Positions 1-64,000 of a stretch of DNA of 64,000 bases are shown in pieces (within the stretch, counting starts at the first letter, position 1; each line of letters begins with the position of its first letter). The translations under genes and the position numbers were made by a program. The stretch lies in NCBI RefSeq assembly GCF_036127095.1, contig NZ_CP108006.1, forward strand, positions 8,642,293 to 8,706,292, given 5' to 3'. The notes below the pieces were generated by a model that was given only the letters and a program-made list of their open reading frames with translations, made no database searches and was not told where the DNA came from. The DNA is from Streptomyces sp. NBC_00335 (GTDB lineage: Bacteria; Actinomycetota; Actinomycetes; Streptomycetales; Streptomycetaceae).

Positions 1-392
1 TTGGTGCACAGCCCTTCCTTCACCCAGACCGCGGGGTGGGCGCTGAAGGCCTCCGTGGTCAGGACGTTGCGGCCGATGTACGCGCCGATCGGCGGCAGGC
101 TCGCGGCGTGCAGGAACGGGTACATCCCGGCGGCGTTCGCGGTGTCCGCGCGGACGACCTCGGTACGGGGCGCGGAGGCGGCCCGGCCCGCGAAGGGCTG
201 GGTCCACCCCTTCTTCGGGGCGACCCGCATCGAGGTCTCGGGGTCTTCGAGGAGGCGGGCACGCCGCTCTTCCCGGGCGGTCCGCTGCTGCGGGAGCGCT
301 ACGGGCGGGCGGTCGGCGATGCCTGCGGCCTCGTCGATGCCGATGGCTTCGAGGAGGGTGTCGCCGGCGGGGCGGCGGGAGAAGAGGCCCAT
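1..392 (-). CDS. Conjugation ATPase (VirB4-like), N-terminal part, runs off the window
   Basis: Only the first 130 residues are present; the reading frame is open to the window edge. The start is the ATG at 392-390, which overlaps the stop of the upstream gene as ATGA, so the two are translationally coupled. The visible part contains the phrase YPFLHAASLPPIGAYIG and is typical of the N-terminus of the large ATP/GTP-binding protein that follows SCO6880-type genes in actinobacterial conjugation clusters. The Walker motifs would lie outside the window, so ATPase function is inferred from position and family resemblance. Confidence 0.6.
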   Translation of the reverse strand, partial: MGLFSRRPAGDTLLEAIGIDEAAGIADRPPVALPQQRTAREERRARLLEDPETSMRVAPKKGWTQPFAGRAASAPRTEVVRADTANAAGMYPFLHAASLPPIGAYIGRNVLTTEAFSAHPAVWVKEGLCT

Positions 393-1912
393 CAGAATCC
401 CATCCGGCGGTCGGGCAGGCCCTGGCCGAGGGGGAGGGCGCCGGTGGCGAAGCCGGTGTCCTGGGCGCCCCACATGCGGCGTACTTCCAGCCCGGAGGCT
501 GCGGCGTCGGCCTGGAGTTCGGCGCAGGCGGTCTCCAGCTCGTCGAGTTCGGTGACGGTGACGGTGAGGACGGCCGTCATCCGCAGGACGCCCTGCCCGG
601 AGGCGCGGGCGACGTCCTGCTGGCGGGAGATGGCCTCCTCGCGGCGCTCGTCCTCGCTCTCGTCGCGGCCCGACTTGGCGCGCAGGTGGCGGGCGGAGCT
701 GCGCTTGGCCTTGTCGCGGGCCAGTTCCTGGCGGGCCCGGCGGGGGCCGATCGGCTCGTAGAGGAGCGTCATCGCGCGGCGGGCATTCTGCCGCGGGCGC
801 ATCAGCGGCTGCAGGATGGTCGCGTACACGGCGGCCTGCGGCCAGGTGCGGACCTGGTAGGAGACGGACCAGGCGCCGTCGTGCCGGTAGATGCCCCACG
901 CGGTCTCGGTGGCCGCCGGGCCGGCGAGGTCCACGTCGACGCCGGGCGCGGTGCCCGTCCAGCCGGGTGCCTGGGCGGCGGCGCCCCGGGTGGCGAGCAT
1001 CTGCTGGGCCTCGGGGTCGTACGCGGTGCGCACGGTCGCCGCGACCTTGCGGGGCGGGAGCCACTCGACGACCTGCAGGCTCGCGGTGGACAGGGCCTGG
1101 CCCATGGCGTGCAGTTCTCGTACGAGGACGGCCGCGGCCCCGATCTGTCCGCCGCCGGCACCCTTGATGGCCAGGCGGGCCCGGGCCGAGGACATGGTCA
1201 CCGTCAGGTAGGTCTCGCGGGTGGCCGCGGCGGGTCCGGCGCCGTCCATCAGCTCGGTGAGCGCGGTCACCGCGGCGGCCGGGGCGTCCGGGGTGACGTG
1301 CCGGGCGGTCCAGGAGGCCAGGGCGGCGCCGTCGTCGGGCAGGCAGCGCTGGTGCACGGCGATGCGGGTGACGGGGGAGTCCTCGGTGCAGTAGGAGCGC
1401 AGGAACTGCGCCCAGGACGCGACCCGGGCGGTCTGCTTGTCGGTGTCGACGAGGGCCAGGCCGGGGAAGGAGATGCGGGCGATGGCGCTGTAGGTGCCGG
1501 CCACCGGGTCGTGGACGACACCGAGCTGGCCGCCGAGTCCGTCGGGGGCTTCCAGGATCCGCAGGCGGGCCAGGATGCCGGGGAGGTCCATGGGTTGCCG
1601 CCCGGTCTTGGCGGAGCGGGGCGCGAAGGCGCCGGAGAAGAAGAGGTTGCGCTGGGTGGCCACGGAGATCTGGTGCCTTACTGCGAGAGAGATCCATTCG
1701 TCGGCGCTGAGCCCTGAGACCCGCCCGAAGGCGAGCGCGAGCAGCAGCAGGGCGAGCGGTACGCACACGAACGCGGCCTGCCAGCCGACGTTGAACGGCA
1801 GGAGCGCGAGGAGGGAGGCGGCGGCGACCATCGCGAAGCCGGGGCCGGAGAGGCGGCCCATGAAGCCGGTGGTCTCCGACTGCCAGCCTCCGTAGGAAAC
1901 GGGCTGTGACAT
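392..1912 (-). CDS. SCO6880-family conjugation/T4SS membrane protein
   Basis: Predicted 506 residues. Two hydrophobic segments at roughly residues 25-65 are followed by a large soluble part containing SADEWISLAVRHQ and many Ala/Arg-rich stretches, as in SCO6880-type proteins of actinobacterial integrative and conjugative elements. The start at 1912 has a GAGGGATGAG leader; an in-frame ATG at 1924 is an alternative that would overlap the upstream stop. It sits between a polytopic membrane protein and an ATPase in one operon with overlapping ends. By analogy with VirB3/PrgI-type proteins it probably anchors the ATPase at the membrane; that role is inferred. Confidence 0.75.
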   Translation of the reverse strand: MSQPVSYGGWQSETTGFMGRLSGPGFAMVAAASLLALLPFNVGWQAAFVCVPLALLLLALAFGRVSGLSADEWISLAVRHQISVATQRNLFFSGAFAPRSAKTGRQPMDLPGILARLRILEAPDGLGGQLGVVHDPVAGTYSAIARISFPGLALVDTDKQTARVASWAQFLRSYCTEDSPVTRIAVHQRCLPDDGAALASWTARHVTPDAPAAAVTALTELMDGAGPAAATRETYLTVTMSSARARLAIKGAGGGQIGAAAVLVRELHAMGQALSTASLQVVEWLPPRKVAATVRTAYDPEAQQMLATRGAAAQAPGWTGTAPGVDVDLAGPAATETAWGIYRHDGAWSVSYQVRTWPQAAVYATILQPLMRPRQNARRAMTLLYEPIGPRRARQELARDKAKRSSARHLRAKSGRDESEDERREEAISRQQDVARASGQGVLRMTAVLTVTVTELDELETACAELQADAAASGLEVRRMWGAQDTGFATGALPLGQGLPDRRMGF

Positions 1913-1913
1913 C

Positions 1914-3776
1914 TCATCCCTCATTTCGCGGTACCGGTGCCGGTGCCGGGCCGGTTGGCGTCTCCGCCGACGTCGCGCCGGAGGCGGGAGCACCGACCAG
2001 TGCGGGCGCCGGTCCCTCGGAACGGCGCGGGGCGATCACGACGTGGCGGCCGCCACCAGCGCCTTGGCCCAGGCCGGCGTGTGCGGCCGTACTACCGAGC
2101 CCCGACTCCAAGGAGTCCTTGCCGGCCGCCACCACTTGAAGGCCGAACGCGGCGACGCCCAGCGCCTTGCCGCCGAACCGGGCCGCCGACTTGGCAGCTC
2201 CACCACCGCTGGAGCCGCTCCCGGCCGCGGAAGCCGTCGAGGGGACGGAGGAGGAGTTCTCGGACTCAAGGGCCTTGGTGTAGCCGGACCCGCCGACTGC
2301 GCCGGCGCCGCCGGGTTCGAGCCGTGCTCCGCCGGAGGACGAGGAGGCGGAGGAGCCGGCCGAGCTGAGCCAGCCGGAGACCATGGCGCCGCCCTCGCCG
2401 TTGGTGGTGAAGGTGATGAACTTCGCGAGCGCGGGCCAGCAGAAGCAGGCCGCGAGGAACATCACGAAGCCGACGAGCATGTTCTGCACACCGTTGCCCT
2501 CGGTCATCGCGAAGAGGCCGATGGAGAAGACGCCGACAATCGCGGGCTTCATCAGGACGAGGGAGATGAAGGCGTTGCGGGCCTTGGGCCACCACTCGGC
2601 CGTGCTGTCGGAGAGCTGACCGGCCAGGGTGATGGGCATCGTCGCAATGATGATCATGATGCCGACCTGGCGCAGGAGCATCTCCACCCACAGGGCGGCG
2701 ATCGCCAGGATGCAGACGATGCCCATAACGATGACGACGCCGACCGCGGAGGTGGCCACCGTCTCGCCGGAGATGAGGGCGCCGCCGACGGTCGCGGCGC
2801 CGCCGCCTCCGGTGATCAGGCCGCCGAAGAGTGCACCGAGCTGGCGCTGCATGGCCTCGGACGCGGTGCCGCTGCCTCCGCCGCTGAAGGTCTTGTCGAT
2901 GATCCAGGTCGACAAAGCATCCGACCACTCCAGGGCCGTCTGCGCGACGACCCAGTAGACGGAGGAGATGACGGCCCATTTGGCCAGGCCTACCAGTGCG
3001 GTTGCCGCCGGCGCCCCGTTCTGGCTGACCGCCACCTTCCCGAACTGGATCAGCATGAGGAACACCGCGAGGACCACGGACAGCGAGGTCATCATCAGGG
3101 TGAACTTCGCGATGCCTGTGTCGTCGAGCTTGATGGAGGAGAAGTCGTTGAAGAGCGTCGCGAACTCCGACAGCAGCCAGACCACGCTCTTGCCGATGTA
3201 GGACGCGGCCTCCTTGAGCGCGTTGGAGGCGAACTCGGAGAACTTGCCCGCGACCCAGTCCAGCGGCCCCTTGGCGGGCGGCGGGTACTTCGCCTCGCCT
3301 TCGAGCCGGCACACGGAGAACGGGCGGTTGTCCTTGACCACGCAGTCGGTGAGGTACTGGTTGAGCTTCTCGTAGTTCTTCCACTGCTTGTCGGGGAAGT
3401 TCTTGCGCCACTCCTCCAGTCGCCGCATCTCGGCTTCCCGCTGCTCTTCGTCTGAGCACTCGGCCGCGCCGTTCCCGTCCGCACCCTCACAGGGGATCGT
3501 CCGGCCGGGAATCCGTGGATCGCCCGGCCCGGGCAGGTGGCACAGCTGACGGTCGTCGATCTGGTCGAACAGGCAGTACTTCCCCTTCGGGGTGAGCCCG
3601 ATGGTCCACTGCTCCCACTCTTTGGGGATCGGGTCGGGCGGTCCGACCGTGGAGTAGTGGTCTTTGTTGTCCTCCGCGACCGCGATGGACAAGCCGGCGC
3701 CAACGCTCAGGAAGGAGAGCAGGGCGCACAGCAGGACGAGGGCGCGCGCGGTGCGCTGTAAGCGGTCAGTCGGCAT
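1914..3776 (-). CDS. Polytopic conjugation channel protein (VirB6/TrbL-like)
   Basis: Predicted 620 residues from the ATG at 3776, which lies inside the 3' end of the upstream gene (11-bp overlap). A signal-like segment (LVLLCALLSFLSVGAGLSI) opens the protein, followed by a charged extracytoplasmic region with several Cys. Then comes a block of about six membrane segments (roughly residues 215-470) and a Gly/Ser/Ala-rich tail. This architecture is that of the VirB6/TrbL class of T4SS inner-membrane proteins, and its neighbours are SCO6880-type, VirB8-like and small membrane proteins. The likely role is forming the membrane part of the DNA-transfer channel. The low-complexity tail is common in actinobacterial homologues. 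Confidence 0.7.
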   Translation of the reverse strand: MPTDRLQRTARALVLLCALLSFLSVGAGLSIAVAEDNKDHYSTVGPPDPIPKEWEQWTIGLTPKGKYCLFDQIDDRQLCHLPGPGDPRIPGRTIPCEGADGNGAAECSDEEQREAEMRRLEEWRKNFPDKQWKNYEKLNQYLTDCVVKDNRPFSVCRLEGEAKYPPPAKGPLDWVAGKFSEFASNALKEAASYIGKSVVWLLSEFATLFNDFSSIKLDDTGIAKFTLMMTSLSVVLAVFLMLIQFGKVAVSQNGAPAATALVGLAKWAVISSVYWVVAQTALEWSDALSTWIIDKTFSGGGSGTASEAMQRQLGALFGGLITGGGGAATVGGALISGETVATSAVGVVIVMGIVCILAIAALWVEMLLRQVGIMIIIATMPITLAGQLSDSTAEWWPKARNAFISLVLMKPAIVGVFSIGLFAMTEGNGVQNMLVGFVMFLAACFCWPALAKFITFTTNGEGGAMVSGWLSSAGSSASSSSGGARLEPGGAGAVGGSGYTKALESENSSSVPSTASAAGSGSSGGGAAKSAARFGGKALGVAAFGLQVVAAGKDSLESGLGSTAAHAGLGQGAGGGRHVVIAPRRSEGPAPALVGAPASGATSAETPTGPAPAPVPRNEG

Positions 3777-4554
3777 GGCGTACCTGGACCCAGCCGTCGT
3801 CCCAGGCGTACGTGCTGGTGGGCTCGTAGGCGACCGGGAAGGTGCGCAGCGAGTCGTACGCGTCGGTGAACTTCCAGGCACCGTCCTGCCACTTCACGAT
3901 GAAGTCGACCATGTCCCCGCGCAGCGGGTTCTCGTCGCGGCCCCCTTTGGGGCCGGTGGCGAAGCGGTCGTAGGAGACCCACACCTGCATGACGTCGCCC
4001 ACCGGCAAGCCGGGGGCCTGGACGGTGGTGCCCCGAACGGCGTTGACGGCGGTGGTGAAGTTGATGTCGGCTGAGATCCCGCCGGACGGGGGCAGGCCGA
4101 GGGCCTCGCGCATGGCGCGGATCTCGGAGACTCGTTTGTCCGCGTACCTGGGGGAGTCCGTGGAGGCCACAGCCTTGAGCTGCTGGGCGGCCTTCTCGTC
4201 GTCGAGCCAGGCGTACTCCTCCCAGAAATAGACGACGGCCGAGAGCCCGCCACTGGGGGAGCCCGGGAAGCCGGTGGACACGCCGTCCTTCTGCCCGGTG
4301 GGCTTGCGCAGTGTGATCTTGTGGCCCTTCTCAGGGGTCATCGGCCCGGCCGCTGCATAGCCCGTGCCCGTCGGCGCGGGCGCGGGGATGCTCACGGCTG
4401 GGGTCGCCCCGGCCTGCGGCTCGCCCTTGTCGTCTCCTCGCATCAAGTTGGCCGCGGTGAAGCCGCCAGCAACCAGCAGCGCGGCCACCGCGACGACGAT
4501 GGCGGCGAGCACGAATCGGGCTCTGCGGGCCTTGAGCCCGTTCGACGAGTCCAC
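3766..4554 (-). CDS. VirB8-like conjugation protein, single membrane anchor
   Basis: 262 residues from a GTG at 4554, five bases after the stop of the upstream gene; the longer upstream frame is anti-sense noise. One membrane segment near the N-terminus (ARFVLAAIVVAVAALLVAGG) is followed by a Pro/Thr-rich linker and a soluble domain ending in VQVRHAD. The topology (short cytoplasmic tail, one anchor, globular outer domain of about 180 residues) matches VirB8/TraC-like scaffold proteins of Gram-positive conjugation systems. Position in the operon supports that; no sequence motif proves it. Confidence 0.6.
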   Translation of the reverse strand: MDSSNGLKARRARFVLAAIVVAVAALLVAGGFTAANLMRGDDKGEPQAGATPAVSIPAPAPTGTGYAAAGPMTPEKGHKITLRKPTGQKDGVSTGFPGSPSGGLSAVVYFWEEYAWLDDEKAAQQLKAVASTDSPRYADKRVSEIRAMREALGLPPSGGISADINFTTAVNAVRGTTVQAPGLPVGDVMQVWVSYDRFATGPKGGRDENPLRGDMVDFIVKWQDGAWKFTDAYDSLRTFPVAYEPTSTYAWDDGWVQVRHAD

Positions 4555-4556
4555 GC

Positions 4557-4898
4557 TCAGGCACTCGTCATGTTGTACGCGGCCAGGATCAGCGAGGACG
4601 TCAGTCCGATGCCGCCCGCGCCGATCAGGCTCCACAGCACGCTCTGCTTGCCCCGTGCCGCCAGCGCGGCCCGCTCGGTGTTGTGGCCGATCGCGACCAG
4701 AGCCCAGCCGCTGAGCCCGCCGAGCACGGCGAGCGCGAGGCCGCCGCCCGCGGTCCACGCCAGGATCGTCGCGGCCGGCTTCTTGACCTCCGTCGGCAGG
4801 CCCGGATCGAAGTCCGGCACGGGACCGGGTGAGGCCGCCGCGACGTGCACGCCGGGGTCGGTGGCAAGGGCGTGCAGGCTCATCAGGAGCTGGCTCAT
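4557..4898 (-). CDS. Small membrane protein of the conjugation operon (VirB2/TrbC-like)
   Basis: 113 residues with two clear hydrophobic segments (around residues 45-70 and 85-110) and a short Pro-rich N-terminal part. Small two-helix proteins of this kind occur directly upstream of VirB8-like genes in actinobacterial conjugation clusters and are often likened to VirB2/TrbC pilins. The ATG at 4898 is preceded by a weak AGGA. The gene lies between the ParA-like and VirB8-like genes, all on the minus strand, consistent with a single transcript. Confidence 0.55.
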   Translation of the reverse strand: MSQLLMSLHALATDPGVHVAAASPGPVPDFDPGLPTEVKKPAATILAWTAGGGLALAVLGGLSGWALVAIGHNTERAALAARGKQSVLWSLIGAGGIGLTSSLILAAYNMTSA

Positions 4899-4918
4899 AC
4901 TCGGTGATTCCTAATTCG

Positions 4919-5827
4919 TCAGACGGCAGGGACTACAACGGCGGGGACTGCAACGGCAGGGAGCGGGGCGGGTTGCGGAGCTGCGGGCAGCGGATCGCCG
5001 AAGGCCTCGCGGGCGGCGGTGAGCACGGCGGTGGCCAGCTCCTCGGCCGCCTGGCGGGTGCGCGGGCGGATCCGGGCCGGCTGGGCCTGGAGTCCGTTGG
5101 CGCGGATGTCCGCGTCGTGGGGGAGGTGGACCACGGCGGCGGCACGGGCGGAGAGCATCGTGGCCGCGGCCTTGACCACGGCGGGAGGCCGACCGTCGGC
5201 GGTGGCGGCCAGGACGACCACCGTGCGCTGCAGGGGCAGGCCTTCGGCGTGCAGCACCATCACGGCTTGCTGGAGGGTCTGTATGCCGTCGGCGGTGGCC
5301 TGGGCGCACAGGATCGGGACAGCGAAGGGCAGGTCACACCAGGCGCGGGTCAGGCTCGGCGTGCCCGAGTACCGGGTCGCGAGGAGGTCGTGTGCCACGG
5401 GGTGGACGGTGTCGGCGATGGCGGCCTGCCATCCGCCTGCGGCCGCGAGTTGGTACCAGGCCGCGGGCTGGGACGGCATGGGCAGCGGGGCCGCATGCCA
5501 CTCGCGCCCATCGGTCAGTACGTGCCAGTCGCCTTCAGGGGCCCGGCGGCTTGCCGCCGCGCCACGGATCTGGCCCCGTGTCGCAGGTCGGTCCGGCAGA
5601 AGTGCGGCCAGGCCACCGGCCCGTTCTGCTCCGCTCCACGTCGGCCAGGGGGAGGCGAGGCGAGGCGCCAGGTCCAGTACGACGGTGGCCGCCGCTGCCG
5701 CGAGTTCGTCGGCGAGGAGGTGCGCGACGGTAGAGCGCGCGCTGCCCCCGGTCGCCGCCATCACCGGCACGACGAGGCGAGCGCCCTCTGGGAACACCGT
5801 GTGTGCCGAGCTTCCCCTTTTGCTCAT
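4919..5827 (-). CDS. ParA/MinD-like protein with degenerate P-loop, first gene of the conjugation operon
   Basis: 302 residues from the ATG at 5827, which has a GGGGGG tract at the right distance; a GTG at 5842 is a less likely start. The N-terminus reads VVPVMAATGGSARSTVAHLL, in the place where ParA-type ATPases have KGGxGKT. The Walker lysines are replaced here (GGSARST), so nucleotide hydrolysis may be lost or altered. The remainder has the alternating Ala-rich helices and strands of that fold, with VVVLAATADGRPPAVV late in the protein. It opens the conjugation operon. Its exact function is unknown. Confidence 0.55.
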   Translation of the reverse strand: MSKRGSSAHTVFPEGARLVVPVMAATGGSARSTVAHLLADELAAAAATVVLDLAPRLASPWPTWSGAERAGGLAALLPDRPATRGQIRGAAASRRAPEGDWHVLTDGREWHAAPLPMPSQPAAWYQLAAAGGWQAAIADTVHPVAHDLLATRYSGTPSLTRAWCDLPFAVPILCAQATADGIQTLQQAVMVLHAEGLPLQRTVVVLAATADGRPPAVVKAAATMLSARAAAVVHLPHDADIRANGLQAQPARIRPRTRQAAEELATAVLTAAREAFGDPLPAAPQPAPLPAVAVPAVVVPAV

Positions 5828-5870
5828 GAACCCCCCAAGCACCCCAACCCAACCAAAGCCGTCGCGAAAA

Positions 5871-5883
5871 TATGAAATTCATA
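5871..5883. promoter_or_regulatory. Palindrome between divergent conjugation genes (possible operator)
   Basis: TATGAA-A-TTCATA, 6-bp arms around one base, lies in the 260-bp AT-richer gap between the minus-strand conjugation operon and the plus-strand wall hydrolase. A further 7-bp hairpin (GAGGGGT/ACCCCTC) is at 5944-5964. Both fit a shared control region; no regulator is identified. Confidence 0.35.
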
Positions 5884-6087
5884 CGCTGATCGACCCGGAG
5901 CTGAAAGACATGGGCACTTTACGCAGCCCGCCCCACATCACCTGAGGGGTATACAGGACCCCTCCCCAAAAGCCGAAATGGCATAGTGTCACGATCCGCC
6001 ACGCACTCACAGTGAAATCAATATCCGGCCATGCGGCCTGATTTCGTCTTCGTGGGCGCACATCAGAGGAACTGCCGAAGGGGCCAG

Positions 6088-7206
6088 GTGGGGGCGAAGC
6101 GATGGCTGGGGGTGGCGGGTGCAGGAGTGGTTGCCACCCCGCTCGCTCTGGGGCTAGGTGTGGTGATGCTCGTCGCCACGCTCGCCGAGGACGACAGCAA
6201 GGGGCGCAACGTCGGTACGTGGCCGACAGCCGGCTCCCTGATGATCGGCGGCAGCGGGGGCGTCCCGGCCCCATACGCTCCGCTGATCCTGGATGCCGCC
6301 GCGGCCTGCGACCAGGGGCTGCCGCCGGCGATTCTGGCCGCACAGATTTGGGCCGAGTCGAACTTCGACCCGACGGCCATCTCCCGGGATTCCACCGGCA
6401 GGCCGATCGCGTACGGGATATCGCAGTTCATCCCGGGGACCTGGGCCACTCATGGCATCGACGGTGACGGCGATGGCGACAAGGACGTCATGGACCCGAA
6501 GGACGCGATTCCCTCGCAGGGGGGAATGATGTGCGGCCTGCTGAAGAAGGCCAAGGCACATCCCGAATACAGCGGATCGCCCATCGAGAAGGCCTTGGCC
6601 GCCTACAACGCGGGCTGGGGTCGAGTCGAGCAGTTCGACGGTGTCCCGCCCCCCGCTTTCGCCCAGGGGCAGACCTACGACTACGTCCAAAGGATCCTGG
6701 CCCGGGCGGTGAAGTACACGGCCCCGGGAGGCGGAAGCGGGCCCGTGGAGCTCCCGGACGGCTTCGAGCTCCCTCCGGGCACCCCGCCGCCGGTCCGCAC
6801 GGCCGTGGCCTGGGCCCTGGCCCAGAAGGGCGGCTGGTACCAGCTCGGCGGCGACTGCACCAACGCCCTGGGGTCGAACCCGCAGCACTGGTGCGACTGT
6901 TCCTCCCTGATGCAGCAGGCCTACAAGGCGGCCGGGATCACCATCCCTCGCGTGACCTTCGACCAGATCGACCTGCCCAACGAGGTCGGCCTGGACAGCC
7001 CGAAGCCCGGCGACCTGGTCTTCAACGCAGGCTCCGACGGCTCGGCCTCCAACCCGGGACACGTCGGCATGTACATCGGGTCCGGCCTGCTCATCGAGTC
7101 CCCGCGCACAGGGGTCCGTACTCGCATCGTCCCGTACAGCAGCTGGCGGAACTCGACCAACTACATGACCCGGGTGACCGGCATCCGCCGGGTGGTGGCC
7201 TGGTGA
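6088..7206 (+). CDS. Bifunctional peptidoglycan hydrolase: lytic transglycosylase plus NlpC/P60
   Basis: About 372 residues from the GTG at 6088, preceded by GAAGGGG; an ATG at 6031 in the same frame would add 19 residues. A membrane anchor (VVATPLALGLGVVMLVATL) is followed by a transglycosylase domain with the catalytic Glu in AQIWAESNFDP and the motif AYGISQFIPGTW, and AAYNAGWGRV further on. The C-terminal NlpC/P60 domain has the catalytic Cys in WCDCSSLMQQAY and the His in PGHVGMYIG. Two-domain wall hydrolases of this type accompany Gram-positive conjugation systems (VirB1-like), opening the cell wall for the channel. It is transcribed away from the conjugation operon. Confidence 0.88.
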   Translation: MGAKRWLGVAGAGVVATPLALGLGVVMLVATLAEDDSKGRNVGTWPTAGSLMIGGSGGVPAPYAPLILDAAAACDQGLPPAILAAQIWAESNFDPTAISRDSTGRPIAYGISQFIPGTWATHGIDGDGDGDKDVMDPKDAIPSQGGMMCGLLKKAKAHPEYSGSPIEKALAAYNAGWGRVEQFDGVPPPAFAQGQTYDYVQRILARAVKYTAPGGGSGPVELPDGFELPPGTPPPVRTAVAWALAQKGGWYQLGGDCTNALGSNPQHWCDCSSLMQQAYKAAGITIPRVTFDQIDLPNEVGLDSPKPGDLVFNAGSDGSASNPGHVGMYIGSGLLIESPRTGVRTRIVPYSSWRNSTNYMTRVTGIRRVVAW

Positions 7207-7820
7207 CCGACACGAGCACAGGAACCCCCATGCACGACCAGACCCTCTTCCGCCCCTGGGGTGTCGTCGACCCGCAGTTCTGGGCGGGCGCGGAGCCCGA
7301 AGGGGCCACCACCCCGCTGCCCGGAGACCCCACGCCCCTCGATCTCGGCGACGAGCCCGTGAGTTCGGACCTGGCCGAGCAGCTGGCAGCCATCCAGGCG
7401 GCCGCGGCCGGCGACCTCGCCCGGGCGCACGCCCTCGTCGCCGAGCTCGACGCGAAGACCACCGCCGCGCGGGGCGAGCACCACATCGAGACGGTCAGGG
7501 TCCGGGAGGTCCGTGCCTACGTCGTCCATCTGACCGGCCATCACGAGACCGCCGTGGCCTGGTACCTCCACGTGGTCCGCCTCCACGCCGCCCTCCACGG
7601 TCCCGGGCACGAGGAGACGGCCCTCGCGGTACGCCGGGCCTACAGCATGTGGAAGGCGCTGCCGGCTCCGGACGCGGTGCGTCTGGCCGAGGACCTGATC
7701 GAGGCCTTCACCGCAGCGCCGCCTGCAGGGGACGAGGCGATCCGGCGCGTACGGGCCCACCTTCGCGACCTCCACGCGTCCGAGGACGGGCAAGGGCCCG
7801 TACCGGTGTCCGCGCGATAG
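7203..7820 (+). CDS. Uncharacterised TPR-like helical protein coupled to the wall hydrolase
   Basis: 205 residues. The GTG at 7203 overlaps the stop of the hydrolase as GTGA, so translation is probably coupled; an ATG at 7230 is an alternative. The central part is helical (LAAIQAAAAGDLARAHALVA, then HETAVAWYLHVVRLHAAL) and resembles paired TPR helices of actinobacterial accessory proteins. There is no signal peptide or membrane segment. The function is unknown; by position it belongs to the conjugation cluster. A strong terminator follows at once. Confidence 0.7.
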   Translation: MTDTSTGTPMHDQTLFRPWGVVDPQFWAGAEPEGATTPLPGDPTPLDLGDEPVSSDLAEQLAAIQAAAAGDLARAHALVAELDAKTTAARGEHHIETVRVREVRAYVVHLTGHHETAVAWYLHVVRLHAALHGPGHEETALAVRRAYSMWKALPAPDAVRLAEDLIEAFTAAPPAGDEAIRRVRAHLRDLHASEDGQGPVPVSAR

Positions 7821-7857
7821 GCGGTCGGGGCAATCGGGGCTACCCTGCCCCGACCGC
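7821..7857 (+). terminator. Hairpin terminator after the wall-hydrolase operon
   Basis: A perfect 12-bp stem (GCGGTCGGGGCA / TGCCCCGACCGC) with a 13-nt loop starts at the base after the stop codon. No U tract, as is usual in Streptomyces. Confidence 0.75.
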
Positions 7858-7965
7858 GGCCCGCCGGAAATCGGCTGCTGCTTCGGCCTCAGCCCACGGT
7901 GTGACGAAGGCTGTTGGCTAGGGGGCCGCGGCGGTGCCGGTGAACGCTGTTCGTATGCTCCGGGC

Positions 7966-8797
7966 ATGAGGCTCTTTCGTTGGCGTGACCGGAGCGATGC
8001 AGATCTGATGGCAGGGACCCCCTTCGCTCGAACCGCGGTCCTGTACCAGGCGGGGCGCTATGCCGAAGCCGAGGCAGAGGCACGCTCCCTGGCCGCGGGC
8101 CCGTTCCGGCCGCGCCACGAGATCAACGGACCGCTCGCGATGGGCATCGCCGCGCTCGCGGTAAGCTCCCAAGGCCGTCATACCGATGCCCTCGCCATGT
8201 ACGACGAGCTGTTCCCCGCCCGCCGTCAGGGATTTTGGCTCCGAGCACAGGCACACCCTGAAAATGCGCTCGGACCGCGCACGGGAGCTGGGCGCTCTCG
8301 GCCGGTACGGCGAATGCGAGGCGGAGTGCGCGGCCGTCGCACAGCTCGCGGACCGCGGTACGGGACCGGACCTGCAGTTCATAGCGGCGGTCGCCCGAAC
8401 CGGGCAGGTCGCCGCCCTCAGCGAGCTGGGCCGTCATCAGGAGGCCGAGGTGCTGGCGCGCCAAGTGCTCGCCACCCACCACGAACCCGACCGGCTCAGA
8501 CTGCTCCTGCGGCTCAATCTGGCCGGCACCCTCAGCGGCCAGGGCCGCTACACGGAGGCCCTCGCCGAGGTGCAGCGTGCCGACGTGCTGCGCCGCAACT
8601 TGTCCCAGGGGGACTACCGGCCTGTGACCGGCGGTGTCGATGCGGCCGCAGCGAGGGCTCTCTTCGGGCTGGGCCGTGCCACCGAGGCCCGGCCGCGGGC
8701 CGCGGCCGCGTACGACGCCTGCCTGGCGAACTTCGGCCCGGACCACTATTACACCTGCAAGGCCAAGGCACTCCTCGACCGCATCGAGGGGGCTTGA
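7966..8797 (+). pseudogene. TPR-repeat protein, frameshifted
   Basis: Frame 1 from the ATG at 7966 gives TPR-like helices (TAVLYQAGRYAEAEAEARSL) up to about 8225. Homology continues in frame 2 (FGSEHRHTLKMRSDRARELG through to CKAKALLDRIEGA, stop 8797). The break is at the run GGATTTTGG near 8233, where one extra base would explain the shift. Proteins with this repeat pattern are common in Streptomyces, often near regulators. Either a real frameshift mutation or a sequencing error is possible; a second, more decayed inverted copy at 27.4-28.0 kb favours genuine decay. Confidence 0.7.
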
Positions 8798-8995
8798 GCA
8801 GGCGGGCCACGGCGGTATCGGCGCACGCGGGGGTTCAGAACCTGATCCTGAATCCCTGAGTCGGGCCGAGTCCGTAGCCTCAAATCCGGTGGCCCGTGGG
8901 CCGGAGTGATCCTGAACAACCCGCGAATGATCAAGGGTCCTGGACCTGGCGCCCGCCCTTGCCAGCCACCGCGTGAAGTTCACCGTGGGGACCGG
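8560..8995 (+). repeat. Inverted duplication, copy 1 (partner 27205-27640)
   Basis: The 3' part of the TPR gene and about 200 bp beyond it recur in opposite orientation at 27.2-27.6 kb. Shared landmarks include CCTGAACAACCCGCGAATG, CCTGGACCTGGCGCCCGCC and GTGAAGTTCACCG. The copies differ at scattered bases and small indels. They bracket an 18-kb segment. Confidence 0.8.
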
Positions 8996-9080
8996 CCCTG
9001 CTCACCGGGGTGCCTTCGGGGCGGGCGCGGGAATCGCCAGCCGTGGCCCGTCGTGAACTACAACGTGCCCGCCTTGTCCG

Positions 9081-9347
9081 ATGAGGAGCCGGGTGGAGTA
9101 CACCACCGACACCGTCGCGGCCGGGCGGGAACTGGCCGCGATCCGCATGCTCACCGACTACGACATGGACTCCACGACGCCGTTCGCGGTGTGGCTGGTC
9201 GGCCAGCCCACCCTGCGCAAACGGATGAAGCACGGCGTCCTGGCGGCCTTGGACCAGCGGATCTGGATCAGCTACCAGATGCCCACGATGAGCAGGGAGG
9301 AGACCTCCACTCGCACCGCCATTACTGAGACCCATGCGACAGAGTGA
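9081..9347 (+). pseudogene. Remnant of an ExeA/TniB-type AAA ATPase of a transposon
   Basis: The frame contains DYDMDSTTPFAVWLVGQPTL and VLAALDQRIWISYQMPTM. These correspond to the sensor region of the AAA+ target-selection ATPases that accompany DDE transposases in actinobacteria. The P-loop half and the C-terminus are missing, and no transposase gene remains nearby. It directly follows the inverted duplication, so the boundary between the two may be an old insertion site. Confidence 0.55.
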
Positions 9348-10003
9348 GCACGAAGCCGACACCGTGTGCACGACGATCACTAGAACTCAGGGACCGCCGC
9401 CGGGGTCGCTTCATCCCATCCCATCCCATCCCATCGACGACCAACACGTCGCCCTCATGCTCATCTTCAGCGTCGCTCAACAGTGACTGAGCCCTCCATC
9501 TGTCTAATGAGCACCTGAGCTGTCTAGCTGTGCATTCCAGTTGGCCGGGAGGGTAGCCCTCATACGACCTGAGCTGGGCGGTATACCTCCGCTTTCTATC
9601 CTGCTGCTCTCCCGCTCGTGGTGCTCGGGCGGTGTGGAGATCTAGTCGCTCGGGGAGTTCTCTCAGTGGAGGCCGAGAGTGACATCGCTGCCGAGTCGCT
9701 GCGCGGATGGTCTGTGAAGTGGTCCGTAGGCCGAGCAGATGTCCTGTTGCCGGTTGGTGATCTGGACTTCGGGCCTCCTCCGGACGGCGCGGTTCCGGCG
9801 GCGCAGGCCCGGGCAGAGGTCCCGGCCGGGCCGAAGGACCTCCAGGTGGATGCGCTGCCAACCGCCTCTTTTGCGAGGCCCGCCGGTCCCGGTGCAAAGG
9901 GCCAGGTCTATGCTCCAGGCACTCGATTCTGCGTTCCGGAGGGGGCCGCCTCCGGCGTGACCTGTGCGAACAGCGGATGTTTCGTATGGATCCGGGGGAT
10001 TCT
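9348..10003. other. 656 bp without a recognisable gene
   Basis: Contains a short tandem run of CATCC (about 9412-9436). Six-frame reading shows interrupted frames without recognisable domains on either strand. A promoter for the secreted protein at 10004 is expected in the last 150 bp but no clear -10/-35 pair stands out. Confidence 0.4.
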
Positions 10004-11257
10004 GTGAGCCTTACTGTTCCGCGCGCCGTCCGCGGTGCGCTCGTCGCCGCCGCCACGGCGCTCGCCACCACCGCCGACCTGCTCGCCACCGCCTCGTCCG
10101 CCGAGGCGGCGAGCGGGTACGACCGCTGCGCCCGGGGGCAGGTCTGCGTGTTCAGCGGGTCGGCCGGCACGGGCTCCATGATGGTCGTCACGAAGAGCCT
10201 GCCCAGTCTCGGCGCCTGGGACGACCACATCAGCTCGATCGCCAACTACAGCACGTACACGGTGTGCTTGAGCTCCGAACCGGACTACGAATTGGGCGGC
10301 AGGTGGTACCCCTACGAAGAGGTGTCCTTGGCCACGAGCGACCGCCCGGATCTGGACAACGACATCAGCTCGATCGAGCTCCTGCCGTACGGGCAGGGGA
10401 GCGAATGCGGTCTGTCCTACTACCCCGTGCAATGGTATGACCAGGAACCGCGAGTGCGTCCCTCCTCCTCGGCCGCCGAGGCGGCCTTCGGTGACCTCAA
10501 TGGTGACGGCCGTGCCGACCTGCTCGCCCGCAACCGCTACAGCGAGCTGTGGTACTGGGCCCCCTCACATGAGTGGAACGTGACCGACAGGTTCGAACGC
10601 ATTGGCACCGGCTGGACCGGGATGAGCCAGATGCTGCGCCACGGCGACTACAACGGAGACGGAATCGAGGACGTATTCGCCCGGGACAAGAACGGCGTCC
10701 TGTGGTTCTACCCCGGCACCGGCTTCGGCACCAGCAAGCGCCTCGGTACGCGTGTCCAGCTCCGCGGCACGTGGAACGGAATGCGCGACATGGCTGCGGC
10801 CGGAGACCTGAATTGTGACGGCAGGCGGGATCTACTCGCGGTCGACGCGGCCGGTGTGCTGTGGTCGTACCCGGGCAACGGGAAGGGTTCGTTCGGGACG
10901 CGCAAGAACCTCGGTGGCGGCTGGGGCGTGATGAACGAGCTGGTCGGTGCCGGTGACATGAACTCCGATCACCGCTCCGACCTCGTGGCGCGGGACACGA
11001 CCGGCCGGCTGTGGCTCTACCCGGGCAACGGCCGCGGGGGCTTCGGCGACCGGCACCTGATCGGCACCGGGGGCTGGAACGGCTTCAAGGAGCTGGCAGG
11101 GGTCGGTGACTACAACGGCGACGGGCACCCCGACCTCCTGGCACACGCGCACCAGGACAACTCCATACGCATGTACCCCGGGACGGGTGCATCGGACGGC
11201 CACCTCGGCCGCCCGGTGGCCGTCATCGAGACCTCGGACGCGCACCTCGTCTTCTGA
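10004..11257 (+). CDS. Secreted FG-GAP/VCBS beta-propeller protein with I36-type N-terminal domain
   Basis: 417 residues from the GTG at 10004, chosen because GGGGGA precedes it; upstream ATGs at 9977 and 9986 are in frame but lack a ribosome site. A signal peptide (about residues 1-35, ending SAEAA) is followed by a Cys-containing domain (CARGQVCVFSGSAGTGSMM) like peptidase-inhibitor family I36/beta-gamma crystallins. Five FG-GAP repeats follow with calcium-type loops such as GDLNGDGRADLL, GDYNGDGIEDVF and GDYNGDGHPDLL; two loops are degenerate (LNCDGRRD, MNSDHRSD). The protein is extracellular and probably binds a ligand or inhibits a protease; the partner is unknown. Confidence 0.85.
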   Translation: MSLTVPRAVRGALVAAATALATTADLLATASSAEAASGYDRCARGQVCVFSGSAGTGSMMVVTKSLPSLGAWDDHISSIANYSTYTVCLSSEPDYELGGRWYPYEEVSLATSDRPDLDNDISSIELLPYGQGSECGLSYYPVQWYDQEPRVRPSSSAAEAAFGDLNGDGRADLLARNRYSELWYWAPSHEWNVTDRFERIGTGWTGMSQMLRHGDYNGDGIEDVFARDKNGVLWFYPGTGFGTSKRLGTRVQLRGTWNGMRDMAAAGDLNCDGRRDLLAVDAAGVLWSYPGNGKGSFGTRKNLGGGWGVMNELVGAGDMNSDHRSDLVARDTTGRLWLYPGNGRGGFGDRHLIGTGGWNGFKELAGVGDYNGDGHPDLLAHAHQDNSIRMYPGTGASDGHLGRPVAVIETSDAHLVF

Positions 11258-11347
11258 GCCACGGCCGCCAGGCCACCCGGTCCCACCACCACCGTTCAGA
11301 ACGGACTGCATTTCGTATGGCCCGAATCCGTACCCTGTGTCGCGTAG

Positions 11348-11458
11348 GTCGACGTCTCCTTCGCGACACAGAACTGGCAGAAGGTCATCCGTGACCGCCG
11401 CCGGCCCGGGTACTTCGTGCGCCGCCACTTCGAGGCCATGGTCTTCTACGGGCCTTGA
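11348..11458 (+). pseudogene. Possible Tn3-family transposase fragment
   Basis: An open stretch of 36 codons ending in TGA reads WQKVIRDRRRPGYFVRRHF then EAMVFYGP. The order W-x-K-V-I-R and VRRHFEAMVF resembles a conserved segment of Tn3-type transposases found in Streptomyces. Nothing else of such a transposon is recognisable in the rest of this gap (11459-11798). Identification rests on a short match and is tentative. Confidence 0.35.
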
Positions 11459-11798
11459 CCCCGGATTTTGGACACCGGAGACACTTGGATCTTGATGGTC
11501 CAGGAGCCCAACCGCTCGGCGGCCGGCCGGTACTCAGTCCGGCGAACGGCCTACCCCTGCCGCTGGCCGTCGCCTGAATCAGCGCGGAGTGCCCAGCGCG
11601 CCCGACCTCGACGCCCATCATGTCGAGTTCGGATTGCCGTCGCGGTTGTCGGCATCCTTGCCCGGCACCGAGGTCATGTAGGGCGACGACGCCCCGTAGG
11701 CGGAGGCGGCGATACCGGTCTAGTGGATCTACCCTTCGCCCCTGGTTGATTATCGTGCCGCCGCCTGCGGGCCGTGGTACTGAGGTAAGGACGTAGTA

Positions 11799-13367
11799 GT
11801 GCGCGGTAGTACGGGGAGATCGATTTTCGCGTTGATACGCAAGGTGGCGGCCCTGACACTGGTTGTCCTGGTCGCCCTGGTCACCCTGGGCGGGCTGCAA
11901 ACGCCGGCGCAGGCGGCGGGTGTTCCGGACCGGGTGGTGACGCGGCTGGACCTGGCGACGTACGTCGTGAACTACAAGAACGGCATGCCCAGCACAGAGG
12001 ACACGAACCAGTTCAGGTGGGAAGCCGACAGCCCCGCGGAGGTCGCTGAGATCATCCGCGCGATGCGGATCGCCAACCAGGGTGACGCTGCGACGCGGGG
12101 TGAGGCTGAAGCCATCCTGCAGCGGTACGGCTACAACCTCGACTGGATCCAGGACACTGTCTCCGAACGGTCTTACCTGGTCGTCCGGGAGAGCGTGCCG
12201 TGCCAGCGATGCTGGGGCATGTACATCCTGCGCTACGACACGTCGTCGGCGCAGGTCAACCTGGCCGTCGAGGTACCCCACCCGTTCCATGACGAGAACA
12301 CGCCGGAACTGGGGATCAAAATGTTCCGGGACGTCGACGCGAAGATGTTCGCGATGGCCGGCACGCACCGGTACAACAGCACCGAGACGCGGCCGGAGTA
12401 CGAGAACAGCCGGGTGTCGGACATGGCGCGCAGTTACGAGAGCCTCTTCCACAAGGTGCACACGAACTTCACGACGTCGGCGCCCAACGCCACCCATGTC
12501 GTGCAGCTGCACGGATTCGAGGAGCGGGCCAACTATCCGGACGTGGTGCTCAGTAACGGCACCCCGGAGCCTGAAATGCGACTCGACTCGTTCTCGAAGG
12601 CGCTGAACGCGAACGACGTGTGGGCCGGAGTGTTCGACGGCGTCCACTACCCGGACCTCGGGGCGACCATCAATCCGCAGGCCAAGCACACCAACGGCAA
12701 GGGCGGCTTCTTCTACCACATGGAGATGACGCAGTGGGTCAGATACAGCACGACCAAGCACACCGCCGTCATCGAAGCCCTTAAAGACGCGATGTTTGCC
12801 GGTCGCCCGGGAGAGGTCGCCGACATCCCCTACGCACCGGGATACAACCCGAGCGCCGCGGTGGCCTACGCGGTCAAATACGCCAAGATAGAAAATCCGG
12901 CCTACAAGGACTTCGCGAACCTGGGCGGCGACTGCACCAACTTCGTCAGCCAGGCCCTGCTGGCCGGCGGCTGGAAAATGAACGTGCCGCTGGTGAGCCA
13001 CCCCAACACGCACCGGGAACGGCCGTACTGGTACTACCGCGCCAATGATGTCTCGTGGACATGGTCCGCTGCGAACAACTGGGCGGAGTTCGCGAAGGAC
13101 AGCGGCCGGGTCGAGAAGGTGCGCTACCTCAGCGACGTCGGCATCGGAGACATCGTCCAGTTCGCCAACCCGGCGGACCGTAACAAGGACCACACCATGA
13201 TCGTCACCAGCCTGTCCGAACAAGGTCCACGGATGAGTTACCACAGCACGGGCCGCCCCACGAACAAGCTGGACGAGCCGCTGTGGGACATCGTCAACCG
13301 CCATCGGGATAAGGCCTTCTACGCCTGGCGCGTCGTCAACACCACGGCCACGCCGCCCCTGAGCTGA
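11799..13367 (+). CDS. Secreted two-domain protein with C-terminal amidase-6 (NlpC/P60-like) domain
   Basis: 522 residues from a GTG at 11799 with AAGGA upstream. A signal peptide (LIRKVAALTLVVLVALVTLG, cleavage near AQAAG) leads into a domain with conserved-looking His/Asp/Glu in EVPHPFHDENT, MAGTHRYNSTE and VVQLHGF. That pattern suggests a zinc-dependent hydrolase fold (poly-gamma-glutamate hydrolase or N-formylglutamate amidohydrolase-like; inference). The C-terminal domain has the amidase-6 signature NLGGDCTNFVSQALLAGG with the catalytic Cys, and the His in DHTMIVTS. It probably acts outside the cell on wall material or a peptide polymer. A perfect terminator follows. Confidence 0.75.
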   Translation: MRGSTGRSIFALIRKVAALTLVVLVALVTLGGLQTPAQAAGVPDRVVTRLDLATYVVNYKNGMPSTEDTNQFRWEADSPAEVAEIIRAMRIANQGDAATRGEAEAILQRYGYNLDWIQDTVSERSYLVVRESVPCQRCWGMYILRYDTSSAQVNLAVEVPHPFHDENTPELGIKMFRDVDAKMFAMAGTHRYNSTETRPEYENSRVSDMARSYESLFHKVHTNFTTSAPNATHVVQLHGFEERANYPDVVLSNGTPEPEMRLDSFSKALNANDVWAGVFDGVHYPDLGATINPQAKHTNGKGGFFYHMEMTQWVRYSTTKHTAVIEALKDAMFAGRPGEVADIPYAPGYNPSAAVAYAVKYAKIENPAYKDFANLGGDCTNFVSQALLAGGWKMNVPLVSHPNTHRERPYWYYRANDVSWTWSAANNWAEFAKDSGRVEKVRYLSDVGIGDIVQFANPADRNKDHTMIVTSLSEQGPRMSYHSTGRPTNKLDEPLWDIVNRHRDKAFYAWRVVNTTATPPLS

Positions 13368-13372
13368 TCCAT

Positions 13373-13406
13373 CCGCGGGGTTTGGGTTGCGACCCAAACC
13401 CCGCGG
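13373..13406 (+). terminator. Perfect 15-bp stem terminator
   Basis: CCGCGGGGTTTGGGT and its exact complement flank the 4-nt loop TGCG, starting six bases after the stop codon of the secreted amidase. Confidence 0.85.
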
Positions 13407-13481
13407 ACTCCCTCCACACCGGACAGCCAGGCTTGCCGCCCTCGACGCTCACACCGCGTTGCGGTAGTTCATCTGCTTCAG

Positions 13482-13645
13482 GCCGTCTCCGCCGGGCTGC
13501 GGCTCAAGTCGCGGAGCATGACCGCGTAGAGGCATGAGTCGGGGAAGGGGCGGCGTTCGCCGACCTTGGCGTACTGCCAGGTCCCGGACGCGAGGATGGG
13601 TGGTGTCGACCAGGAGCACGGCTCGGCCGCCAAGCAAAACCGGAC
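13482..13645 (-). pseudogene. C-terminal remnant of a GNAT acetyltransferase
   Basis: Read on the minus strand in two frames: AVLLVDTTHPRVRDL, then after a shift the C-terminal GERRPFPDS / LYAVMLRDLS pattern ending in PAETA. It is a truncated direct-repeat relative of the intact GNAT gene at 23313-23915, whose tail reads AVLLVDTTHPRVQALYESWH. The rest of the 340-bp gap shows nothing else. Confidence 0.7.
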
Positions 13646-13752
13646 CCGGTCGGTTCAGAATCAGCCGCACGGAGTCGATTGCCCCCTCGCCTCGCTGGAC
13701 GCTGCGAAACTGTCGCAAGTTCAGCGAAGCAGGCTCATCGGGGGAGAGCACA

Positions 13753-13962
13753 GTGGCGCAGAAGAGCGACAAGCCCTACTACCGGGCGGGGCACTGGGTA
13801 CGGCCGTCGGCCGTCAAGCAGGTGAAGAAGCCCGCGACGGGCGTCATCGTCGTGGCCGCGTTGCTGGCCATCGCTACGTGGAACACGGTAGTCGGCGATG
13901 ACAGCGGGGCACCTGCTCCTGCTCCGCAGCAGCCGATCCCGAGCGCCGCAGCCACTCCCTGA
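13753..13962 (+). CDS. Small single-pass membrane protein
   Basis: 69 residues from a GTG at 13753 with a strong GGGGGAGAG site. A basic, aromatic N-terminus (KSDKPYYRAGHWVRPS) is followed by one membrane segment (GVIVVAALLAIATWNTVV) and a Pro/Ala-rich tail. The topology is probably N-in. It converges with the caspase gene; no function is recognised. Start and frame are supported by the ribosome site and by hydrophobicity. Confidence 0.6.
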   Translation: MAQKSDKPYYRAGHWVRPSAVKQVKKPATGVIVVAALLAIATWNTVVGDDSGAPAPAPQQPIPSAAATP

Positions 13963-13978
13963 ACGGGGAACAGGTCTC

Positions 13979-15145
13979 TCAACTCCGGCCGTTCCGTCGG
14001 GACGCCCTCCCTGCCCATCGCTCCAGCAGCGTCGAACTACGCTTCTGGCTCGGTCGTGAGTTGCTGGGCCGGACAGCAGCTGCCTCAACCGTCGTCTCCG
14101 CCAGCAACCGCATCCACACGGCTTGCCACTCAGCGACCTGTGTCTCCGGCACGCCGCAGACAGACAGGTACGCCCCTGTGGTCTGCCAGGTCTTGGGCAG
14201 ATTCCCACGGTTCAAGAGCCGGCTGACGGTGCCGGCGGAGACACGCCCACCGGACCGCAGACTGACCATCTGATGGGTGAGGCCACTCGTGACGCGAACG
14301 TCTGACAGCGCCTTGAAGAAGCCCTCGACCGTACGGATGCCAGAGGGACTGGGCCAGGAGCGTCCTGCCGTCGGGTTGTCGCGGGCGGTAGTAGGAGCGG
14401 ACCCCGCTGCCGGCAAGTACGCCGAGTTTCGGCCGAGGGCGAGCTGCGCTCCCGTGTTCCTGTCCCGCGCCTGGGGTGCGGGACGCCCTTTGGCCGCCAG
14501 GTTGATGCGCATGTGCCGGTACAGGGCGCCGAACTCCAGCAGCTCAGGGCCGTGGGGGATGCCCCTCCGAAGGATGTCCAGGAGCTCTCCGGTAAAGGCG
14601 GTGAACGGCTCACCCGGCGGGGCCAGCGCTGTGCGCGTTTCTGCCGCGGCGGCCAGCAGGAATGTTCCCTCCACTGATGCCTGATCGGCCAGATCCGCCG
14701 GGTCACCAGCCATCGACCCGAGGGCACGACCGCTGTAGCAGCAGTCGAGGAGGACGACACATCGCTCTGCCCGGCTGGTCAGGAGCGCCTGCCGTAGCCA
14801 CCGGTAGGGCAGCCCGGTCTCCACCTGTTGGCTCCTGGACTGCGGCATGGCCAGGTAGAGGTCATTCTCCGGGTCGACCAGCCCGTGGCCCGCGAAATAG
14901 ACGAGCACGGTGTCACGCGCTTGCTCGGCTGCCGACCGTACCGCGGCCATGGTCATCTCGGCAGTCGTGGGGTTGGAGAGGGTCACACAGTGGTCGGGCG
15001 GCAAACCCCAGCAGGAGGGTTCCGCCATTGCCGCGGCCAGGGCCGCCAGGTTGTTGGACACCGCAGGCAGTGGCTCAAGGTGGTCATAGCGACTGGTACC
15101 TATCAGCACAGCCCGGGTCGCACCGGGGTCAGGCAGGGCGCTCAC
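13979..15145 (-). CDS. Caspase-like (peptidase C14) effector with C-terminal HTH-like domain
   Basis: 388 residues. The caspase fold is at about residues 10-240: opening RAVLIGTSRYDHLEPLP, catalytic His in VYFAGHG, catalytic Cys in VVLLDCCYSG, so both dyad residues are present. After a linker, residues about 275-350 form a helical domain (LTHQMVSLRSGGRVSAGTVS) like the DNA-binding domains of Streptomyces regulators. The GTG start at 15145 overlaps the EACC1 stop as GTGA, so the pair is translationally coupled. In the known EACC1-type conflict systems the caspase acts as a suicide protease triggered by infection. The fused HTH-like domain suggests autoregulation or DNA sensing, which is inference. 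Confidence 0.85.
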   Translation of the reverse strand: MSALPDPGATRAVLIGTSRYDHLEPLPAVSNNLAALAAAMAEPSCWGLPPDHCVTLSNPTTAEMTMAAVRSAAEQARDTVLVYFAGHGLVDPENDLYLAMPQSRSQQVETGLPYRWLRQALLTSRAERCVVLLDCCYSGRALGSMAGDPADLADQASVEGTFLLAAAAETRTALAPPGEPFTAFTGELLDILRRGIPHGPELLEFGALYRHMRINLAAKGRPAPQARDRNTGAQLALGRNSAYLPAAGSAPTTARDNPTAGRSWPSPSGIRTVEGFFKALSDVRVTSGLTHQMVSLRSGGRVSAGTVSRLLNRGNLPKTWQTTGAYLSVCGVPETQVAEWQAVWMRLLAETTVEAAAVRPSNSRPSQKRSSTLLERWAGRASRRNGRS

Positions 15146-15501
15146 GCTTCTGGGGCCTCATCCGCAACCGGGGCCTCAAGGGAGCGGACAATCCGGCTGA
15201 TCTCGTCGTCGCTGGGCTGCGTAAGAACGATCACGGTGTTGCCCCGCCTGATCTCGACCGGCGGGTTCTGAGGCCTTGTCTGCTTCCAAGTGGCCAGTGC
15301 CACCACGAAGGAGGCAGCGCTCCAGCCGTTGTCGGTCACCACCTGGATGACGTCCACCAGACTGCCCATCTGCCCGGACTCGGGAGGCTGCTCCCGGAGC
15401 GTCAGCGAGGAGGACTTCCGGATGTCGCTGTCTGCCTGAAGCCAGTTGTGCAGTGAGCGCAGCTCGTCAGCCTCTGCCGCCACCCGTACGTCAACACGCA
15501 T
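15142..15501 (-). CDS. EACC1-like effector-associated constant component
   Basis: 119 residues from the ATG at 15501, with GGAGG plus GGGAG upstream. The order is an N-terminal beta strand (MRVDVRVAAEADELRSLHNW), then LQADSDIR, QMGSLVDVIQVV, a hydrophobic helix (SAASFVVALATW) followed by basic residues, and a last strand with VEIRRGNTVIVL. This is the layout of the EACC1 family, a small helper encoded next to caspase, trypsin or other effectors in ternary conflict systems described computationally by the Aravind group. Here it precedes and overlaps the caspase gene, exactly as expected. Confidence 0.85.
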   Translation of the reverse strand: MRVDVRVAAEADELRSLHNWLQADSDIRKSSSLTLREQPPESGQMGSLVDVIQVVTDNGWSAASFVVALATWKQTRPQNPPVEIRRGNTVIVLTQPSDDEISRIVRSLEAPVADEAPEA

Positions 15502-15582
15502 GGTTTCTCCCGCCTCCACCTGTCCGCCCTCTCGTGCACCACCACCATGGTCTGGCAGAGCGTGCCGCCTGGTGTGCGTTTG

Positions 15583-15616
15583 GCTCATTCCCACTCTTAC
15601 CTGGTGCGGAATGAGC
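15583..15616. promoter_or_regulatory. Inverted repeat upstream of the EACC1-caspase operon
   Basis: GCTCATTCC and GGAATGAGC, 9-bp perfect arms 16 bases apart, lie 82 bp upstream of the EACC1 start. It could be an operator for the operon or a terminator of the decayed gene behind it. Confidence 0.4.
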
Positions 15617-15734
15617 GGTGGCCCGGCCACTGCGGGGGGCCGGAGGCGGGGGGCGCCGGAACCTCGGGCCGCTCTCGTCGAGCAGGCCGAGCACCGGGCC
15701 TCGGAGCGTCGACGTACCCCCCTACCCCGGAATA

Positions 15735-16262
15735 CGGGCGGGACCAGCCGTTGGCGAAGTCGCAGTGGAGGTCGGTCCAGCGGCGCAGCTCTTCGGGTGT
15801 GGAGCTGGGATGGTCTTGGAGGTGCATCAGGGCATTGACCCACTGGTCCCAGAGGCCGCCGGGCTGGGTGAAGCGATCGGCGTGATAGGTGCCGAGGTGG
15901 GCGTCGAGGCGGAGGAGGGCGCCGAGGGCAGCGGGCTGGTCGTAGCGGAGGTCGGTACGGGGGAGGTAGCGGTCGAAGGTAGGCCGTCAGGATCTCGGCG
16001 TCCGCCGGGGTGCCCAGGCGGGCCAGAGCGAAGCAGTAACCGCCGCCGGAGTAAAAGACCTCGCTGGCCAGGAGCAGATCGCCCATGCGCTCGCGGAACG
16101 AGGTACATCGGCCCACGCCGATCAGCCAGGCTGCGGTGAGGCGCGCGCCATTCGTAGGCGAAGAGCGCCTCCAGCTCGGCGGGCGAAGCCCTCGGCGTGC
16201 GGCCACCCCGGCGCAGGACGCCGACCACTGCGCAGGTCGAGGTAGCGCGGGCGGTCCGAGTC
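15735..16262 (-). pseudogene. DUF6000-family gene, multiply frameshifted
   Basis: Minus-strand reading in three frames recovers one family: PAELEALFAYEWRA, then RLTAAWLIGVGRCTSFRERM and YCFALARLGTPADAEILTAY, then TQPGGLWDQWVNALMHLQDH. This is the order of the DUF6000 family, frequent in Streptomyces. At least two frameshifts separate the blocks. It lies upstream of the conflict module; its original function is unknown. Confidence 0.7.
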
Positions 16263-16401
16263 CTTCCTCGTCACGTAACGCTAGATCACGTGGCCGTAGC
16301 CGATTGCCTCGGGGCGCTGGAACGGCATGGGGTCGCCTTCTGGGTTCGGGTGCAGATCACTGCAACAGGGCTTCCATCTCGGCCTCACCCTCGACGGAGC
16401 G

Positions 16402-16613
16402 GGGGGATCCCCGCGTGCGCGGGGACCAGAATGCCTCGTCGCCGACGCGGCCTTCGATCGGGGGATCATCCCCGCGTACGCAGGGAACAGCCGTAGGCGC
16501 CCTCGAGCTTTCGCTCGGACTGGAGGTCATCCCCGCGTGCGCGGGGAGGAGGGACGGGTGCGGTCGCCGATGCGCGTGCCGAGGGGGGTCATCCCCACGT
16601 GCGCGGGGAACGA
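16402..16613. CRISPR. Short orphan CRISPR array, type I-E-like repeats (4 units)
   Basis: Four copies of a roughly 28-bp repeat with the core ATCCCCGCGTGCGCGGGGA recur at 61, 61 and 62 bp, leaving three unrelated spacers of about 33 bp. Starts are about 16402, 16463, 16524 and 16586. The second and fourth repeats carry single changes (GTACGCAGGG, CACGTGC). The palindromic CCCCGCG/CGCGGGG core matches type I-E repeats of Streptomyces. No cas gene is present in the window, and a second array with the same repeat lies at 22.9 kb. Confidence 0.9.
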
Positions 16614-16676
16614 GATTGGTAACGAGATTGGTGAGGAGAGTGGTAGCGCGATAGGAAGGAACCCTCTCAACACTCG

Positions 16677-16720
16677 GCAGGTCCTGGACTTTTGTCCGCG
16701 GACAAAAGTCCAGGACCTGC
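16677..16720. repeat. Perfect 44-bp palindrome beside the CRISPR array
   Basis: 22-bp arms meet without a loop; each arm runs from GCAGGTCC inward to the centre TTGTCCG/CGGACAA. It lies 63 bp after the last CRISPR repeat and in no gene. It could be a terminator, a protein-binding site or a joined pair of transposon ends. A perfect spacerless palindrome of this size is unusual in this window. Confidence 0.9.
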
Positions 16721-16736
16721 GTCGGACGGCGGCGCG

Positions 16737-16982
16737 ATGCTTGTTGCCATCGGTGACATGCGCAGGGACATCACAGTGGTGGCGCAGAGTTCGTGTCAGT
16801 GGGTGTCGTGCGCAGGGGTCATTGCAGTGGAAACGCAGAGTTGTTACGGCGTCGCCTGGGCGCTCATGCACCTGATAGAGACCGGTCCGAACCCTGTCCT
16901 GGCCACCGATCCCGGACCGGAGGCCAACGAGTGGCACCAACGGCACTTCCTTCGCGCCGTGACCGGAGAGCTCATCCCCTGA
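16737..16982 (+). CDS. Doubtful small ORF after the palindrome
   Basis: 81 codons from an ATG at 16737 without a convincing ribosome site. The C-terminal half (YGVAWALMHLIETGPNPVLA) looks more protein-like than its surroundings and resembles ends of small Streptomyces hypothetical proteins. Short near-repeats (GCGCAG / ATTGCAGTGGAAACGCAGAG) occupy the N-terminal half, so this may be the relic of a longer gene. Confidence 0.25.
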   Translation: MLVAIGDMRRDITVVAQSSCQWVSCAGVIAVETQSCYGVAWALMHLIETGPNPVLATDPGPEANEWHQRHFLRAVTGELIP

Positions 16983-17083
16983 ACTTGACGACATAGCAAC
17001 GTGCGGTGTCGTCCCGCAGGCGGCCCGGGAGGGGTGGGCCCTTCAGTTGGCAGGGGGCAGGCAAGAGTAAATGCCACACGGTC

Positions 17084-17809
17084 CTACCGCAGGACGGGGC
17101 AGTTCGCAGCCTCGTACTCGTCCGCGATGGTGAAAACGCTGGCGCAACTCGGACACTCGGCCTTGCCGAAGAGATGGGAGATTCCCTCGGCGAGTACGTC
17201 TTCCCCATCGCGTTTCGCGGTCTCGTGCATCCATCGGCCGACCCCCGAGAGCTCCTCGGCAGGACTCGGCCGCAGGTCACGCCGGTCTGTGTCACCCAGG
17301 TCCCAGTCCCGGATCGCCGCGTAGCGGCCATAGCCGCCGATGGCGATGGTCACCTCCACCGCGCAGTGGGGGCATGGCAGCTCGTAGAAGTCGTCGTCGA
17401 AGTCGCCCAAGACGTTGGCCCAGTGATACTGCTCCTGGACCGCGAGCAACGCGCGGAAGGTAAGCAGGTAGTCGGCCGGCCGCGACTGCAAGTGCCGGTC
17501 CAGGAGGGCGCCGAACTCGGCGATCGCTTCTGCGCTTCCGGCCAGCAGCTCGTCGCCGTCGTGGTGACTTGCCGCTCGTTCCATGATTGCTCCAGCCAGG
17601 TGTCGTGCCCTCGTGCTGCCCGCGGCGAGGCGCACCAGCCGGGGCAATGCCGCGAGGCCGGCCAGCGACAGCAGGTCGTGCTCAAGGACCAGCCGATACC
17701 CCAGCTCGGTCCACGCTTCGGCGTCGTCCTCACGCTCCACCAGAGCCAGAAGCTCGGGTACGCGGTCCACGTCCAAGCGGCAGTCGTACATCTGTGCCCA
17801 GTTCACCAC
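17084..17809 (-). CDS. Uncharacterised 241-residue protein with two zinc-ribbon Cys pairs
   Basis: No recognised family. The N-terminal 120 residues are helical (ELLALVEREDDAEAW, LARLVRLAAG-type repeats). The second half has CPHC and CPSC pairs spaced for one zinc ribbon, around WDLGDTDRRDLRPSPAEE. No signal peptide or membrane segment. The GTG at 17809 lacks a good ribosome site and the frame is open further upstream, so the start is uncertain. The shape is like some immunity or tape-of-helices proteins, which is only an impression. Confidence 0.6.
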   Translation of the reverse strand: MVNWAQMYDCRLDVDRVPELLALVEREDDAEAWTELGYRLVLEHDLLSLAGLAALPRLVRLAAGSTRARHLAGAIMERAASHHDGDELLAGSAEAIAEFGALLDRHLQSRPADYLLTFRALLAVQEQYHWANVLGDFDDDFYELPCPHCAVEVTIAIGGYGRYAAIRDWDLGDTDRRDLRPSPAEELSGVGRWMHETAKRDGEDVLAEGISHLFGKAECPSCASVFTIADEYEAANCPVLR

Positions 17810-17923
17810 CCAGGCATTGAACAGTCCCGCGAGCTGCGAGTCGACCCCGGCCCCAACGCTGCCCCCGAGGTACGTCGTCAGCTTGACGTCTGGCTTCGTG
17901 ATGTGTCCGTGGTGACCCCGTGG

Positions 17924-18256
17924 TCAGCCGACTTCAGGTGCCGCGCCAGGCGGAGCAGGCTCCACCGTGGTGACGCGCCGGATGTGGCCCACCCACGAAT
18001 CCGGCGTCAGGGAGGACCACGCAACGTCGATCTCAACGCCGTGAAATATGCGGGTGAGGTCCGCAAGCTGCGTGAAGATCGCCGTCTGTACGTCCTCGTG
18101 GGCCGCGTCGGCGGGCATCGGGACCTTGCCGCATCCGCCACCCGAGTCGTCGGCGATGAACGTGTAGGGCCACACGTCTTGCCCAGTCAGCAGGATGATC
18201 TCCTTCGGTATGCCGAAGGGGGGCCGTTTCTTCTTCGCCTTGGGTCGTCTCGCCAC
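17924..18256 (-). CDS. Uncharacterised protein, paralogue of the fragment at 19.5 kb
   Basis: 110 residues from the GTG at 18256. The very basic start (ARRPKAKKKRPPFGIPKE) precedes a soluble domain with DVWPYTFIADDSGGGCG and the terminal motif WSSLTPDSWVGHIRRVT. The same motif (VEWSSLTPDSWVGHFRQVT) occurs 1.6 kb away at 19516-19671 on the same strand. The duplication is split by the ISL3-type unit, suggesting an ancestral tandem pair or a transposition-linked duplication. Function unknown. Confidence 0.6.
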   Translation of the reverse strand: MARRPKAKKKRPPFGIPKEIILLTGQDVWPYTFIADDSGGGCGKVPMPADAAHEDVQTAIFTQLADLTRIFHGVEIDVAWSSLTPDSWVGHIRRVTTVEPAPPGAAPEVG

Positions 18257-18496
18257 GGTGCCATCCAACCTGACGGACCGCGGGGTCAAGCACCCGGCAT
18301 ACACACCGCAGCCCCTTCCGTGAGCTGAGGACCGTCTCACTGACACAACCCTCCGCGCCACTGACATCCACTGGCTCTGGCCCACATTCGGTGAATCGGT
18401 AACTGATCGTGGGGTCCCGTTGCTGCGGGGCCGGAGGCAGGTAGGACCCGGATGGTCGCGGTTGCGTAATCAGTCGAGTGCGCGAGCTATTGCTCA

Positions 18497-18654
18497 GTGA
18501 CGATCTGGGGCAACCGGATCTTTGATCGTCACCGAACGGCCTCGGGGTGCTTCGTGCTGCATGCTCCGTCCGCAGGCAGTGATGTCTGCTGTGCTCGCGT
18601 GTTCCTGCCAGATTTGAAGGACGTACAGATTCAGGGCGTCGACGACTTGGCCAA
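18497..18654 (+). pseudogene. ISL3-type transposase, N-terminal fragment (left end)
   Basis: Reads MTIWGNRIFDRHRTASG through DLKDVQIQGVDDLA, identical to the N-terminus at the right end, then diverges. Only the leader before the zinc-finger domain is left, so it cannot be active. Confidence 0.8.
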
Positions 18655-18690
18655 ACGCCGTGGAAACGCCTACGCCACGATCCTGGCCGG

Positions 18691-19470
18691 CTACGGCCAC
18701 GGGTAGCCCAGTTCCTCAGGGTTGTAGCCTCCGCAAAGCTCGGCGGTGGCACGCGGGTCGCCTGCGGTCAGCAGCGATTCAAGGTGCTCCGCCTGGAGGG
18801 ATGGGACCTCTGCGGAGACCGGGAGGGTCACCAGGAACTGTGCCCAGGGCAGATCTGTGTCGGCCCGGTTCGGGGGATGCCTCAGGATGACGTCGATCCG
18901 ATCAGGTTCCGTGGTGCGGGAGGCCCAGACGTCCTCCAACTCGCACTCCCACCTGGCGAGCCAGTCCCCGCGGTCCCTCAGCCCTGCCTCGAGCAGCCGC
19001 GCAACCACTCCTGCCGGCCACTCCCAGCTGCGGTCCTCTCCGGCTCGCAAGACCTCGATTTCGTACTGGTCTGCGGCGAAACGAAGCTCCGGCAGGTCGA
19101 GGTCCTGATGGGCCAGGTCGCGCCAGCCGGCCCAGACGACGTGATCCCTGTCGCGCCTGACCGTCACGTACAGGGCGCCGCAGCACTCCTCCACGCCGCA
19201 CCCGGACCAGGCGAGACGAACCTCGTGGGGCGTCACCGCGGCATGCAGCGGCGCGGCACCGTCCAGCAGATACCGAGGGTCTTCTCCCAGGTACCGGAGG
19301 CCAGCCACCCTGCCGGGGAAGGACACGTCGGCCAGGAGATCCCGGCCATTGACGATCGGGCGGACCTCTATGCCGCCCTTGCCTGGCGGTGGGCACACGA
19401 TGTTCAGGCTGAGAAGGTCCGGTCCCATGGTCATCGCGCAATGATCGCGGAGCCGGCTCGCAACTGTCAT
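18691..19470 (-). CDS. Uncharacterised 259-residue protein inside the ISL3-bounded unit
   Basis: No recognised family. The protein is acidic and Trp-rich, soluble, with VEECCGALYVTVRRDRDHVV and WARWECELEDVW-type segments. It has a beta-rich N-terminal half and a helical C-terminal half. The ATG at 19470 has no strong ribosome site; an internal ATG at 19434 is an alternative. As cargo of a composite-like element it may be a passenger gene. A defence or immunity role is possible but not supported by a motif. Confidence 0.6.
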   Translation of the reverse strand: MTVASRLRDHCAMTMGPDLLSLNIVCPPPGKGGIEVRPIVNGRDLLADVSFPGRVAGLRYLGEDPRYLLDGAAPLHAAVTPHEVRLAWSGCGVEECCGALYVTVRRDRDHVVWAGWRDLAHQDLDLPELRFAADQYEIEVLRAGEDRSWEWPAGVVARLLEAGLRDRGDWLARWECELEDVWASRTTEPDRIDVILRHPPNRADTDLPWAQFLVTLPVSAEVPSLQAEHLESLLTAGDPRATAELCGGYNPEELGYPWP

Positions 19471-19515
19471 GTGAGATTCGTGTGGGCTCCGCTGAGGGCA
19501 GCAGTTCGGGCCGCC

Positions 19516-19671
19516 TCAGGGACCCTGGTCCCCGGATGCCTCTCCGGAACGACGCAACGACGGGACGGCAGCCTGGGGCACTGCCGCTTCAGACGGAGGG
19601 GGCTCCTCCGCGGTGACCTGCCGGAAGTGGCCGACCCACGAATCCGGCGTCAGGGAGGACCATTCGACGTC
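19516..19671 (-). pseudogene. C-terminal fragment paralogous to the 17924-18256 gene
   Basis: Fifty codons beginning VEWSSLTPDSWVGHFRQVT and ending at a TGA. The match to the intact paralogue stops where the transposase sequence begins at about 19684, so the 5' part was replaced by the insertion. Confidence 0.6.
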
Positions 19672-19683
19672 CGGTCGCGACGC

Positions 19684-20158
19684 CGGCCGCCGCGGCAAGT
19701 CGCGCCCCAGCCCGCCCGGCCAGAGCGATGGCCACACTGGTCAGAAACTCACGCAACGCCGTCGTCCGGCGGGCGTACCGGGTCGTCAACCCGCCGACCT
19801 GCTCGGCGAAGATCCGCTGTGAGCAAGCCGTTTCCCGGCAGAAGAACCGACGGACCACAAGACTGATCGAGACCGGCCGTCCGCCCGCAGCCAGGCCGTC
19901 CAAAACGCGACGGTATCGACTGTGGACTCGGGCGGAGAGTGCCCCGCACGAAGGACACCCGGCCTCCTTGCCCACGGTCCGGACGGTGACCACAACCACG
20001 TTGGCCAAGTCGTCGACGCCCTGAATCTGTACGTCCTTCAAATCTGGCAGGAACACGCGAGCACAGCAGACATCACTGCCTGCGGACGGAGCATGCAGCA
20101 CGAAGCACCCCGAGGCCGTTCGGTGACGATCAAAGATCCGGTTGCCCCAGATCGTCAC
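19684..20158 (-). pseudogene. ISL3-family transposase, truncated (right end)
   Basis: From the ATG at 20158: leader, then zinc-finger CPSC at GCPSCGALSARVHSRYRR, RRFFCRETACSQRIFAEQ and RTTALREFLTSVAIALAG, all standard for ISL3 transposases. Homology ends near residue 158, before the DDE catalytic domain, so it is inactive. Confidence 0.85.
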
Positions 20159-20439
20159 TGAGCAATAGCTCGCGCACTCGACTGATTACGCAACCGCGAC
20201 CATCCGGGTCCTACCTGCCTCCGGCCCCGCAGCAACGGGACCCCACGATCAGTTACCGATTCACCGAATGTGGGCCAGAGCCCATCCACCCTGCGCACGA
20301 CAGACTCCCGGTGCCCCTCTCGACCACTGCAAGTTCTTCGGCAGTCGGTGTCACACAGAGCCCCGCTCCCGGTACTAAGCAATAGCCAGCCGGAGCTGGA
20401 AGCCACGCGCTTCACTGGATGCGCAGGGGAGGAGAGGCG

Positions 20440-20679
20440 ATGGAAGCCTCGTGGATAGCCGCCGGGCTATGTGTTGTGCCTTACGTGGCCCGGTGCTTGA
20501 TGGTCTGGTTCCGGTCTCGCCGCGACTCGGAGGCTGCGGCTTCCCAACACCGTGCCGGGGCCCGGATGGTCGAGGCGCTTCCGATGGGCAGTCGGATGCG
20601 TTCTGCTGCCGGGGACGAGGTCACGATCGAAGTGGGACAGCAGCCGTTCCGACAAGAGCGGGCTCCTCATGGTGGATGA
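20440..20679 (+). CDS. Small membrane-anchored protein upstream of the sigma factor
   Basis: 79 residues. The ATG at 20440 has an excellent GGGGAGGAGAGG site. The N-terminus (MEASWIAAGLCVVPYVARCL) could form one short membrane helix, followed by a basic stretch and a polar tail. It overlaps the start of the ECF sigma gene by 11 bases, so the two are coupled. Possibly an anchor or regulator of the sigma factor; that is inference from position. Confidence 0.55.
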   Translation: MEASWIAAGLCVVPYVARCLMVWFRSRRDSEAAASQHRAGARMVEALPMGSRMRSAAGDEVTIEVGQQPFRQERAPHGG

Positions 20680-21202
20680 CACATCATTCCCGCAGACGCT
20701 GCCAGGCACAGGGGTCAGGACAAGCCTGGGGCCGTATCCCTTCCCTGATGTCTATCGGCGCGAAATGCCGTTACTGACCCGCTTCGTCATGAAGCACGGG
20801 GCTGGCCCGCAAGAGGCCGCGGATGCCGCCCAGGAGGCCTTCGCCACGGCGTACCCGGTATGGGACAGCATCCGCTTCCCGGCACGCTGGCTGCGGACCG
20901 TGGCTGTTCGGGTCTACTTCCGGGCCAAGCTGCGCGAGGACCTTCCGGGGGAACTTCCCGCGACCCGGGCAGAGTCTCATGTGCCTACGAGCATCCAGCT
21001 GAGTGACCAAGAGCGTGAGGTCTACGCGGCCCTCGTCGAGTTGCCGTCTCGGCAGCGGCAGGTCATGGCCTGGTTCTACGACGGGTACACCCTGGCGGAG
21101 ATCGCCGAGGAGCTGGGCATCACCAAGGAAGCGGTCCGGCAGAACCTGTGTCGGGCCCGGGCCACGCTCAAGGCCGGTCTGGGCCAGCGAGGAGGTGCGT
21201 GA
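20669..21202 (+). CDS. ECF-type RNA polymerase sigma factor
   Basis: 177 residues from the ATG at 20669. Region 2 is visible as EAADAAQEAFATAYPVWDSI followed by RFPARWLRTVAVRVYF. Region 4 has the helix-turn-helix LPSRQRQVMAWFYDGYT / LAEIAEELGITKEAVRQNL. It is a compact sigma factor without extra domains. It overlaps the upstream small protein and, as TGATG, the downstream gene. Such a three-gene block suggests that the flanking proteins set or report the sigma factor's activity. Confidence 0.9.
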   Translation: MVDDTSFPQTLPGTGVRTSLGPYPFPDVYRREMPLLTRFVMKHGAGPQEAADAAQEAFATAYPVWDSIRFPARWLRTVAVRVYFRAKLREDLPGELPATRAESHVPTSIQLSDQEREVYAALVELPSRQRQVMAWFYDGYTLAEIAEELGITKEAVRQNLCRARATLKAGLGQRGGA

Positions 21203-21810
21203 TGAGCGAGCACCAGGACATGTTCATGGATGGCGACGACCCCGAGTTGGATGCCTGGCTGAAGACCGCTGACCAGGCTGTTCTGTCTTCCTTGGAAAGC
21301 GGGATGGACCTCTCCCACGGTCTCGCCGCGATCACCGGGCAGGAAGCCGCCGCGGTGGAGGACGCCCACTCGGGACCCACAGCAGATGAACCAACCGGAT
21401 GGCCGTATGACCGCCACGGTCGAACACAACGGCGCAAGCGACAGCGGATGGAAGGGGCGGACAGCAGCACTTTCCACTTCGGCGACAGGGTCACCATCCA
21501 CGGAGGCTCCGACAACATCGGCATTGTCTCCGGCCAGTCGGGACCAGCCCCCGCCGACGGAATCCAGATGCACCACGCCCTCCAGGAACTGATCCGCTTG
21601 CTCCAAGAATTGCGGAGCCAGGTTTCTCCCCCGCTTGACCAGGTCATCGACGAGGCCCTGCCGTACCTGAGCGCCGATGCCTCCGTCCCGCTCCAGGGCC
21701 GGCGTCGCGCACTGATAGCCGTCATGGGAATCACCGCAACCATGGGCGCCGTTGGCCAACCGACCTTCGAAGTGATCAGGGTGATTCTCGACCTGTTGAA
21801 TGACGAGTGA
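21202..21810 (+). CDS. Sigma-linked protein with a GGSxNIG beta-domain
   Basis: 202 residues; the ATG at 21202 overlaps the sigma stop and has a GGAGGTG site. The N-terminal half is acidic and probably disordered. A short beta segment (FHFGDRVTIHGGSDNIGIVS) then precedes a helical C-terminus (LQELIRLLQELRSQVSPPLD, and a hydrophobic helix near the end). The GGSDNIG signature recurs in Streptomyces proteins linked to conflict or signalling modules. It may be an anti-sigma or effector partner. No zinc-binding anti-sigma motif is present. Confidence 0.7.
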   Translation: MSEHQDMFMDGDDPELDAWLKTADQAVLSSLESGMDLSHGLAAITGQEAAAVEDAHSGPTADEPTGWPYDRHGRTQRRKRQRMEGADSSTFHFGDRVTIHGGSDNIGIVSGQSGPAPADGIQMHHALQELIRLLQELRSQVSPPLDQVIDEALPYLSADASVPLQGRRRALIAVMGITATMGAVGQPTFEVIRVILDLLNDE

Positions 21811-21888
21811 CCGGCTCTGGCCACGGCTCCACCAGCAGCAGCATGGGACATGGGGAGGGCTGACGGACTCTGCCTGCCAGGAGGCTTC

Positions 21889-21914
21889 AGGTGGGTGGGT
21901 GGGTGGGTGGGTGG
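21889..21914 (+). repeat. (GTGG)n G-rich tract, possible G-quadruplex
   Basis: Six consecutive GGGT units just beyond the stop of the RelE-like gene. Four or more GGG runs with 1-nt loops can form a G-quadruplex on the + strand. Confidence 0.7.
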
Positions 21915-21925
21915 CGAGAGGGTGC

Positions 21926-22183
21926 TCAGCCGGCCCAGACGATGGTCAGGACGCGGAGGTGTCCGAGGGTGCGGTTGACCCAGTAGACGACGGTGAGCGG
22001 ACCGATCGACGCGCGCCGCACATCTTCGCCTTCGGGATCGGTACGGTCCCATTGGGGCCAGGACCACGGCGAGCGGGCGGCGATGTCGAGCACGTCGCGG
22101 GCCATCTCCTGGACGGTCGGGTCGAGCTCGGCAAGATGGACCGCCGCCTGCTGTGCCAGCCGAACGGGCCAGGCATCGCTCAC
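21926..22183 (-). CDS. RelE-like toxin
   Basis: 85 residues from a GTG at 22183 that overlaps the upstream stop as GTGA. The sequence has the compact order of RelE/ParE toxins: helix LAQQAAVHLAELDPTVQEMA, then a central strand, RRASIGPLTVVYWVNRTL and the terminal HLRVLTIVWAG strand. RelE proteins cleave mRNA on the ribosome. Basic and aromatic residues are present but the active site cannot be mapped by eye. It is paired with the gene before it. Confidence 0.7.
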   Translation of the reverse strand: MSDAWPVRLAQQAAVHLAELDPTVQEMARDVLDIAARSPWSWPQWDRTDPEGEDVRRASIGPLTVVYWVNRTLGHLRVLTIVWAG

Positions 22184-22485
22184 CGGCGGGCCCCGATGAT
22201 GTCCTCCAGGGCGACGCTGTCGGTGTCCTCGTACCCCGAGGTGACGAGCGCGGCGACCGCGGGCGCGGTGTCGAGCCGGCCCTGCCATTCGCGTACGACC
22301 TCGTGCAGCGAGGAGAGGTCGTACGTCGCCCGGGACTCCTCCAGCGCAGCGTCCCAGTCCCGGTCGAAGGCGGGGAGCCAGCGGCCGGCGGCATCGTGTC
22401 CGGCGATGCGGGTACGGAGCCTCGCGGCCGCGGCCGGGGCGGGGGGCGGCGGGGGCTGATGGGGGTATACGGGCTGTGCGCTCAT
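22180..22485 (-). CDS. DUF6247-like antitoxin partner
   Basis: 101 residues. A Pro/Ala-rich N-terminus is followed by WLPAFDRDWDAALEESRATY and LSSLHEVVREWQGRL, the pattern of the DUF6247 family, which is regularly encoded directly upstream of small RelE-like toxins in Streptomyces. The coupling and order (antitoxin first) fit a type II toxin-antitoxin module. Start at 22485, with GGAAGGGAAC upstream. Confidence 0.7.
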   Translation of the reverse strand: MSAQPVYPHQPPPPPAPAAAARLRTRIAGHDAAGRWLPAFDRDWDAALEESRATYDLSSLHEVVREWQGRLDTAPAVAALVTSGYEDTDSVALEDIIGARR

Positions 22486-22875
22486 GCGGGTTCCCTTCCT
22501 TCTTGTGTCGAGTGTGACGCCCGGCGGCGGCCGGGTCGAGGGTGGGCGGTGTCAGCGGCGGAAGATGCCACGAATCTCCCTCTGCACGGATTCACGTGGA
22601 CGCAGCCCGGGACAGCTGTCAACGGCCCGGGCTTCATGCTGTCGTCCCGTGGCACCCGAGCGGGCCGGAATGCCCGTACCGGCACCCTTGGGAGGGGTTG
22701 GGTCCAACGCTCCCAACGGTGCGTGGCTTGACGGAATTACGGGTGGTCGGGGCCAGCAGTCGACGACTTCGTGGGGGGCTGCACGCGGGCGGGCAGCCCC
22801 GCCCGTCACCACCTGCCGATCCGGGCACGTGCCGGGGAGCAGGGCAACCGGGATGCGGACGCCATCGGGTTCGAG

Positions 22876-23025
22876 GGGCCATCCCCGCGAGCGCGGGAAG
22901 CAGGACTCGGTTGTGCTCCGCGTGTACGACGGCCTGGGGTCATCCCCGCGCCAGCGGGGAGCAGCGCACCGGAATGGGCTGGTTCGGGTCGTAGTCGGGG
23001 CCATCCCCGCGTGCGCGGGGAGCAG
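22876..23025. CRISPR. Second orphan CRISPR array (3 clear units plus a degenerate one)
   Basis: Three repeats with the core ATCCCCGCG...GCGGGGAGCAG start at about 22876, 22937 and 22998, exactly 61 bp apart, with two spacers of about 33 bp. A degenerate fourth unit (ATCCGGGCACGTGCCGGGGAG) lies one period upstream at about 22814. The repeat is the same family and orientation as the array at 16.4 kb. There are no cas genes between or around them. The rest of the 22486-23312 gap shows nothing else. Confidence 0.88.
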
Positions 23026-23312
23026 GCTTACTGAGCTGACACTTTAGGGAGAGGGGGAGGCGTTCTGAAGCACTTTCGCCGAATCCGACATATCCGGCAG
23101 TCCGCGATGAGTGGCCACTCTCTCCCTCCGCCGCCCAGTGTCGGCGTGACTTCATGGTCAGGACACACCAGCCACAGGAGCCGCGCCCGGCCGCACGCGA
23201 TATCCGAGCTCCCGCTGGACAGCCCTCGTGCGATGACCACGACCTGCCCCGCATCCCGACCATTCACTTCTATCTCCGGCCGCGCCCGCCCCGCGACGCA
23301 GCCGGCCCGGCC

Positions 23313-23915
23313 TCAGGCTGTCCCCGCCGGGCTGCCGTTCAGGTCGCGGAGCATGACCGAGTAGAGGGGCGAGTCGGGGAAGGGGCGGCGTTCGCCGATC
23401 TTGGCGTAGTGCCAGCTCTCGTAGAGGGCTTGGACGCGGGGGTGGGTGGTGTCGACCAGGAGGACCGCCAGTGCCTCGTCGCGGTCGGTGAGGAGGGCTT
23501 CGTGGAGGCGGCGGGCCGTGCCGGTCTTGCGCCACTTGCTGCGGACCATCAGTTCGGAGACGGCGAAGGTGGTGCTCGGGTCGGGCGCGGGGTCGAGATG
23601 GTCGCGCCACCATTCGCGGCCCGGGTTGGACGGGGCTCCGTAGGAGAACCCGACCGGATCCGCCGGATCCTCGCCCTCGTAGGCGATCACGCATACGAAG
23701 CCGGGGTGGGCGCCCCAGTGGTCGACGAACCAGGCGAACCGCTGGTGGAACTCGTCGTCCATCTCCTCGGCGTACGCGTCGTCGTGGACGTCCAGGAGGG
23801 TCTGGCGGATGCGGTGGAGGTCTGCGTGGCCGAAGCGTTCGAGGCGGTACGCACCTCCGTGGTCGGTGTGGAGGGCCGTGTCGGCGTCCGTTCGGTGGTC
23901 TTCGGCTGCGCTCAC
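23313..23915 (-). CDS. GNAT-family N-acetyltransferase
   Basis: 200 residues if the GTG at 23915 is used (it overlaps the upstream stop as GTGA); an ATG at 23930 would add five. The acetyl-CoA-binding segment is visible as VSELMVRSKWRKTGTARRLH, followed by ALAVLLVDTTHPRVQALYES and WHYAKIGERRPF. These are the hallmark motif A and the C-terminal part of GNAT enzymes. The substrate is unknown. It is in an operon with the helix-turn-helix/TPR regulator. A truncated relative lies at 13.5 kb. Confidence 0.88.
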   Translation of the reverse strand: MSAAEDHRTDADTALHTDHGGAYRLERFGHADLHRIRQTLLDVHDDAYAEEMDDEFHQRFAWFVDHWGAHPGFVCVIAYEGEDPADPVGFSYGAPSNPGREWWRDHLDPAPDPSTTFAVSELMVRSKWRKTGTARRLHEALLTDRDEALAVLLVDTTHPRVQALYESWHYAKIGERRPFPDSPLYSVMLRDLNGSPAGTA

Positions 23916-25246
23916 GCGGAGTGGCTCCATTCGGTGCGGTAGCGGTCGGCCCAGTCGAGGGCGGCGGTGGCCGACGGAGCGAGGGTGAACAGGTCTCGGT
24001 GGAAGTCGCCGAGGAGGGTCCGCATACGGCCCGGCAGTGGTGCGCCGCGCATGAGTTGGAACGCGGTGTCCGTGGTCGCGCAGGCCTGGTCCAGGTCGCC
24101 CTGGTGGAGCTGGGCCAGGGCCAGGCGGGACGTGGCGAGTGCCCGGTTGCGGCGGAAGGGGTGGGGCAGGACGGACAGGGCCCGGTGGGAGGCGGCTTCG
24201 GCCTCCGCCGCGTCGCCGAGGCGGTCGCGGACGATCGCGGTCAGGGCGTGGAGTTCGGCGGGCCCGTAGAAGGCGATCCAGCTGGGCCGGTTCGTGTCGG
24301 GTGCCTTGGTGAGGGCCTCGCCCGCGTGGCCGAGGCTGCGCAGGGCGCTCTGGCGCTCACCGCGGTTGGAGTGGCTGACCGCGGTACGGGCGTGCGCGAG
24401 GGATGCGTAGAAGGGGTCGCGCCGGCTGACGGCGGTCGACTGCGTGGCCTGGGCGGCCGCGACGGCGTCGGCGTGGCGGCCGCGCTGGTGGGCGAGCATG
24501 GCGTTCGAGTTCCACACCCGCATCGTGGCCTCGGGATCCTGAGCCAGGCCCGCCAGTCGCAGGGCCGTGTTCAGGTGCGCCTCGGCCTGGCCGAGCCTGC
24601 GCGAGTCGATGCACGACCAGGCCGCGGTCGCGGTGTAGTTCGCCGCGACGGAGAACAGGCGCTGCCGGGTACGGCCGGTGGCGGCGCCCTGCTGCAGCGC
24701 GAGGGCCTCACGAGCGCCGGCGAGGGCGGCCCGTTCCAGGTCGGAGCTGCCGCCTCCCGCGTCGTCGGCCGCCATCAGGGCGTCCAGGCCGTCGCGCAGG
24801 CGGATGACGTCGGCGGATCCGACCGACGGACGCGCCCCGATGGTGGGCGGGTTCGTGGAAGGGCCGGTGGCCGCGGCCGCACCGGCCGCCGCAGCGGCGA
24901 GGAAGGTTCGGCGCAGCACGGGCATCTCCTGCTCCTGGTCGGCCCCGGTCGAGCCGGACCCGGCCGGACCGGACACAGTCGAGCCGACTGAGCCGGCCGA
25001 ACGCCGGGGGACGAATCCGAGTTCCGTGACGGGTGCTCCCGCCACCGCTTCCAGAGCCCGGCGCAACCGGGCGTGGGGCCACCGGTTCTCACCCGACAGC
25101 CAGCGGAAGACCGTACGTTCGCTCGTGGCCCCGGGGCGGCCGGTGATCCCGGCCAGGGCATCGTTGACCAGCTCCGCCAGCGCGGCGGCGGTGAGCTCGT
25201 GTCCGCGCATCCACGCTGCCAGCGGCTCGTTCCTGGGCTGTGCCAT
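23912..25246 (-). CDS. HTH/TPR-type transcriptional regulator
   Basis: 444 residues from the ATG at 25246. An N-terminal HTH-like domain (AALAELVNDALAGITGRPGA / TSERTVFRWLSGENRWP) is followed by a Tat/TM-like Ala stretch (TFLAAAAAGAAAATG). About 300 residues of helical TPR-type repeats follow (RLGQAEAHLNTALRLAGLAQ; DAVAAAQATQSTAVSRRDPF). This is the standard Streptomyces regulator type that senses peptides or small ligands through TPRs. It probably controls the coupled GNAT gene and itself. Confidence 0.8.
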   Translation of the reverse strand: MAQPRNEPLAAWMRGHELTAAALAELVNDALAGITGRPGATSERTVFRWLSGENRWPHARLRRALEAVAGAPVTELGFVPRRSAGSVGSTVSGPAGSGSTGADQEQEMPVLRRTFLAAAAAGAAAATGPSTNPPTIGARPSVGSADVIRLRDGLDALMAADDAGGGSSDLERAALAGAREALALQQGAATGRTRQRLFSVAANYTATAAWSCIDSRRLGQAEAHLNTALRLAGLAQDPEATMRVWNSNAMLAHQRGRHADAVAAAQATQSTAVSRRDPFYASLAHARTAVSHSNRGERQSALRSLGHAGEALTKAPDTNRPSWIAFYGPAELHALTAIVRDRLGDAAEAEAASHRALSVLPHPFRRNRALATSRLALAQLHQGDLDQACATTDTAFQLMRGAPLPGRMRTLLGDFHRDLFTLAPSATAALDWADRYRTEWSHSA

Positions 25247-25439
25247 ACGAGCCACGGTAGAGGCGGCCAACCCCGGACGTCAGGTCAAGCCACAGCCAAG
25301 TCGTCAGTACCGGTGCGAGCAGCCCGCCATGGGTTCGTCATGGCCCTCCCCCGACCGGCGGGAGTTACTGGTGATGCACGGATCCCCTTCCCCCATCCGT
25401 GCGTACGTTCCCAGTGACCCCCGCCCAACGGAGGCAGCC

Positions 25440-25889
25440 GTGCTGGATGTGGAACCCGCGAACCTCGGAGCGCACTGGGCCGCCCGCAGTCACCTCCACC
25501 CCGCCCAGGTCTGGCGGGAGTGGGACGACGTGCTCGGCGTCGCCTTGCTTCCGGCGGGGCGGCTGTGGGACGCCGTGGCCCTGCCGTACCGGCAACTGCA
25601 GGCCGTGGCCCAGGACCTGGCCCCGTACGGGCTGCTGGAGGACTCCGCGATCCTGGCGGACCTCGCGGTGGACCGGTGCTACCTCTTCACGCCCGTCGGC
25701 ACCGCCGCGCGATGGGACGTACCGGGCACCACGGCACTCGGGGAAGGGTGGTGGCTGGTGGCCTCCAAGCCCGGTGGCAGGCAGCGGCGTACGGGGACAT
25801 GGGTGCAGGAGCCAGGCTGGCAGACTGCCCTCACGGACCCCGTCCTCCTGCGGGAGTCACTCCGGCGGAACGCGGAAGCCGCTTCGTGA
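25440..25889 (+). CDS. Uncharacterised 149-residue protein
   Basis: GTG at 25440 with GGAGG six bases upstream. Soluble, Trp-rich protein with HPAQVWREWDDVLGVALLPA and DLAPYGLLEDSAILADLAVD, ending RESLRRNAEAAS. Proteins of this type occur divergently from HTH/TPR regulators in Streptomyces, as here, so they may be co-regulated through the 190-bp gap. No catalytic motif is seen. Confidence 0.65.
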   Translation: MLDVEPANLGAHWAARSHLHPAQVWREWDDVLGVALLPAGRLWDAVALPYRQLQAVAQDLAPYGLLEDSAILADLAVDRCYLFTPVGTAARWDVPGTTALGEGWWLVASKPGGRQRRTGTWVQEPGWQTALTDPVLLRESLRRNAEAAS

Positions 25890-26067
25890 GCACGGAGAGG
25901 AGGGAGGGGAGAGGAGGGAAATGTACGCCGGCAGGCAGGGGCGGGAGGGCGCAGCACCCGTGCATCCCGTGCATCCCGAGCGTCGCGCGCTCTGGACGTT
26001 CCCGGGCTGTGACCAGGACCAGGAGGACACCGCTGCCCGGGCCCGCTTCAACGTCGGCATCGCGTAC

Positions 26068-26683
26068 GGCCACCCTGGAAGAACTCGACCGCCACCTCCG
26101 CAACGAGGGCCGGCTCGTCCACCGCACCTGCGAGCCGACGCACAGCTCCCTCGGCCAGTTCACCCGCACGAGCGCCTCGTTCCTCAACGGCCACGCCCTC
26201 GCCTGCCTCGTCGCGGCCAACCGCTACGAGCACGTCCACAACGAGCTGCTCCCGATGTGCGAAGCCGGTTTCACCGTCCTATCCGACCGGTACCTCGCCT
26301 CCTCCCTGGTGCTCCAGCGCCTGGACGGCGTCTTCGAACAGTTCGTGCTCGACCTGCACCGCGAGGTCCTGCTGCCCGACCTCTCCGTGATCCTCACCGC
26401 CGAGCCGGCCGTGATCGCCGCCCGCCTCGCCGCCCGCGGCATCCGTCACCGCTTCCACCTCGACCCGGACGCCCCGAGGCGCGAGATCGAGCTGTACGGA
26501 GAGGCGGCGCGGACCCTCACGGCCATGGGCGTACGGGTGCTCGTCATCGACTCGACCACGACCACCCCCAAGGACGTAGCGCGCCGAATCGCCGACGCTC
26601 TTCCCCCGGACGGGAGTACCGTCCACAGCGCCCCAGTACCGACCCAAGCTCCAGCCCCACCAGACCCGACGAGCACACGGTGA
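26068..26683 (+). pseudogene. Thymidylate-kinase-like gene missing its P-loop
   Basis: From TLEELDRHLRNEGRLVHRTC the frame follows dTMP kinase closely: EPTHSSLGQFTR, RYEHVHNELLP, the DR motif in VLSDRYLASSLVLQ, and a C-terminal helix. The family's N-terminal GxxGxGKST loop is absent; the frame upstream contains no Gly-Lys-Ser/Thr and no plausible start. The break falls right after the position of the P-loop, so the enzyme cannot bind ATP in the normal way. It is probably a 5'-deleted relic. The next gene starts 10 bp later. Confidence 0.7.
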
Positions 26684-26693
26684 CCCCGAACCC

Positions 26694-27134
26694 ATGAGCC
26701 CCAGACCCGCAACCCCCGTCATCGACACCCACGTGATCCTGCGCGACGGCGACATGATCCTGTTGTCGCAGCGCGGAGGACCGTACGGCCACGGCCGCTG
26801 GCACGCCCCCTCCGGCAAGCTCGACCAGGGCGAGTCCCTCACCGTCGGCGCCGCCCGCGAACTCCGCGAGGAGACCGGCGTAGAGGTCGACCCCGAGCAC
26901 CTGCGCCTCGTACACACCGTGCACCACAGGCAGAGCGAGGCGGTCGAACGAATCGGCCTCTTCTTCCTCGCCACCGAGTGGGAGGGCGAGCCGGTCAACC
27001 GCGAGCCCGAGAAGTGCCTCGCCCTTACGTGGTTCCCCGTCGACGCCCTGCCCGAAGACATCATCGAGTACCCGGCCGCCGGCCTGTACGGCTACCTCAA
27101 GAACGCCGACGGGCTGACCGAACACGGCTGGTGA
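26694..27134 (+). CDS. Nudix hydrolase
   Basis: 146 residues from the ATG at 26694. The Nudix box is complete: GKLDQGESLTVGAARELREE followed by TGVEV, with Gly, Glu and the REUXEE core in place. The preceding strand (HVILRDGDMILLSQRGGPYG) and the later WFPVDALPEDIIEY are typical of the subgroup that sanitises nucleotides or acts on NDP derivatives. It is next to a thymidylate-kinase relic, which suggests a former nucleotide-metabolism pair. Confidence 0.9.
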   Translation: MSPRPATPVIDTHVILRDGDMILLSQRGGPYGHGRWHAPSGKLDQGESLTVGAARELREETGVEVDPEHLRLVHTVHHRQSEAVERIGLFFLATEWEGEPVNREPEKCLALTWFPVDALPEDIIEYPAAGLYGYLKNADGLTEHGW

Positions 27135-27152
27135 CCGGCCACGGGGGACACC

Positions 27153-27174
27153 GGGGTTCCACGAACGGAACCCC
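27153..27174 (+). terminator. Hairpin terminator after the Nudix gene
   Basis: GGGGTTCC and GGAACCCC flank a 6-nt loop 18 bp after the stop codon. Confidence 0.65.
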
Positions 27175-27204
27175 TGGGCCGTATGAGGCACGTGAGCTCC
27201 GAGG

Positions 27205-28000
27205 GCCGGTCACCGCGGTGAACTTCACACGGAGGCCGGCGAGGGCGGGCGCCAGGTCCAGGACCCTTGATCATTCGCGGGTTGTTCAGGATCACTCCGG
27301 CCCCGGGGTGACCTGATATCAGGCTACGGACTCGGCCCGACTCAGGGAATCAGGATCAGGTTCTGAACCCCCGCGTACGCCGATGCCGCCGTGACCCGCC
27401 TGCTCAACCCCCGTCGATGCGGTCGAGGAGTGCCTTGGCCTTTCCGGTGCAGTAGTCCTTCGGGCCGAAGAGCGCCAGGCAGTCGTCGTACGCGGTCGCA
27501 GCCCCGCGGCCGGGCCTCGGTGGCACGGCCCAGCCCGAAGAGTGCCGTCGCTGCGGCCCGATCGACAGCGCCGGTCGCCGGCCGGTAGTCCCCCTGGGAC
27601 AAGCTGCGGCGCAGCACGTCGGCACGCTGCACCTCGGAGAGGGCCTCCGCCTGGCGGTCCTGGCCACTGAGGTGGGCGGCCAGAGGAAGCCGGAGGAGCA
27701 GTCTGATCCGGTCGGCTTCGAGGTGGCCCGGCGGTGGGAGAAGGGATGTGACACCGATGGCGCCGAGGCTCTGCTGAAGCGGGCCGCCCATGCCGGGCAG
27801 ACCGGAGCCCTGGCGCAGTTGGCGCAGATGCGGGACTCCGCCGGAGACCGGGCGGGGGCCGAACGCTTCGCACGCCTCGCGGCCGACGCGGGCCAGCCGC
27901 CGGTACTGAAGCCGTTCGCCTGGATGCGCACGGGGCCGGGGAACGACGACCGGCACCGCCATCACGCTGTGGCCCCACGGCCTGGACCCCGACGGCAGGC
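27205..28000 (-). pseudogene. Decayed TPR gene, inverted copy of 8.2-9.0 kb
   Basis: Minus-strand reading recovers EALSEVQRADVLRRSLSQGD and ALFGLGRATEARPRG, nearly identical to the copy at 8.5-8.7 kb. A frameshift then leads to the C-terminal KAKALLDRID in another frame. The 27205-27400 part repeats the non-coding sequence behind copy 1. It is more degraded than copy 1 and lacks an intact start. Confidence 0.75.
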
Positions 28001-28028
28001 CTTCGACCCTGTGGTGAAGAACTGTTCC

Positions 28029-28053
28029 GTCTCACCGGACTTTGACTTGTCTC
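28029..28053 (+). repeat. 25-bp inverted repeat, left copy (right copy 30934-30958)
   Basis: The 25 bases starting GTCTCACCGGACTTTGAC recur exactly inverted at 30934-30958. Weaker similarity extends outward. They bracket a 2.9-kb segment with a relic, a secreted protein and the HTH-glycosidase-fold gene, as the ends of an insertion would. No transposase is left. Confidence 0.65.
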
Positions 28054-28196
28054 ACCGATTCCTCATGCTGTCTGTCAAACCGCGAGGGCAGCCGGTGGGA
28101 CGAGCTCGTGGCACCGTCCGTCGCGGGGGAGGGCCCAGAGGACATTGACCCGGCGGCGGGCGAGGGCGAGGACGGCCTGGGTGTGGGGACGGCGCC

Positions 28197-28519
28197 TTGC
28201 GCGCCGACGCCATCGCCGGGCGGCTCGTCGCCCGTCACCTCGACGATGGCGCCACCCTGGAAGTTCCCCGCACCGCCATCGACGGGGACCGCCACGCCAA
28301 CTCCCTTCTCTGCGAGGAGGCCTGGCGGGCCACAAGGCCCTCGGATATCGACGGCCGATCGCCTACACCCAGGACGGGAAGTCCGGTGCCTTCCTGCGCG
28401 GCGCCGGCTGGAAGGACAGCGCCGAGCGGCGCCCGTGCCCCGGCTGGCACACCCCTCCCGGCCCCCGCACACCGCGCGGCACCGAACACATCGCCCGCAC
28501 CCTGTGGCAGGCCACGTGA
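28197..28519 (+). pseudogene. XF1762-family gene fragment with frameshift
   Basis: Frame 3 reads AGRLVARHLDDGATLEVPRT and DGDRHANSLLCEEAWRA. Frame 2 continues KALGYRRPIAYTQDGKSGAF, RGAGWKDSAERR and RTPRGTEHIARTLWQAT. Together these follow the XF1762-type (GNAT-like) family found next to mobile DNA in actinobacteria. The frameshift is near 28325 and the 5' end is missing. Confidence 0.65.
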
Positions 28520-28526
28520 TGCGGGG

Positions 28527-28985
28527 TCAGCAGTGCGTTGTGCCCTGGGAAAGCACGAAGGTGGTCTCGTCGTCGTGGACCCGCACCCACTCGGCCGTGG
28601 GCTTGCCGCGCCGGTCGACAACCTCCTTGTTGTACCAGCCCCACAGATAGGACTGGGTCTGGAAGGTGTAACACCAGCCCACGTCGACGCGGAACGCGTC
28701 CCAGTCCTGGTTCGGGTTGGTGCCCTGACCTTTTTGCAGCCAGTAGTCGCCGTTCCTGTCACCGCACGGCGGGGCGTTCTGGGCCAGCCATTCCTGGTCG
28801 CCGCACCAGCTGCGCGCGACATAGACCGAATCCCCCGACTTGTTGAAGGTCTCGGAACACATCGGACTGGTGCACCACCCATCGTCGGCTTGTGAAGCAG
28901 GGGCCACGGCGACGAGGCCAGTCAGCGCCAAACCGAGCGCGACACCTACGCGGGTTATCGTTCGGATCGGTGATCGAAGTGACAT
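28527..28985 (-). CDS. Small secreted Cys-rich protein
   Basis: 152 residues. A clear signal peptide (TRVGVALGLALTGLVAVAPA, cleavage near SQADD) precedes a Trp-rich mature part with six Cys (WCTSPMCSETF, SWCGDQEW, PPCGDRNGDYW, GWCYTFQ, final THC), so probably three disulphides. Unrelated to a named family. It is divergent from the HTH-glycosidase-fold gene, with 169 bp between them. Confidence 0.7.
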   Translation of the reverse strand: MSLRSPIRTITRVGVALGLALTGLVAVAPASQADDGWCTSPMCSETFNKSGDSVYVARSWCGDQEWLAQNAPPCGDRNGDYWLQKGQGTNPNQDWDAFRVDVGWCYTFQTQSYLWGWYNKEVVDRRGKPTAEWVRVHDDETTFVLSQGTTHC

Positions 28986-29154
28986 GTTCTCTGCTTCCTT
29001 GATGGGCCGTACCGTTGATGGACGCGGCCCGGATCAGGTGGGACATGCTGATCGTGACGGATGAGCTACAGCAGGGCCAGAGCCCGGCGTCCCGCTCGCC
29101 AGTTGGGATGAAAATCGCGCGCTGACCTGCGCGAATACGGGGGGATGGAACGCC

Positions 29155-30822
29155 ATGGACTTTCCTGCCACACAGGGTCTGTCCGATCTGCTGGAAGTAC
29201 TGAAGAAGCGGAGCGGCCTCAGTTACGCCGCGCTCGCAGGGCGTTGCGGTGTGAGCACGTCAACTCTGCACCGGTACTGCCGGGGGCACACGGTGCCGGA
29301 CAGCTTCGGCATGGCCGAGCGCATCGGAAGAGCCTGCGGGGCTACGAGGGAGGAGCTGAACGAGCTGCACCGGCTCTGGCAGCAGGCCGACGAGCAGCGT
29401 GCCGCCGGTGCGCTGACAGCGGCCGCGCCAGATGCCGGCACACAGGCGGCGCCTACAGGCTCTTCCGCACCTCCTCCCCTGGCTCGCCGAGCGCTCACCA
29501 CGCCGATGAGTCGGCAGTTGACTTGGGCAGTGTTCCTCCTGCTGCTCTCGTCCCTGATGCTGACCGCGAGCGGCGGGCGACCTGCTGGTGACCGAGCGGC
29601 CGAGGAACAGTGGATTCCGGGGCCGAGCTGGCAGCAGGCGCCGCGACCTGTTCCTGCAACGCTGTTCGGCGTGACCATGAATAGTTCGACGGGCACCATG
29701 CCGGCGTTCCACGTCGGAGCGGTGCGTCTGTGGGACAGCGGGACCCGCTGGAGTCTGCTGGAGCCGCAGCGTGCCGCGTTCGACTGGGCAGCCCTGGACC
29801 GGCTGGTCGGGGGTGCCAACCAGGCAGCCCTTCCGGTGTTGTTCACTTTCGGTGGGACCCCGTCCTGGGCCAGTCCGGACGGCCCCAAGACGGCCTACGA
29901 CGACGGGTCGAGAGCCTCGCCGCCCGACGACCTGGCGGATTGGGACACATACGTCCAGGCGGTCGCAACGCGTTACCGAGGTCGGATTGAAGCCTATGAA
30001 CTGTGGAACCTCGCCCCCTCACCGAAGTTCTTCACCGGCAGCCCTCAGACTCTGGCAGACATGGCGAAACGAGCCAGTCGCATCATCAAGCGCGCCGACC
30101 CGCAGGCCACCGTCGTCTGTCCTGGCATCGGAGAGCTGTGGCAGCAGGAATCGCGGACCTACCTGTCGCAATTCGCCGCAGCGGGCGGCTACGAGCACTG
30201 CGACGTCGCGGCCGTCAAACTGCACCAAAGAGACTTCGGAGACAAGCCGGAGACCCTCGTGGAACTCGCAGGAATAGTCGAACGCGCGTTCCATCAAGCC
30301 GGGTTCCATCTGCGGATTTGGAATACCGGCGCCGCCCACCGGATCGCTACGTCGGCCCCACTGTCCGAGGAACAGGCAAACAACTACGCGGTGCGCTTCT
30401 ACCTGATAGGCCTCTACACCCGGTACGAGCGGATGTACTTCTACAACTGGGGCGGAACCAAGATCCCCATCGTGCTACAGGCCGACGGCGGTGCACCGAC
30501 CCGCTCCGCGCTCTTCGTCGAGGAGCTGCAACGGTGGCTGCACGGAGCCCGCATCACCTCCTGCGGACACGGCCTTCCCGACAACCTGCCTGCGAACGTG
30601 TGGCAATGCCGATTCCTGCTATCCACCAGCCACGGTGACGACGAGCCCGCAGCAATCGTCTGGGCCGACTCGGGAGAAGCTGTCATGACCTCTCAGCCCG
30701 GCGCCTACCGCGTGCGGCACCTGGACGGCCGCCGTCAGGAGACCCAGCAAGGTACAGAGCTACACGTCACCGAAAGTCCGATCCTCGTCGAGTACCGGAG
30801 CGCAGCTGGGTCCCACCCCTGA
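29155..30822 (+). CDS. HTH - membrane anchor - glycoside-hydrolase-fold fusion
   Basis: 555 residues. Residues 7-75 form an XRE-like HTH domain (SYAALAGRCGVSTSTLHRYC). A Pro/Ala linker and one membrane helix (LTWAVFLLLLSSLMLTAS) follow. Residues about 165-540 resemble a clan-A (GH39/GH5-like) barrel: VGAVRLWDSGTRWSLLEPQ, VLFTFGGTPSWAS, YRGRIEAYELWN. In active members the barrel has a WNEP acid/base and a later Glu nucleophile. Here the sequence is ELWNLAP, and IWNTGAAHR stands where a TE would be expected, so both catalytic Glu seem lost. A cytoplasmic DNA-binding end and an outer sugar-binding pseudo-enzyme would make a one-protein sensor; this is inference. Confidence 0.8.
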   Translation: MDFPATQGLSDLLEVLKKRSGLSYAALAGRCGVSTSTLHRYCRGHTVPDSFGMAERIGRACGATREELNELHRLWQQADEQRAAGALTAAAPDAGTQAAPTGSSAPPPLARRALTTPMSRQLTWAVFLLLLSSLMLTASGGRPAGDRAAEEQWIPGPSWQQAPRPVPATLFGVTMNSSTGTMPAFHVGAVRLWDSGTRWSLLEPQRAAFDWAALDRLVGGANQAALPVLFTFGGTPSWASPDGPKTAYDDGSRASPPDDLADWDTYVQAVATRYRGRIEAYELWNLAPSPKFFTGSPQTLADMAKRASRIIKRADPQATVVCPGIGELWQQESRTYLSQFAAAGGYEHCDVAAVKLHQRDFGDKPETLVELAGIVERAFHQAGFHLRIWNTGAAHRIATSAPLSEEQANNYAVRFYLIGLYTRYERMYFYNWGGTKIPIVLQADGGAPTRSALFVEELQRWLHGARITSCGHGLPDNLPANVWQCRFLLSTSHGDDEPAAIVWADSGEAVMTSQPGAYRVRHLDGRRQETQQGTELHVTESPILVEYRSAAGSHP

Positions 30823-32068
30823 TCACGTCACGGTTCAGCCGACGCAGCCGAGCAGCTCGCCTTGGGCCTGCGTGGCTGGGCCCGCACCGGCCAAGCTTCG
30901 CTGAGACGGATCGCTGGTTCGTCAAGCTTCGCTGAGACAAGTCAAAGTCCGGTGAGACGGGACAAGAACCTCCCCTGGCACTCGCCTGAGGTTCATTTGG
31001 CGGCTCGACCTTTGTTTGTCTGGCCCGGCCCCCGATCCGCGCCTTCGGTCTTTGATCAACCGCCTCCAGCCAGGTCCTGTGAGGAGAGTGAGGGTCGTCG
31101 GGTTCGATGGATCGGATGTCCTTGTGAACCTCGCGGATCCGCAGGAGCAGCAGCACTCCGAGGTCGGACGGCTCCCCGCGCACGAGGTCTCCCTGCTTCG
31201 CAGCGCCGCCCTTCGCAACTCTTCGGCCTGGGCCGGGAGATCAAGGCTGCGGAGATCGAACGTTCGCGTGGAGGAGAGGCGTACCTGTCAGCAAGGGCAT
31301 GTGAGAGCCCCGAGCTGCGGTCCTTCCTCCTCGGCATCCAGCCGGGGCACATCCTGCCGGGGACCGTTGATGGGGATTCTTGAAGTTTTCAAGAATCCCC
31401 ATCAACGCCGTCGGCTTCATCGGTACCGCAGCGCGCCCCCGTCACCTGGTCGTCCGGTTGCCCGGCGATCAGGTGGCCCGCTCCCAGCAGCTGACCGCGT
31501 CCCTTGCCGTGCAAGTGGCCCTCTTCTTGTGGGTCGCCGGCCGGGGCGCCGTGGCCCACACCCCGGATGGCGAGCCCTATCAGAAGGCGAGCGAGGGCTT
31601 GGTGGTCGAAGTCCTGGCGGGGACCACGAGACATGCCGTGGTCACCGTCGTGCGCGTTCATGGATAGCGGCTTGAGCCGGCCAGTGACCGCGATTCGACG
31701 GGTGAGTCGAGCCGCGACTGCGGCCTCCGCCAGGAACCGGACCGTTCAGACGCGGAACAACTCGGCGCGCGCCGCACGACAGGGGACGCACAGGGGGCTT
31801 GCCCCCGGAGAGCCGTAGCGCGCGCACGGCTGATGACTTCTCTGCACTAGTCAAGGCGAGCCGATCTGAATGGCCTCGTAGCCAGTCGGCGCCAGTAGAT
31901 GGGCGGCGGTTACCGTACGCGAGAGCCACGGCGGCCGGACATGAACGACCGCTCGGCAGCGTCACCCCGGCCCGTGTCCCGGGCGTGTCAGTGGCCTGCG
32001 GCATGATGCGGGAGACGTGACGGCAGATCCGATAAGGATTTCAGAGGCCGTCTCGAACGGGGGGCGTT
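30823..32068. other. 1.2-kb region without a confident gene
   Basis: Contains the right 25-bp inverted repeat (30934-30958), a direct repeat of AAGCTTCGCTGAGAC near 30893 and 30925, and a strong hairpin at 31365-31407. Open frames such as the one with VRVVGFDGSDVLVNLADP (about 31080) and the one with LTASLAVQVALFLWVAGRG (about 31490) have no ribosome site and no recognised family. It looks like a graveyard of insertions. Confidence 0.5.
31365..31407. terminator. 20-bp perfect stem with 3-nt loop
   Basis: The stem CGTTGATGGGGATTCTTGAA and its exact complement close on the loop GTT. No gene ends close by, so this may instead be joined ends of an insertion element. Confidence 0.6.
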
Positions 32069-33019
32069 GTGCACAAGCTGGTCTCAGATGGGGTAGGGGT
32101 CACGGAGGATCCGCAGCTGCATTACGAGAGGTGGCGGTGGGGCGGAAGACTGCCGAGTGAGTCGCTGCGCCGTGCCCGCGAGAGCAACGTCCTGGGGCTG
32201 CTCGACTTCGACAGCGACCTGGTCCACGACCTCGGCGCCGCGGATCCAGACGTCCAGCGTGCCGTGGCGGTGCTCGCCGCTCAGCGGGCCTGCGAGGTGG
32301 CGGGCCTGACCGATGTGCCGTGGGTCGCTGGGGCGCTCGCCGCGTTGACGCAGGGGCATCCGCTACCGCCCCCTTTCGACGACGCGGCCAGGATGCGGGA
32401 GGCGCTGGAGTCCACCCCTCTCGAACCGGGCCCGGATGTTCTCGGGGCAGTACCGCCCCAGCGGGGGCGGTACTTTCCCCCGGCGCCGGCAGGGTTGATG
32501 TGGGTCAAGACCGCAGAAGAGAGCGACGGGGAGACGAGCTACAGACTTGACCGGCTACCGGGAAGCCAGGCACCGATGGTGTACACCGAACTCGTGTTCC
32601 CTGCCAGCACACCGCAGGTCCGCGGGCCCATCTCACAGCCGCATTACGCTCTCCCCGCCGTACGCGCTGCTGCCGAACCCGACCCGCTCAAAGCAGCTCT
32701 GGATGCGGTGTGGCATGCGCTGAACACGTACGGAGAGCACTACCCGAAGTTGTTGGATGAGATCCGGTCGATCTGGGGCGGCTGGATATCCGTACCGGAT
32801 GCACAGAAACGGCCTGCTGATCTGGGCCAACGAGTGCGGAGCGGACGAGGGGGCGTACCGATGATCAACTACCGGGTGAAGTGGGTACGCGCGAGCGACG
32901 GAAAGGCCATGGCGTCCGCGGTGAACTACGACCAGCTCAGCGCCGAACACCGCACAGCAGATCTCGAGGCGGAGGGCGCCACGAACATCAAGATCGTGAA
33001 GGTACGGCCCGGCGAGTAG
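32069..33019 (+). CDS. Uncharacterised 316-residue protein
   Basis: GTG at 32069 with GGGGGG upstream. Soluble; residues 20-120 are helical (QRAVAVLAAQRACEVAGLTD), the middle is Pro-rich, and the last 52 residues form a distinct small domain (INYRVKWVRASDGKAMASAV, ending IKIVKVRPGE). That last part has its own ATG at 32861 with AGGGGGCG in front, so a short second product is possible. No family recognised. A bidirectional terminator separates it from the tRNA. Confidence 0.65.
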   Translation: MHKLVSDGVGVTEDPQLHYERWRWGGRLPSESLRRARESNVLGLLDFDSDLVHDLGAADPDVQRAVAVLAAQRACEVAGLTDVPWVAGALAALTQGHPLPPPFDDAARMREALESTPLEPGPDVLGAVPPQRGRYFPPAPAGLMWVKTAEESDGETSYRLDRLPGSQAPMVYTELVFPASTPQVRGPISQPHYALPAVRAAAEPDPLKAALDAVWHALNTYGEHYPKLLDEIRSIWGGWISVPDAQKRPADLGQRVRSGRGGVPMINYRVKWVRASDGKAMASAVNYDQLSAEHRTADLEAEGATNIKIVKVRPGE

Positions 33020-33079
33020 AACCGTCCGATTCGCATGCACCCGGCCGTCTCCACGGCACACGCGGGCGTTGAATGCGCA

Positions 33080-33111
33080 CAGCCCCCTCGACTTGGTGGT
33101 CGAGGGGGCTG
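33080..33111. terminator. Bidirectional 13-bp stem terminator
   Basis: CAGCCCCCTCGAC and its complement around TTGGTG lie between the end of the 316-residue gene and the 3' end of the tRNA gene, serving both. Confidence 0.8.
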
Positions 33112-33120
33112 TTGCGTTGG

Positions 33121-33194
33121 TAGCGGGGACAGGATTTGAACCTGCGACCTCTGGGTTATGAGCCCAGCGAGCTACCGAGCTGCTCCACCCCGCG
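33121..33194 (-). tRNA. Initiator tRNA-fMet (CAU)
   Basis: 74 nt without CCA. The acceptor arms CGCGGGG and CCCCGCT leave the first base unpaired (C1 against T72), a mark of bacterial initiators. The anticodon stem ends in GGG:CCC around CTCATAA, another initiator hallmark. The T arm is GCAGG-TTCAAAT-CCTGT. The anticodon CAT lies at + strand positions 33148-33150. CCA is not encoded. Confidence 0.93.
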
Positions 33195-33426
33195 TCGGTG
33201 AACACCACCCTACGGCACTGACCCCACGCTTCCGACCGAGTGCTCGTGCCGGTCGGGGCCCATGGCTCCCGGCAAGTGGTCCGTCAGCAGGCGAGTTTGC
33301 GGTTCGCCAGGACCAGCAGGGGTCATCAGAGCGGTCGCCCACTTCTGAGTCGGGGCGTTCGGCGTGAGGATTGTTCTTCACTCCAAATCGACTGCCGTCG
33401 CGGGCCAGCCGGTTACGGCTGACAGG

Positions 33427-33474
33427 GAGGCCCCCGCCGTTTCGGAGCTGCGCTGTTCGGGCGGCGGGGGCCTC
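33427..33474 (-). terminator. Terminator of the FN3 protein gene
   Basis: GAGGCCCCCGCCG and CGGCGGGGGCCTC pair perfectly over 13 bp with a 22-nt loop, 27 bp beyond the stop codon. Confidence 0.75.
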
Positions 33475-33500
33475 ACGGGGTATCAGGGGTGTCAGGGGCC

Positions 33501-35786
33501 TCAGCCCGGGATCGGGATGCTGATGGGGTAGGTCTGCGGTGCCGATTCGGTGCCGTCGGCGGCCACGGCGGTGACCACGTAGTAGTAATAGCGCAGCGGC
33601 GTGAAGGGGCCGGGGTCCCTGTAGATGGCTTCCCTGATGCCCGAGGCGATGCGGTTCTCAGGGGCGTAGACGCCCGTGTGGGACATGGACCGGTACACGT
33701 TGTACGAGACGGTCATGCCCTGGTCGCATGTGCCGGTCTCCCAGACGATCCGGACGGCGGGGCCCTCGTCGACTGCGGTCCCGGTGATGCGGGGAGTGGG
33801 AGGTGCGGTCAGTACCGGGCAGGGGACGACGGCCTCGGCCATCGGCGAGTAGTCGGACCACTTGCCCTGCGTGCTGACCGCGCGGACCACGTAGCGCCAG
33901 GTCCTCCCGGCGGGCGGGTTCTGGTCGGTGAAGGTCGTCCCGGTGACGAGCGGGGAGATGTCGGAGGCCTGTGCGGGGTCCGTGCCGGTCGTGCGGTAGA
34001 CGTAGTACCCGGACAGGTCGGTCGCCGTGCTCGGGGTCCACTCCAGCTTGACCTTGCCGTTGTCCGTGGTGGCGGTCAGCGAGGCGGGTGCGTCCGGGAT
34101 CGGGTAGACCGGCAGGCGCTTGCCGTAGACGGTGCCGTAGCCGGGTTCGGGCATGCGGGAGACGTTGCCGACCTCGTCGACGGCGAGGACGGTGTAGCCG
34201 TACTGCACGCCTTCCGGGGTGCTGGTGTCCGCGTACGAGTCGCCCCACACGGCGGCGATCTGCTCCCATCCGGCTTCGGTGAGCGCCTGCTTGCGCATGA
34301 CGACGTAGTGGTTCGTGTCGTCACCGGTGTTGGGGTTCCAGGACAGGTGCACCCCGTCCGTCGCGTTGTACGCGCTGAGGTTGCGCGGCATGGGCGGCGG
34401 GGTGGTGTCGCGGACGCGGGTGGCCGAGACCGTTGCCGACGGGCCCGATTCCGTGCCGAGCGGCGTGACCGTCCGGACGTGGTAGTAACGCACCTGGCCG
34501 GCGATGGCCGTGGCGTCGTTGTACAGGGCGTTGGGGACCGGGCTGTCGGTCAGGCGGGTCCACGGGCCGGTGGCCGCGTCGGCGGCGTAGACGTGGAACC
34601 GGTGGGAGGCATCGGCGGTGTACGTCCAGCCGATGGTGTTGTAGTCGAGCGTGCCGCTGGCGGCCATGCCGGTCGGCGCCAGGGGCTTGGCCTCGGGCAC
34701 GTCGAGCCGGACGGGCGCGGAGTACGCGGAAGTGTTGGCCGCGGCGTCGCGGGCGCGCACGCGGTAGTAGTAGGTCGTGGCCGGGGCGGCGCTCGGGTCC
34801 ATCGTCTCGGTGGCGGTCGCGGGCGTGCCGACGGCGGCGTACGGGCCTGCGGACGCGGGGGCCCGCTGCACCTCGTAGGCGCTCGCCCCGCTCACCGCGG
34901 ACCAGGAGAGCCGGGCGCCGGCGCCGGCGGCGTCGTACGTGGCCTTGAGGCCGGCGGGGACGCCGGGGGGCGTCTTGTCGGCGCTGACGGCGCGTGCAAG
35001 GGGCGACAGCGGGGACAGGTTGCCGGAGCGGTCGAGGGCGCGGAGCGTGTACTCGTACGTGTCGCCCGTGGCCGGGGGCGTGTCCGTGTACGTGGTGCCG
35101 GTGAGGGTGGTGGTGTTCAGCTGGCTCCAGGTGCCGGCGCTGCCCGTGCGGCGGTAGAGGCGGTAGCCGGCCAGGTCCATCTCGTAGTTGCGCGACCAGC
35201 TCAGCGTCGACTTCAGGGTGGACGCCGCGTAGGTGGCCTTCAGGCCGGCCGGGGCCAGGGGGGCGACCTTGTCGTAGGCCGCGCCGATGACCGGGGCATA
35301 GCCGAAGGAGACATCGGCGGCGCCGGTGACGGCGGCGAAGTCCACGCGCAGGGTGTGGATTCCGCGCGGGACGGTCAGCCGGAGCGTCCCCTTCTGAGTC
35401 GAGGTGACATTGCGCCACATGTCGATCTTGCGCTCGCCGTCGAGGTAGACGCGGGCACCGTCCTGGACGGCGACGTTGAGGTCGAAGGGGCCGCCGGAAC
35501 CGAAGTTGCGCGTGGTGCTCCAGCGGACTCCGAAGTTGTCCGTCGGCAACGCGACGCCGGCGGGGGAGCCGAGGCCGTAATTCTCGGCGATGGAGGTATC
35601 GCAGGCGGTGGCCTTCGGGATTCCCGTGAGGGTGATGTTGGCGAAGTACTCGGCCTTCCACACGCCGGACGCGCAGGTCACGGCGGCCTGAGCGGTACTG
35701 GGGAAGACGAGCCCGGTAAGGGCGGTGGCCAAGGAGAGCGTGGCGGCACCGGCGGTGCGGCGTGCCACGCGTAGAGATATGCGCAT
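33501..35786 (-). CDS. Large secreted protein with PA14 and six fibronectin type III domains
   Basis: 761 residues from the ATG at 35786. A signal peptide (TAGAATLSLATALTGLVFPS, cleavage after AQA) is followed by a PA14-like domain (GVWKAEYFANITLTG; NFGVRWSTTRNFGSGGPFDL). At least six FN3 repeats follow, each starting with a Pro-rich phrase (APLAPAGLKATY, KTPPGVPAGLKATY, TTPPPMPRNLSAYN, IPDAPASLTATT) and containing YYYRVRA-type strands. There is no catalytic domain or wall anchor. It is probably an extracellular carbohydrate-binding or adhesion protein. The 300 bp upstream are AT-richer and hold no other gene. Confidence 0.88.
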   Translation of the reverse strand: MRISLRVARRTAGAATLSLATALTGLVFPSTAQAAVTCASGVWKAEYFANITLTGIPKATACDTSIAENYGLGSPAGVALPTDNFGVRWSTTRNFGSGGPFDLNVAVQDGARVYLDGERKIDMWRNVTSTQKGTLRLTVPRGIHTLRVDFAAVTGAADVSFGYAPVIGAAYDKVAPLAPAGLKATYAASTLKSTLSWSRNYEMDLAGYRLYRRTGSAGTWSQLNTTTLTGTTYTDTPPATGDTYEYTLRALDRSGNLSPLSPLARAVSADKTPPGVPAGLKATYDAAGAGARLSWSAVSGASAYEVQRAPASAGPYAAVGTPATATETMDPSAAPATTYYYRVRARDAAANTSAYSAPVRLDVPEAKPLAPTGMAASGTLDYNTIGWTYTADASHRFHVYAADAATGPWTRLTDSPVPNALYNDATAIAGQVRYYHVRTVTPLGTESGPSATVSATRVRDTTPPPMPRNLSAYNATDGVHLSWNPNTGDDTNHYVVMRKQALTEAGWEQIAAVWGDSYADTSTPEGVQYGYTVLAVDEVGNVSRMPEPGYGTVYGKRLPVYPIPDAPASLTATTDNGKVKLEWTPSTATDLSGYYVYRTTGTDPAQASDISPLVTGTTFTDQNPPAGRTWRYVVRAVSTQGKWSDYSPMAEAVVPCPVLTAPPTPRITGTAVDEGPAVRIVWETGTCDQGMTVSYNVYRSMSHTGVYAPENRIASGIREAIYRDPGPFTPLRYYYYVVTAVAADGTESAPQTYPISIPIPG

Positions 35787-36089
35787 CTGCTGACGGTCAC
35801 ACTTTCGATCGAAGGCGGTGCAGGGGGTGGCGTGTGTCGAGTTGATCGTGCCATTTCGAGAGATCGTTCGGAAAGAGAAATATCTGGAAGTAATTCGTCC
35901 ATTTTCCTTTGTTTCCAAGCTACTTGCGCGGTTGGTGACGTGCCGTCACTCGTCACCAGGGTGGAGGCACGCTCCAGCAGGGCCCGGCTGCGCGCCGGGA
36001 GGCTGTTCGCGGCGACGTATCGGCCGCGCGCCCGCGGGTAGAGGCGGGCGTCGGGGACCACGTCCACCGCACAGGAAATCGCGGACGCA

Positions 36090-37216
36090 AATCGCCGCGG
36101 CGGGCCGAGGCGCCGAAGGTGCCCGCGCCGAGGGCCGGGCGCTACTCACCGCGCGGCGGTGGGGCGCGGTCCGGCAGGCGGCCCGAACGGGACTGAAGGC
36201 GTACGGGCCCCCGGCGCCGAGCTGTCGCTGCTCCTCGCGCTCGCGCACGCGGCTCAGGACGACGACGAGGACGACCGCGCCGAAGAGGTCTACCGGGACG
36301 CTCTTGAGGTGTTCCCCGACCACCTGGGGCTGCTCGCCGGGTACGCGGAACTCTGCCTGCGCAGCGACTTCCAGGACCGCCCGGCCCGCAAGACCCGGGG
36401 CCCCGCCCTCGCTGCGCGGGTGGCCGAACCGGCCCCCGACTCGCCCGAGGCCCTGCGCGTGGCCCGTGGGTGTGGTGGGCCGGGATCGCTGCCTACGGAG
36501 CACGGCCCTTCTGGCTCGGCAGGGTGCTGCGCGGCGCCCGGCGCCGGGGCGAGCTGGCCGCTGCCGCACATCCGGTGCCGCAGGAAGCGCGGCTGCCCGA
36601 GCTGGCGTCCGTACCGCCGCATTCGTCCCGCGAGCTGGCATTCGGCCTGGCCGGGGCGGCGGTGGCGCTGAGCAGCTTGGTGGGGGCCGGGGTGTGGTCG
36701 TACGCGAAGTACACCGCGTATCCGTGCTACCAGGTCGTCAGCCCTGACTCGTTCCAGGGCATGAAGCGCGTGTGGAACTCGCCGCTCAACCAGACGTTGG
36801 CGGAGGCCGCCGTTGCAGTCCCGGGGGACTCCAAGGCCTTCACAGAGGTGTACGGCGACCCGACGGCCAATGAGGGGCGCATCGGCATCTACGGAATGGC
36901 GGGTGACTGGCACGACATGTCCCCGCGCATGCTGACCTCGTTCGCGGATGCCGCGCGAGCCGGCGCCGAGAGCGTCGGTGCGACGGTCAGGACCTGGAAG
37001 CCGGAGGCGCGGCCGCCCGGAGGCAGGCTGGAGTGCGTGGAGATCACCGCCGCTGACGGCTACCGCAACACCACGTGTCTGTGGGGCGACAAGGGCAGCT
37101 TCGGCAGGGTGACGATCGCAGACCCGGACCTGGCGGACCGGGCCGACTCCCTGACCCGCGAGCTGCGTGCGGCACTGGTCCACCCGGCGGTCGGCGCCGA
37201 GGCGCAAAGCTCCTAG
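36090..37216 (+). pseudogene. TPR/membrane protein gene with two frameshifts
   Basis: Three frames are needed. First ARALLTARRWGAVRQAARTG, then (after about 36205) ELSLLLALAHAAQDDDEDDR / AEEVYRDALEVFPDHLGLLA. After about 36465 the last frame has a membrane helix (LAFGLAGAAVALSSLVGAGV) and a 150-residue outer domain (YPCYQVVSPDSFQGMKRVWN). The long last frame could still be translated alone from a GTG near 36470. The C-terminus overlaps the convergent NHL gene by 4 bp. Confidence 0.6.
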
Positions 37217-38178
37217 GACCGTCCCTCACGATGGGTACCCGCCGGGAGGGTGCGGGTGGGCGGGATCGCCAGGCCCGTCGGGGTGTTCAGGCCCGTGACG
37301 GGGAGGGGCGTCTGGCCGCTGCCGTCGGGGGCGAGGCGGACCACCCGGTTGTTGAAGGCATCCGCGATGTAGAGGCGGCCCCTCCCGTCGAGGGCCAGGC
37401 CCAGCGGGTCGTTGAGACCGGACGCGGGGACCGTGCTCTGGCCGGAGCCGCTGGCCGCCAGCCTCACCACACGGCTGTTGCCGGTGTCGGAGACGTAGAG
37501 GTTGCCCGCCGGGTCGAGGACGATGCCCGCCGGCTGGGAGAGCCCCGTGAAGGGAAGGGTGCGCTGCGCGCCGCCTCCGGCGGGGAGGGTGACGACGCGG
37601 TCGTTCACGAAGTCGGTGACGTAGAGGGAGCCCGCGGAGTCGAAGGCGAGGCCCCAGGGGTGGAGGAGTCCCACGGTGGGTACGGTGCGCTGCCCGCTGC
37701 CGTCCGCGGGTACCTCTACGACCCGGTCGTTGAAGCTGTCGGCGATGTACAGGTCGCCCTCGGCGTCCAGTGCCAGCCCGAGGGGGCGGGAGAGCCCGTC
37801 CGTCGCGACGGTAACCTGGGGGCCGCCGTCGGCGGGGATCCGTACGACCCGGTTGTTCCCGGTGTCCGCCACGTAGAGGTCGCCCGCGGCGTCGACCACC
37901 ATGCCCGTGGGCCGGACCAGGCCCACGGCGGGGACCACGTCCTGGCCGCCGCGGCGGGCCACCCGCAGCACCCGGTTGTTGCCGTAGTCGGAGACGTACA
38001 GCGGGCTGCCCCCGCCCCCGCCCCCGCCCCCGGGTTCCGGGTCGGAGGCGGCTGCCGTACCAGCCGGGGCCAGCCCGATCGCGCACAGCGCCAGCAGGAC
38101 CAGGACGGAGCCGGCCCAGCGGCCGCTACGGCCCGTACGGTTCGTACGCGGGGATTCGGGAACTGCGGAACGGGGCAC
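37213..38178 (-). CDS. Secreted NHL-repeat beta-propeller protein
   Basis: 321 residues from a GTG at 38178 with AGGTAGG upstream. The signal peptide (WAGSVLVLLALCAIGLAPAG) is followed by a poly-Gly linker encoded by a CCCCCG repeat at 38008-38031. About six NHL repeats follow, each with the pattern GLALDAEGDLYIADSFNDRV. The repeats fill the rest of the chain, so this is a complete six-bladed propeller. The role is extracellular ligand or enzyme-like binding; it cannot be refined from sequence alone. Confidence 0.85.
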   Translation of the reverse strand: MPRSAVPESPRTNRTGRSGRWAGSVLVLLALCAIGLAPAGTAAASDPEPGGGGGGGGSPLYVSDYGNNRVLRVARRGGQDVVPAVGLVRPTGMVVDAAGDLYVADTGNNRVVRIPADGGPQVTVATDGLSRPLGLALDAEGDLYIADSFNDRVVEVPADGSGQRTVPTVGLLHPWGLAFDSAGSLYVTDFVNDRVVTLPAGGGAQRTLPFTGLSQPAGIVLDPAGNLYVSDTGNSRVVRLAASGSGQSTVPASGLNDPLGLALDGRGRLYIADAFNNRVVRLAPDGSGQTPLPVTGLNTPTGLAIPPTRTLPAGTHREGRS

Positions 38179-38330
38179 GGCACACCTACCTGTCCAGGTC
38201 GTCCGGCCGCCGAGGCTAGCCCCGGCGGCCCGGCCCCTCCCCGCACCACGCCACGGCCGGGCCGTCTTGCACACAGACGGCCGGGCGGTCACCGCTGCAC
38301 CCTCACCCCTGCGTCCTCACCTCTTCGGGG

Positions 38331-38686
38331 TCAGCCGGTCCCACAGGGTGGTGGTCGGCCGGCCGCTGCCGGGCAATCGCAACGACTGCCGGGCCTGGGC
38401 GGAGTCCGGTGCGAAGGTTGCCGTCGGCAACACGATGACCATCGCCGATGGCGGCTACCCGGGTACCGGGCTCGTGATGCCGCACCGCCGCCGCAAGGGG
38501 GAGGATCTGCCCGACTGGAAACAGGCACACAACAAGTCCCACAAGCTGGTCCGTGCCCGCGTCGAGCATGCCTTCGCCCGGATGAAGACCTGGAAGATCC
38601 TGCGCGACTGCCGCCTGAGAAGCGAAGGCGTGCATCACGCGGTGCACGGCATCGGCCGTCCGTACAACCTCACCCTCACCGGATAG
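38331..38686 (+). pseudogene. IS5-family transposase, C-terminal remnant
   Basis: Reads GRPLPGNRNDCRAWAESGAK, IADGGYPGTGLVMPHRR, HKLVRARVEHAFARMKTWKI and LRDCRLRSEGVH. These are the second catalytic Asp region and the RVEHAFARMK motif with the catalytic Glu of IS5-type DDE transposases. The N-terminal half and the left end are missing. It abuts the promoter side of the NHL gene. Confidence 0.85.
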
Positions 38687-38760
38687 CCCCACCATGCAGG
38701 GGAGCGGGGTCACGGGCGGGCCTTGCCTCACTCGAATGGCATGGCATCGCACGGTAGCGG

Positions 38761-39069
38761 TCAATGAAGTTGGCACTCCCAGGGCTCGATGTCCGGCTCC
38801 CCTTGAGGCAGCTTCCCGGTGCAGTATCGGTAGAGCCAGGCCGCAGCCCGGCGCTCCGCGTACTTCTCATTGACCGGTTCGCCCTGATCGTCCAGTTCGA
38901 GGACGTTGGCGAAGATCGCGACGCAGATCTCCATCTGGGAGGGCGACTCCCGCAGCTCTTCCCAGTAATCGATTCCTTCCAGCATCGGATGGCCCACCGA
39001 CCCTCGAGCAAGCCATCCGGCGAAGCGCCGCAGTGCTCCCGAAGCGCCATGACTGAGATGCGAAGACAT
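38761..39069 (-). CDS. DUF7677-like small protein
   Basis: 102 residues. SSHLSHGASGALRRFAGWLA, MLEGIDYWEELRESPSQMEI, EKYAERRAAAWLYRYCTG and the terminal PWECQLH match a Streptomyces family of roughly 100 residues (DUF7677, from memory). Soluble; function unknown. Such genes are often near toxin-immunity or contingency loci. Confidence 0.75.
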   Translation of the reverse strand: MSSHLSHGASGALRRFAGWLARGSVGHPMLEGIDYWEELRESPSQMEICVAIFANVLELDDQGEPVNEKYAERRAAAWLYRYCTGKLPQGEPDIEPWECQLH

Positions 39070-39210
39070 GCGAAGAATCTAGCCCCAGCCTTCCCGGGCT
39101 GATCCCTAGTCTCCCGCCTCACGAGGTCGCTGAGCTCTAGGGAGTAGCCCGGATGGTCACGGGACAGCCTTTAGGCCGCTCGTCATTCCCCAGCACGGTT
39201 GCAGTGATCG

Positions 39211-40230
39211 TTAACTGCGGAGGGGCTTGCGCTGACGGGCTTCGGCTGCCTGGTCACGAACGTACGGGTCGGCGTCTGCTGCCAGTTGGTCGAGCAAGGC
39301 TGAGGTCGCGGGGTCTGCGGGCTCCATGGTGGGAAAGCGGCCCAAGGCGATCGCGACCCAGGCTCGAACGCGGGGGCTGCGGTCGTTCGCGAGCAAGCGG
39401 ATCTTCGGCAGGGTTCTGGGTTGCTGAAGGAAGCCGAAGGAGCTGAGGGCGGAGATTCGCACCTGTGAGGAAGGGTCGTCCAGCAGGTCGATGGCCGCGG
39501 GCTCCTTCCCGTGGCTGCCGAGTGTGCCCACGGCCGCGTTGCGGATTCCTTCGTCTGAGTCCTTTGCGGCGTGGGCCAGCAGGTCGAGATCGGCTGGTTC
39601 GGGGACGAAGCCAAGCAGCCAGATTGCCGCCCTGCGAAGGTCTTCATCGTTGCCAACGGCGCATGGCAGGAGGGTTTCGCGCGCGGCGGCGGGGTCCTCT
39701 TGCGCGAGCACAGAGAGCGTCGTTGAGAGGGAGTCCTGGTCGTCACCCAGATTGCGGGAGTAGGCCCGCAGCAGGGCGGCAAGCGACATGCGGCCGGCGG
39801 TCTTCGCCAGAATCCGGGCGAGCACATGACGGGCGTACCAGTTGCCCGCTTCCACGGCTGCCGCGAGATGTTGTTCCAGGTACGGAATCAGATCCCGCCG
39901 CCGGGCGGCTACGAGCTCCTCTTCGATCTCTGCAAGGTCGTCGAGATCGCAATTCGGATCCGAGAGTCCGGCCACCAGTTCATCAAGGCACGGGGTGAGA
40001 TCATCCGCTGCCCGTTGGTCTTCCAACCCGTCCTCCTCATGCCCTTCAGACCTGCACCGAGCCTGCTGCCGCTGCGGGTCTCCCTGCTGCGGTGCAGGCT
40101 GACGGAACGGATTGTCCAACAGACCTCTGACAACGGAGTTCGATGCTGCCGGCCCACTCCGCCGCTCAGCCCCTCTCAAGGTCCGCACAGGACACCGTGA
40201 CCTTGACAAGAACGATTGGGAATCAGTCAC
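39211..40230 (-). CDS. HEAT-repeat protein
   Basis: Up to 339 residues; the GTG at 40230 is only one of several possible starts and the recognisable protein begins near 40010. Successive helical pairs (LARILAKTAGRMSLAALLRA; EDLRRAAIWLLGFVPEPADL; DEGIRNAAVGTLGSHGKEPA; SPRVRAWVAIALGRFPTMEP; YVRDQAAEARQR) show regular HEAT/PBS-lyase-like repeats of about 30 residues. It probably acts as a protein-interaction scaffold. No catalytic residues are seen. Confidence 0.7.
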   Translation of the reverse strand: MTDSQSFLSRSRCPVRTLRGAERRSGPAASNSVVRGLLDNPFRQPAPQQGDPQRQQARCRSEGHEEDGLEDQRAADDLTPCLDELVAGLSDPNCDLDDLAEIEEELVAARRRDLIPYLEQHLAAAVEAGNWYARHVLARILAKTAGRMSLAALLRAYSRNLGDDQDSLSTTLSVLAQEDPAAARETLLPCAVGNDEDLRRAAIWLLGFVPEPADLDLLAHAAKDSDEGIRNAAVGTLGSHGKEPAAIDLLDDPSSQVRISALSSFGFLQQPRTLPKIRLLANDRSPRVRAWVAIALGRFPTMEPADPATSALLDQLAADADPYVRDQAAEARQRKPLRS

Positions 40231-40247
40231 ACCGTTCGTGTGACTGA
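40223..40247. promoter_or_regulatory. Inverted repeat in the divergent control region
   Basis: TCAGTCACAC and GTGTGACTGA around CGTTC, perfect over 10 bp, lie between the HEAT gene and the plus-strand gene at 40547. It is a candidate operator for one or both. Confidence 0.45.
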
Positions 40248-40546
40248 GCGTTCCAGTTGGTTCTGACCGCTCTTCCGTGATGACTACGCCAGGGGGCGAC
40301 CCTCGTCCAGGCCCGGCAGCCGCTGTGGCACCGCCTGAGCAGCGCATGGCCCCGGCGCGGAATGGGGCGCAGGAGTCGGAGGCAGGCGGAGCCATCACGA
40401 AAGCGCGGTCAGAACCTCTTAGTTGGCCGGGCTGTGCGTCAGAGGTGGCGACAGGGTCCCGTCGTGCTTGTCCCGTTGCATACCAGTTGGCAGATTCGCA
40501 GTCTTTCGCGTTCACGGTGGCTGTTCGCAAGGTCAGTCCGGGTGAG

Positions 40547-41026
40547 ATGGTCTGTCACGCTGCTTCGATGCTCGAATATCGCCTCTGGCTTGCCGCGGTG
40601 CCGAAACCGATACCTGAATCCGAAGCTCGTACCTACTGGAACCTGAAGGACCGTCCCACCCCAACCCTCGACGGAGCGTTGAAACAGGCGGACTACGTCT
40701 ACGTTGGCTCCTGGCAGGACAGCCATCTGGCGGACGTGCCGCAGTCCGGCCGATGCCCTGCCGTACGGATCTCCGACTGGCTGTTCTACCGAGGGACCAT
40801 CGACTGCTACCAGGCACCGGTTCTGGATGCTCGGCTGCGGGATGAACTGCTGGATCTCTACCAGCCCCGGCCAGGTGATCTGCCCGCGGACTGCACAGAT
40901 GCGGAGGAGGTCGCCGCGTTCCTCAGCGCGCACCTTGGTTGGGGCCTGCTGACCGAGGAAGCACTACCAACCGCAGCACTGTCTTTGGGAGACACGGACA
41001 GCTTTGCCGATGAGCAGGACGGCTGA
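40547..41026 (+). CDS. Uncharacterised 159-residue protein
   Basis: Start uncertain: the ATG at 40547 or the one at 40568 (MLEYRLWLAAVPKPIPESEA). Soluble, acidic, with LKQADYVYVGSWQDSHLADV and SDWLFYRGTIDCYQAPVLDA. No family recognised. The C-terminus is acidic (GDTDSFADEQDG). Confidence 0.55.
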   Translation: MVCHAASMLEYRLWLAAVPKPIPESEARTYWNLKDRPTPTLDGALKQADYVYVGSWQDSHLADVPQSGRCPAVRISDWLFYRGTIDCYQAPVLDARLRDELLDLYQPRPGDLPADCTDAEEVAAFLSAHLGWGLLTEEALPTAALSLGDTDSFADEQDG

Positions 41027-41189
41027 GCCGGCCTACTGAACCTCGGCTGCCGTCCGTGCCACGTCGTTTGAGAATGCCGGGGGTCATCGTTGGCAACCAA
41101 CAATCAGGGGCGTCCCGGTTCCAGCCGCGACTCGGTCCATGACTACACCGGCTACGGCGAGCGTCTGGGCCCGCACTGCCCCTGACGGG

Positions 41190-42191
41190 TCAGAATCCTC
41201 GGTCGTAGATTGCCCGTAGCCACGGTTCCCTGACGGCGGGCATCCGCGCGAGCGTGTACCGGAACGCCTCCCTGGACGGCTGGAACGGGTACCACGGATA
41301 CGGCGGCAGCGGGTCGTCCCGCTCCACGCCTGCCGGCAGCCCGCCGACCACCGGCAGCCGGGTCCGGTGCGGAGGGAAGGCGAGCTCGGCCCAGAGCGCG
41401 GCATCCACTGGTACCGGCACCGACCCGGCGCGCGGCCGCCACATGCTTCCGGTCTGCGGATGGACCGGCACCAGCACCAGGTCGGCGGCCGGCTCGCCGA
41501 ACCCCGGCCCAGCCAGGTCCAACCGCTTCGCACCTTCCCCAGCGGGCAGCAGCGCGCCAAGTGCCCAGCCGAGGAGCTCCGCGACCGGCCCGGGCGCCAC
41601 CTCGACCGGCGCGCCCCCGGCGGCCACCACCACCTGGGCGAGAGCCACGCCCGCCGGGATGTCCCGGTACTTGCTCAGCCGGTGCCACAGCGCGCCGGTG
41701 GTCAGCAGCTCTGCCCAACCCATGACCGGTCGCTCCGGCGGGCCGGGCAGCCGCACCACTGCCTGCGGGACGAGCCGGACGACCTGCCAGCACCCGCAGT
41801 CGTCCATCCTCGTTCCCACCGGCAGATCGCAGCCCAGACAGGCAAGGTTGGGCCCGTCCCTCCCGTCGATCCCCATGCAGTAGCCATCGGCCCGTTCGAG
41901 GATCAGCCTGGTGTTACGCATGTCGCCGGGCGCAAGGAGAACGGTGTCCGACGGCCCGTCGGACAGTGCGCCGAACGGCGCGAAGCGTCCCCGTTCCGCG
42001 GCCTCGCCCGCCCCGACCTCGTCCCACTGCCGCCACGGCGGCCCGTACGGTGCGGGGTCGACGGTGTAGGACCCGGCCTCCAGTAGTGGCGGGTGGAGCT
42101 TCTCCCAGTGGGTGTCGGCGAGGTGGATCGGCAACGCCACCTCCGACACCGCCGCCGTCAGAACCCCACCGCAGCCCGCACACCCGAACAC
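41190..42191 (-). CDS. Uncharacterised protein with N-terminal zinc-ribbon-like start
   Basis: 333 residues from the GTG at 42191 (a TTG at 42197 has the better-spaced AAGGGG). It opens with FGCAGCGGVLTAAVSEVALP and later has ACLGCDLPVGTRMDDCGCW, together enough Cys for two metal sites. The body has VVVAAGGAPVEVAPGPVAEL and a Pro-rich C-terminus (YPWYPFQPSREAFRY). Family members seem confined to actinobacteria; no function is assigned. Confidence 0.65.
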   Translation of the reverse strand: MFGCAGCGGVLTAAVSEVALPIHLADTHWEKLHPPLLEAGSYTVDPAPYGPPWRQWDEVGAGEAAERGRFAPFGALSDGPSDTVLLAPGDMRNTRLILERADGYCMGIDGRDGPNLACLGCDLPVGTRMDDCGCWQVVRLVPQAVVRLPGPPERPVMGWAELLTTGALWHRLSKYRDIPAGVALAQVVVAAGGAPVEVAPGPVAELLGWALGALLPAGEGAKRLDLAGPGFGEPAADLVLVPVHPQTGSMWRPRAGSVPVPVDAALWAELAFPPHRTRLPVVGGLPAGVERDDPLPPYPWYPFQPSREAFRYTLARMPAVREPWLRAIYDRGF

Positions 42192-42431
42192 CGCCAAGCT
42201 GTCCCCTTCCGCTGTCGAATCCCCTGCATCCCACCAAGCAGGCGGAAAGGGGAGCAAGGGGTTTTCAGACGACGCTCAACGCCCTTCTTCCCTACTGACT
42301 CGTCCGACCAAGATGACTGACCGCCACGGTGCGACCTGCACGAATCCTGTGCACCCTCTCGCCCTGGCGGACAGAGGCCCTTGGGCGTGCCTTCTCGGTG
42401 CTCGCGGGCCCCAGCAAGGACAGTGAAAGCA

Positions 42432-43013
42432 ATGAGCAACCGCACCCACAGGGATCACGCCAGTCACGGAGACCGACCAACCCGTCCGCAAGGCAGCTCA
42501 CATGCCCGCGAAGGCCGCAAGTTCCCGACTGCGGGCTCCCGACAATCTGCGAACCCATCCACTTCGGATGTGGAGACGCTGGAGCTGGAGCTGTACGGGC
42601 TGAGGCCGGCGGAGTTCACCGCGGCCCGGGACGCGTACGTAGCCCAGGCCCGCAAGGCCGGGGACAAACCGCTCGCCGCGGCCATCGGAGCGCTGCGCAA
42701 GCCGACGGTCGCGGCGTGGACAGCAGGCCTGCTGGCCCGCCAGCGGCCGAAAGAGGCGCAAGGTCTCGTCCAGCTCGGTGAAGCGCTGCGTGCCGCGCAC
42801 AGGACGCTGGACGCCGGGCAGCTGCGGAAGCTGTCGCACGATCAGCACGTGGTGATCGGCGAGCTCGCGCGCACGGCGCGCGTCTTGGCCGTGGCGGTGA
42901 GCGAGCCGGTGCAGCGGGAGGTCGAGCAGATCCTCCACTCCGTGTTGGCCGATGCCGAGGTCGCCGCGCAGTGGGAGGCGGGCCGGCTGGAGAAGGCCCC
43001 GGAGACGGTCTAG
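42432..43013 (+). CDS. Uncharacterised helical Streptomyces protein
   Basis: 193 residues from the ATG at 42432. After a basic, disordered N-terminus the motif ELYGLRPAEFTAARDAYVAQ / ARKAGDKPLAAAIGALRKPT / VAAWTAGLLARQRP occurs, typical of a small actinobacterial family. The rest is helical (EPVQREVEQILHSVLADAEV). Soluble and basic, perhaps DNA-associated; that is only inferred from charge. Confidence 0.65.
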   Translation: MSNRTHRDHASHGDRPTRPQGSSHAREGRKFPTAGSRQSANPSTSDVETLELELYGLRPAEFTAARDAYVAQARKAGDKPLAAAIGALRKPTVAAWTAGLLARQRPKEAQGLVQLGEALRAAHRTLDAGQLRKLSHDQHVVIGELARTARVLAVAVSEPVQREVEQILHSVLADAEVAAQWEAGRLEKAPETV

Positions 43014-43262
43014 GGGTTCGCCGGTCTTGAACCGCAGCCGGGCGCCGCACCGCCCCGATCGCGGTGTCGGAAGCGACGACTGAAGCCGCCCCGCGCTTGG
43101 CGGGTGCGCGTACGGCGATGGCCGGGACCGGTCTCCCCGGTACCGGCCGTTGCATTCGATCGCGTTCACCCCGGACCCGTACGAGTGGTCGTACGGACGG
43201 AATGCCGTGGAACGGGAGTGTCGTCGTCCCGCCCCACGTACCCGGCTCGATCATGTCGTGCC

Positions 43263-43961
43263 ATGGCATCTCGTGAACTGCGCCGGACATGGGCTTCGTG
43301 GCGCCCCTGGATCTTCGGGACCGTGACGGCGGCGCTGCTGGCGGGGACCCCTACGTACGCTGCGGCGGCAGAGCTGTTCCCGAACAAGGCTCCGGTCAGC
43401 GGCGGCGGCGCGGGCGCCGTGTGCCCACCGGGTCACGGCGGCTGGTTGACCCCCCACAGCGATCTGGCCTTCCGCAGCGGCCCTTGCCACCCCCCGCACC
43501 ATTGCCCCGACGGTTCGCCCGGCTGCGACGGTCCCGGCCTGCCCGTCACCGGTGCGGTCACCGTGATCAAGGAGGACGAGAACACGGGCAACCCGCTGGC
43601 CGGCGCCGTCTTCCAGATGTGGGAGGAGACCAACGGCATCCCGGGTCTCCAGACCACCGGCGCCGACCCGGACACCGACATCGGCGGCTCCTGCACCACC
43701 GGGGCCAACGGTGTGTGCTCCCGTACCGAGGAACTCGGCACGTACTACTGGGTGGAGACTCAGGCTCCGCCCGGGTACGAACTGCCGATCAATCCGGTGT
43801 TCGGCCCGCTGACGCTGTCGCAAGAGAACGTCGAGGAGGGCGTGACGGTCGTTGCCGAGAACACGCCGGAAGCTGATGCGCTCAAAGCCCGTCATGTCGT
43901 CCGGACCGGCCCACCGGCCCTCGGTGCCTCGCCGGACGAGAAGCGCACCTCGGCGGCATAG
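43263..43961 (+). CDS. Secreted SpaA-like (prealbumin-fold) protein
   Basis: 232 residues from the ATG at 43263. A signal peptide ([19 protein letters not shown]) and a Pro/Gly/Cys linker lead into a SpaA domain ([35 protein letters not shown]). The [10 protein letters not shown] phrase is the family signature and usually carries the Glu for an isopeptide bond. The chain ends without LPxTG or a membrane helix, so it is not sortase-anchored. Probably released or loosely wall-bound. Confidence 0.8.
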
Positions 43962-44169
43962 CCGGGCACTTTCACGGGCCCGGGGGCAGCACCCAGGGAG
44001 CGAAGCGTTGGCCAGGTACCACGTCCTCGCGCCAGTACCTCAAGACCGTCTCCTGGACGATCTCGGGTCGCTCGGCGGCGATGAGGCAGGGGACAGGCTC
44101 CTGCCCGCGGGCGGGTCGCCGCGGCCGCGCTGGGCGGCGTGGACGGTCCCGACGCGTGGGACGTCGGCC

Positions 44170-44782
44170 TCGAAGGCGACCACCACGGGCATCGCCCGCC
44201 CCGTCTCGGTCGCCGCCTGCCTGCTGCCCTTCTGTACCCAATGGCGGGAAGAGGCCTTCATCTCCTGGGCTGGCCTCCGCCGCGCGTGCCGATCGTCCTG
44301 GCCACGTTCCCGATCATCGCCAACGTCTACGGCTCCCTGCACCTCCTCCACATCGTCTTCGTCCTCGTCGTCGTCTTCACCCTCGTTCAGGGCCCCACCC
44401 TGCCCGCCGCAGCCCGACTCTTGCGCATCGCCCAGCCCGGGGCCGTGCGGGAGTCCAGGTCGAGATCGCCCCTCTGGACGTCCTCGTCGCCGATCTGCTG
44501 ACCGTCACGATCCCGCCCGGCTCACGCCTCCACGGCGTGGCCGTCTTCGAACTGCGGCTGCCTCCACCGTCAGTCATCACGTTCCTGGTCCGCGGCAGGC
44601 TCACCCTGGTGCCGGCCCCAGACACGGTTCTCGCAGCCGGCGACGAACTGCTCCTCGTCACCACCCCGGCCACCCGGCAGGCAACCGAGCGGCGCCTGCG
44701 CGCGGTCGGCCGCCGGGGCAAGCTCGCCCGCTGGCTCGGCGAAAGCGGCAGATCCGAACCCGCCCGGGGCGGTAGCGACTGA
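44170..44782 (+). pseudogene. CPA1-type cation/proton antiporter, C-terminal relic
   Basis: Three frames in order: QWREEAFISWAGLR, then PIVLATFPIIANVYGSLHLL / HIVFVLVVVFTLVQGPTLPA, then VQVEIAPLDVLVADLLTVTI and FELRLPPPSVITFLVRGRLT. This is the last membrane helices plus the TrkA-C domain of NhaP2-like K+/H+ antiporters. The N-terminal two thirds are missing and two frameshifts are present. Nearby minus-strand codons (about 43972-44110) hold a C-terminal fragment of unknown type. Confidence 0.75.
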
Positions 44783-44783
44783 C

Positions 44784-45053
44784 CTACGAGCCGTTCCGGG
44801 GCGGGGAGACCTGCGTCAATCCGACCAGGACGGCTCCGGTCATCAGGAGCGGCACGAAGACCGTGAAGGGCAATACGGGCGCCCCTGCGAGCGTCCCTGC
44901 CATCAGCAGCGTTCCCACGCCCCAGACGACTGGTCGCCGCATGCTGCGGCGAAGCCAGGGGAAGACGACACGGCCGGTCACTACCGTCAAGACGCCTACG
45001 GTCCCGAACCCGAGGGCCAGCACGACCGTGGCCGCATGCACAACCGTGAGCAC
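44784..45053 (-). CDS. Small three-helix membrane protein
   Basis: 89 residues with three hydrophobic segments (TVVHAATVVLALGFGTVGVL; VVWGVGTLLMAGTLAGAPVL; FVPLLMTGAVLVGLTQV). It ends the minus-strand ion-homeostasis cluster, 74 bp after the preceding gene. Unknown function. Confidence 0.6.
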   Translation of the reverse strand: MLTVVHAATVVLALGFGTVGVLTVVTGRVVFPWLRRSMRRPVVWGVGTLLMAGTLAGAPVLPFTVFVPLLMTGAVLVGLTQVSPPRNGS

Positions 45054-45127
45054 GTGTACCTACGTACATCAGCATGAGTGTGGGTGCGGGAAAACACGTC
45101 CATGGCGAAGACCGTCCCGCCGACGGG

Positions 45128-45385
45128 TCACCGATCGCGGCGACTAGCGGCGATCCTGCAGGCCAGGTACACGGCGGTCGCCGGCCACAGGACGATCAGC
45201 AGGGTGAGGGTGACCGCGCTGGAGACCGGGTCGCGTTCGGTGTCGCGACGCCAGCCCGGGTGACGTACCAGGAGGCGGGGCAGACGGCGGGCGAAGCCGA
45301 CCGCGCCGCCGAGGTAGACAGCCAGGGCGGCGAGCAGCAGCACGGTCTCCCTGCTGGTGACCACCGCCCAGGTGCCTTCACTCAC
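45128..45385 (-). CDS. Small two-helix membrane protein coupled to the antiporter
   Basis: 85 residues. The GTG at 45385 overlaps the antiporter stop (GTGA). Two membrane segments (ETVLLLAALAVYLGGAVGFA; AVTLTLLIVLWPATAVYLAC) are joined by a basic loop. Tight coupling suggests an accessory or assembly role for the antiporter. Confidence 0.65.
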   Translation of the reverse strand: MSEGTWAVVTSRETVLLLAALAVYLGGAVGFARRLPRLLVRHPGWRRDTERDPVSSAVTLTLLIVLWPATAVYLACRIAASRRDR

Positions 45386-46632
45386 GTGCGGCCGGCCGGA
45401 TCCTGGGCCTGGTCCTTGAGGCCCGGCTGCGCGGGCACCGCGGCCAGAGCGGCCGACTCCGGCGGGGTATGGCGGCGGCTGACCCAGGTGGCCACGGGTT
45501 CGGCGTAGCGGGCGGTCAGCGGACCGATCACGACAAGAATCAGCACGTATGCGGTGGCCAGCGGGCCCATCGCGGGCTCGATCCCCGCCGACACAGCAAG
45601 ACCCGCGATGACGATGGAGAACTCGCCGCGCGCCACCAGCGTGCCGCCGGCCCGCCAGCGCCCCTTCACCCCGATCCCGGCGCGCTTCGCCGCCCAGTAC
45701 CCGGTGGCGATCTTCGTAGCCGCCGTGACCAGGGCGAGCGCGAGGGCGGGCAGCAACACTGGCGGGATGCTCGCGGGGTCGGTGTGCAGGCCGAAGAAGA
45801 CGAAGAACACGGCCGCGAACAGGTCGCGTAGCGGGCTGAGCAGGGTGTGGGTGCCCTCCGCGACCTCACCGGAGAGGGCGATGCCGACGAGGAACGCGCC
45901 GACCGCGGCGGAGACCTGGAGCTGCTGGGCGATGCCCGCGACGAGCAAGGTCAGGCCCAGGACCACGAGCAGGAGCTTCTCGGGGTCGTCGCTGGAGACG
46001 AAGCGGGAGATGTGGCGTCCGTAGCGGACCGCGATGAACAGGACCGCACCGGCGACGCCGAGGGCGATGGCCAGGGTCGCGCTGCCCGCGGCGAGACTCA
46101 CGCCCGCGAGGAGGGCGGTGATGATCGGCAGGTAGACCGCCATCGCGAGGTCTTCGAGGACCAGGATGGACAGGATGACCGGGGTCTCGCGATTGCCGAC
46201 CCGGCCCAGGTCCCCCATGACCTTGGCGATCACCCCGGAGGAGGAGATCCACGTGACGCCGGCCAGGACGACGGCTGCCACCGGGCCCCAGCCCATGAAC
46301 AGCGCGGCGACCGCGCCGGGCACGGCGTTCAGCGCGAAGTCGACCAGCCCGGCTGGGTACTGGGTCTTGAGGTTGGAGACCAGGTCCGAGGCGGTGTACT
46401 CCAGGCCGAGCATGAGTAGGAGGAGGATCACGCCGATCTCGGCGCCGATTGCGACGAACTCCTCACTCGCGCCCATGGGCAGCAGTCCGCCGGTGCCGAA
46501 GGCGAGACCGGCCAGGAGGTAGAGGGGGATGGGGGAGAACTTCAGGCGCCCGGCGACCCGGCCGAGCAGGCCCAGGCCGAGGATGATCGCGCCGAACTCG
46601 ATGAGGAACACAGCGGAATGCACGGCCGTCAC
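45382..46632 (-). CDS. khtU: K+/H+ antiporter of the CPA2 family (KhtU/KefB-like)
   Basis: 416 residues with about 12 membrane helices. Family landmarks: GLLGRVAGRLKFSPIPLYLL, EIGVILLLLMLGLEYTASDL, WISSSGVIAKVMGDLG, ILVLEDLAMAVYLPI and AAVGAFLVGIALSG. The LEDLAM Asp/Leu region and the broken helices are those of CPA2 exchangers. No cytoplasmic TrkA-N domain is fused; regulation comes from the separate TrkA-C protein encoded just upstream, as in Bacillus KhtT-KhtU. The GTG start overlaps that gene's stop (GTGA). Role: potassium efflux coupled to proton uptake. Confidence 0.88.
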   Translation of the reverse strand: MTAVHSAVFLIEFGAIILGLGLLGRVAGRLKFSPIPLYLLAGLAFGTGGLLPMGASEEFVAIGAEIGVILLLLMLGLEYTASDLVSNLKTQYPAGLVDFALNAVPGAVAALFMGWGPVAAVVLAGVTWISSSGVIAKVMGDLGRVGNRETPVILSILVLEDLAMAVYLPIITALLAGVSLAAGSATLAIALGVAGAVLFIAVRYGRHISRFVSSDDPEKLLLVVLGLTLLVAGIAQQLQVSAAVGAFLVGIALSGEVAEGTHTLLSPLRDLFAAVFFVFFGLHTDPASIPPVLLPALALALVTAATKIATGYWAAKRAGIGVKGRWRAGGTLVARGEFSIVIAGLAVSAGIEPAMGPLATAYVLILVVIGPLTARYAEPVATWVSRRHTPPESAALAAVPAQPGLKDQAQDPAGRT

Positions 46633-47114
46633 TCCCGTCCGAGTATCGTGGCGGCCGCGTCGACGCCCTCGCGGGTGCCGATCACGATGAGGGTGTCCCC
46701 GCCCGCCAGCCGGAAGTCCGGCGCGGGTGAGGGGCGGGCCTCCGCGCGGCGCAGCACGGCCACGATCGAGACGCCGGTATCGGTCCGCATCCGGGTCTCG
46801 CCCAGTACCCGCCCGTTCCAGTACGAGTGCGCCGACAGCTCGATCCGCTCGGCCACCAGGCCGAGATCGGTGGTGTGCAGCACGTTCGGGCTGTGGTGGG
46901 CGGGCATCAGCGCGTCGATCAGCGAGGCCGTCTCCGCGCCCGTCAGGTGCAGCGACTGGGCGCAGGCGTCGGGGTCATCCGCTCGGTAGAGGTTCACGGT
47001 CCGCGTCCCGTCGCGGTGCGCGACGACCGACAGGTGGCGGTGCTCGCGGGTGGTGAGGTCGTACTGGACCCCGATGCCGGGCAGTGGTGTGGTGCTCATC
47101 CGTGGAGCAGGCAC
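46629..47114 (-). CDS. khtT: TrkA-C regulatory subunit of the antiporter (KhtT-like)
   Basis: 161 residues from the GTG at 47114 (GGGGGGA upstream); ATG 47099 is an alternative. The N-terminal half (PLPGIGVQYDLTTREHRHLS) is the KhtT-type domain. The C-terminal TrkA-C (RCK-C) domain ends DFRLAGGDTLIVIGTREGVD. KhtT-like subunits bind cyclic di-AMP or nucleotides and gate KhtU. First gene of a four-gene minus-strand operon, divergent from the two-component system. Confidence 0.85.
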   Translation of the reverse strand: MPAPRMSTTPLPGIGVQYDLTTREHRHLSVVAHRDGTRTVNLYRADDPDACAQSLHLTGAETASLIDALMPAHHSPNVLHTTDLGLVAERIELSAHSYWNGRVLGETRMRTDTGVSIVAVLRRAEARPSPAPDFRLAGGDTLIVIGTREGVDAAATILGRE

Positions 47115-47347
47115 AGCTGTCCCCCCTCTTGTTCGTTTCAGTACGTGATGCCGCTACGGCGGACACTCGTTCTCGGGCAGGAGAGGACCGCTCGGCCGGC
47201 CCATCGTGCCACTTTTCACGTGTCCGAAATATGGGTGCCGGCACGGATGGACACCAGCCTTCCATCGGCGTGAGGATGGGGCGGGGAAGTGGGTTCCGCT
47301 GCAGGTCGTAGTACCTGGGAGACGGGGCGGCCGGGTGGCCATGACGG

Positions 47348-48334
47348 ATGCTGGGGGACCGGCTGGAAAGGCGTGTGGCCGTGTCGTTGTACTGGCGGAT
47401 CTTCCTCCTGAACGCAGGCGTTGTGTCTGTCGCGGTGGCCTTGCTGCTGGGCCCGGTCACCGTTTCCACGCCGGTGCTGTTCGGCGAGGCGCTCGTGCTG
47501 CTCGGCGGACTGGCCGCGATGCTGGTCATCAACGCGGTCCTACTCAAGGTCGGGCTGGCCCCGCTCGCCCGACTGAACCGGGCCATGGCCGCCGCCGACC
47601 TCCTCAAACCCGCCACCCGCCCAACGGTTACCGGCGGCGGTGAGGTTGCCTCGCTCACCCGGACCTTCAACGCCATGCTCGATCGCCTTGAAGCCGAGCG
47701 GGCCACCAGCAGCGGCCGGGTGCTCACCGCGTTGGAAGCCGAACGCAAGCGCATCGCCCAGGAGCTCCACGACGAGATCGGCCAGACCCTCACCGCCGTC
47801 CTCCTCCAGCTCAAGTACGCTGCCGACCGTGCCCCCGAGCCGGTGCGCACCGATCTGCACCAGGCCCAGGAGACCACCCGCGCCAGCCTGGACGAGATCC
47901 GCCGCATCGCCCGCCGGCTACGGCCCGGTGTGCTGGAGGAACTCGGCCTGCACAGCGCGCTACGCTCCCTGGCCGCCGAGTTCACCACTCCGCGCCTGGG
48001 CGTCACCGCCCACATCACCCCCGGCCTGCCCCACCTGGACCCGGCCACCGAACTCGTCCTCTACCGCGTCGCCCAAGAAGGCCTGACCAACGCGGCCCGC
48101 CACTCCGGTGCCACCCGCGTCGAGGTCCACCTGCGGCCCCTGCCCCAAGGCGGCATCGGACTGCTGGTCCGCGACAACGGGCACGGCCTCGGGGAGGCGC
48201 CCGAGGGCGCCGGCATCCAGGGGATGCGTGAACGCTCCCTGCTCATCGGCGCCGAACTCCTCGTCGGCGGCGGCCCGCACGGCGGCACCCAGGTCCGACT
48301 CAACATCACTCGTACCGAGAAGGCCACCCGATGA
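47348..48334 (+). CDS. Sensor histidine kinase (NarL/DesK-type, HisKA_3)
   Basis: 328 residues. Two membrane helices (WRIFLLNAGVVSVAVALLLG and ALVLLGGLAAMLVINAVLL) almost without extracellular part, then a HAMP linker. The dimerisation helix has the phospho-acceptor His in ERKRIAQELHDEIGQTLTAV. The ATPase has NAARHSGATRVEV, VRDNGHGLG and IQGMRERSLLIG. Short-loop sensors usually read membrane state or an associated transporter. Being divergent from the K+/H+ antiporter, potassium or membrane stress is a reasonable guess. Confidence 0.9.
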   Translation: MLGDRLERRVAVSLYWRIFLLNAGVVSVAVALLLGPVTVSTPVLFGEALVLLGGLAAMLVINAVLLKVGLAPLARLNRAMAAADLLKPATRPTVTGGGEVASLTRTFNAMLDRLEAERATSSGRVLTALEAERKRIAQELHDEIGQTLTAVLLQLKYAADRAPEPVRTDLHQAQETTRASLDEIRRIARRLRPGVLEELGLHSALRSLAAEFTTPRLGVTAHITPGLPHLDPATELVLYRVAQEGLTNAARHSGATRVEVHLRPLPQGGIGLLVRDNGHGLGEAPEGAGIQGMRERSLLIGAELLVGGGPHGGTQVRLNITRTEKATR

Positions 48335-48996
48335 CCCAGCCGCAGACGAGGCCCGCCCGCATCCTTCTCGCCGACGATCACACCCTCGTCCGCCGCGGCG
48401 TGCGTCTCATCCTGGATGCCGAACCCGATCTGACCGTGGTAGCCGAGGCCGCCGACGGCGCCGAAGCCGTCGCCCAGGCCCGCAGCCTCGACCTCGACCT
48501 CGCCGTCCTCGACATCGCCATGCCCCGCCAGACCGGCCTCCAGGCCGCCCGCGAACTCGCCCGCCTCCAACCGGGGCTGCGGATCCTGATGCTGACCATG
48601 TACGACAACGAGCAGTACTTCTTCGAAGCCCTGCGCGCCGGAGCGTCCGGGTACGTCCTCAAATCCGTCGCCGACCGCGACCTCGTCGAAGCCTGCCGCG
48701 CCGCGCTGCGCGACGAACCCTTCATCTACCCAGGTGCGGAGAGCACCCTCATCCGCACCTACCTCGACCGCGCCCGCGCCGGCGGCCCGCTGCCGGCGCG
48801 GGCGATTACGGAGCGCGAGGAGGAAATCCTCAAACTCGTCGCCGAGGGCCACAGCTCTAAGGAGATCGGCGACCTCCTCGTCATCAGCCCCAAGACCGTC
48901 GAACGCCATCGCGCCAACCTGCTTCAGAAACTGGGCCTGCGTGACCGCGTCGAGCTCACCCGCTACGCCATCCGCGTCGGCCTGATCGAGCCGTAG
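48331..48996 (+). CDS. NarL/LuxR-type response regulator
   Basis: 221 residues, coupled to the kinase by ATGA. The receiver domain has the acidic pair in RILLADDHTLVRRG, phospho-acceptor Asp in LAVLDIAMPRQTGL and Lys in YVLKSVADRD. The C-terminal LuxR HTH reads ITEREEEILKLVAEGHSSKE / IGDLLVISPKTVERHRANL. It is complete. A short GCCGTA tandem repeat (48990-49010) and a CCCCGG/CCGGGG hairpin follow the stop. Confidence 0.93.
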   Translation: MTQPQTRPARILLADDHTLVRRGVRLILDAEPDLTVVAEAADGAEAVAQARSLDLDLAVLDIAMPRQTGLQAARELARLQPGLRILMLTMYDNEQYFFEALRAGASGYVLKSVADRDLVEACRAALRDEPFIYPGAESTLIRTYLDRARAGGPLPARAITEREEEILKLVAEGHSSKEIGDLLVISPKTVERHRANLLQKLGLRDRVELTRYAIRVGLIEP

Positions 48997-49118
48997 CCGT
49001 AGCCGTAGCCGCAGTCGCCCCGGCGCGCACCGGGGACACACCGAATTCTGCAAGCCCTCCTTCCACCCGCGCCCGTGTGCGGCGACGCCCAAGGACATTT
49101 CAACCCGGGGGAAAATCT

Positions 49119-49376
49119 GTGCATCACGACGACGAGCCGGTCTTCAAACGAAGCAAGTGGGGAACCAACCGCTACTGCTACAAGCCGCGCAACCCCGTCG
49201 GACTTACTCTGATCATCATCACCCTGCTCTTCGCCGGAACGATGTTGCCCCTCATGACCAACCGGGCCGGGCCATTCGCAGCCCGGCCCGCTCCCAAACC
49301 GTGGAACCCCCCGGCGCACGAGCAATCCTGGCCGCCCCTGCCGACAACGGGCACCCCGAGAGCTGGTGCCCAGTGA
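49119..49376 (+). CDS. Small single-pass membrane protein
   Basis: 85 residues from the GTG at 49119 with GGGGGA upstream. Polar N-terminus, one helix (PVGLTLIIITLLFAGTMLPL), Pro-rich outer tail. It is the first of three genes joined by GTGA overlaps and ending in the TrkA-type channel protein. Confidence 0.6.
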   Translation: MHHDDEPVFKRSKWGTNRYCYKPRNPVGLTLIIITLLFAGTMLPLMTNRAGPFAARPAPKPWNPPAHEQSWPPLPTTGTPRAGAQ

Positions 49377-49585
49377 TCGGAATGCGCAACTGGCAGCTGC
49401 AGGCGGGATCGCTCCTCGTATGGTGGGCGGTCCTCGCGCTGATATTGATGCTGCTCAGCGTGGCTCTGAGCCAGCCGGTGACGCTGGTGGGGTGCGGTGC
49501 GTCCGCGGTGCTCCTGATCGCGGTGGGCGAAGCGGGCAACGGGATCAGGCAGAGCCTGCTGCACAGGGCCAGGAGAACAGGGTGA
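49373..49585 (+). CDS. Small two-helix membrane protein
   Basis: 70 residues; the GTG at 49373 overlaps the previous stop. Two hydrophobic segments (SLLVWWAVLALILMLLSVAL and PVTLVGCGASAVLLIAVGEA). Coupled to the next gene by another GTGA. Unknown role within the potassium locus. Confidence 0.6.
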   Translation: MIGMRNWQLQAGSLLVWWAVLALILMLLSVALSQPVTLVGCGASAVLLIAVGEAGNGIRQSLLHRARRTG

Positions 49586-50757
49586 CGCAGAACGGCTCGA
49601 TACCCTCGCCGGTGATCGTCTGTGGTGACGACGCGCTCGGAGTACGGCTGGCGGGCGAGCTCCACGACATCTACCGCCAGCCCGTCACGCTAGTGGTGCC
49701 CGACGCCGACACCATCGGCCCCCAGCCCCCTGCCACCACCCGCGTCGTCGAAGCCGACACGGCAGACGCGGCGGTGCTGCGGGAGGCGGGCATCGCACAG
49801 GTCACGGCGCTCGGGCTCCTCTACGATGACGACGAAGCCAACATCCGTGCCGCGCTGACGGCCCACCGCATCAACCCGCGGGTCCGCCTGGTCATCCGCC
49901 TCTACAACCGCAAGCTCGGCCGCTACCTCGCCGAACTCCTCGACCAGGCCGCAGTGGTGGCCGGCAGCCCGGTCGGCGAATCGGCGATCACGGTCCTCTC
50001 CGACGCCCACGCCGACACCGCCGCCCCCGCCCTCGCGGCAACCGTCGTCGCCGGCACGAGCAAGGTCCTCCAGGCCGACGGCCTGCTCTTCCGCGCGATC
50101 GAACGCACCCCACAACAACGGCGCGAGGCCTCCACGCCAGCCCTGTGCACGCTGGCCCTGCTCTCCTCCACCACCGACGATCCCGCCGGCACCGAGGGAA
50201 CGGACGCCAGTGGGCCGGCCGGTCCCCGACTCCTGCCCGCTGCAATGGAGATAGCGCAGTCAGCGCAGCGCGGCGACGTCGTCCTCGAAGCCGTCTTGAA
50301 CGCCGCCCCCTCCCCGTCACCCGGCAGGCTCAGTACCGCCCGTCTCCCGGTGATGGAGCTGTTCTCGCGCCGGGTCCGCTGGTCACTGGCCGGCTTCACC
50401 GCCGCTGTCATCGCCATCACGATCACGTCCTGGATCACCACCGGCGACCCCATGGCCCACTCCGCCTACATCACCCTGCTGGACCTCTTCTTCATCAACG
50501 ACCCCGCAGTCGAGGACACCGTCGAACGCCAGCTCCTTCAGCTGTTCACCGGCCTCGTCGGTCTGCTTCTCCTCCCCGTTCTGGTCGCCGCCGTATTGGA
50601 GGCATCCGGATCCTTCCGCTCGGCCTCCACCTTGCGCCGGCCCCCGCGCGGCACGGCCGACCACATCGTCCTGCTGGGCCTCGGCAAGATCGGTACCCGC
50701 GGAGGGCGCTGGTTGGTGGGCGGCCGGTGTCGAGGTGGTGGTGGTGTGCTGCGGTGA
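49582..50757 (+). CDS. Potassium channel-like protein with TrkA-N domains, 3' truncated
   Basis: 391 residues. An N-terminal Rossmann TrkA-N domain (PVIVCGDDALGVRLAGELHD; LYDDDEANIRAALTAHRINP) is followed by a pore region (WSLAGFTAAVIAITITSWIT; YITLLDLFFINDP; QLFTGLVGLLLLPVLVAAVL). A second TrkA-N domain begins with DHIVLLGLGKIGTR. Just there the family sequence stops and a Gly/Arg-rich tail of about 20 residues follows. Shifting frame gives AAGVEVVVVCCGDE, as expected for the next strand. So the gene has a frameshift near 50700 and soon loses homology at a rearrangement. Confidence 0.75.
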   Translation: MTQNGSIPSPVIVCGDDALGVRLAGELHDIYRQPVTLVVPDADTIGPQPPATTRVVEADTADAAVLREAGIAQVTALGLLYDDDEANIRAALTAHRINPRVRLVIRLYNRKLGRYLAELLDQAAVVAGSPVGESAITVLSDAHADTAAPALAATVVAGTSKVLQADGLLFRAIERTPQQRREASTPALCTLALLSSTTDDPAGTEGTDASGPAGPRLLPAAMEIAQSAQRGDVVLEAVLNAAPSPSPGRLSTARLPVMELFSRRVRWSLAGFTAAVIAITITSWITTGDPMAHSAYITLLDLFFINDPAVEDTVERQLLQLFTGLVGLLLLPVLVAAVLEASGSFRSASTLRRPPRGTADHIVLLGLGKIGTRGGRWLVGGRCRGGGGVLR

Positions 50758-51105
50758 TGAGGGTGTGGGCCCCGGTGGGCAGAGCGTGGACGCGGCATGT
50801 CGGTGGGTGTGGGGGTCGTGAAGTTTGACGTGGGTGCCGTGGGGGTGGGCGTCGGTGCCGCGGAGCATGGCGAGGCGATCGGGGCCGGTTGTGGTCAGGA
50901 GGCTGATGGTCAGGGCTGCCGCGTTCAGGGGATGGGCCACGGTGTGCAGACGGTTGGCGAGTTCGCCGGCGCCGTCGCTCTCCAGTGGTGAGGGCCCGTC
51001 TGGGTGGGGGAGTGCTTCGATGCCGTCGTACAGCGCGCGTCGGGTACGGGAGACGGGCAGACAGGGCAGGGGTGGTGGCGGATCGAGCCAGGAGAGCGTC
51101 AGCAC
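50383..51105 (-). CDS. Coupled ORF whose 3' half is antisense to the truncated channel gene
   Basis: The GTG at 51105 overlaps the stop of the lipoprotein gene, and the first 110 codons look protein-like (LANRLHTVAHPLNAAALTIS; DRLAMLRGTDAHPHGTHVKL). From about 50720 on, the frame merely runs antisense through the channel gene and becomes low-complexity. This is most simply a minus-strand gene cut by the same rearrangement that truncated the channel gene. Function unknown. Confidence 0.4.
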   Translation of the reverse strand: MLTLSWLDPPPPLPCLPVSRTRRALYDGIEALPHPDGPSPLESDGAGELANRLHTVAHPLNAAALTISLLTTTGPDRLAMLRGTDAHPHGTHVKLHDPHTHRHAASTLCPPGPTPSSPQHTTTTSTPAAHQPAPSAGTDLAEAQQDDVVGRAARGPAQGGGRAEGSGCLQYGGDQNGEEKQTDEAGEQLKELAFDGVLDCGVVDEEEVQQGDVGGVGHGVAGGDPGRDRDGDDSGGEAGQ

Positions 51106-51488
51106 TTCTCCCTCCGCGCCTGCTGGATCAGCGGCTCGGCCTCGTCCAGCGTGAAGGTGACCTGCCAGGTCTCGGCCGCCCGGTGCAGGGTGTCGGCGAA
51201 CTCCTTGTAACCGTGGTCCTGTTGAGCGGCGTCGGCGGCGCGGTTGGTTGCCGTGTTCAGGTACTGCTGGGCGGTCTGGTAGTAGGGGTCGGTCAGATTG
51301 GACGGCCGGGGGCGGGCCAGTTGGTCGGTCAGCTGCTGCAGGGAGGCACAGGCGGACTTGGCAGACTCGCGCGCGGCCACCATGGCCTTGGAGGGCGTCG
51401 AGCTGCAGGCCGCCAGGGAGAGCGCGGACGCCAACAGCACGGGCAGGGGCAGCGACAGGCGAAGTATCAGCTGACGTCGACTGGTCAT
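51099..51488 (-). CDS. Lipoprotein
   Basis: 129 residues. Signal sequence LILRLSLPLPVLLASALSLA with lipobox LAAC, so the mature chain starts at a lipidated Cys. The mature part is helical (ARESAKSACASLQQLTDQLA; ETWQVTFTLDEAEPLIQQAR) and ends EKC. Unknown function; coupled to the following ORF. Confidence 0.75.
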   Translation of the reverse strand: MTSRRQLILRLSLPLPVLLASALSLAACSSTPSKAMVAARESAKSACASLQQLTDQLARPRPSNLTDPYYQTAQQYLNTATNRAADAAQQDHGYKEFADTLHRAAETWQVTFTLDEAEPLIQQARREKC

Positions 51489-51944
51489 GGGTCGATCCTA
51501 GTTAGCATGACGGCCTGACCGCCCGGGAATCCGGTGGGCCGGCAGCCACCGTCGTGCCCGGCCCACATCACTGCGGGTTCCTCGGGTACCAGGCCGGGGT
51601 CCTCGGTCGGCTCGGTGGCGAGGCGGGCCCGTCGTGCAGTCTCAGGCTGCAGGGGCGGTTGCAGGGCGCGGTCCGGTGCTCAGGGGGCGGCGTTCGGTCA
51701 TGTACTGAGTCTCGCGGGTGGGGTGAGCGGGGCGTGAGGTGGACACCATCGCGCCTGGGGCTGGGCGTGATGCGGCGGGGATTGTTGGCGGTGCCGACAA
51801 TCTGGGGCGGGCTGCGTCGCGCGTTGTCAGTGGTCGGCGTCACTGAGGTGTCCAGCGGAAACCCGTAGGTCACGGGGAACTTTGATGGTGGTTCAGGTCA
51901 GGGTAGGTGAGCCCTGCGCAGCTTCGATGGTTCGCGACATCGCG

Positions 51945-51986
51945 TGTGTGGGTGTGGGTGTGGGTGTGGGTGTGGGTGTGGGTGGT
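51945..51986 (+). repeat. GTGTGG/GGGTGT hexamer tandem repeat
   Basis: About six copies of GGGTGT in tandem within a 670-bp gene-poor gap (51489-52162). The regular GGG runs could form a G-quadruplex on the + strand. A small hairpin (ATTGTTGGC / GCCGACAAT) lies at about 51780-51800. No gene is visible in this gap. Confidence 0.75.
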
Positions 51987-52162
51987 TGGTGGAGGCCCTG
52001 TTTCTCAGATTCTATCCACTACCCATTTTGAAGTAGCCCTACGAGCTTCCTTGACGAGTCGAGTGGGGAGGGTTCGAGTTGATCTTGAGGCTAGGGTTTG
52101 TCGGGCGTACGGGGGCGGACTGACCGGCTGCCGGCGTTTGGGTGAAGGGGGAGGTGTCGAGC

Positions 52163-52541
52163 GTGAAGAAGGCAATGAAGGCCGCGGTCGTCGTGGCTGC
52201 TGTTGTGGCGGGTCTTTCGGTGTCTGTTGTTCCGGCTGAAGCCTCGCAGTGCAAGGGAGGCGGCGGTGCTCTCTATATATGTGAGTACGGGGTGACCGAG
52301 CACACGGTGGTCAACGGGGAAGAGGAGGAGTTTCTGATCGGTCTCGACTCTGCGGTGTGGACTCGAATGACGTGGGGGTCCGTGGAAGTCGTTGGGTGGT
52401 GTTGCCCGGAGCGGGGTGAAGTTCCATGAGACCGGGTGGGGCGCAATTTCCGTGACGGGTATGGACGGCGCCAGTTGGAGCAGAACCCGAACCAGCGTCA
52501 TCGGGGGCTGGACTGGCTGGCTCAGGCCTCCTCGGTAACCC
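52163..52541 (+). pseudogene. Secreted tachylectin/PLL-like repeat protein, frameshifted
   Basis: The GTG at 52163 has GGGAGG upstream and opens a good signal peptide (KAAVVVAAVVAGLSVSVVPA). The mature start reads EEEFLIGLDSAVWTR, a lectin-like repeat, then the frame runs into unrelated codons. Other frames continue the family: SRWVVLPGAG, then KFHETGWGAISVTGMDGASW and GGWTGWLRPP. At least two frameshifts, so decayed, unless the short 88-residue product is used. Confidence 0.5.
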
Positions 52542-52560
52542 CTAACGGGGCGTGGGCCAG

Positions 52561-52705
52561 GATCCCGTGAAACGGGGTCACTTCCCGTACGGAGCGCAGG
52601 AGTCTCGGCCTGTGCGACGGGCCTCGTCCTGGTGGAGTGCGGCGGGCGGAGAGCTGGCGCCGAAGGCGCCCCGGGCTGAGCATAGCGAGGCCGTTTGGTC
52701 CTGAC
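52561..52705 (+). repeat. GNA-triloop hairpin array A
   Basis: Hairpins include GATCCCGT-GAA-ACGGGGTC (52561-52579) and the perfect GGCGCC-GAA-GGCGCC (52656-52670). A further unit has loop GCG (GGCCTGT/ACGGGCC). The block ends GCGAGGCCGTTTGGTCCTG, nearly the same as in array F at the window end. There is no coding potential. Confidence 0.75.
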
Positions 52706-52833
52706 CTGGTCGCCCTGGTCCGCGCCGGCGCGCCCGCTTCGAGATGGGAGTCCTCGTCGATCGCGAGGAAGTCTCAGCAGCCTGAGCTATGTCGTGATCA
52801 GAGGACTTGACAACTGCACGTTCATGGCCGGCC

Positions 52834-53778
52834 TCATGCGGATGGTCGACCGCGCCCGAGCAGTCCGCTCACCTCGCCGGCGAGGGCGACCGAGGCATCG
52901 ATCTCTACTTTGCGGATCGACACGCTCTCCACGAGGAAGCCGAACGGCATGCCGAGCCTGCGGCAGAAGGCGACCAGGTCACGGGCGGTGGCCAAGCAGT
53001 GCTCGTACGACTCGGCCAGGGTGTCCTCGGCGTGGAGCAGCGAGTTCTCAATCCAGCGTGGCACGTCGACTCCGAGCCATTTGAGGAACGTCAGCGTCTT
53101 CACCGAGCCGCATACCGAGAGCGTGAACAGGACGGGCTTTGGTGCGAGCCGCCGGTCGCGGCAGGCGTAGTAGTAGTCGGAGACCATGCTCTTCACCGCG
53201 TCGGCGTTGTAGATGACCTGCGAGATAAAGAACGTGCATCCCGCTTCCTGCTTGGCGAGCAGCCGCAGGTGCTCGTCGGGCCGCTCGGTGATGGCGACGC
53301 CGCCGAGCAGCAGGTCCGGGCGGACGTCACGGCGCAGGGCCTGAGCCTCGGACAGGCGGGTCCGCACCGTCTTGTCTTTCGAGGCCGCACCGACGAAGAC
53401 GCTGAGCACGCGGTCCGTGTCGGCCGTCTGCAGCCAAGTCCGCAGTTCCGCCTCGGGGTACTTGCCGACGCACCGGTAGATAACCGCGGGGCGGTTCCAC
53501 TCGGCGAGGTATTCCGCGTGGTAGGTGGCGGGGTCCATGGTCGGCAGGTACGGAAACGGTCGCTCCGCAGGATTGCGGTCGCTCTCGTCGTCGATGTCGT
53601 AGAGCGCCAGACCGTCTAGGTCGAGGAAGTCCAACCGTGCCAACGTGGCTGCGGTGATCTCCTGGATCCGCTCGGGAGCGGTGCTCAGACGCGGCGGCGT
53701 GATGCCGAACAGCAGGATGCCGCTCTCGGCGTCGGTCACCAGCGTCCGGAGAGCTGTGCTGTCTCTGAGATCCATCAT
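52834..53778 (-). CDS. Methylenetetrahydrofolate reductase-like protein
   Basis: 314 residues; starts at 53778 or at the adjacent ATG. The barrel pattern of MetF-type enzymes is visible: GLALYDIDDESDRNPAERPF, ILLFGITPPRLSTAPERIQE, LSVFVGAASKDK, LLLGGVAITERPDEHLRLLA, KQEAGCTFFISQVIYNADAV and PVLFTLSVCGSVKTLTFLKW. The phrase AITERPDEHLRLLAKQEAGC with FFISQVIYN corresponds to the FAD/folate-binding part of MTHFR. It would reduce methylene- to methyl-tetrahydrofolate or act on a related one-carbon compound. No metH or metE is nearby, so its context is unusual. Confidence 0.75.
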   Translation of the reverse strand: MMDLRDSTALRTLVTDAESGILLFGITPPRLSTAPERIQEITAATLARLDFLDLDGLALYDIDDESDRNPAERPFPYLPTMDPATYHAEYLAEWNRPAVIYRCVGKYPEAELRTWLQTADTDRVLSVFVGAASKDKTVRTRLSEAQALRRDVRPDLLLGGVAITERPDEHLRLLAKQEAGCTFFISQVIYNADAVKSMVSDYYYACRDRRLAPKPVLFTLSVCGSVKTLTFLKWLGVDVPRWIENSLLHAEDTLAESYEHCLATARDLVAFCRRLGMPFGFLVESVSIRKVEIDASVALAGEVSGLLGRGRPSA

Positions 53779-53955
53779 GTCGCGGAAGCTACCAGCTCAT
53801 TCACCAGGCAGTAGGCGAAGGTCACTCCGTGAGACCGGATTCGGCCGCTCTCGCCCGAGGGAACCATAACAAGGCTCCGGTGGAACGACCGCGCTGATCA
53901 GATCCACAGGATTTGACAATAACTCTCGGTCCCTCACTGTCAGGTGGTGTGGTGT

Positions 53956-54720
53956 TCAGTTTGTTGATTTGGGTGCTTGTGGGAACAGGGTGTAGCCGTT
54001 GGTGTTGAACCTGCTGAGTACGGATTCGGAGATTCCGCCTTCGGGGGACATCTGTTGTTTCCAGTCTCCTTCGTGCCAGCGTGCGGTCATCATCACTGTG
54101 GTGAAGGTGCCTCCGGGGTTGCGGTACGCGATGTCGACGATGGCGGTGTCCGGGGTGAAGGTGACGAGTTTGTACCCGGCGGGCACCATTCGGTTTGACT
54201 TCGCGGGGTAGTCGGGCTGGCCGCTGCGGTGCGCCGCCGTACCTTGCTCGAATACGTTCTTCGAGGCGTCGGGAAAGACCTGCTGCTCGACGACCTTCCG
54301 CCAGTCCGGGCCGTTGGCTGCCCGGCTGCTGATGTTCACCAGGGCGAGGACGGCGCCGCGCGGCGTACGGGCATAGCAGCGGGCGACCTGGCCCTGGGTG
54401 ACGGCCGGGCCCGAGGTCTTCGAGGTGGGCAGGTACAGGGGGCCGAAAGCGGCCCATCCCATCCCTGCTGAGGCTACGTCGGTTGCGCTCGCGGCATCCG
54501 TCTGTTGGTCGGACAGGGGCGGGCAGGAGGAAGCGGCGGGTGGTGGGGCAGTCTGGCCCTGAGGAGTTGCCGTCGCAGTCCCGGCGGGTGAACCGTCCTG
54601 GCCGGCTCCTGGACCTTGCGCGGTACCGCTACTCTTCCCGGCGTCAGCGCTCTGGCATCCGACGAGCATCATGACGGCAACGGCCGCGATGGCCCCCGCG
54701 GCCTTCTGACTGCTTCTCAC
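53956..54720 (-). CDS. Lipoprotein of a conjugation-associated type
   Basis: 254 residues from the GTG at 54720 with AAGGGGGA upstream. Signal AGAIAAVAVMMLVG and lipobox VGC, then a Gly/Thr/Pro-rich linker and an outer domain with GPAVTQGQVARCYARTPRGA, LALVNISSRAANGPDWRKVV and TVMMTARWHEGDWKQQMSPE. This layout recalls lipoprotein/VirB8-like partners in actinobacterial conjugation clusters, but no other transfer gene is near. Function uncertain. Confidence 0.6.
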   Translation of the reverse strand: MRSSQKAAGAIAAVAVMMLVGCQSADAGKSSGTAQGPGAGQDGSPAGTATATPQGQTAPPPAASSCPPLSDQQTDAASATDVASAGMGWAAFGPLYLPTSKTSGPAVTQGQVARCYARTPRGAVLALVNISSRAANGPDWRKVVEQQVFPDASKNVFEQGTAAHRSGQPDYPAKSNRMVPAGYKLVTFTPDTAIVDIAYRNPGGTFTTVMMTARWHEGDWKQQMSPEGGISESVLSRFNTNGYTLFPQAPKSTN

Positions 54721-54820
54721 TGTTCCCCCTTGGTGCTGTTGCACCGAACCGTTCACCACAACCAACCATGAACATACAAGTGTTCGATCTTGCTGGTGCC
54801 CCCTTTTCCCGCGATACGGA

Positions 54821-54891
54821 CTGCTCCCGGTAGAGCGCAGCGAACCGGGAGCAGTCCGGAGCGGAGCGCAGGACTCCCGGCCGAAGGCCGG
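54821..54891 (+). repeat. GNA-triloop hairpin array B
   Basis: An 11-bp perfect stem (54821-54831 with 54844-54854) is capped by AGA-GC-GCA-GC-GA. Next comes AGTCC/GGACT capped with GC-GGA-GC, then CCGGCC-GAA-GGCCGG at 54877-54891. Same strand polarity as the other arrays. Confidence 0.8.
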
Positions 54892-54912
54892 CTATGGGCA
54901 GAGGACCGTGTC

Positions 54913-54940
54913 CCAGACTCCTCCTTGGGTAGGAGTCTGG
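54913..54940. terminator. 10-bp hairpin next to array B
   Basis: CCAGACTCCT and AGGAGTCTGG around CCTTGGGT, followed by TCTTTGGTTG. Unlike the array hairpins its loop is not GNA, so it is a more ordinary terminator. Confidence 0.6.
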
Positions 54941-55113
54941 TCTTTGGTTGTGCCTGTTTGGATTGCAGTTGGAGGGTTGAGGCCGACGGGGGGTGGCGCG
55001 TGTTGGGTTTCTTCCTGGAGCTTGTGCGATGTGGATGCCTCGGGCGCGGGCCCGTACCGGGGTCTTGCCTGCCTGTGGTCTGCTCTCGATGCCCCAGGGA
55101 GGTGCTTGAATCG

Positions 55114-55482
55114 GTGACTAGCTTCGTTTCGCCGAAGGGGTGGGATATGGGCCGGGGAGCTGGGCAGCAGGAGATTGAGCGGGAGTTGCGTCGGAGGGCG
55201 AGGGGAGGGGCGTCCACGCTGGAGATGCTCACCTGGTTGAAGGGCGACCTGGAGGCTCGCATCAGCGATCCGGTCGACCGTGACGGTGGGATTTCCTTCT
55301 GCATGATCGTGACGTTCACATCGGTTTTTGATCTGGGGTTGACACCGGGACGGTTCATCGCGAGCTGGGATCGGTTCGGAGGTCATCTGAACGATGGGGA
55401 ACTGGTGCGGAGACTGGGTCCGCTGACCCTGGCACCGGACGAGGAATCCCAGCCCTCTGACTGTGGCGGGTACTGGGTCTGA
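55114..55482 (+). CDS. Uncharacterised 122-residue protein
   Basis: Starts proposed at the GTG at 55114 or at the ATG at 55147, the latter with GGGGTGGGA upstream. Helical N-terminus (GQQEIERELRRRARGGASTL), then WLKGDLEARISDPVDRDGGI and LTPGRFIASWDRFGGHLNDG. Soluble. No family recognised. The longer upstream frame runs through hairpin array B and is not likely to be coding. Confidence 0.55.
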   Translation: MTSFVSPKGWDMGRGAGQQEIERELRRRARGGASTLEMLTWLKGDLEARISDPVDRDGGISFCMIVTFTSVFDLGLTPGRFIASWDRFGGHLNDGELVRRLGPLTLAPDEESQPSDCGGYWV

Positions 55483-55532
55483 GAACGAACCCGGAAGAAC
55501 AGGGAGCGCAGTGGTACCCCGATGGCGCGATG

Positions 55533-55604
55533 AGGGGTGGGCCGGATTTGAACCGGCGTCATCTCTCTGTGCAGGAGGGTGCGACGATCTCTGAGCTCCC
55601 CTCC
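55533..55604 (-). tRNA. tRNA-like sequence, possibly decayed tRNA-Cys (GCA)
   Basis: 72 nt. The T arm is perfect (GCCGG-TTCAAAT-CCGGC). A 7-nt anticodon loop CTGCACA with T33 and GCA sits on a 4-of-5-bp stem. The acceptor pairs only 5 of 7 (GGAGGGG against CCACCCC) and no D stem can be formed convincingly. It could be a degenerate tRNA or an old attachment-site copy of a tRNA end. Confidence 0.3.
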
Positions 55605-55661
55605 TGCACCACGACGTCATCAACCTCGACAGCCACCCTTGTGGCTGGCTGCGGAGCAGGC

Positions 55662-55869
55662 TTGTCCTGGAGGCGGAGCCGGAAAGGTCTGGGTGGGGGA
55701 GTCGAGCGGACCCGCCCAACGTGGGCCGAAGGCCCGGACTCCGTGAAACGGGGTCACCCCAGCCCGTATAGCGGGCGTTCGGGGCGGAGCGCGCAGCGAA
55801 CCCCCGAACCCGTCCGCGGGAAGCGCAGGCCCCATGCCCGAAGGCCGGCTCCGGCTCGGCGAAGCCGGT
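55662..55869 (+). repeat. GNA-triloop hairpin array C
   Basis: In order: GTCCT-type hairpin with GGC-GGA-GCC; a degenerate GGGTG/CCCGCCC unit; GGGCC-GAA-GGCCC (55723-55735); GACTCCGT-GAA-ACGGGGTC; GCCCGT-ATA-GCGGGC; a TTCGGGG-type stem around a GCGCAGC cap; and a CCGGCT/AGCCGG unit with GGC-GAA-GCC. The first four units occur in the same order in array F with different stems. Confidence 0.8.
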
Positions 55870-55996
55870 CTCTCTTGAGTGCGCAGGCTTGATCGTTGTG
55901 CTTCTGAGGGGCTTGTAATCGCCGACTACCTGGTGGTCTTGCTGGGGAGGTTGGTCGGGGTACGAGCTGCATACGCTGGAGTAGAGGGAGAGCGTC

Positions 55997-56152
55997 ATGG
56001 CGGACGAGCAAGAGGTTGAGGCCACCCCCGAGCCGGTTCCGGTGGAGAAGCCGACGCTGGTGGCGGGGACTCAGAAGCTGGAGACGAAGCACATCACGGG
56101 GCAGGTCATCACGCACACGATCGTCAAGCCGATCCCCGGCGGCGGGGAGTAG
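55997..56152 (+). CDS. Small 51-residue acidic protein
   Basis: ATG at 55997 with a strong GAGGGAGAG site; ends at TAG 56150-56152. Reads MADEQEVEATPEPVPVEKPT, then LVAGTQKLETKHITGQVITH and a GGGE end. Hydrophilic, no membrane helix. It is the only gene in the 845-bp gap between the 122-residue gene and the membrane protein. Unknown. Confidence 0.6.
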   Translation: MADEQEVEATPEPVPVEKPTLVAGTQKLETKHITGQVITHTIVKPIPGGGE

Positions 56153-56154
56153 CC

Positions 56155-56278
56155 CGAAGGACCCGGGCGGGGGGAGCGAAGCGACCCCCACCCGAACGGT
56201 TCTGCAGGCCCGGACCCCGTGAAACGGGGGTCACCTCCAGAGCGGAGCGCGGAGGCCTCAGGCCGGCGAAGCCGGCCC
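56155..56278 (+). repeat. GNA-triloop hairpin array D
   Basis: Includes GGGG/CCCC around GA-GC-GAA-GC-GA, ACCCCGT-GAA-ACGGGG, CCTCC/GGAGG around a GCGGAGCGC cap, and the perfect GGCCGGC-GAA-GCCGGCC (56261-56277). It begins directly after the stop of the small protein. Confidence 0.8.
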
Positions 56279-56327
56279 GCCCATGGTGGAGTGCAGCGGA
56301 ACTTGGAACCAGTTCGAAGCGCGGGGC

Positions 56328-56753
56328 TTAGCTCCAGGTGAAGGGGAAGTAGGAGCCCGGGGTTGCGTTGTAGGTGGGGACGACGTAGGCGCAGTTCCCG
56401 TCATCGGGTCGTCCGGGTGCTGCTGCGGCTTGGGCCAAGTGCTCGCCGTAAGCGTCGATTGCGTCTGCGCCGATCAGAGTGAGCAGGACGGCAGCCAGGG
56501 AGGTTACCGCGGGGAGGATGGTGCGGGGCCGGAGTCGGGCGAGTGTAACGGCAGAGGTCACTGTGGCTACGAGGGCACCGAGTATCAAGGCGAGAGATGT
56601 CCACGTTACGCGGTCGATTTCTGGATGCTGCTGACAGAAGACGTAGAGCTTCCCCTCTGTCCGTTTCAGTAGAGCCACGGTGACGAGTGCGATGCCGATC
56701 CCGGCAACCACCCATGCCGTGCCTGCTGGGCGTGTTGCAGTCTTTGTCTCCAC
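56328..56753 (-). CDS. Membrane protein with three helices
   Basis: 141 residues from the GTG at 56753 with GGAG upstream. Helices: GTAWVVAGIGIALVTVALL, SLALILGALVATVTSAVTLA and ILPAVTSLAAVLLTLIGADA. An outer tail with a single Cys (DDGNCAYVVPTYNATPG) follows. No family recognised. The longer upstream frame runs through array E and is rejected. Confidence 0.6.
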   Translation of the reverse strand: METKTATRPAGTAWVVAGIGIALVTVALLKRTEGKLYVFCQQHPEIDRVTWTSLALILGALVATVTSAVTLARLRPRTILPAVTSLAAVLLTLIGADAIDAYGEHLAQAAAAPGRPDDGNCAYVVPTYNATPGSYFPFTWS

Positions 56754-56864
56754 GTGTAGGACTCCAGTGCCGATACGGGTGATGCTTGATGATCCCGCAC
56801 AGCGTTTTTCGTATTTCGAGTGGGAGGGACTGAATGCGAGGGGAGCACCCGAGAGGGGGCCTGC

Positions 56865-57094
56865 GCCGGGAGAGCGCAGCGGAACCGGTGCCAGTCCGAA
56901 GGACGGGTCCTGGCTCGGGCCCTGTGAAACAGGGTCACCTCCCGAGCGAAGCGAGGGAGTCCCTGCCCGCGTAGCGGGCCTCTCCGGTGGAGCGCAGCGG
57001 AACCGGAGCAGTCCGGAGCGCAGCGCAGGACTGCAGCTCGAAGCGAAGCGGAGAGCTACCGGCCGAAGGCCGGCCCTGGGCTGCGAAGCAGCCC
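56865..57094 (+). repeat. GNA-triloop hairpin array E, densest stretch
   Basis: Back-to-back perfect stems at 56939-56959 (CTCCC/GGGAG around GA-GC-GAA-GC-GA), 56965-56979 (GCCCGC-GTA-GCGGGC), 56982-57008 (CTCCGGT/ACCGGAG, cap GC-GCA-GC), 57008-57034 (GCAGTCC/GGACTGC, cap GC-GCA-GC), 57035-57057 (AGCTC/GAGCT, cap GC-GAA-GC), 57059-57073 (CCGGCC-GAA-GGCCGG) and 57078-57094 (GGGCTGC-GAA-GCAGCCC). The remaining gap to 57349 shows no gene. Confidence 0.88.
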
Positions 57095-57348
57095 CCACCG
57101 AGCTGTGAATGTGCTGCCGGGTGGCAGCGCGTGGGCGTCAGCGCGGCGTACCTGGTGAGGGAGGGCCTTGGCCCGGGTGGCTGCTGTCATGGGGTGACCA
57201 GCCGGCTGTCATGGAGCGAATATGTGCTGGTGGACCGCTGCCACCAGCCTGCACATTCACACGATGAGATCTTGTTCCACTGCCGGCCCCCCCCACGTGG
57301 CAACTGCAGTATGCGAGCCCTGTTCGGCCGGATCGCTACGCTGCGGGG

Positions 57349-57723
57349 ATGGATCATCCCGCCAGGCGGTACTACAACCCGGAGATCACGGCGACCGAGG
57401 AGCGTGACCTGCTGCGGCGGAACTATCTGCTGATTCAAACGCTTCAGGCCTCGCTGGGGCTCATCGGGCCGGATGTTCTCGCCATCGCCGTCGAGCCTCG
57501 GCCGGAAGAGGTCGTCCTCCACTTCGCTGTCGCCGAGCTCACTGCTGAGGTGGAGGAAGATGTCGAAGACATCGTCTTCGAGCTCACGGTGTTCCTCGCC
57601 GGTGGTCCCGAGCAGCGCTCGAAGATCACCACGGAACTGCACGTCGGCGACCCGCATGCGACCTGGCACAGCCGCCGCTACGCGATGCTCTACCGCACCA
57701 AGATCAAGACCGAGGCGGAGTAA
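57349..57723 (+). CDS. Uncharacterised 124-residue protein
   Basis: ATG at 57349; no strong ribosome site. Acidic protein: helical N-terminus (TATEERDLLRRNYLLIQTLQ), then a beta-alpha unit (VLAIAVEPRPEEVVLHFAVA; AEVEEDVEDIVFELTVFLAG) and TTELHVGDPHATWHSRRYAM. The C-terminal WHSRRYAMLYRTK is distinctive. No family is recognised. It converges with the GyrB-like gene. Confidence 0.6.
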   Translation: MDHPARRYYNPEITATEERDLLRRNYLLIQTLQASLGLIGPDVLAIAVEPRPEEVVLHFAVAELTAEVEEDVEDIVFELTVFLAGGPEQRSKITTELHVGDPHATWHSRRYAMLYRTKIKTEAE

Positions 57724-57819
57724 CCGAACTTCACAGGCAATCGGCACCCCGCCGTCTCGGCGTTCACCCCCCGCCGGGTTTACCCCCGGGCTGGAGGTCC
57801 TTTGTCGCACCTTCGCACG

Positions 57820-58995
57820 TCAGATGGACGCGTTCAGGATGTGGCGGGTGATGGCGGCGGCTTCGTCCGGGTGGTGGTCTAGCCAGTCGGTGAGGTGTTC
57901 GTGGACGGCTTCCTGGACGTAGGTATCTGCCTCGGGATTGCTGAGCTTCGTCCGGGTGGCGCCTTCGAAGACGGGACGGGCGAGCTTCACGGAGACGACC
58001 GCGGTCAGGCCCTCGTGGATGGCTTCGGCCGTGATGTCCTTGTCGTTCGCGCGCAGATGCCGTTGACGGCGTGCGTATTCGTTGATGAGGTCCGTGAGTG
58101 CGGTGCGGAAGCCCTGTTCGTGTGCGCCGCCCTCATGGGTGCGTGTGCTGTTCGCGAAGGAGCGGAACTCTCCCGGCGACCAGGTGTTCCACTGCATGGC
58201 GACCTGTACGGAGATCGTCTTGTCCTGGTTCTCCGACTCGAAGGCGATGGCGGGGGAGTGGACGAGGCTCGGGGGGTAGGGGTTGAGGTGGGCGACGTAG
58301 GCCCGTAGGCCGTCCGTGTGGTGGTAGCGGGCCGGTCGCTCCGGCCGTTCGTCGGTGAGTGAGATGGCCAGGCCGTCGTTGAGGAAGGCCAGTTCCTGGA
58401 GGCGCTGCGACAGCGTGGCGAACGAGTAGTGGGTGGTCTCGAAGATGCCTGTGTCGGGCATGAACGTAATCGCGGTCCCGTGATTGCCCGTCTCCTCGTG
58501 CCTCGTCAGGGGAGTGAGCGGGGTGCCCTTCTCGTACGCCTGGGTCCAACGGTGGCCGTCTCGGTGGACTTCGACCGTGAGACGGCTCGACAGTGCGTTG
58601 ACCACGCACAGGCCCAGGCCGCTGATGCCGCCGGAGACCCCGTAGCCGCTGTGGGGCTTGGTGTCGAAGGACAGCTCCGTCAGCTCGCGTTCGAGGGCCG
58701 ACATGCCGGTGGACTCCTCCACCTGGACGGGCAGGCCCCGCCCGTTGTCCGCGACGCGAATGGCGCCGTCCGGGGTGATCGTGACGTCGATGGTGTCGGC
58801 GTGGCCGGCAAGGTGCTCGTCGACGGCGTACGTGACGACCTCGAACACCATCTGGTGCAGACCGCGCTCGCTGGTCGAGCCGATGTACATGCCGGGGCGC
58901 CTGCGTATCCCCTCGCGGGCCTCGAGTACCTGGATGTGACTGGCGTTGTACTCATTCACGTTCGCGGGCTGACTGGGGTTGCCGGACTCGGTCAT
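57820..58995 (-). CDS. GyrB-like ATPase and transducer domains without TOPRIM
   Basis: 391 residues from the ATG at 58995 with GGGAGGG. Residues 18-220 are a GHKL ATPase of the GyrB type (REGIRRRPGMYIGSTSERGL; VADNGRGLPVQVEEST; GISGLGLCVVNALSSRLTVE). Residues 220-391 are the transducer (GLTAVVSVKLARPVFEGATR; TKLSNPEADTYVQEAVHEHL). It stops where gyrase B (650-800 residues) goes on to TOPRIM. The usual EVVDNxxDE reads EVVTYAVDE: the catalytic Glu is kept but the Mg-binding Asn is Tyr. It may be a decoy, resistance or regulatory protein rather than a topoisomerase. Confidence 0.85.
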   Translation of the reverse strand: MTESGNPSQPANVNEYNASHIQVLEAREGIRRRPGMYIGSTSERGLHQMVFEVVTYAVDEHLAGHADTIDVTITPDGAIRVADNGRGLPVQVEESTGMSALERELTELSFDTKPHSGYGVSGGISGLGLCVVNALSSRLTVEVHRDGHRWTQAYEKGTPLTPLTRHEETGNHGTAITFMPDTGIFETTHYSFATLSQRLQELAFLNDGLAISLTDERPERPARYHHTDGLRAYVAHLNPYPPSLVHSPAIAFESENQDKTISVQVAMQWNTWSPGEFRSFANSTRTHEGGAHEQGFRTALTDLINEYARRQRHLRANDKDITAEAIHEGLTAVVSVKLARPVFEGATRTKLSNPEADTYVQEAVHEHLTDWLDHHPDEAAAITRHILNASI

Positions 58996-59168
58996 GAAAC
59001 ACCCTCCCTGGCCGTCCTGAGCATGTGTGTGAGCGGATGCAGCCGAAGCGGCCGAAGCGGCTTCCACGCGGGTCTCCGGCGCATGCCCATCCTAGGGTTC
59101 TGAGGGAAAAACCGCAGGTCAGGCCCTCTAGGATGAGGTCCCAGGTGGTCGCATCCACGGCTTGTCTG

Positions 59169-59235
59169 CAGCCGTCGTTCTAGGGGACCGCTGCTGGGAG
59201 CGGAGCAGCGCGAAGGCCCCGCCGAAGGCGCGCGG
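59169..59235 (+). repeat. Small GNA-hairpin cluster
   Basis: GCTGCT/AGCAGC around GGGAGCGG and CGCC-GAA-GGCG occur here, between the GyrB-like gene and the helicase relic. It is a minimal form of the arrays elsewhere in this region. Confidence 0.6.
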
Positions 59236-59297
59236 AGGGCGTTCTCGGCTGGGCCTGAGGTGCCTTTTCCTACGGATTTCCGGCAGGGTGCGACACG

Positions 59298-59555
59298 CTA
59301 CTGCGCCCAGTGGGTGCGGAGCTCGGCGAGGACAGCAGGTCGGTCGGTGGTGAGCTTGTCGCGCTTGGAGATCCATACGCCGAGCTTCACGGTCACCAGC
59401 TCGGCCTCGCTGGCGACTGTGATCTCCTCCCCGTGGGCCCTGGGAACCGGCCGGTGGGTGTCTTCCTGCTCGACTCGCCGCGTGAGGGCTGTCAGGCCGC
59501 GCTGTGCCTGGTCGCCGACCTGGCTGGGCCTCTTCGCCGTGCGCGGCGCTGCGGG
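59298..59555 (-). pseudogene. Fragment of a helicase C-terminal domain
   Basis: Reads RPSQVGDQAQRGLTALTRRV, RPVPRAHGEEI, ELVTVKLGVWISKRDKLTTD and AELRTHWAQ then TAG. The intact helicase ends the same way (QRGLVALTQWV, VRLGVWISNTKSRRDKLTAD, AALAELGVNWSK). No start codon: it follows in frame after the TAG of the 100-residue gene. It is a leftover of a second helicase copy. Confidence 0.75.
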
Positions 59556-59858
59556 CTATGGAGCTGGGTGCTTTGGTCTGCTGGGTGCGGTGTCGGGTGT
59601 GCGGGCGGGGCTGCATTCGACGATCTCGCGTGCGGCCCGCAGCTTGCTGGGGTGATCGCCGATGAGTCTGGTGGTGATCAGGATGGCGCGGATGATGGGG
59701 ACGCCTTGGTCCTTCAGGTGCTGCTGGACGGTGTCCATGCCGGTCCCTGCGGTGAGAAGGTCTCGGCATTGATCGATGTGGTCGGCGATCTGCTGCGCCT
59801 GATTGGGGGACAGTCCGCTGACGGATGCAAGGAGTTCTTCTGCGGTGGGCGTGGGCAT
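59556..59858 (-). CDS. Uncharacterised 100-residue protein in front of the helicase fragment
   Basis: ATG at 59858. Helical: AEELLASVSGLSPNQAQQIA, DHIDQCRDLLTAGTGMDTVQ, PIIRAILITTRLIGDHPSKL. It ends at TAG 59558-59556, and the helicase fragment goes on in the same frame for 85 codons. So it may once have been longer, or the stop may be read through. The helicase gene is 48 bp upstream on the same strand. Confidence 0.55.
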   Translation of the reverse strand: MPTPTAEELLASVSGLSPNQAQQIADHIDQCRDLLTAGTGMDTVQQHLKDQGVPIIRAILITTRLIGDHPSKLRAAREIVECSPARTPDTAPSRPKHPAP

Positions 59859-59905
59859 GTTGGGATCTTCTCAAAGGGGTCGCTGCCAGCAATACAGTGT
59901 CGCGG

Positions 59906-62602
59906 CTACTTGGACCAGTTCACGCCGAGCTCGGCGAGGGCGGCGTGCTGGTCTGCGGTGAGCTTGTCCCGCCGGCTCTTCGTGTTGGAGATCCATACGC
60001 CAAGTCGAACGGTCACCGCCTCCGTCTCTCCGTCGACCGCGACGACCTCGGTGTGGCCGCGGGGCACGGGTCGGCCGGCGCCTTCCCGTTCCACCCACTG
60101 CGTCAAGGCCACCAAGCCCCGCTGGAACGCCTGCTGCGCCTTACTCGGCCCCTTCGCTCCGCGTCCGGCCGCAGGGGCAGGGAAGGGCACCTGGTCGGGG
60201 TGTACGTCGAGCTTGCTCAGCCTCTCCTGTTGCTCGGCCGATAGCTGTGCCCATGTGTGGGGTTGTTTCTGGCGTTCCAGCCAGCGGCCGAGGTCGTCGC
60301 CGTCGTAGAGGACGCCGGGTGCGATGGCCGGCAAGATGCCGCTGGTTTCGGTTTGGGCGAGGTCCGCGAGGACGCGGTAGTGCCGCTGCCAGTCCAGCGG
60401 CCACGGGCAGTCCCAGTCCCGGTCGATGGCGGTCAGCTGCGCGGCGCGGGTGGTCGCGGTGTCCTGGTTCTTGCCGAGGCCGTTTTTGGGGCCTTTGCGG
60501 CGGAGGTTGGCCATGAACTGTCCGATGGCGAGTTGGTCGTCGTCGCCCTCGCCTTCGCCCCAGACGGCGTCTTGCCTCGGGGCGAGGTGTCCGTTGGCGC
60601 GCCGGTAGGAGCGGAGTGCGGCGAGTTTGGTCTCCCATGCTTCCTGGCCGGGTTCCCACACCATCCCTGCTTGGGGGGAGTCGAGGAGGGTTTTTCGGTG
60701 CTCGTCCAGCTCTCCCGTCCGCAGGGCTTTGCGCTGCTGGTGGACCCACCGTCCGAGGGGAAACTCCTTCGTGACCCCCACTTCGACCTCGACGTCGTAG
60801 GGGACGGCGTGGACGCCGGTGATCTCGTTCTCCGCCCGCCACCGCAGGAGCGCTTGGTAGCCCTCCAGCCAGACGAGGGATTCGGGCCGGTAGACCCGGG
60901 TGCGCAGGAACGCCGCGATGGTGGCGGCGTCGCGCGGGGTGGAGAAGTGGAGAAGTGCGGACTCGATGGCTGTATCGGCGCTGCTCTCCTGGCCGCCGTC
61001 GTCGGGCTCACCTCCGATGCGGCCGGCTCCGACGATCCGGCCGTCTTGGTCGCGCTGGAGGTGGACGTGGTGCTGTCCGTGGGTGAGGGCGCGGGAGGCG
61101 AGTTGCTCGACGAGTCGTTCCGAGTGAGAACGCAGGCCCTGGAGGACGGCGACGAGGGGCTTGTAGCTGGCGGAGGCGACCATGTCCTTGGGGTTCTCGC
61201 CCGGCTGGAGGAACACCGGCACGATGATCCGGGCGACCTTCGTGCTGCCGTCCCGGTGGGGGCGCAGCGCCCGTCCGATGTTCTGCACGATCTCGACTTG
61301 GGAGCCGCGGGTGTCCGCGAAGCAGATCGCATCGACCCCCCGCTCGCCGGTGATGTCGACGCCTTCCCCGAGAACGCGTACGGAGGCGAGGAACGCGCGG
61401 TGGACCCGCCGGTTGTCGGCGTCGATGCCGTTGGCGAACTGGCGCAGGGCTTCGCGGCGCTCGGTGACGAGGTGGTCCCCGCACAGCCATGCCGACCACA
61501 GGCGGTCCGGGGGTACGTGGCGGCCGGCCTCCAGCTCGTAGAACTCCGCGGCGATCGGCGACGCGGGCAGGGTGTCCGCCTGGGTGAGGGCGGTGTCGGA
61601 GGTCTCGCTGGCATACAGCTCGGCGGCGGTCTGGGGCAGCTTGTCGGCGAACGCGGCGGCTTCCTCGACTCGCTGGTGGAAGGTCATGACGGTGCGGAGG
61701 TTGTGCGCGGCGGCGTGCTCCAGGAGTGCGGTCTGCAGCAGTGCTAGGCGCCGGCCGCGTAGCGATTCCTCCGATAGGACGAGCGGCTGCCGTTCGGGTT
61801 CGTGGATCTCCAGCACGTCGATCTCGAAACCGGCAAGGATCTCCCGCTCGATGGCCTCCGACAGGCCGAGCTCGGCGATCCACTCGCCGTAGGGCCCGTC
61901 CGGATCGCTGGTCATGGACGCGATCTCCACTTCCTGGCCGTCGGCGCCGCGCTGGGGGTGGGCCGCGGCGAGGATGCGCGGGGTCGCGGTGAGGTAGAGC
62001 CGGTAGGCGGCGGGGATGCGGGTGTTGTCGTGGATCGCGGCCCACGGCCGACCAAGATCACCGGCGGTGCCGTGGGCTTCGTCGACGATCGCGAGGTCGA
62101 ACGGTGCCATCTGCTGCCCGTACAGCCGCTCTCCGCCCGCCAGGGCGGCCTCCAGCGGGCCGCGAACCTTGCGCTGTTCCCCGGGTCCTTCGGGGTCCTC
62201 GCGGTCGACGAGGGAGGCGTACGTGGCGAGAACGACGACTGGCCCGGAGCCGGCCCACAGGGACAGCTGGATCGGGTTGGTCGTGGTGCGCACGCCCAGC
62301 GAGTCGAGCACCGGGTCGTTCTCCAGGGAGCAGACGGCGACCATAGGGGCGCGGTGGCCGACGAGCCGCCACGCCTGGGCGGTCTGGGCGAGGAGGTCCA
62401 GGGTCGGGACGGTGACGAGGATCCGTCCGCCGGAGAAGCACTCCAGGGCGCTCGCCGCGGCCGTGATGGTCTTCCCGGAGCCGGTCGCGGACACGATCGT
62501 GGCCCGCGCCCCCTGAGTAGGCACGGAAAACCTTGCAGGGAATCCAACCCACTTACGGAAATGCGCCTTCTGGTCGACCTGGTGTTCCCGGAGCTGAATC
62601 AC
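59906..62602 (-). CDS. Large SF2 DEAD/DEAH-type helicase with helicase-associated repeats
   Basis: 898 residues from a GTG at 62602. Motif I: ATIVSATGSGKTITAAASAL. Motif II: FDLAIVDEAHGTAG (DEAH). Motif III: YLTATPR. Motif VI: QVEIVQNIGRALRPHR (QxxGRxxR). Residues about 590-890 hold two or three helicase-associated domains with Trp-rich repeats (VWEPGQEAWETKLAALRSYR; DDLGRWLERQKQPHTWAQLS; VRLGVWISNTKSRRDK). Such proteins are abundant in Streptomyces arms, plasmids and phages and probably remodel DNA during replication, transfer or defence. A fragment of a second copy lies just downstream. Confidence 0.93.
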   Translation of the reverse strand: MIQLREHQVDQKAHFRKWVGFPARFSVPTQGARATIVSATGSGKTITAAASALECFSGGRILVTVPTLDLLAQTAQAWRLVGHRAPMVAVCSLENDPVLDSLGVRTTTNPIQLSLWAGSGPVVVLATYASLVDREDPEGPGEQRKVRGPLEAALAGGERLYGQQMAPFDLAIVDEAHGTAGDLGRPWAAIHDNTRIPAAYRLYLTATPRILAAAHPQRGADGQEVEIASMTSDPDGPYGEWIAELGLSEAIEREILAGFEIDVLEIHEPERQPLVLSEESLRGRRLALLQTALLEHAAAHNLRTVMTFHQRVEEAAAFADKLPQTAAELYASETSDTALTQADTLPASPIAAEFYELEAGRHVPPDRLWSAWLCGDHLVTERREALRQFANGIDADNRRVHRAFLASVRVLGEGVDITGERGVDAICFADTRGSQVEIVQNIGRALRPHRDGSTKVARIIVPVFLQPGENPKDMVASASYKPLVAVLQGLRSHSERLVEQLASRALTHGQHHVHLQRDQDGRIVGAGRIGGEPDDGGQESSADTAIESALLHFSTPRDAATIAAFLRTRVYRPESLVWLEGYQALLRWRAENEITGVHAVPYDVEVEVGVTKEFPLGRWVHQQRKALRTGELDEHRKTLLDSPQAGMVWEPGQEAWETKLAALRSYRRANGHLAPRQDAVWGEGEGDDDQLAIGQFMANLRRKGPKNGLGKNQDTATTRAAQLTAIDRDWDCPWPLDWQRHYRVLADLAQTETSGILPAIAPGVLYDGDDLGRWLERQKQPHTWAQLSAEQQERLSKLDVHPDQVPFPAPAAGRGAKGPSKAQQAFQRGLVALTQWVEREGAGRPVPRGHTEVVAVDGETEAVTVRLGVWISNTKSRRDKLTADQHAALAELGVNWSK

Positions 62603-62671
62603 AAGATAGCTGCCGATCTCTCACACTTTTACGAATGAAACAAGCATCGGAATCCCTTGGAGAGACCGGAG

Positions 62672-63241
62672 CTACCAACCCTGTTCGGACGGGCCGACGA
62701 TTTCGTGTCCGATCTGCTTGGCGAGGTGCTGCGCACGTTCTTCAGTGAAAGGGCGGACGTGTACGTACACGGTGTGGTTGGTAGCCGGGTTGCCGTCGGC
62801 GTCGCTGTTGAAGCAGGCCTGGACGCCTGTGCGGGCATGCTCGGGTCCGAGATCGAGCTCGGGTACTGCCGGCCAGCTGAGTGCCATCCAGTCGATCTGC
62901 CCCCAAGAAGCCTTCCGTAGCACGCCCGCAGCCCGCTCAAGCAGGTCACTGTCCACAGGTTCCTCGACCGAGAGCTTCATCGGCAGCAAGCCGGCCAGCG
63001 CAGTAGCATCGCGGGGAAGGTCGACACCGCGGAGTAGCGAGTCACCTCCCGAGTACCAGCCCTGAGGGAACACCTCGAGGGCCTCCAGGACCTCCTCCAC
63101 CCGGCACAGTTCGGCATCCAGGCCGACGGTTGCGTTCTCCCACAGCTCCCCGCACCCGACCAGAAGCTGAGCCACGGCGATTACCGCGTCTACGTTGCCA
63201 CTCTCACTCCGATAGATTGGATAGGCCCTTGCCTCACCCAT
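62672..63241 (-). CDS. Uncharacterised 189-residue protein
   Basis: ATG at 63241. Soluble, acidic; AVIAVAQLLVGCGELWENAT, RVEEVLEALEVFPQGWYSGG, QIDWMALSWPAVPELDLGPE and HTVYVHVRPFTEERAQHLAK. No recognised motif. Size, charge and position next to a helicase and an ankyrin gene recall immunity proteins, but this cannot be shown. Confidence 0.6.
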   Translation of the reverse strand: MGEARAYPIYRSESGNVDAVIAVAQLLVGCGELWENATVGLDAELCRVEEVLEALEVFPQGWYSGGDSLLRGVDLPRDATALAGLLPMKLSVEEPVDSDLLERAAGVLRKASWGQIDWMALSWPAVPELDLGPEHARTGVQACFNSDADGNPATNHTVYVHVRPFTEERAQHLAKQIGHEIVGPSEQGW

Positions 63242-63345
63242 ATTCCCCGCCCTCTTCCTGCCCAGTGATATAGTCTATTTCCGCCAATGGTACATGCTGC
63301 ATCTACCAGATGCAGTCGTCATGCCAGAACCCGATAGGAGTCCCG

Positions 63346-63735
63346 ATGACCGAGTCCGCCGAGAATCCGTGGACTCCTGCTCATCAGGCGGTGGAGTCGG
63401 GTGACCATGCCGAGTTGACCCGTCTCCTCGACGCGGGCGTGGACCCCGAAGAGGTCTGTTGTGGGATGACGCTCCTGCTTCACGCGATTGATGTGGAGGG
63501 GGATGGGGCGCTCCAGTCCGGCGGTCCGCTCGATTCGGCGCTCACCGCGATCTTGCTGGCCTACGGAGCTGACCCCACCGCAACACCCGAAGGCGAGACG
63601 CCACGCCAGTTGGCGAGTTCTGACAACCATGACATGGCAGTCAGGCTCCTGGACCGGCACACAGCAGCCCTCGCGGTTCCTGTTGCCGGCCCGCGGAGCG
63701 GGCTGTGGTCCTGGAGGCGGAGCCGGAAGGACTGA
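63346..63735 (+). CDS. Ankyrin-repeat protein whose 3' end lies in a hairpin array
   Basis: 129 residues from the ATG at 63346 with AGGAG. Three ankyrin units: NPWTPAHQAVESGDHAELTR, MTLLLHAIDVEGDGA..TAI and ETPRQLASSDNHDMAVRLLD. The last 16 codons (GPRSGLWSWRRSRKD) are encoded by two array-F hairpins, GCCCGC-GGA-GCGGGC and the GTCCT/AGGAC unit. So the array has overrun or been captured by the end of the gene. A short ankyrin protein is usually an interaction module or immunity protein. Confidence 0.75.
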   Translation: MTESAENPWTPAHQAVESGDHAELTRLLDAGVDPEEVCCGMTLLLHAIDVEGDGALQSGGPLDSALTAILLAYGADPTATPEGETPRQLASSDNHDMAVRLLDRHTAALAVPVAGPRSGLWSWRRSRKD

Positions 63736-64000
63736 GGGTGGGAGCGAAGCGGACACCCAACGGGCCGTAGGCCCGGCCCCAGTGAAACGGGGTCATCTCC
63801 CGCGCGAAGCGCGGGAGTCCGTGGGGCTGCGAAGCAGCTCCACTCTGGGTGGAGCGCAGCGGAACCCAGAGCCAGTCCGGAGCGAAGCGCAGGACTCCCG
63901 GCCCGAAGGGCCGGCTATAGCTCGGAGCGACGCGCAGAGCCGGGCCCGACGGGCCCGGCCGAGCGCAGCGAGGCCGTTCGGTCCTGAGCGCGCAGCGCTC
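63689..64000 (+). repeat. GNA-triloop hairpin array F, running to the window end
   Basis: At least eleven units, among them CGGGCC-GTA-GGCCCG, a 9-bp CTCCCGCGC stem closed by GAA, GGGGCTGC-GAA-GCAGCTCC, TCTGGGT/ACCCAGA and AGTCC/GGACT with GC-GNA-GC caps, CCGGCCC-GAA-GGGCCGG, CGGGCCC-GAC-GGGCCCG, GGCC/GGCC around GA-GC-GCA-GC-GA, and the final GAGCGC-GCA-GCGCTC. The first units repeat the order of array C with other stems. The array is not finished at the window edge. Confidence 0.88.

Follow-up and report, generated by a model that had tools for sequence, protein, structure and literature searches.

The right end of a Streptomyces chromosome appears to hold former telomeres in layers

The stretch of DNA analysed here (the window; 64,000 nucleotides of Streptomyces sp. 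NBC_00335) ends on its right at the end of the 8,706,292-bp contig, so that its last array of hairpins (positions 63687 to 64000, + strand) is the telomere itself. About 14 hairpins (H1-H14) were counted by eye on its 3′-ending strand, and a script that scored GNA triloops closed by at least 5 perfect stem pairs found 12 GNA hairpins on the + strand and 0 on the other. Matches to this right telomere were obtained at the left chromosome tip (about 320 bp at 88%), at the right end of contig C2 of the same genome and at the ends of Streptomyces plasmid records; phage records gave none. Judged by the contig end, the hairpin counts and the similarity to other tips, the last 314 bp is the telomere of a Streptomyces replicon end, linear as assembled. 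The tips read GTACCTGAGCGC... and ...GCGCTC, and the archetypal 13-nt palindrome I, as quoted in the available part of PMC7205883, is absent from them; the assembly may miss the last bases. Beside the telomere lies a subterminal ankyrin-repeat gene (63310 to 63735, + strand; Pfam Ank), and domain matches identify a telomere-proximal helicase with ResIII/DEAD and helicase-associated domains (59906 to 62602, - strand), homologues of which occur in many of the replicon ends fetched.

The telomere was also matched by record CP003276.1, which we take, from its strain and size, to be pSHJG1 of jinggangensis 5008, at 76.6% over about 105 nt and in the proximal third only. PMC8743542 sorts Streptomyces telomeres into six classes and calls the right end of that plasmid Sg2247-type, a class judged by similarity over the terminal 150 bp; among the records matched, this end is the nearest for which the paper gives a class. 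No Tap or Tpg was found in genomes with Sg2247 ends (PMC8743542), whereas this genome has both, with one gene each over the cut-off, on C2. According to the available part of PMC8743545, pSCL4 is needed for chromosome linearity in S. clavuligerus, and C2 can be likened to it only in carrying the genome's sole over-cut-off Tap and Tpg matches. The left end of C2 was considered as a named class and rejected, as one record only was matched, over just 67 bp.

The earlier note had described at least six arrays of GNA-capped mini-hairpins and a minor cluster in the right 11.5 kb. Each array was compared with 100 dinucleotide-preserving shuffles. The arrays at 63687-64000 and 56859-57094 held 12 and 9 GNA hairpins (shuffle means 0.30 and 0.17, maximum 2 in both; folding z -4.4 and -3.4). 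Fewer were found at 56151-56321 (3; mean 0.14, maximum 2; z -1.4), 55651-55895 (4; mean 0.16, maximum 2; z -1.5), 54820-54900 (2; mean 0.08, maximum 1; z -2.4) and 52538-52704 (2; mean 0.09, maximum 1; z -1.2). Hence, the arrays at 63.7 and 56.9 kb are strong and the other four weak as hairpin arrays, although by alignment those four are nonetheless clearly homologous to the telomere. The 59.2-kb cluster was rejected (1 hairpin, shuffle maximum 2, z +0.6). The earlier observation was partly confirmed: in the right 11.5 kb, GNA caps close 17 of 31 triloop hairpins on the + strand and 0 of 31 on the - strand. In the left 52.5 kb the count is 7 of 114 for either strand, and, as had been stated, there is no cluster of at least 3 GNA hairpins. 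Neither the shuffles nor a sample of 840 kb taken elsewhere in the chromosome (with a 10 kb overlap between two of its stretches) gave an equal density. The sample contained a single array with 4 or more GNA hairpins (L037), which lies in the chromosome core and is a GNA-capped repeat of a different sort. The observation that stems vary under constant caps also held, since 92.0% of paired cells were kept across 17 terminal copies (shuffle maximum 89.1%). A search of Rfam with 52-64 kb at E 1 gave a single weak match, under the gathering score and outside the arrays. A tRNA-like stretch near 55.55 kb was rejected, the only tRNA reported by ARAGORN in the window being tRNA-Met at 33118-33194.

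The arrays at 52.5, 54.8, 55.7, 56.2 and 56.9 kb align to the telomere at the contig end, all on the + strand, which bears out the tie to Streptomyces telomere palindromes drawn in the earlier note. From these alignments, the inner arrays (A to E, A being the most proximal) are homologues of the telomere that differ in subtype and truncation, and they are probably relic telomeres. What had been read as mini-hairpins dispersed among ordinary genes is instead one telomere with five truncated copies, some of them with a subterminal gene. The share of bases in GNA hairpins is 0.78 in the telomere and, from the outside in, 0.82, 0.40, 0.27, 0.47 and 0.20 in the relics, so that decay is not monotonic with depth, relic B being out of order (n=5).

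Relic E (56859 to 57094, + strand; telomere homology at 56859-57043) is the richest in hairpins, with 9 GNA hairpins and 82% of its bases in hairpins. Relic D (56151 to 56321, + strand), delimited by telomere alignment and hairpin counts, covers about H3-H8 and is partly decayed; its neighbouring ORF (51 aa) was rejected as a known subterminal gene, with no plasmid match at E 0.01. Flanking synteny was looked for around relics D and E, and none was found. Relic C (55651 to 55892, + strand) spans the hairpins from H1 up to the terminal palindrome, which is decayed; its subtype, also present at the ends of other plasmids, lacks H6 and carries a TCTC box. Its subterminal partner, gene C (55114 to 55482, + strand), was detected by tblastn (E 1e-5) in 2 of 72,556 plasmid records; in both it lies about 300-430 bp, and no more than 433 bp, from the record end. 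Furthermore, window positions 55129-55867, which comprise gene C and relic C, are colinear with the extreme end of Streptomyces plasmid NZ_CP108702.1: 55129-55456 matched L143 19605-19932 at 83% and 55651-55867 matched L143 20005-20218 at 79%, which corresponds to positions 48-661 of the record. Judged by this colinearity, relic C was once a real end.

Only about H8-H10 is left of relic B (54827 to 54899, + strand; telomere alignment). Just distal to it there is a 5′ fragment of gene X (54907 to 55025, + strand). In six plasmid records the same segment lies about 0.8-0.9 kb from the record end, and in genome G277 it is just distal to a relic. Relic A (52538 to 52704, + strand) is decayed, and parts of H4-H8 and H12-H13 can be recognised in it. 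The small ORF that adjoins it (52163 to 52429, + strand) has, by eye, a signal-peptide-like start. Together with the beginning of relic A, this ORF has a match in a S. xanthophaeus plasmid; the match is subterminal, about 2 kb from the plasmid end, and the ORF is frameshifted there. In the genome samples, with few candidates scored per genome, the gene X fragment was found in 1 other of 392 genomes and gene C in 0 others of 392, and both the relic A ORF and the DNA around relics D and E in 0 others of 295. Relics A, B, D and E also lack proximal parts, and therefore some of the loss is internal.

At other replicon ends, by similarity, blocks of a small gene plus a telomere occur at tips and buried alike. 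Of the relatives of the ankyrin gene that come with a telomere, those in C2, L127 and G277 are buried, and those in other records are terminal. In C2 the buried relative of the chromosome's block (87% over 446 bp) is cut after H5, and distal to it there are 2.5 kb with a second relic, and then the terminal telomere. In G277 the same block (88% over 420 bp) is cut in the H4-H5 region, and beyond the cut follow gene X, a second relic, a protease-inhibitor gene and the telomere at the contig end. At all 8 distinct places found for the protease-inhibitor gene, the gene lies within -10 to +22 nt of telomere-like DNA; 5 of these places are contig or record ends, and 3 are buried. Most of the loci searched had been fetched for their telomere similarity in the first place. 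A survey of 42 ends gave 16 internal copies on 10 ends, all 16 facing the near end and none reversed, and 32 ends without any relic; three head-to-head telomere joints in other genomes are at odds with this one-orientation pattern. On the most generous of many alignments, the proximal edge is reached to within 4 nt by 13 of 21 relics and the distal edge to within 10 nt by only 3; distal losses of 48 nt or more affect 16.

These results make it very probable that, in the right 11.5 kb, at least five former telomeres are stacked behind the present one, as a result of repeated end capture. The most likely course, which we infer, is that eroded ends repeatedly acquired subterminal DNA that brought another telomere with it. 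The trigger would be erosion of the telomere's 3′-ending strand or failed end patching; the damaged end would then be joined to, or copied into, the subterminal DNA of another linear replicon (a chromosome or a linear plasmid), and the incoming DNA would bring its own small gene and an intact telomere. The new tip would take over and the old telomere would be left inside as a truncated, decaying relic, so that repeated rounds would build up strata, the oldest roughly innermost. The GNA hairpins in the 3′ overhang of the live telomere would take part in end patching by a putative Tap/Tpg-type system, which would place a terminal protein on the 5′ end, and the relics would be mainly fossils that also offer homology for further end exchange. 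No donor of near-identical sequence was detected and the capture event went unobserved, so that the data do not discriminate between end joining, break-induced copying and recombination between relics.

The former telomeres might also have been kept by selection as spares: after loss of the tip, the 3′ strand of the next relic would fold, bind a Tap/Tpg-type complex and become the new end. This reading, an addition to the capture model and compatible with it, would suit relic E, which matches the telomere in hairpin share, the orientation of all 16 surveyed internal copies and the Tap and Tpg genes on C2. It is nevertheless improbable, given the distal losses in 16 of 21 relics, the hairpin-poorer relics A-D, the 32 of 42 ends with no relic, and the lower share of pairs kept in relics (80.3%, against the 92.0% of terminal copies, a comparison that favours the latter because the pairs were voted from them). 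As the relic value barely exceeds the shuffles (mean 78.6, maximum 80.2), no claim of selection after burial is made. If one telomere had been duplicated in tandem, through slippage or unequal crossing-over at the end, closely spaced copies in one orientation would result, but the DNA between the copies differs, the copies are of different subtypes, relic C is closer to another replicon's end than to the local telomere, and a self-comparison shows no near-identical copies with shared flanks, which leaves this origin very improbable. Intergenic hairpin elements of a REP/BIME-like or terminator-like kind, dispersed by transposition or transcription needs, would likewise lie mostly in intergenic gaps, as these arrays do, and L037 indicates that GNA-capped repeats exist in the core; they are hardly credible here, as the hairpin order is identical to that of the telomere, the orientation is single rather than both genome-wide, the arrays are absent from the remaining window and the 840 kb sampled, and there is synteny with replicon ends. 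An assembly artefact, with several replicon ends stitched into one, is just as hard to credit, for although both contigs carry telomeres of this family, similar joints are present in the G277, NBC_01298, NBC_01244 and S. xanthophaeus assemblies, and the relics have diverged from all three ends of this family now in the genome.

Repeated end capture can be set beside what is known of Streptomyces ends. GNA triloops are ordinary in Streptomyces telomeres, which, like the one in the window, have packed GNA-triloop palindromes on the 3′-ending strand at replicon ends, and 'pseudo-telomeres' have already been named (PMC8743542 and the available part of PMC7205883). The earlier note had taken the dispersed arrangement to be seemingly undescribed; internal pseudo-telomeres are already mentioned in PMC8743542. 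That paper cites Huang 2003 (SLP2) and Huang 2007 (SCP1), and these pseudo-telomeres, known here through that citation, resemble relics A-E in being telomere-like sequence away from a true replicon end; the relics differ in lying five in series at one chromosome end, in the same orientation, some with a subterminal gene common to other replicon ends. No description of a five-deep stack of gene plus telomere blocks was found in the literature searched. In telomere switching or arm replacement, a chromosome swaps ends with a linear plasmid, or one arm with another (PMC7205883 and PMC5869714, in the parts available); those models, as set out there, replace the end, whereas here the old telomere is retained, with DNA beyond it.

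In a wider and improbable extension, linear Streptomyces replicons would grow outward by taking up terminal cassettes of a small gene and a telomere, the arms would be an ordered stratigraphy of dead telomeres from which past end exchange could be read, and the freshest relics, being foldable still, would act as fall-back telomeres upon loss of the tip. A caution for other genomes is that a telomere-like array is not proof of a true end. The blocks also reveal genes that ride beside telomeres (the ankyrin and protease-inhibitor genes, gene C and gene X). End turnover in Streptomyces is known and, in the available parts of PMC7205883 and PMC5869714, is described as end replacement; the layered end studied here seems to record the way in which linear bacterial chromosomes gain their tips. 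As the old telomeres are still in place, the sequence could be read for the order of the end-capture events; the decay of the relics might give them dates, and donors, for example linear plasmids, could be traced. The gain and loss of tips in linear bacterial chromosomes would thus become directly testable.

The earlier note had placed arrays of GNA-capped hairpins (triloops GAA, GCA, GTA or GGA) in the gaps of the right 11.5 kb. A count of triloop hairpins (stems of 5 pairs or more) bore this concentration out: the loop was GNA in 17 of the 31 hairpins of the right 11.5 kb, all on the + strand. In the left 52.5 kb, each strand had 7 GNA loops among 114 such hairpins. Shuffled sequences and DNA folding strongly supported the arrays at 63.7 and 56.9 kb and, more weakly, those at 56.2, 55.7, 54.8 and 52.5 kb; neither analysis supported the 59.2-kb cluster that the note had also listed. 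Elsewhere, 840 kb of sampled DNA (two stretches share 10 kb, and the left telomere stretch was excluded) contained a single array with four or more GNA hairpins, which lies at locus L037. When three hairpins sufficed, a scan of 800 kb picked out the left telomere, L037 and a further case, at locus L043. The L037 array (L037:17474-17635) is a repeat in the chromosome core: hairpins of the GGGGCTCCGCCCC type, whose loop reads GGA on the opposite strand, and then a CCTCAAACGCCGG motif. It is a second, non-telomeric kind of GNA-capped hairpin. GNA loops, together with sheared G:A pairs, are standard for Streptomyces telomeres in PMC4513846, PMC7205883 and PMC8743542.

The chromosome (C1) has 8,706,292 bases and stops at the last base of the window (C1:8642293-8706292), so that the right edge is the contig end. 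The reverse complement of the first ~320 bases of C1 matched the last 314 bases of the window at 88%; apart from telomere and inner-array matches, the window shared with the left 200 kb only a 99-bp segment, which includes its tRNA-Met gene, and a 43-bp segment. The telomere sequence was also present (86%) at the right end of C2, the only other contig of the genome (296,690 bases), and at 130 places in 81 of 72,556 plasmid records, 80 of the 81 being Streptomyces by name; many of the best 50 of these 130 places lay at record ends. Taken together, the contig end and these matches identify the array at 63.69 kb (63687-64000) as the chromosome's telomere.

By BLAST, all five inner arrays aligned to this telomere on the + strand: relic A (52538-52704), relic B (54829-54895), relic C (55651-55865), relic D (56151-56321) and relic E (56859-57043). 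When 17 terminal telomeres were aligned by MAFFT with the five relics of the window and eight others, the order of hairpins was common to all, while the hairpins missing differed. Relic C extends from H1, the most proximal hairpin, as far as the terminal palindrome; it has no H6, and its TCTC box is that of a second subtype. In relic A the terminal palindrome is missing, and the last element is the box that belongs to the first subtype.

Relics A, B and C have neighbours that recur at or near the ends of other replicons. Gene C (55114-55482) and relic C (together 55129-55867) are colinear with positions 48-661 of plasmid record NZ_CP108702.1 of Streptomyces sp. NBC_01006, with identities of 83% for the gene and 79% for the telomere, and gene C lies at the extreme end of one further plasmid record as well. 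A pattern scan of the genome collection detected a sole relative, in Kitasatospora aureofaciens (NZ_JAHTKP010000056.1), at most 0.9 kb from a contig end packed with GNA arrays that belong to a different type of telomere; gene C thus seems to stay subterminal across telomere types. The relic A ORF (52163-52429) and the start of relic A matched S. xanthophaeus plasmid NZ_CP116357.1 (86% over 491 bp) ~2 kb from its end, with three more telomere-like segments beyond. Immediately distal to relic B, segment 54907-55025 corresponds to the 5′ portion of gene X. Six plasmid records have this segment 0.78-0.9 kb from their ends, several of them near-equal in length and thus probably of one lineage, and it also occurs in genome G277. 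In genome samples, where few candidates were scored per genome, gene C (392 genomes), the relic A ORF (295) and the DNA around relics D and E (295) were found in the own genome only, and the gene X fragment in one genome besides (392).

Conversely, a close relative of the chromosome's terminal block, i.e., the ankyrin gene (63310-63735) plus telomere, is buried in other places. On C2 the block (87% over 446 bp) breaks off after H5; the next 2.5 kb contain a second relic and the terminal telomere. On contig C12 of G277 it (88% over 420 bp) is cut in the H4-H5 region, and beyond it lie gene X, another short relic (84% over 49 nt), a protease-inhibitor gene and, where the contig ends, a telomere. 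The inhibitor gene was located -10 to +22 nt from telomere-like DNA in 8 of 8 distinct places (five at contig or record ends, three buried, among these a copy at 6.875 Mb of a G012 contig), although copies far from telomeres would largely be missed, since the searched loci were mostly fetched for telomere similarity. That 9.03-Mb contig carries relics deep inside, directed right at 6.875 (L120) and 8.43 Mb (L122) and left at 2.57 Mb (L121); no telomere was found at either of its ends, so its layout may be wrong.

We then surveyed 42 ends. The plasmid set comprised the 24 ends whose telomere spans 80% or more of the query, each taken over 20 kb (three over 12 kb). Three ends came from the own genome and 15 from other genomes, out of 36 contig ends fetched from the latter. 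Twenty of the remaining 21 contig ends had no terminal array or homologue; the last of those dropped (L089, on a 1.0-Mb contig of the five-contig assembly G004) did show an array. Sixteen internal homologues (E 1e-6, more than 350 nt from the end) were detected on 10 of the 42 ends, not all independent, since record lengths suggest that some are of the same strain (G054/L140, G038/L052). All 16 were oriented as the near end and none was reversed; the window's end had five and every other end 0 to 2. One three-hairpin GNA array near the right end of G054 was on the opposite strand. At odds with a single orientation, however, are head-to-head telomere joints (+ then -) in G077:C380 (L057), G148:C11 (L062) and G082:C1 (L102, ~45.4 kb), which look as if two replicon ends had been fused, or joined in assembly. 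Among 21 relics hand-picked from these results, with edges taken from the most generous of many alignments, 13 reached the proximal edge within 4 nt and three the distal edge within 10 nt, and 16 lacked at least 48 nt distally.

Terminal copies kept 92.0% of paired cells, above all 1000 shuffles (maximum 89.1), and internal copies 80.3% (shuffle mean 78.6, maximum 80.2), a comparison that leans towards terminal copies because the pairs were voted from them. The share of bases in GNA hairpins was 0.78 in the telomere and, from outside to inside, 0.82, 0.40, 0.27, 0.47 and 0.20 in the relics. Such values would be expected of copies that decay once buried, although a series of five relics, one out of order, does not prove it.

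With one former end established by synteny, a single orientation, distal truncation, and gene-plus-telomere cassettes both terminal and buried, the right-end arrays are very probably a telomere with former telomeres buried behind it by end capture; this reading is tempered slightly by the fact that only relic C has firm flanking synteny with an extreme end. The 3′-ending strand of a telomere would erode, and would then capture, by end joining or copying, a subterminal stretch from a different linear replicon. Pseudo-telomeres are named and set aside in PMC8743542, which cites Huang 2003 and 2007; in the literature searched, whose coverage left out most subscription papers, no account was found of buried telomeres stacked along with their own genes.

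The telomere-proximal helicase (59906-62602, - strand) adjoins a 415-aa protein (57820-59067) that shares with DNA gyrase B just its ATPase and second domains, and a 78% relative of this protein adjoins the helicase at an NBC_01006 plasmid end (L138). Of two segments that are 67% alike, 59905-60124 is the 3′ end of the helicase gene and 59297-59504, close by, is probably a fragment of such a gene. Plasmid loci L130 and L132 have genes with TnsA-like, TniB and Mu-type transposase annotations, at distances from the plasmid end of ~0.9 kb and 4.6 kb, respectively. PMC3572947 takes isolated tpg genes and pseudogenes of terminal regions as signs of frequent exchange.

In the own genome, the telomere-associated protein Tap and the terminal protein Tpg each had one match over the cut-off (1012 and 296.5 bits); the two are neighbours close to the left end of C2 (C2:2852-5593). 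On the chromosome only Tap was matched, twice and below the cut-off both times (70 and 43 bits). By eye, C2 bears at its left end a different sequence with TTC/TTT loops, so that it looks like a hybrid of two telomere types. Chromosome linearity is reported to depend on plasmid pSCL4 (PMC8743545), and a like dependence in S. rochei is quoted in PMC5869714. By analogy with these cases, the linearity of the chromosome studied here may depend on C2.
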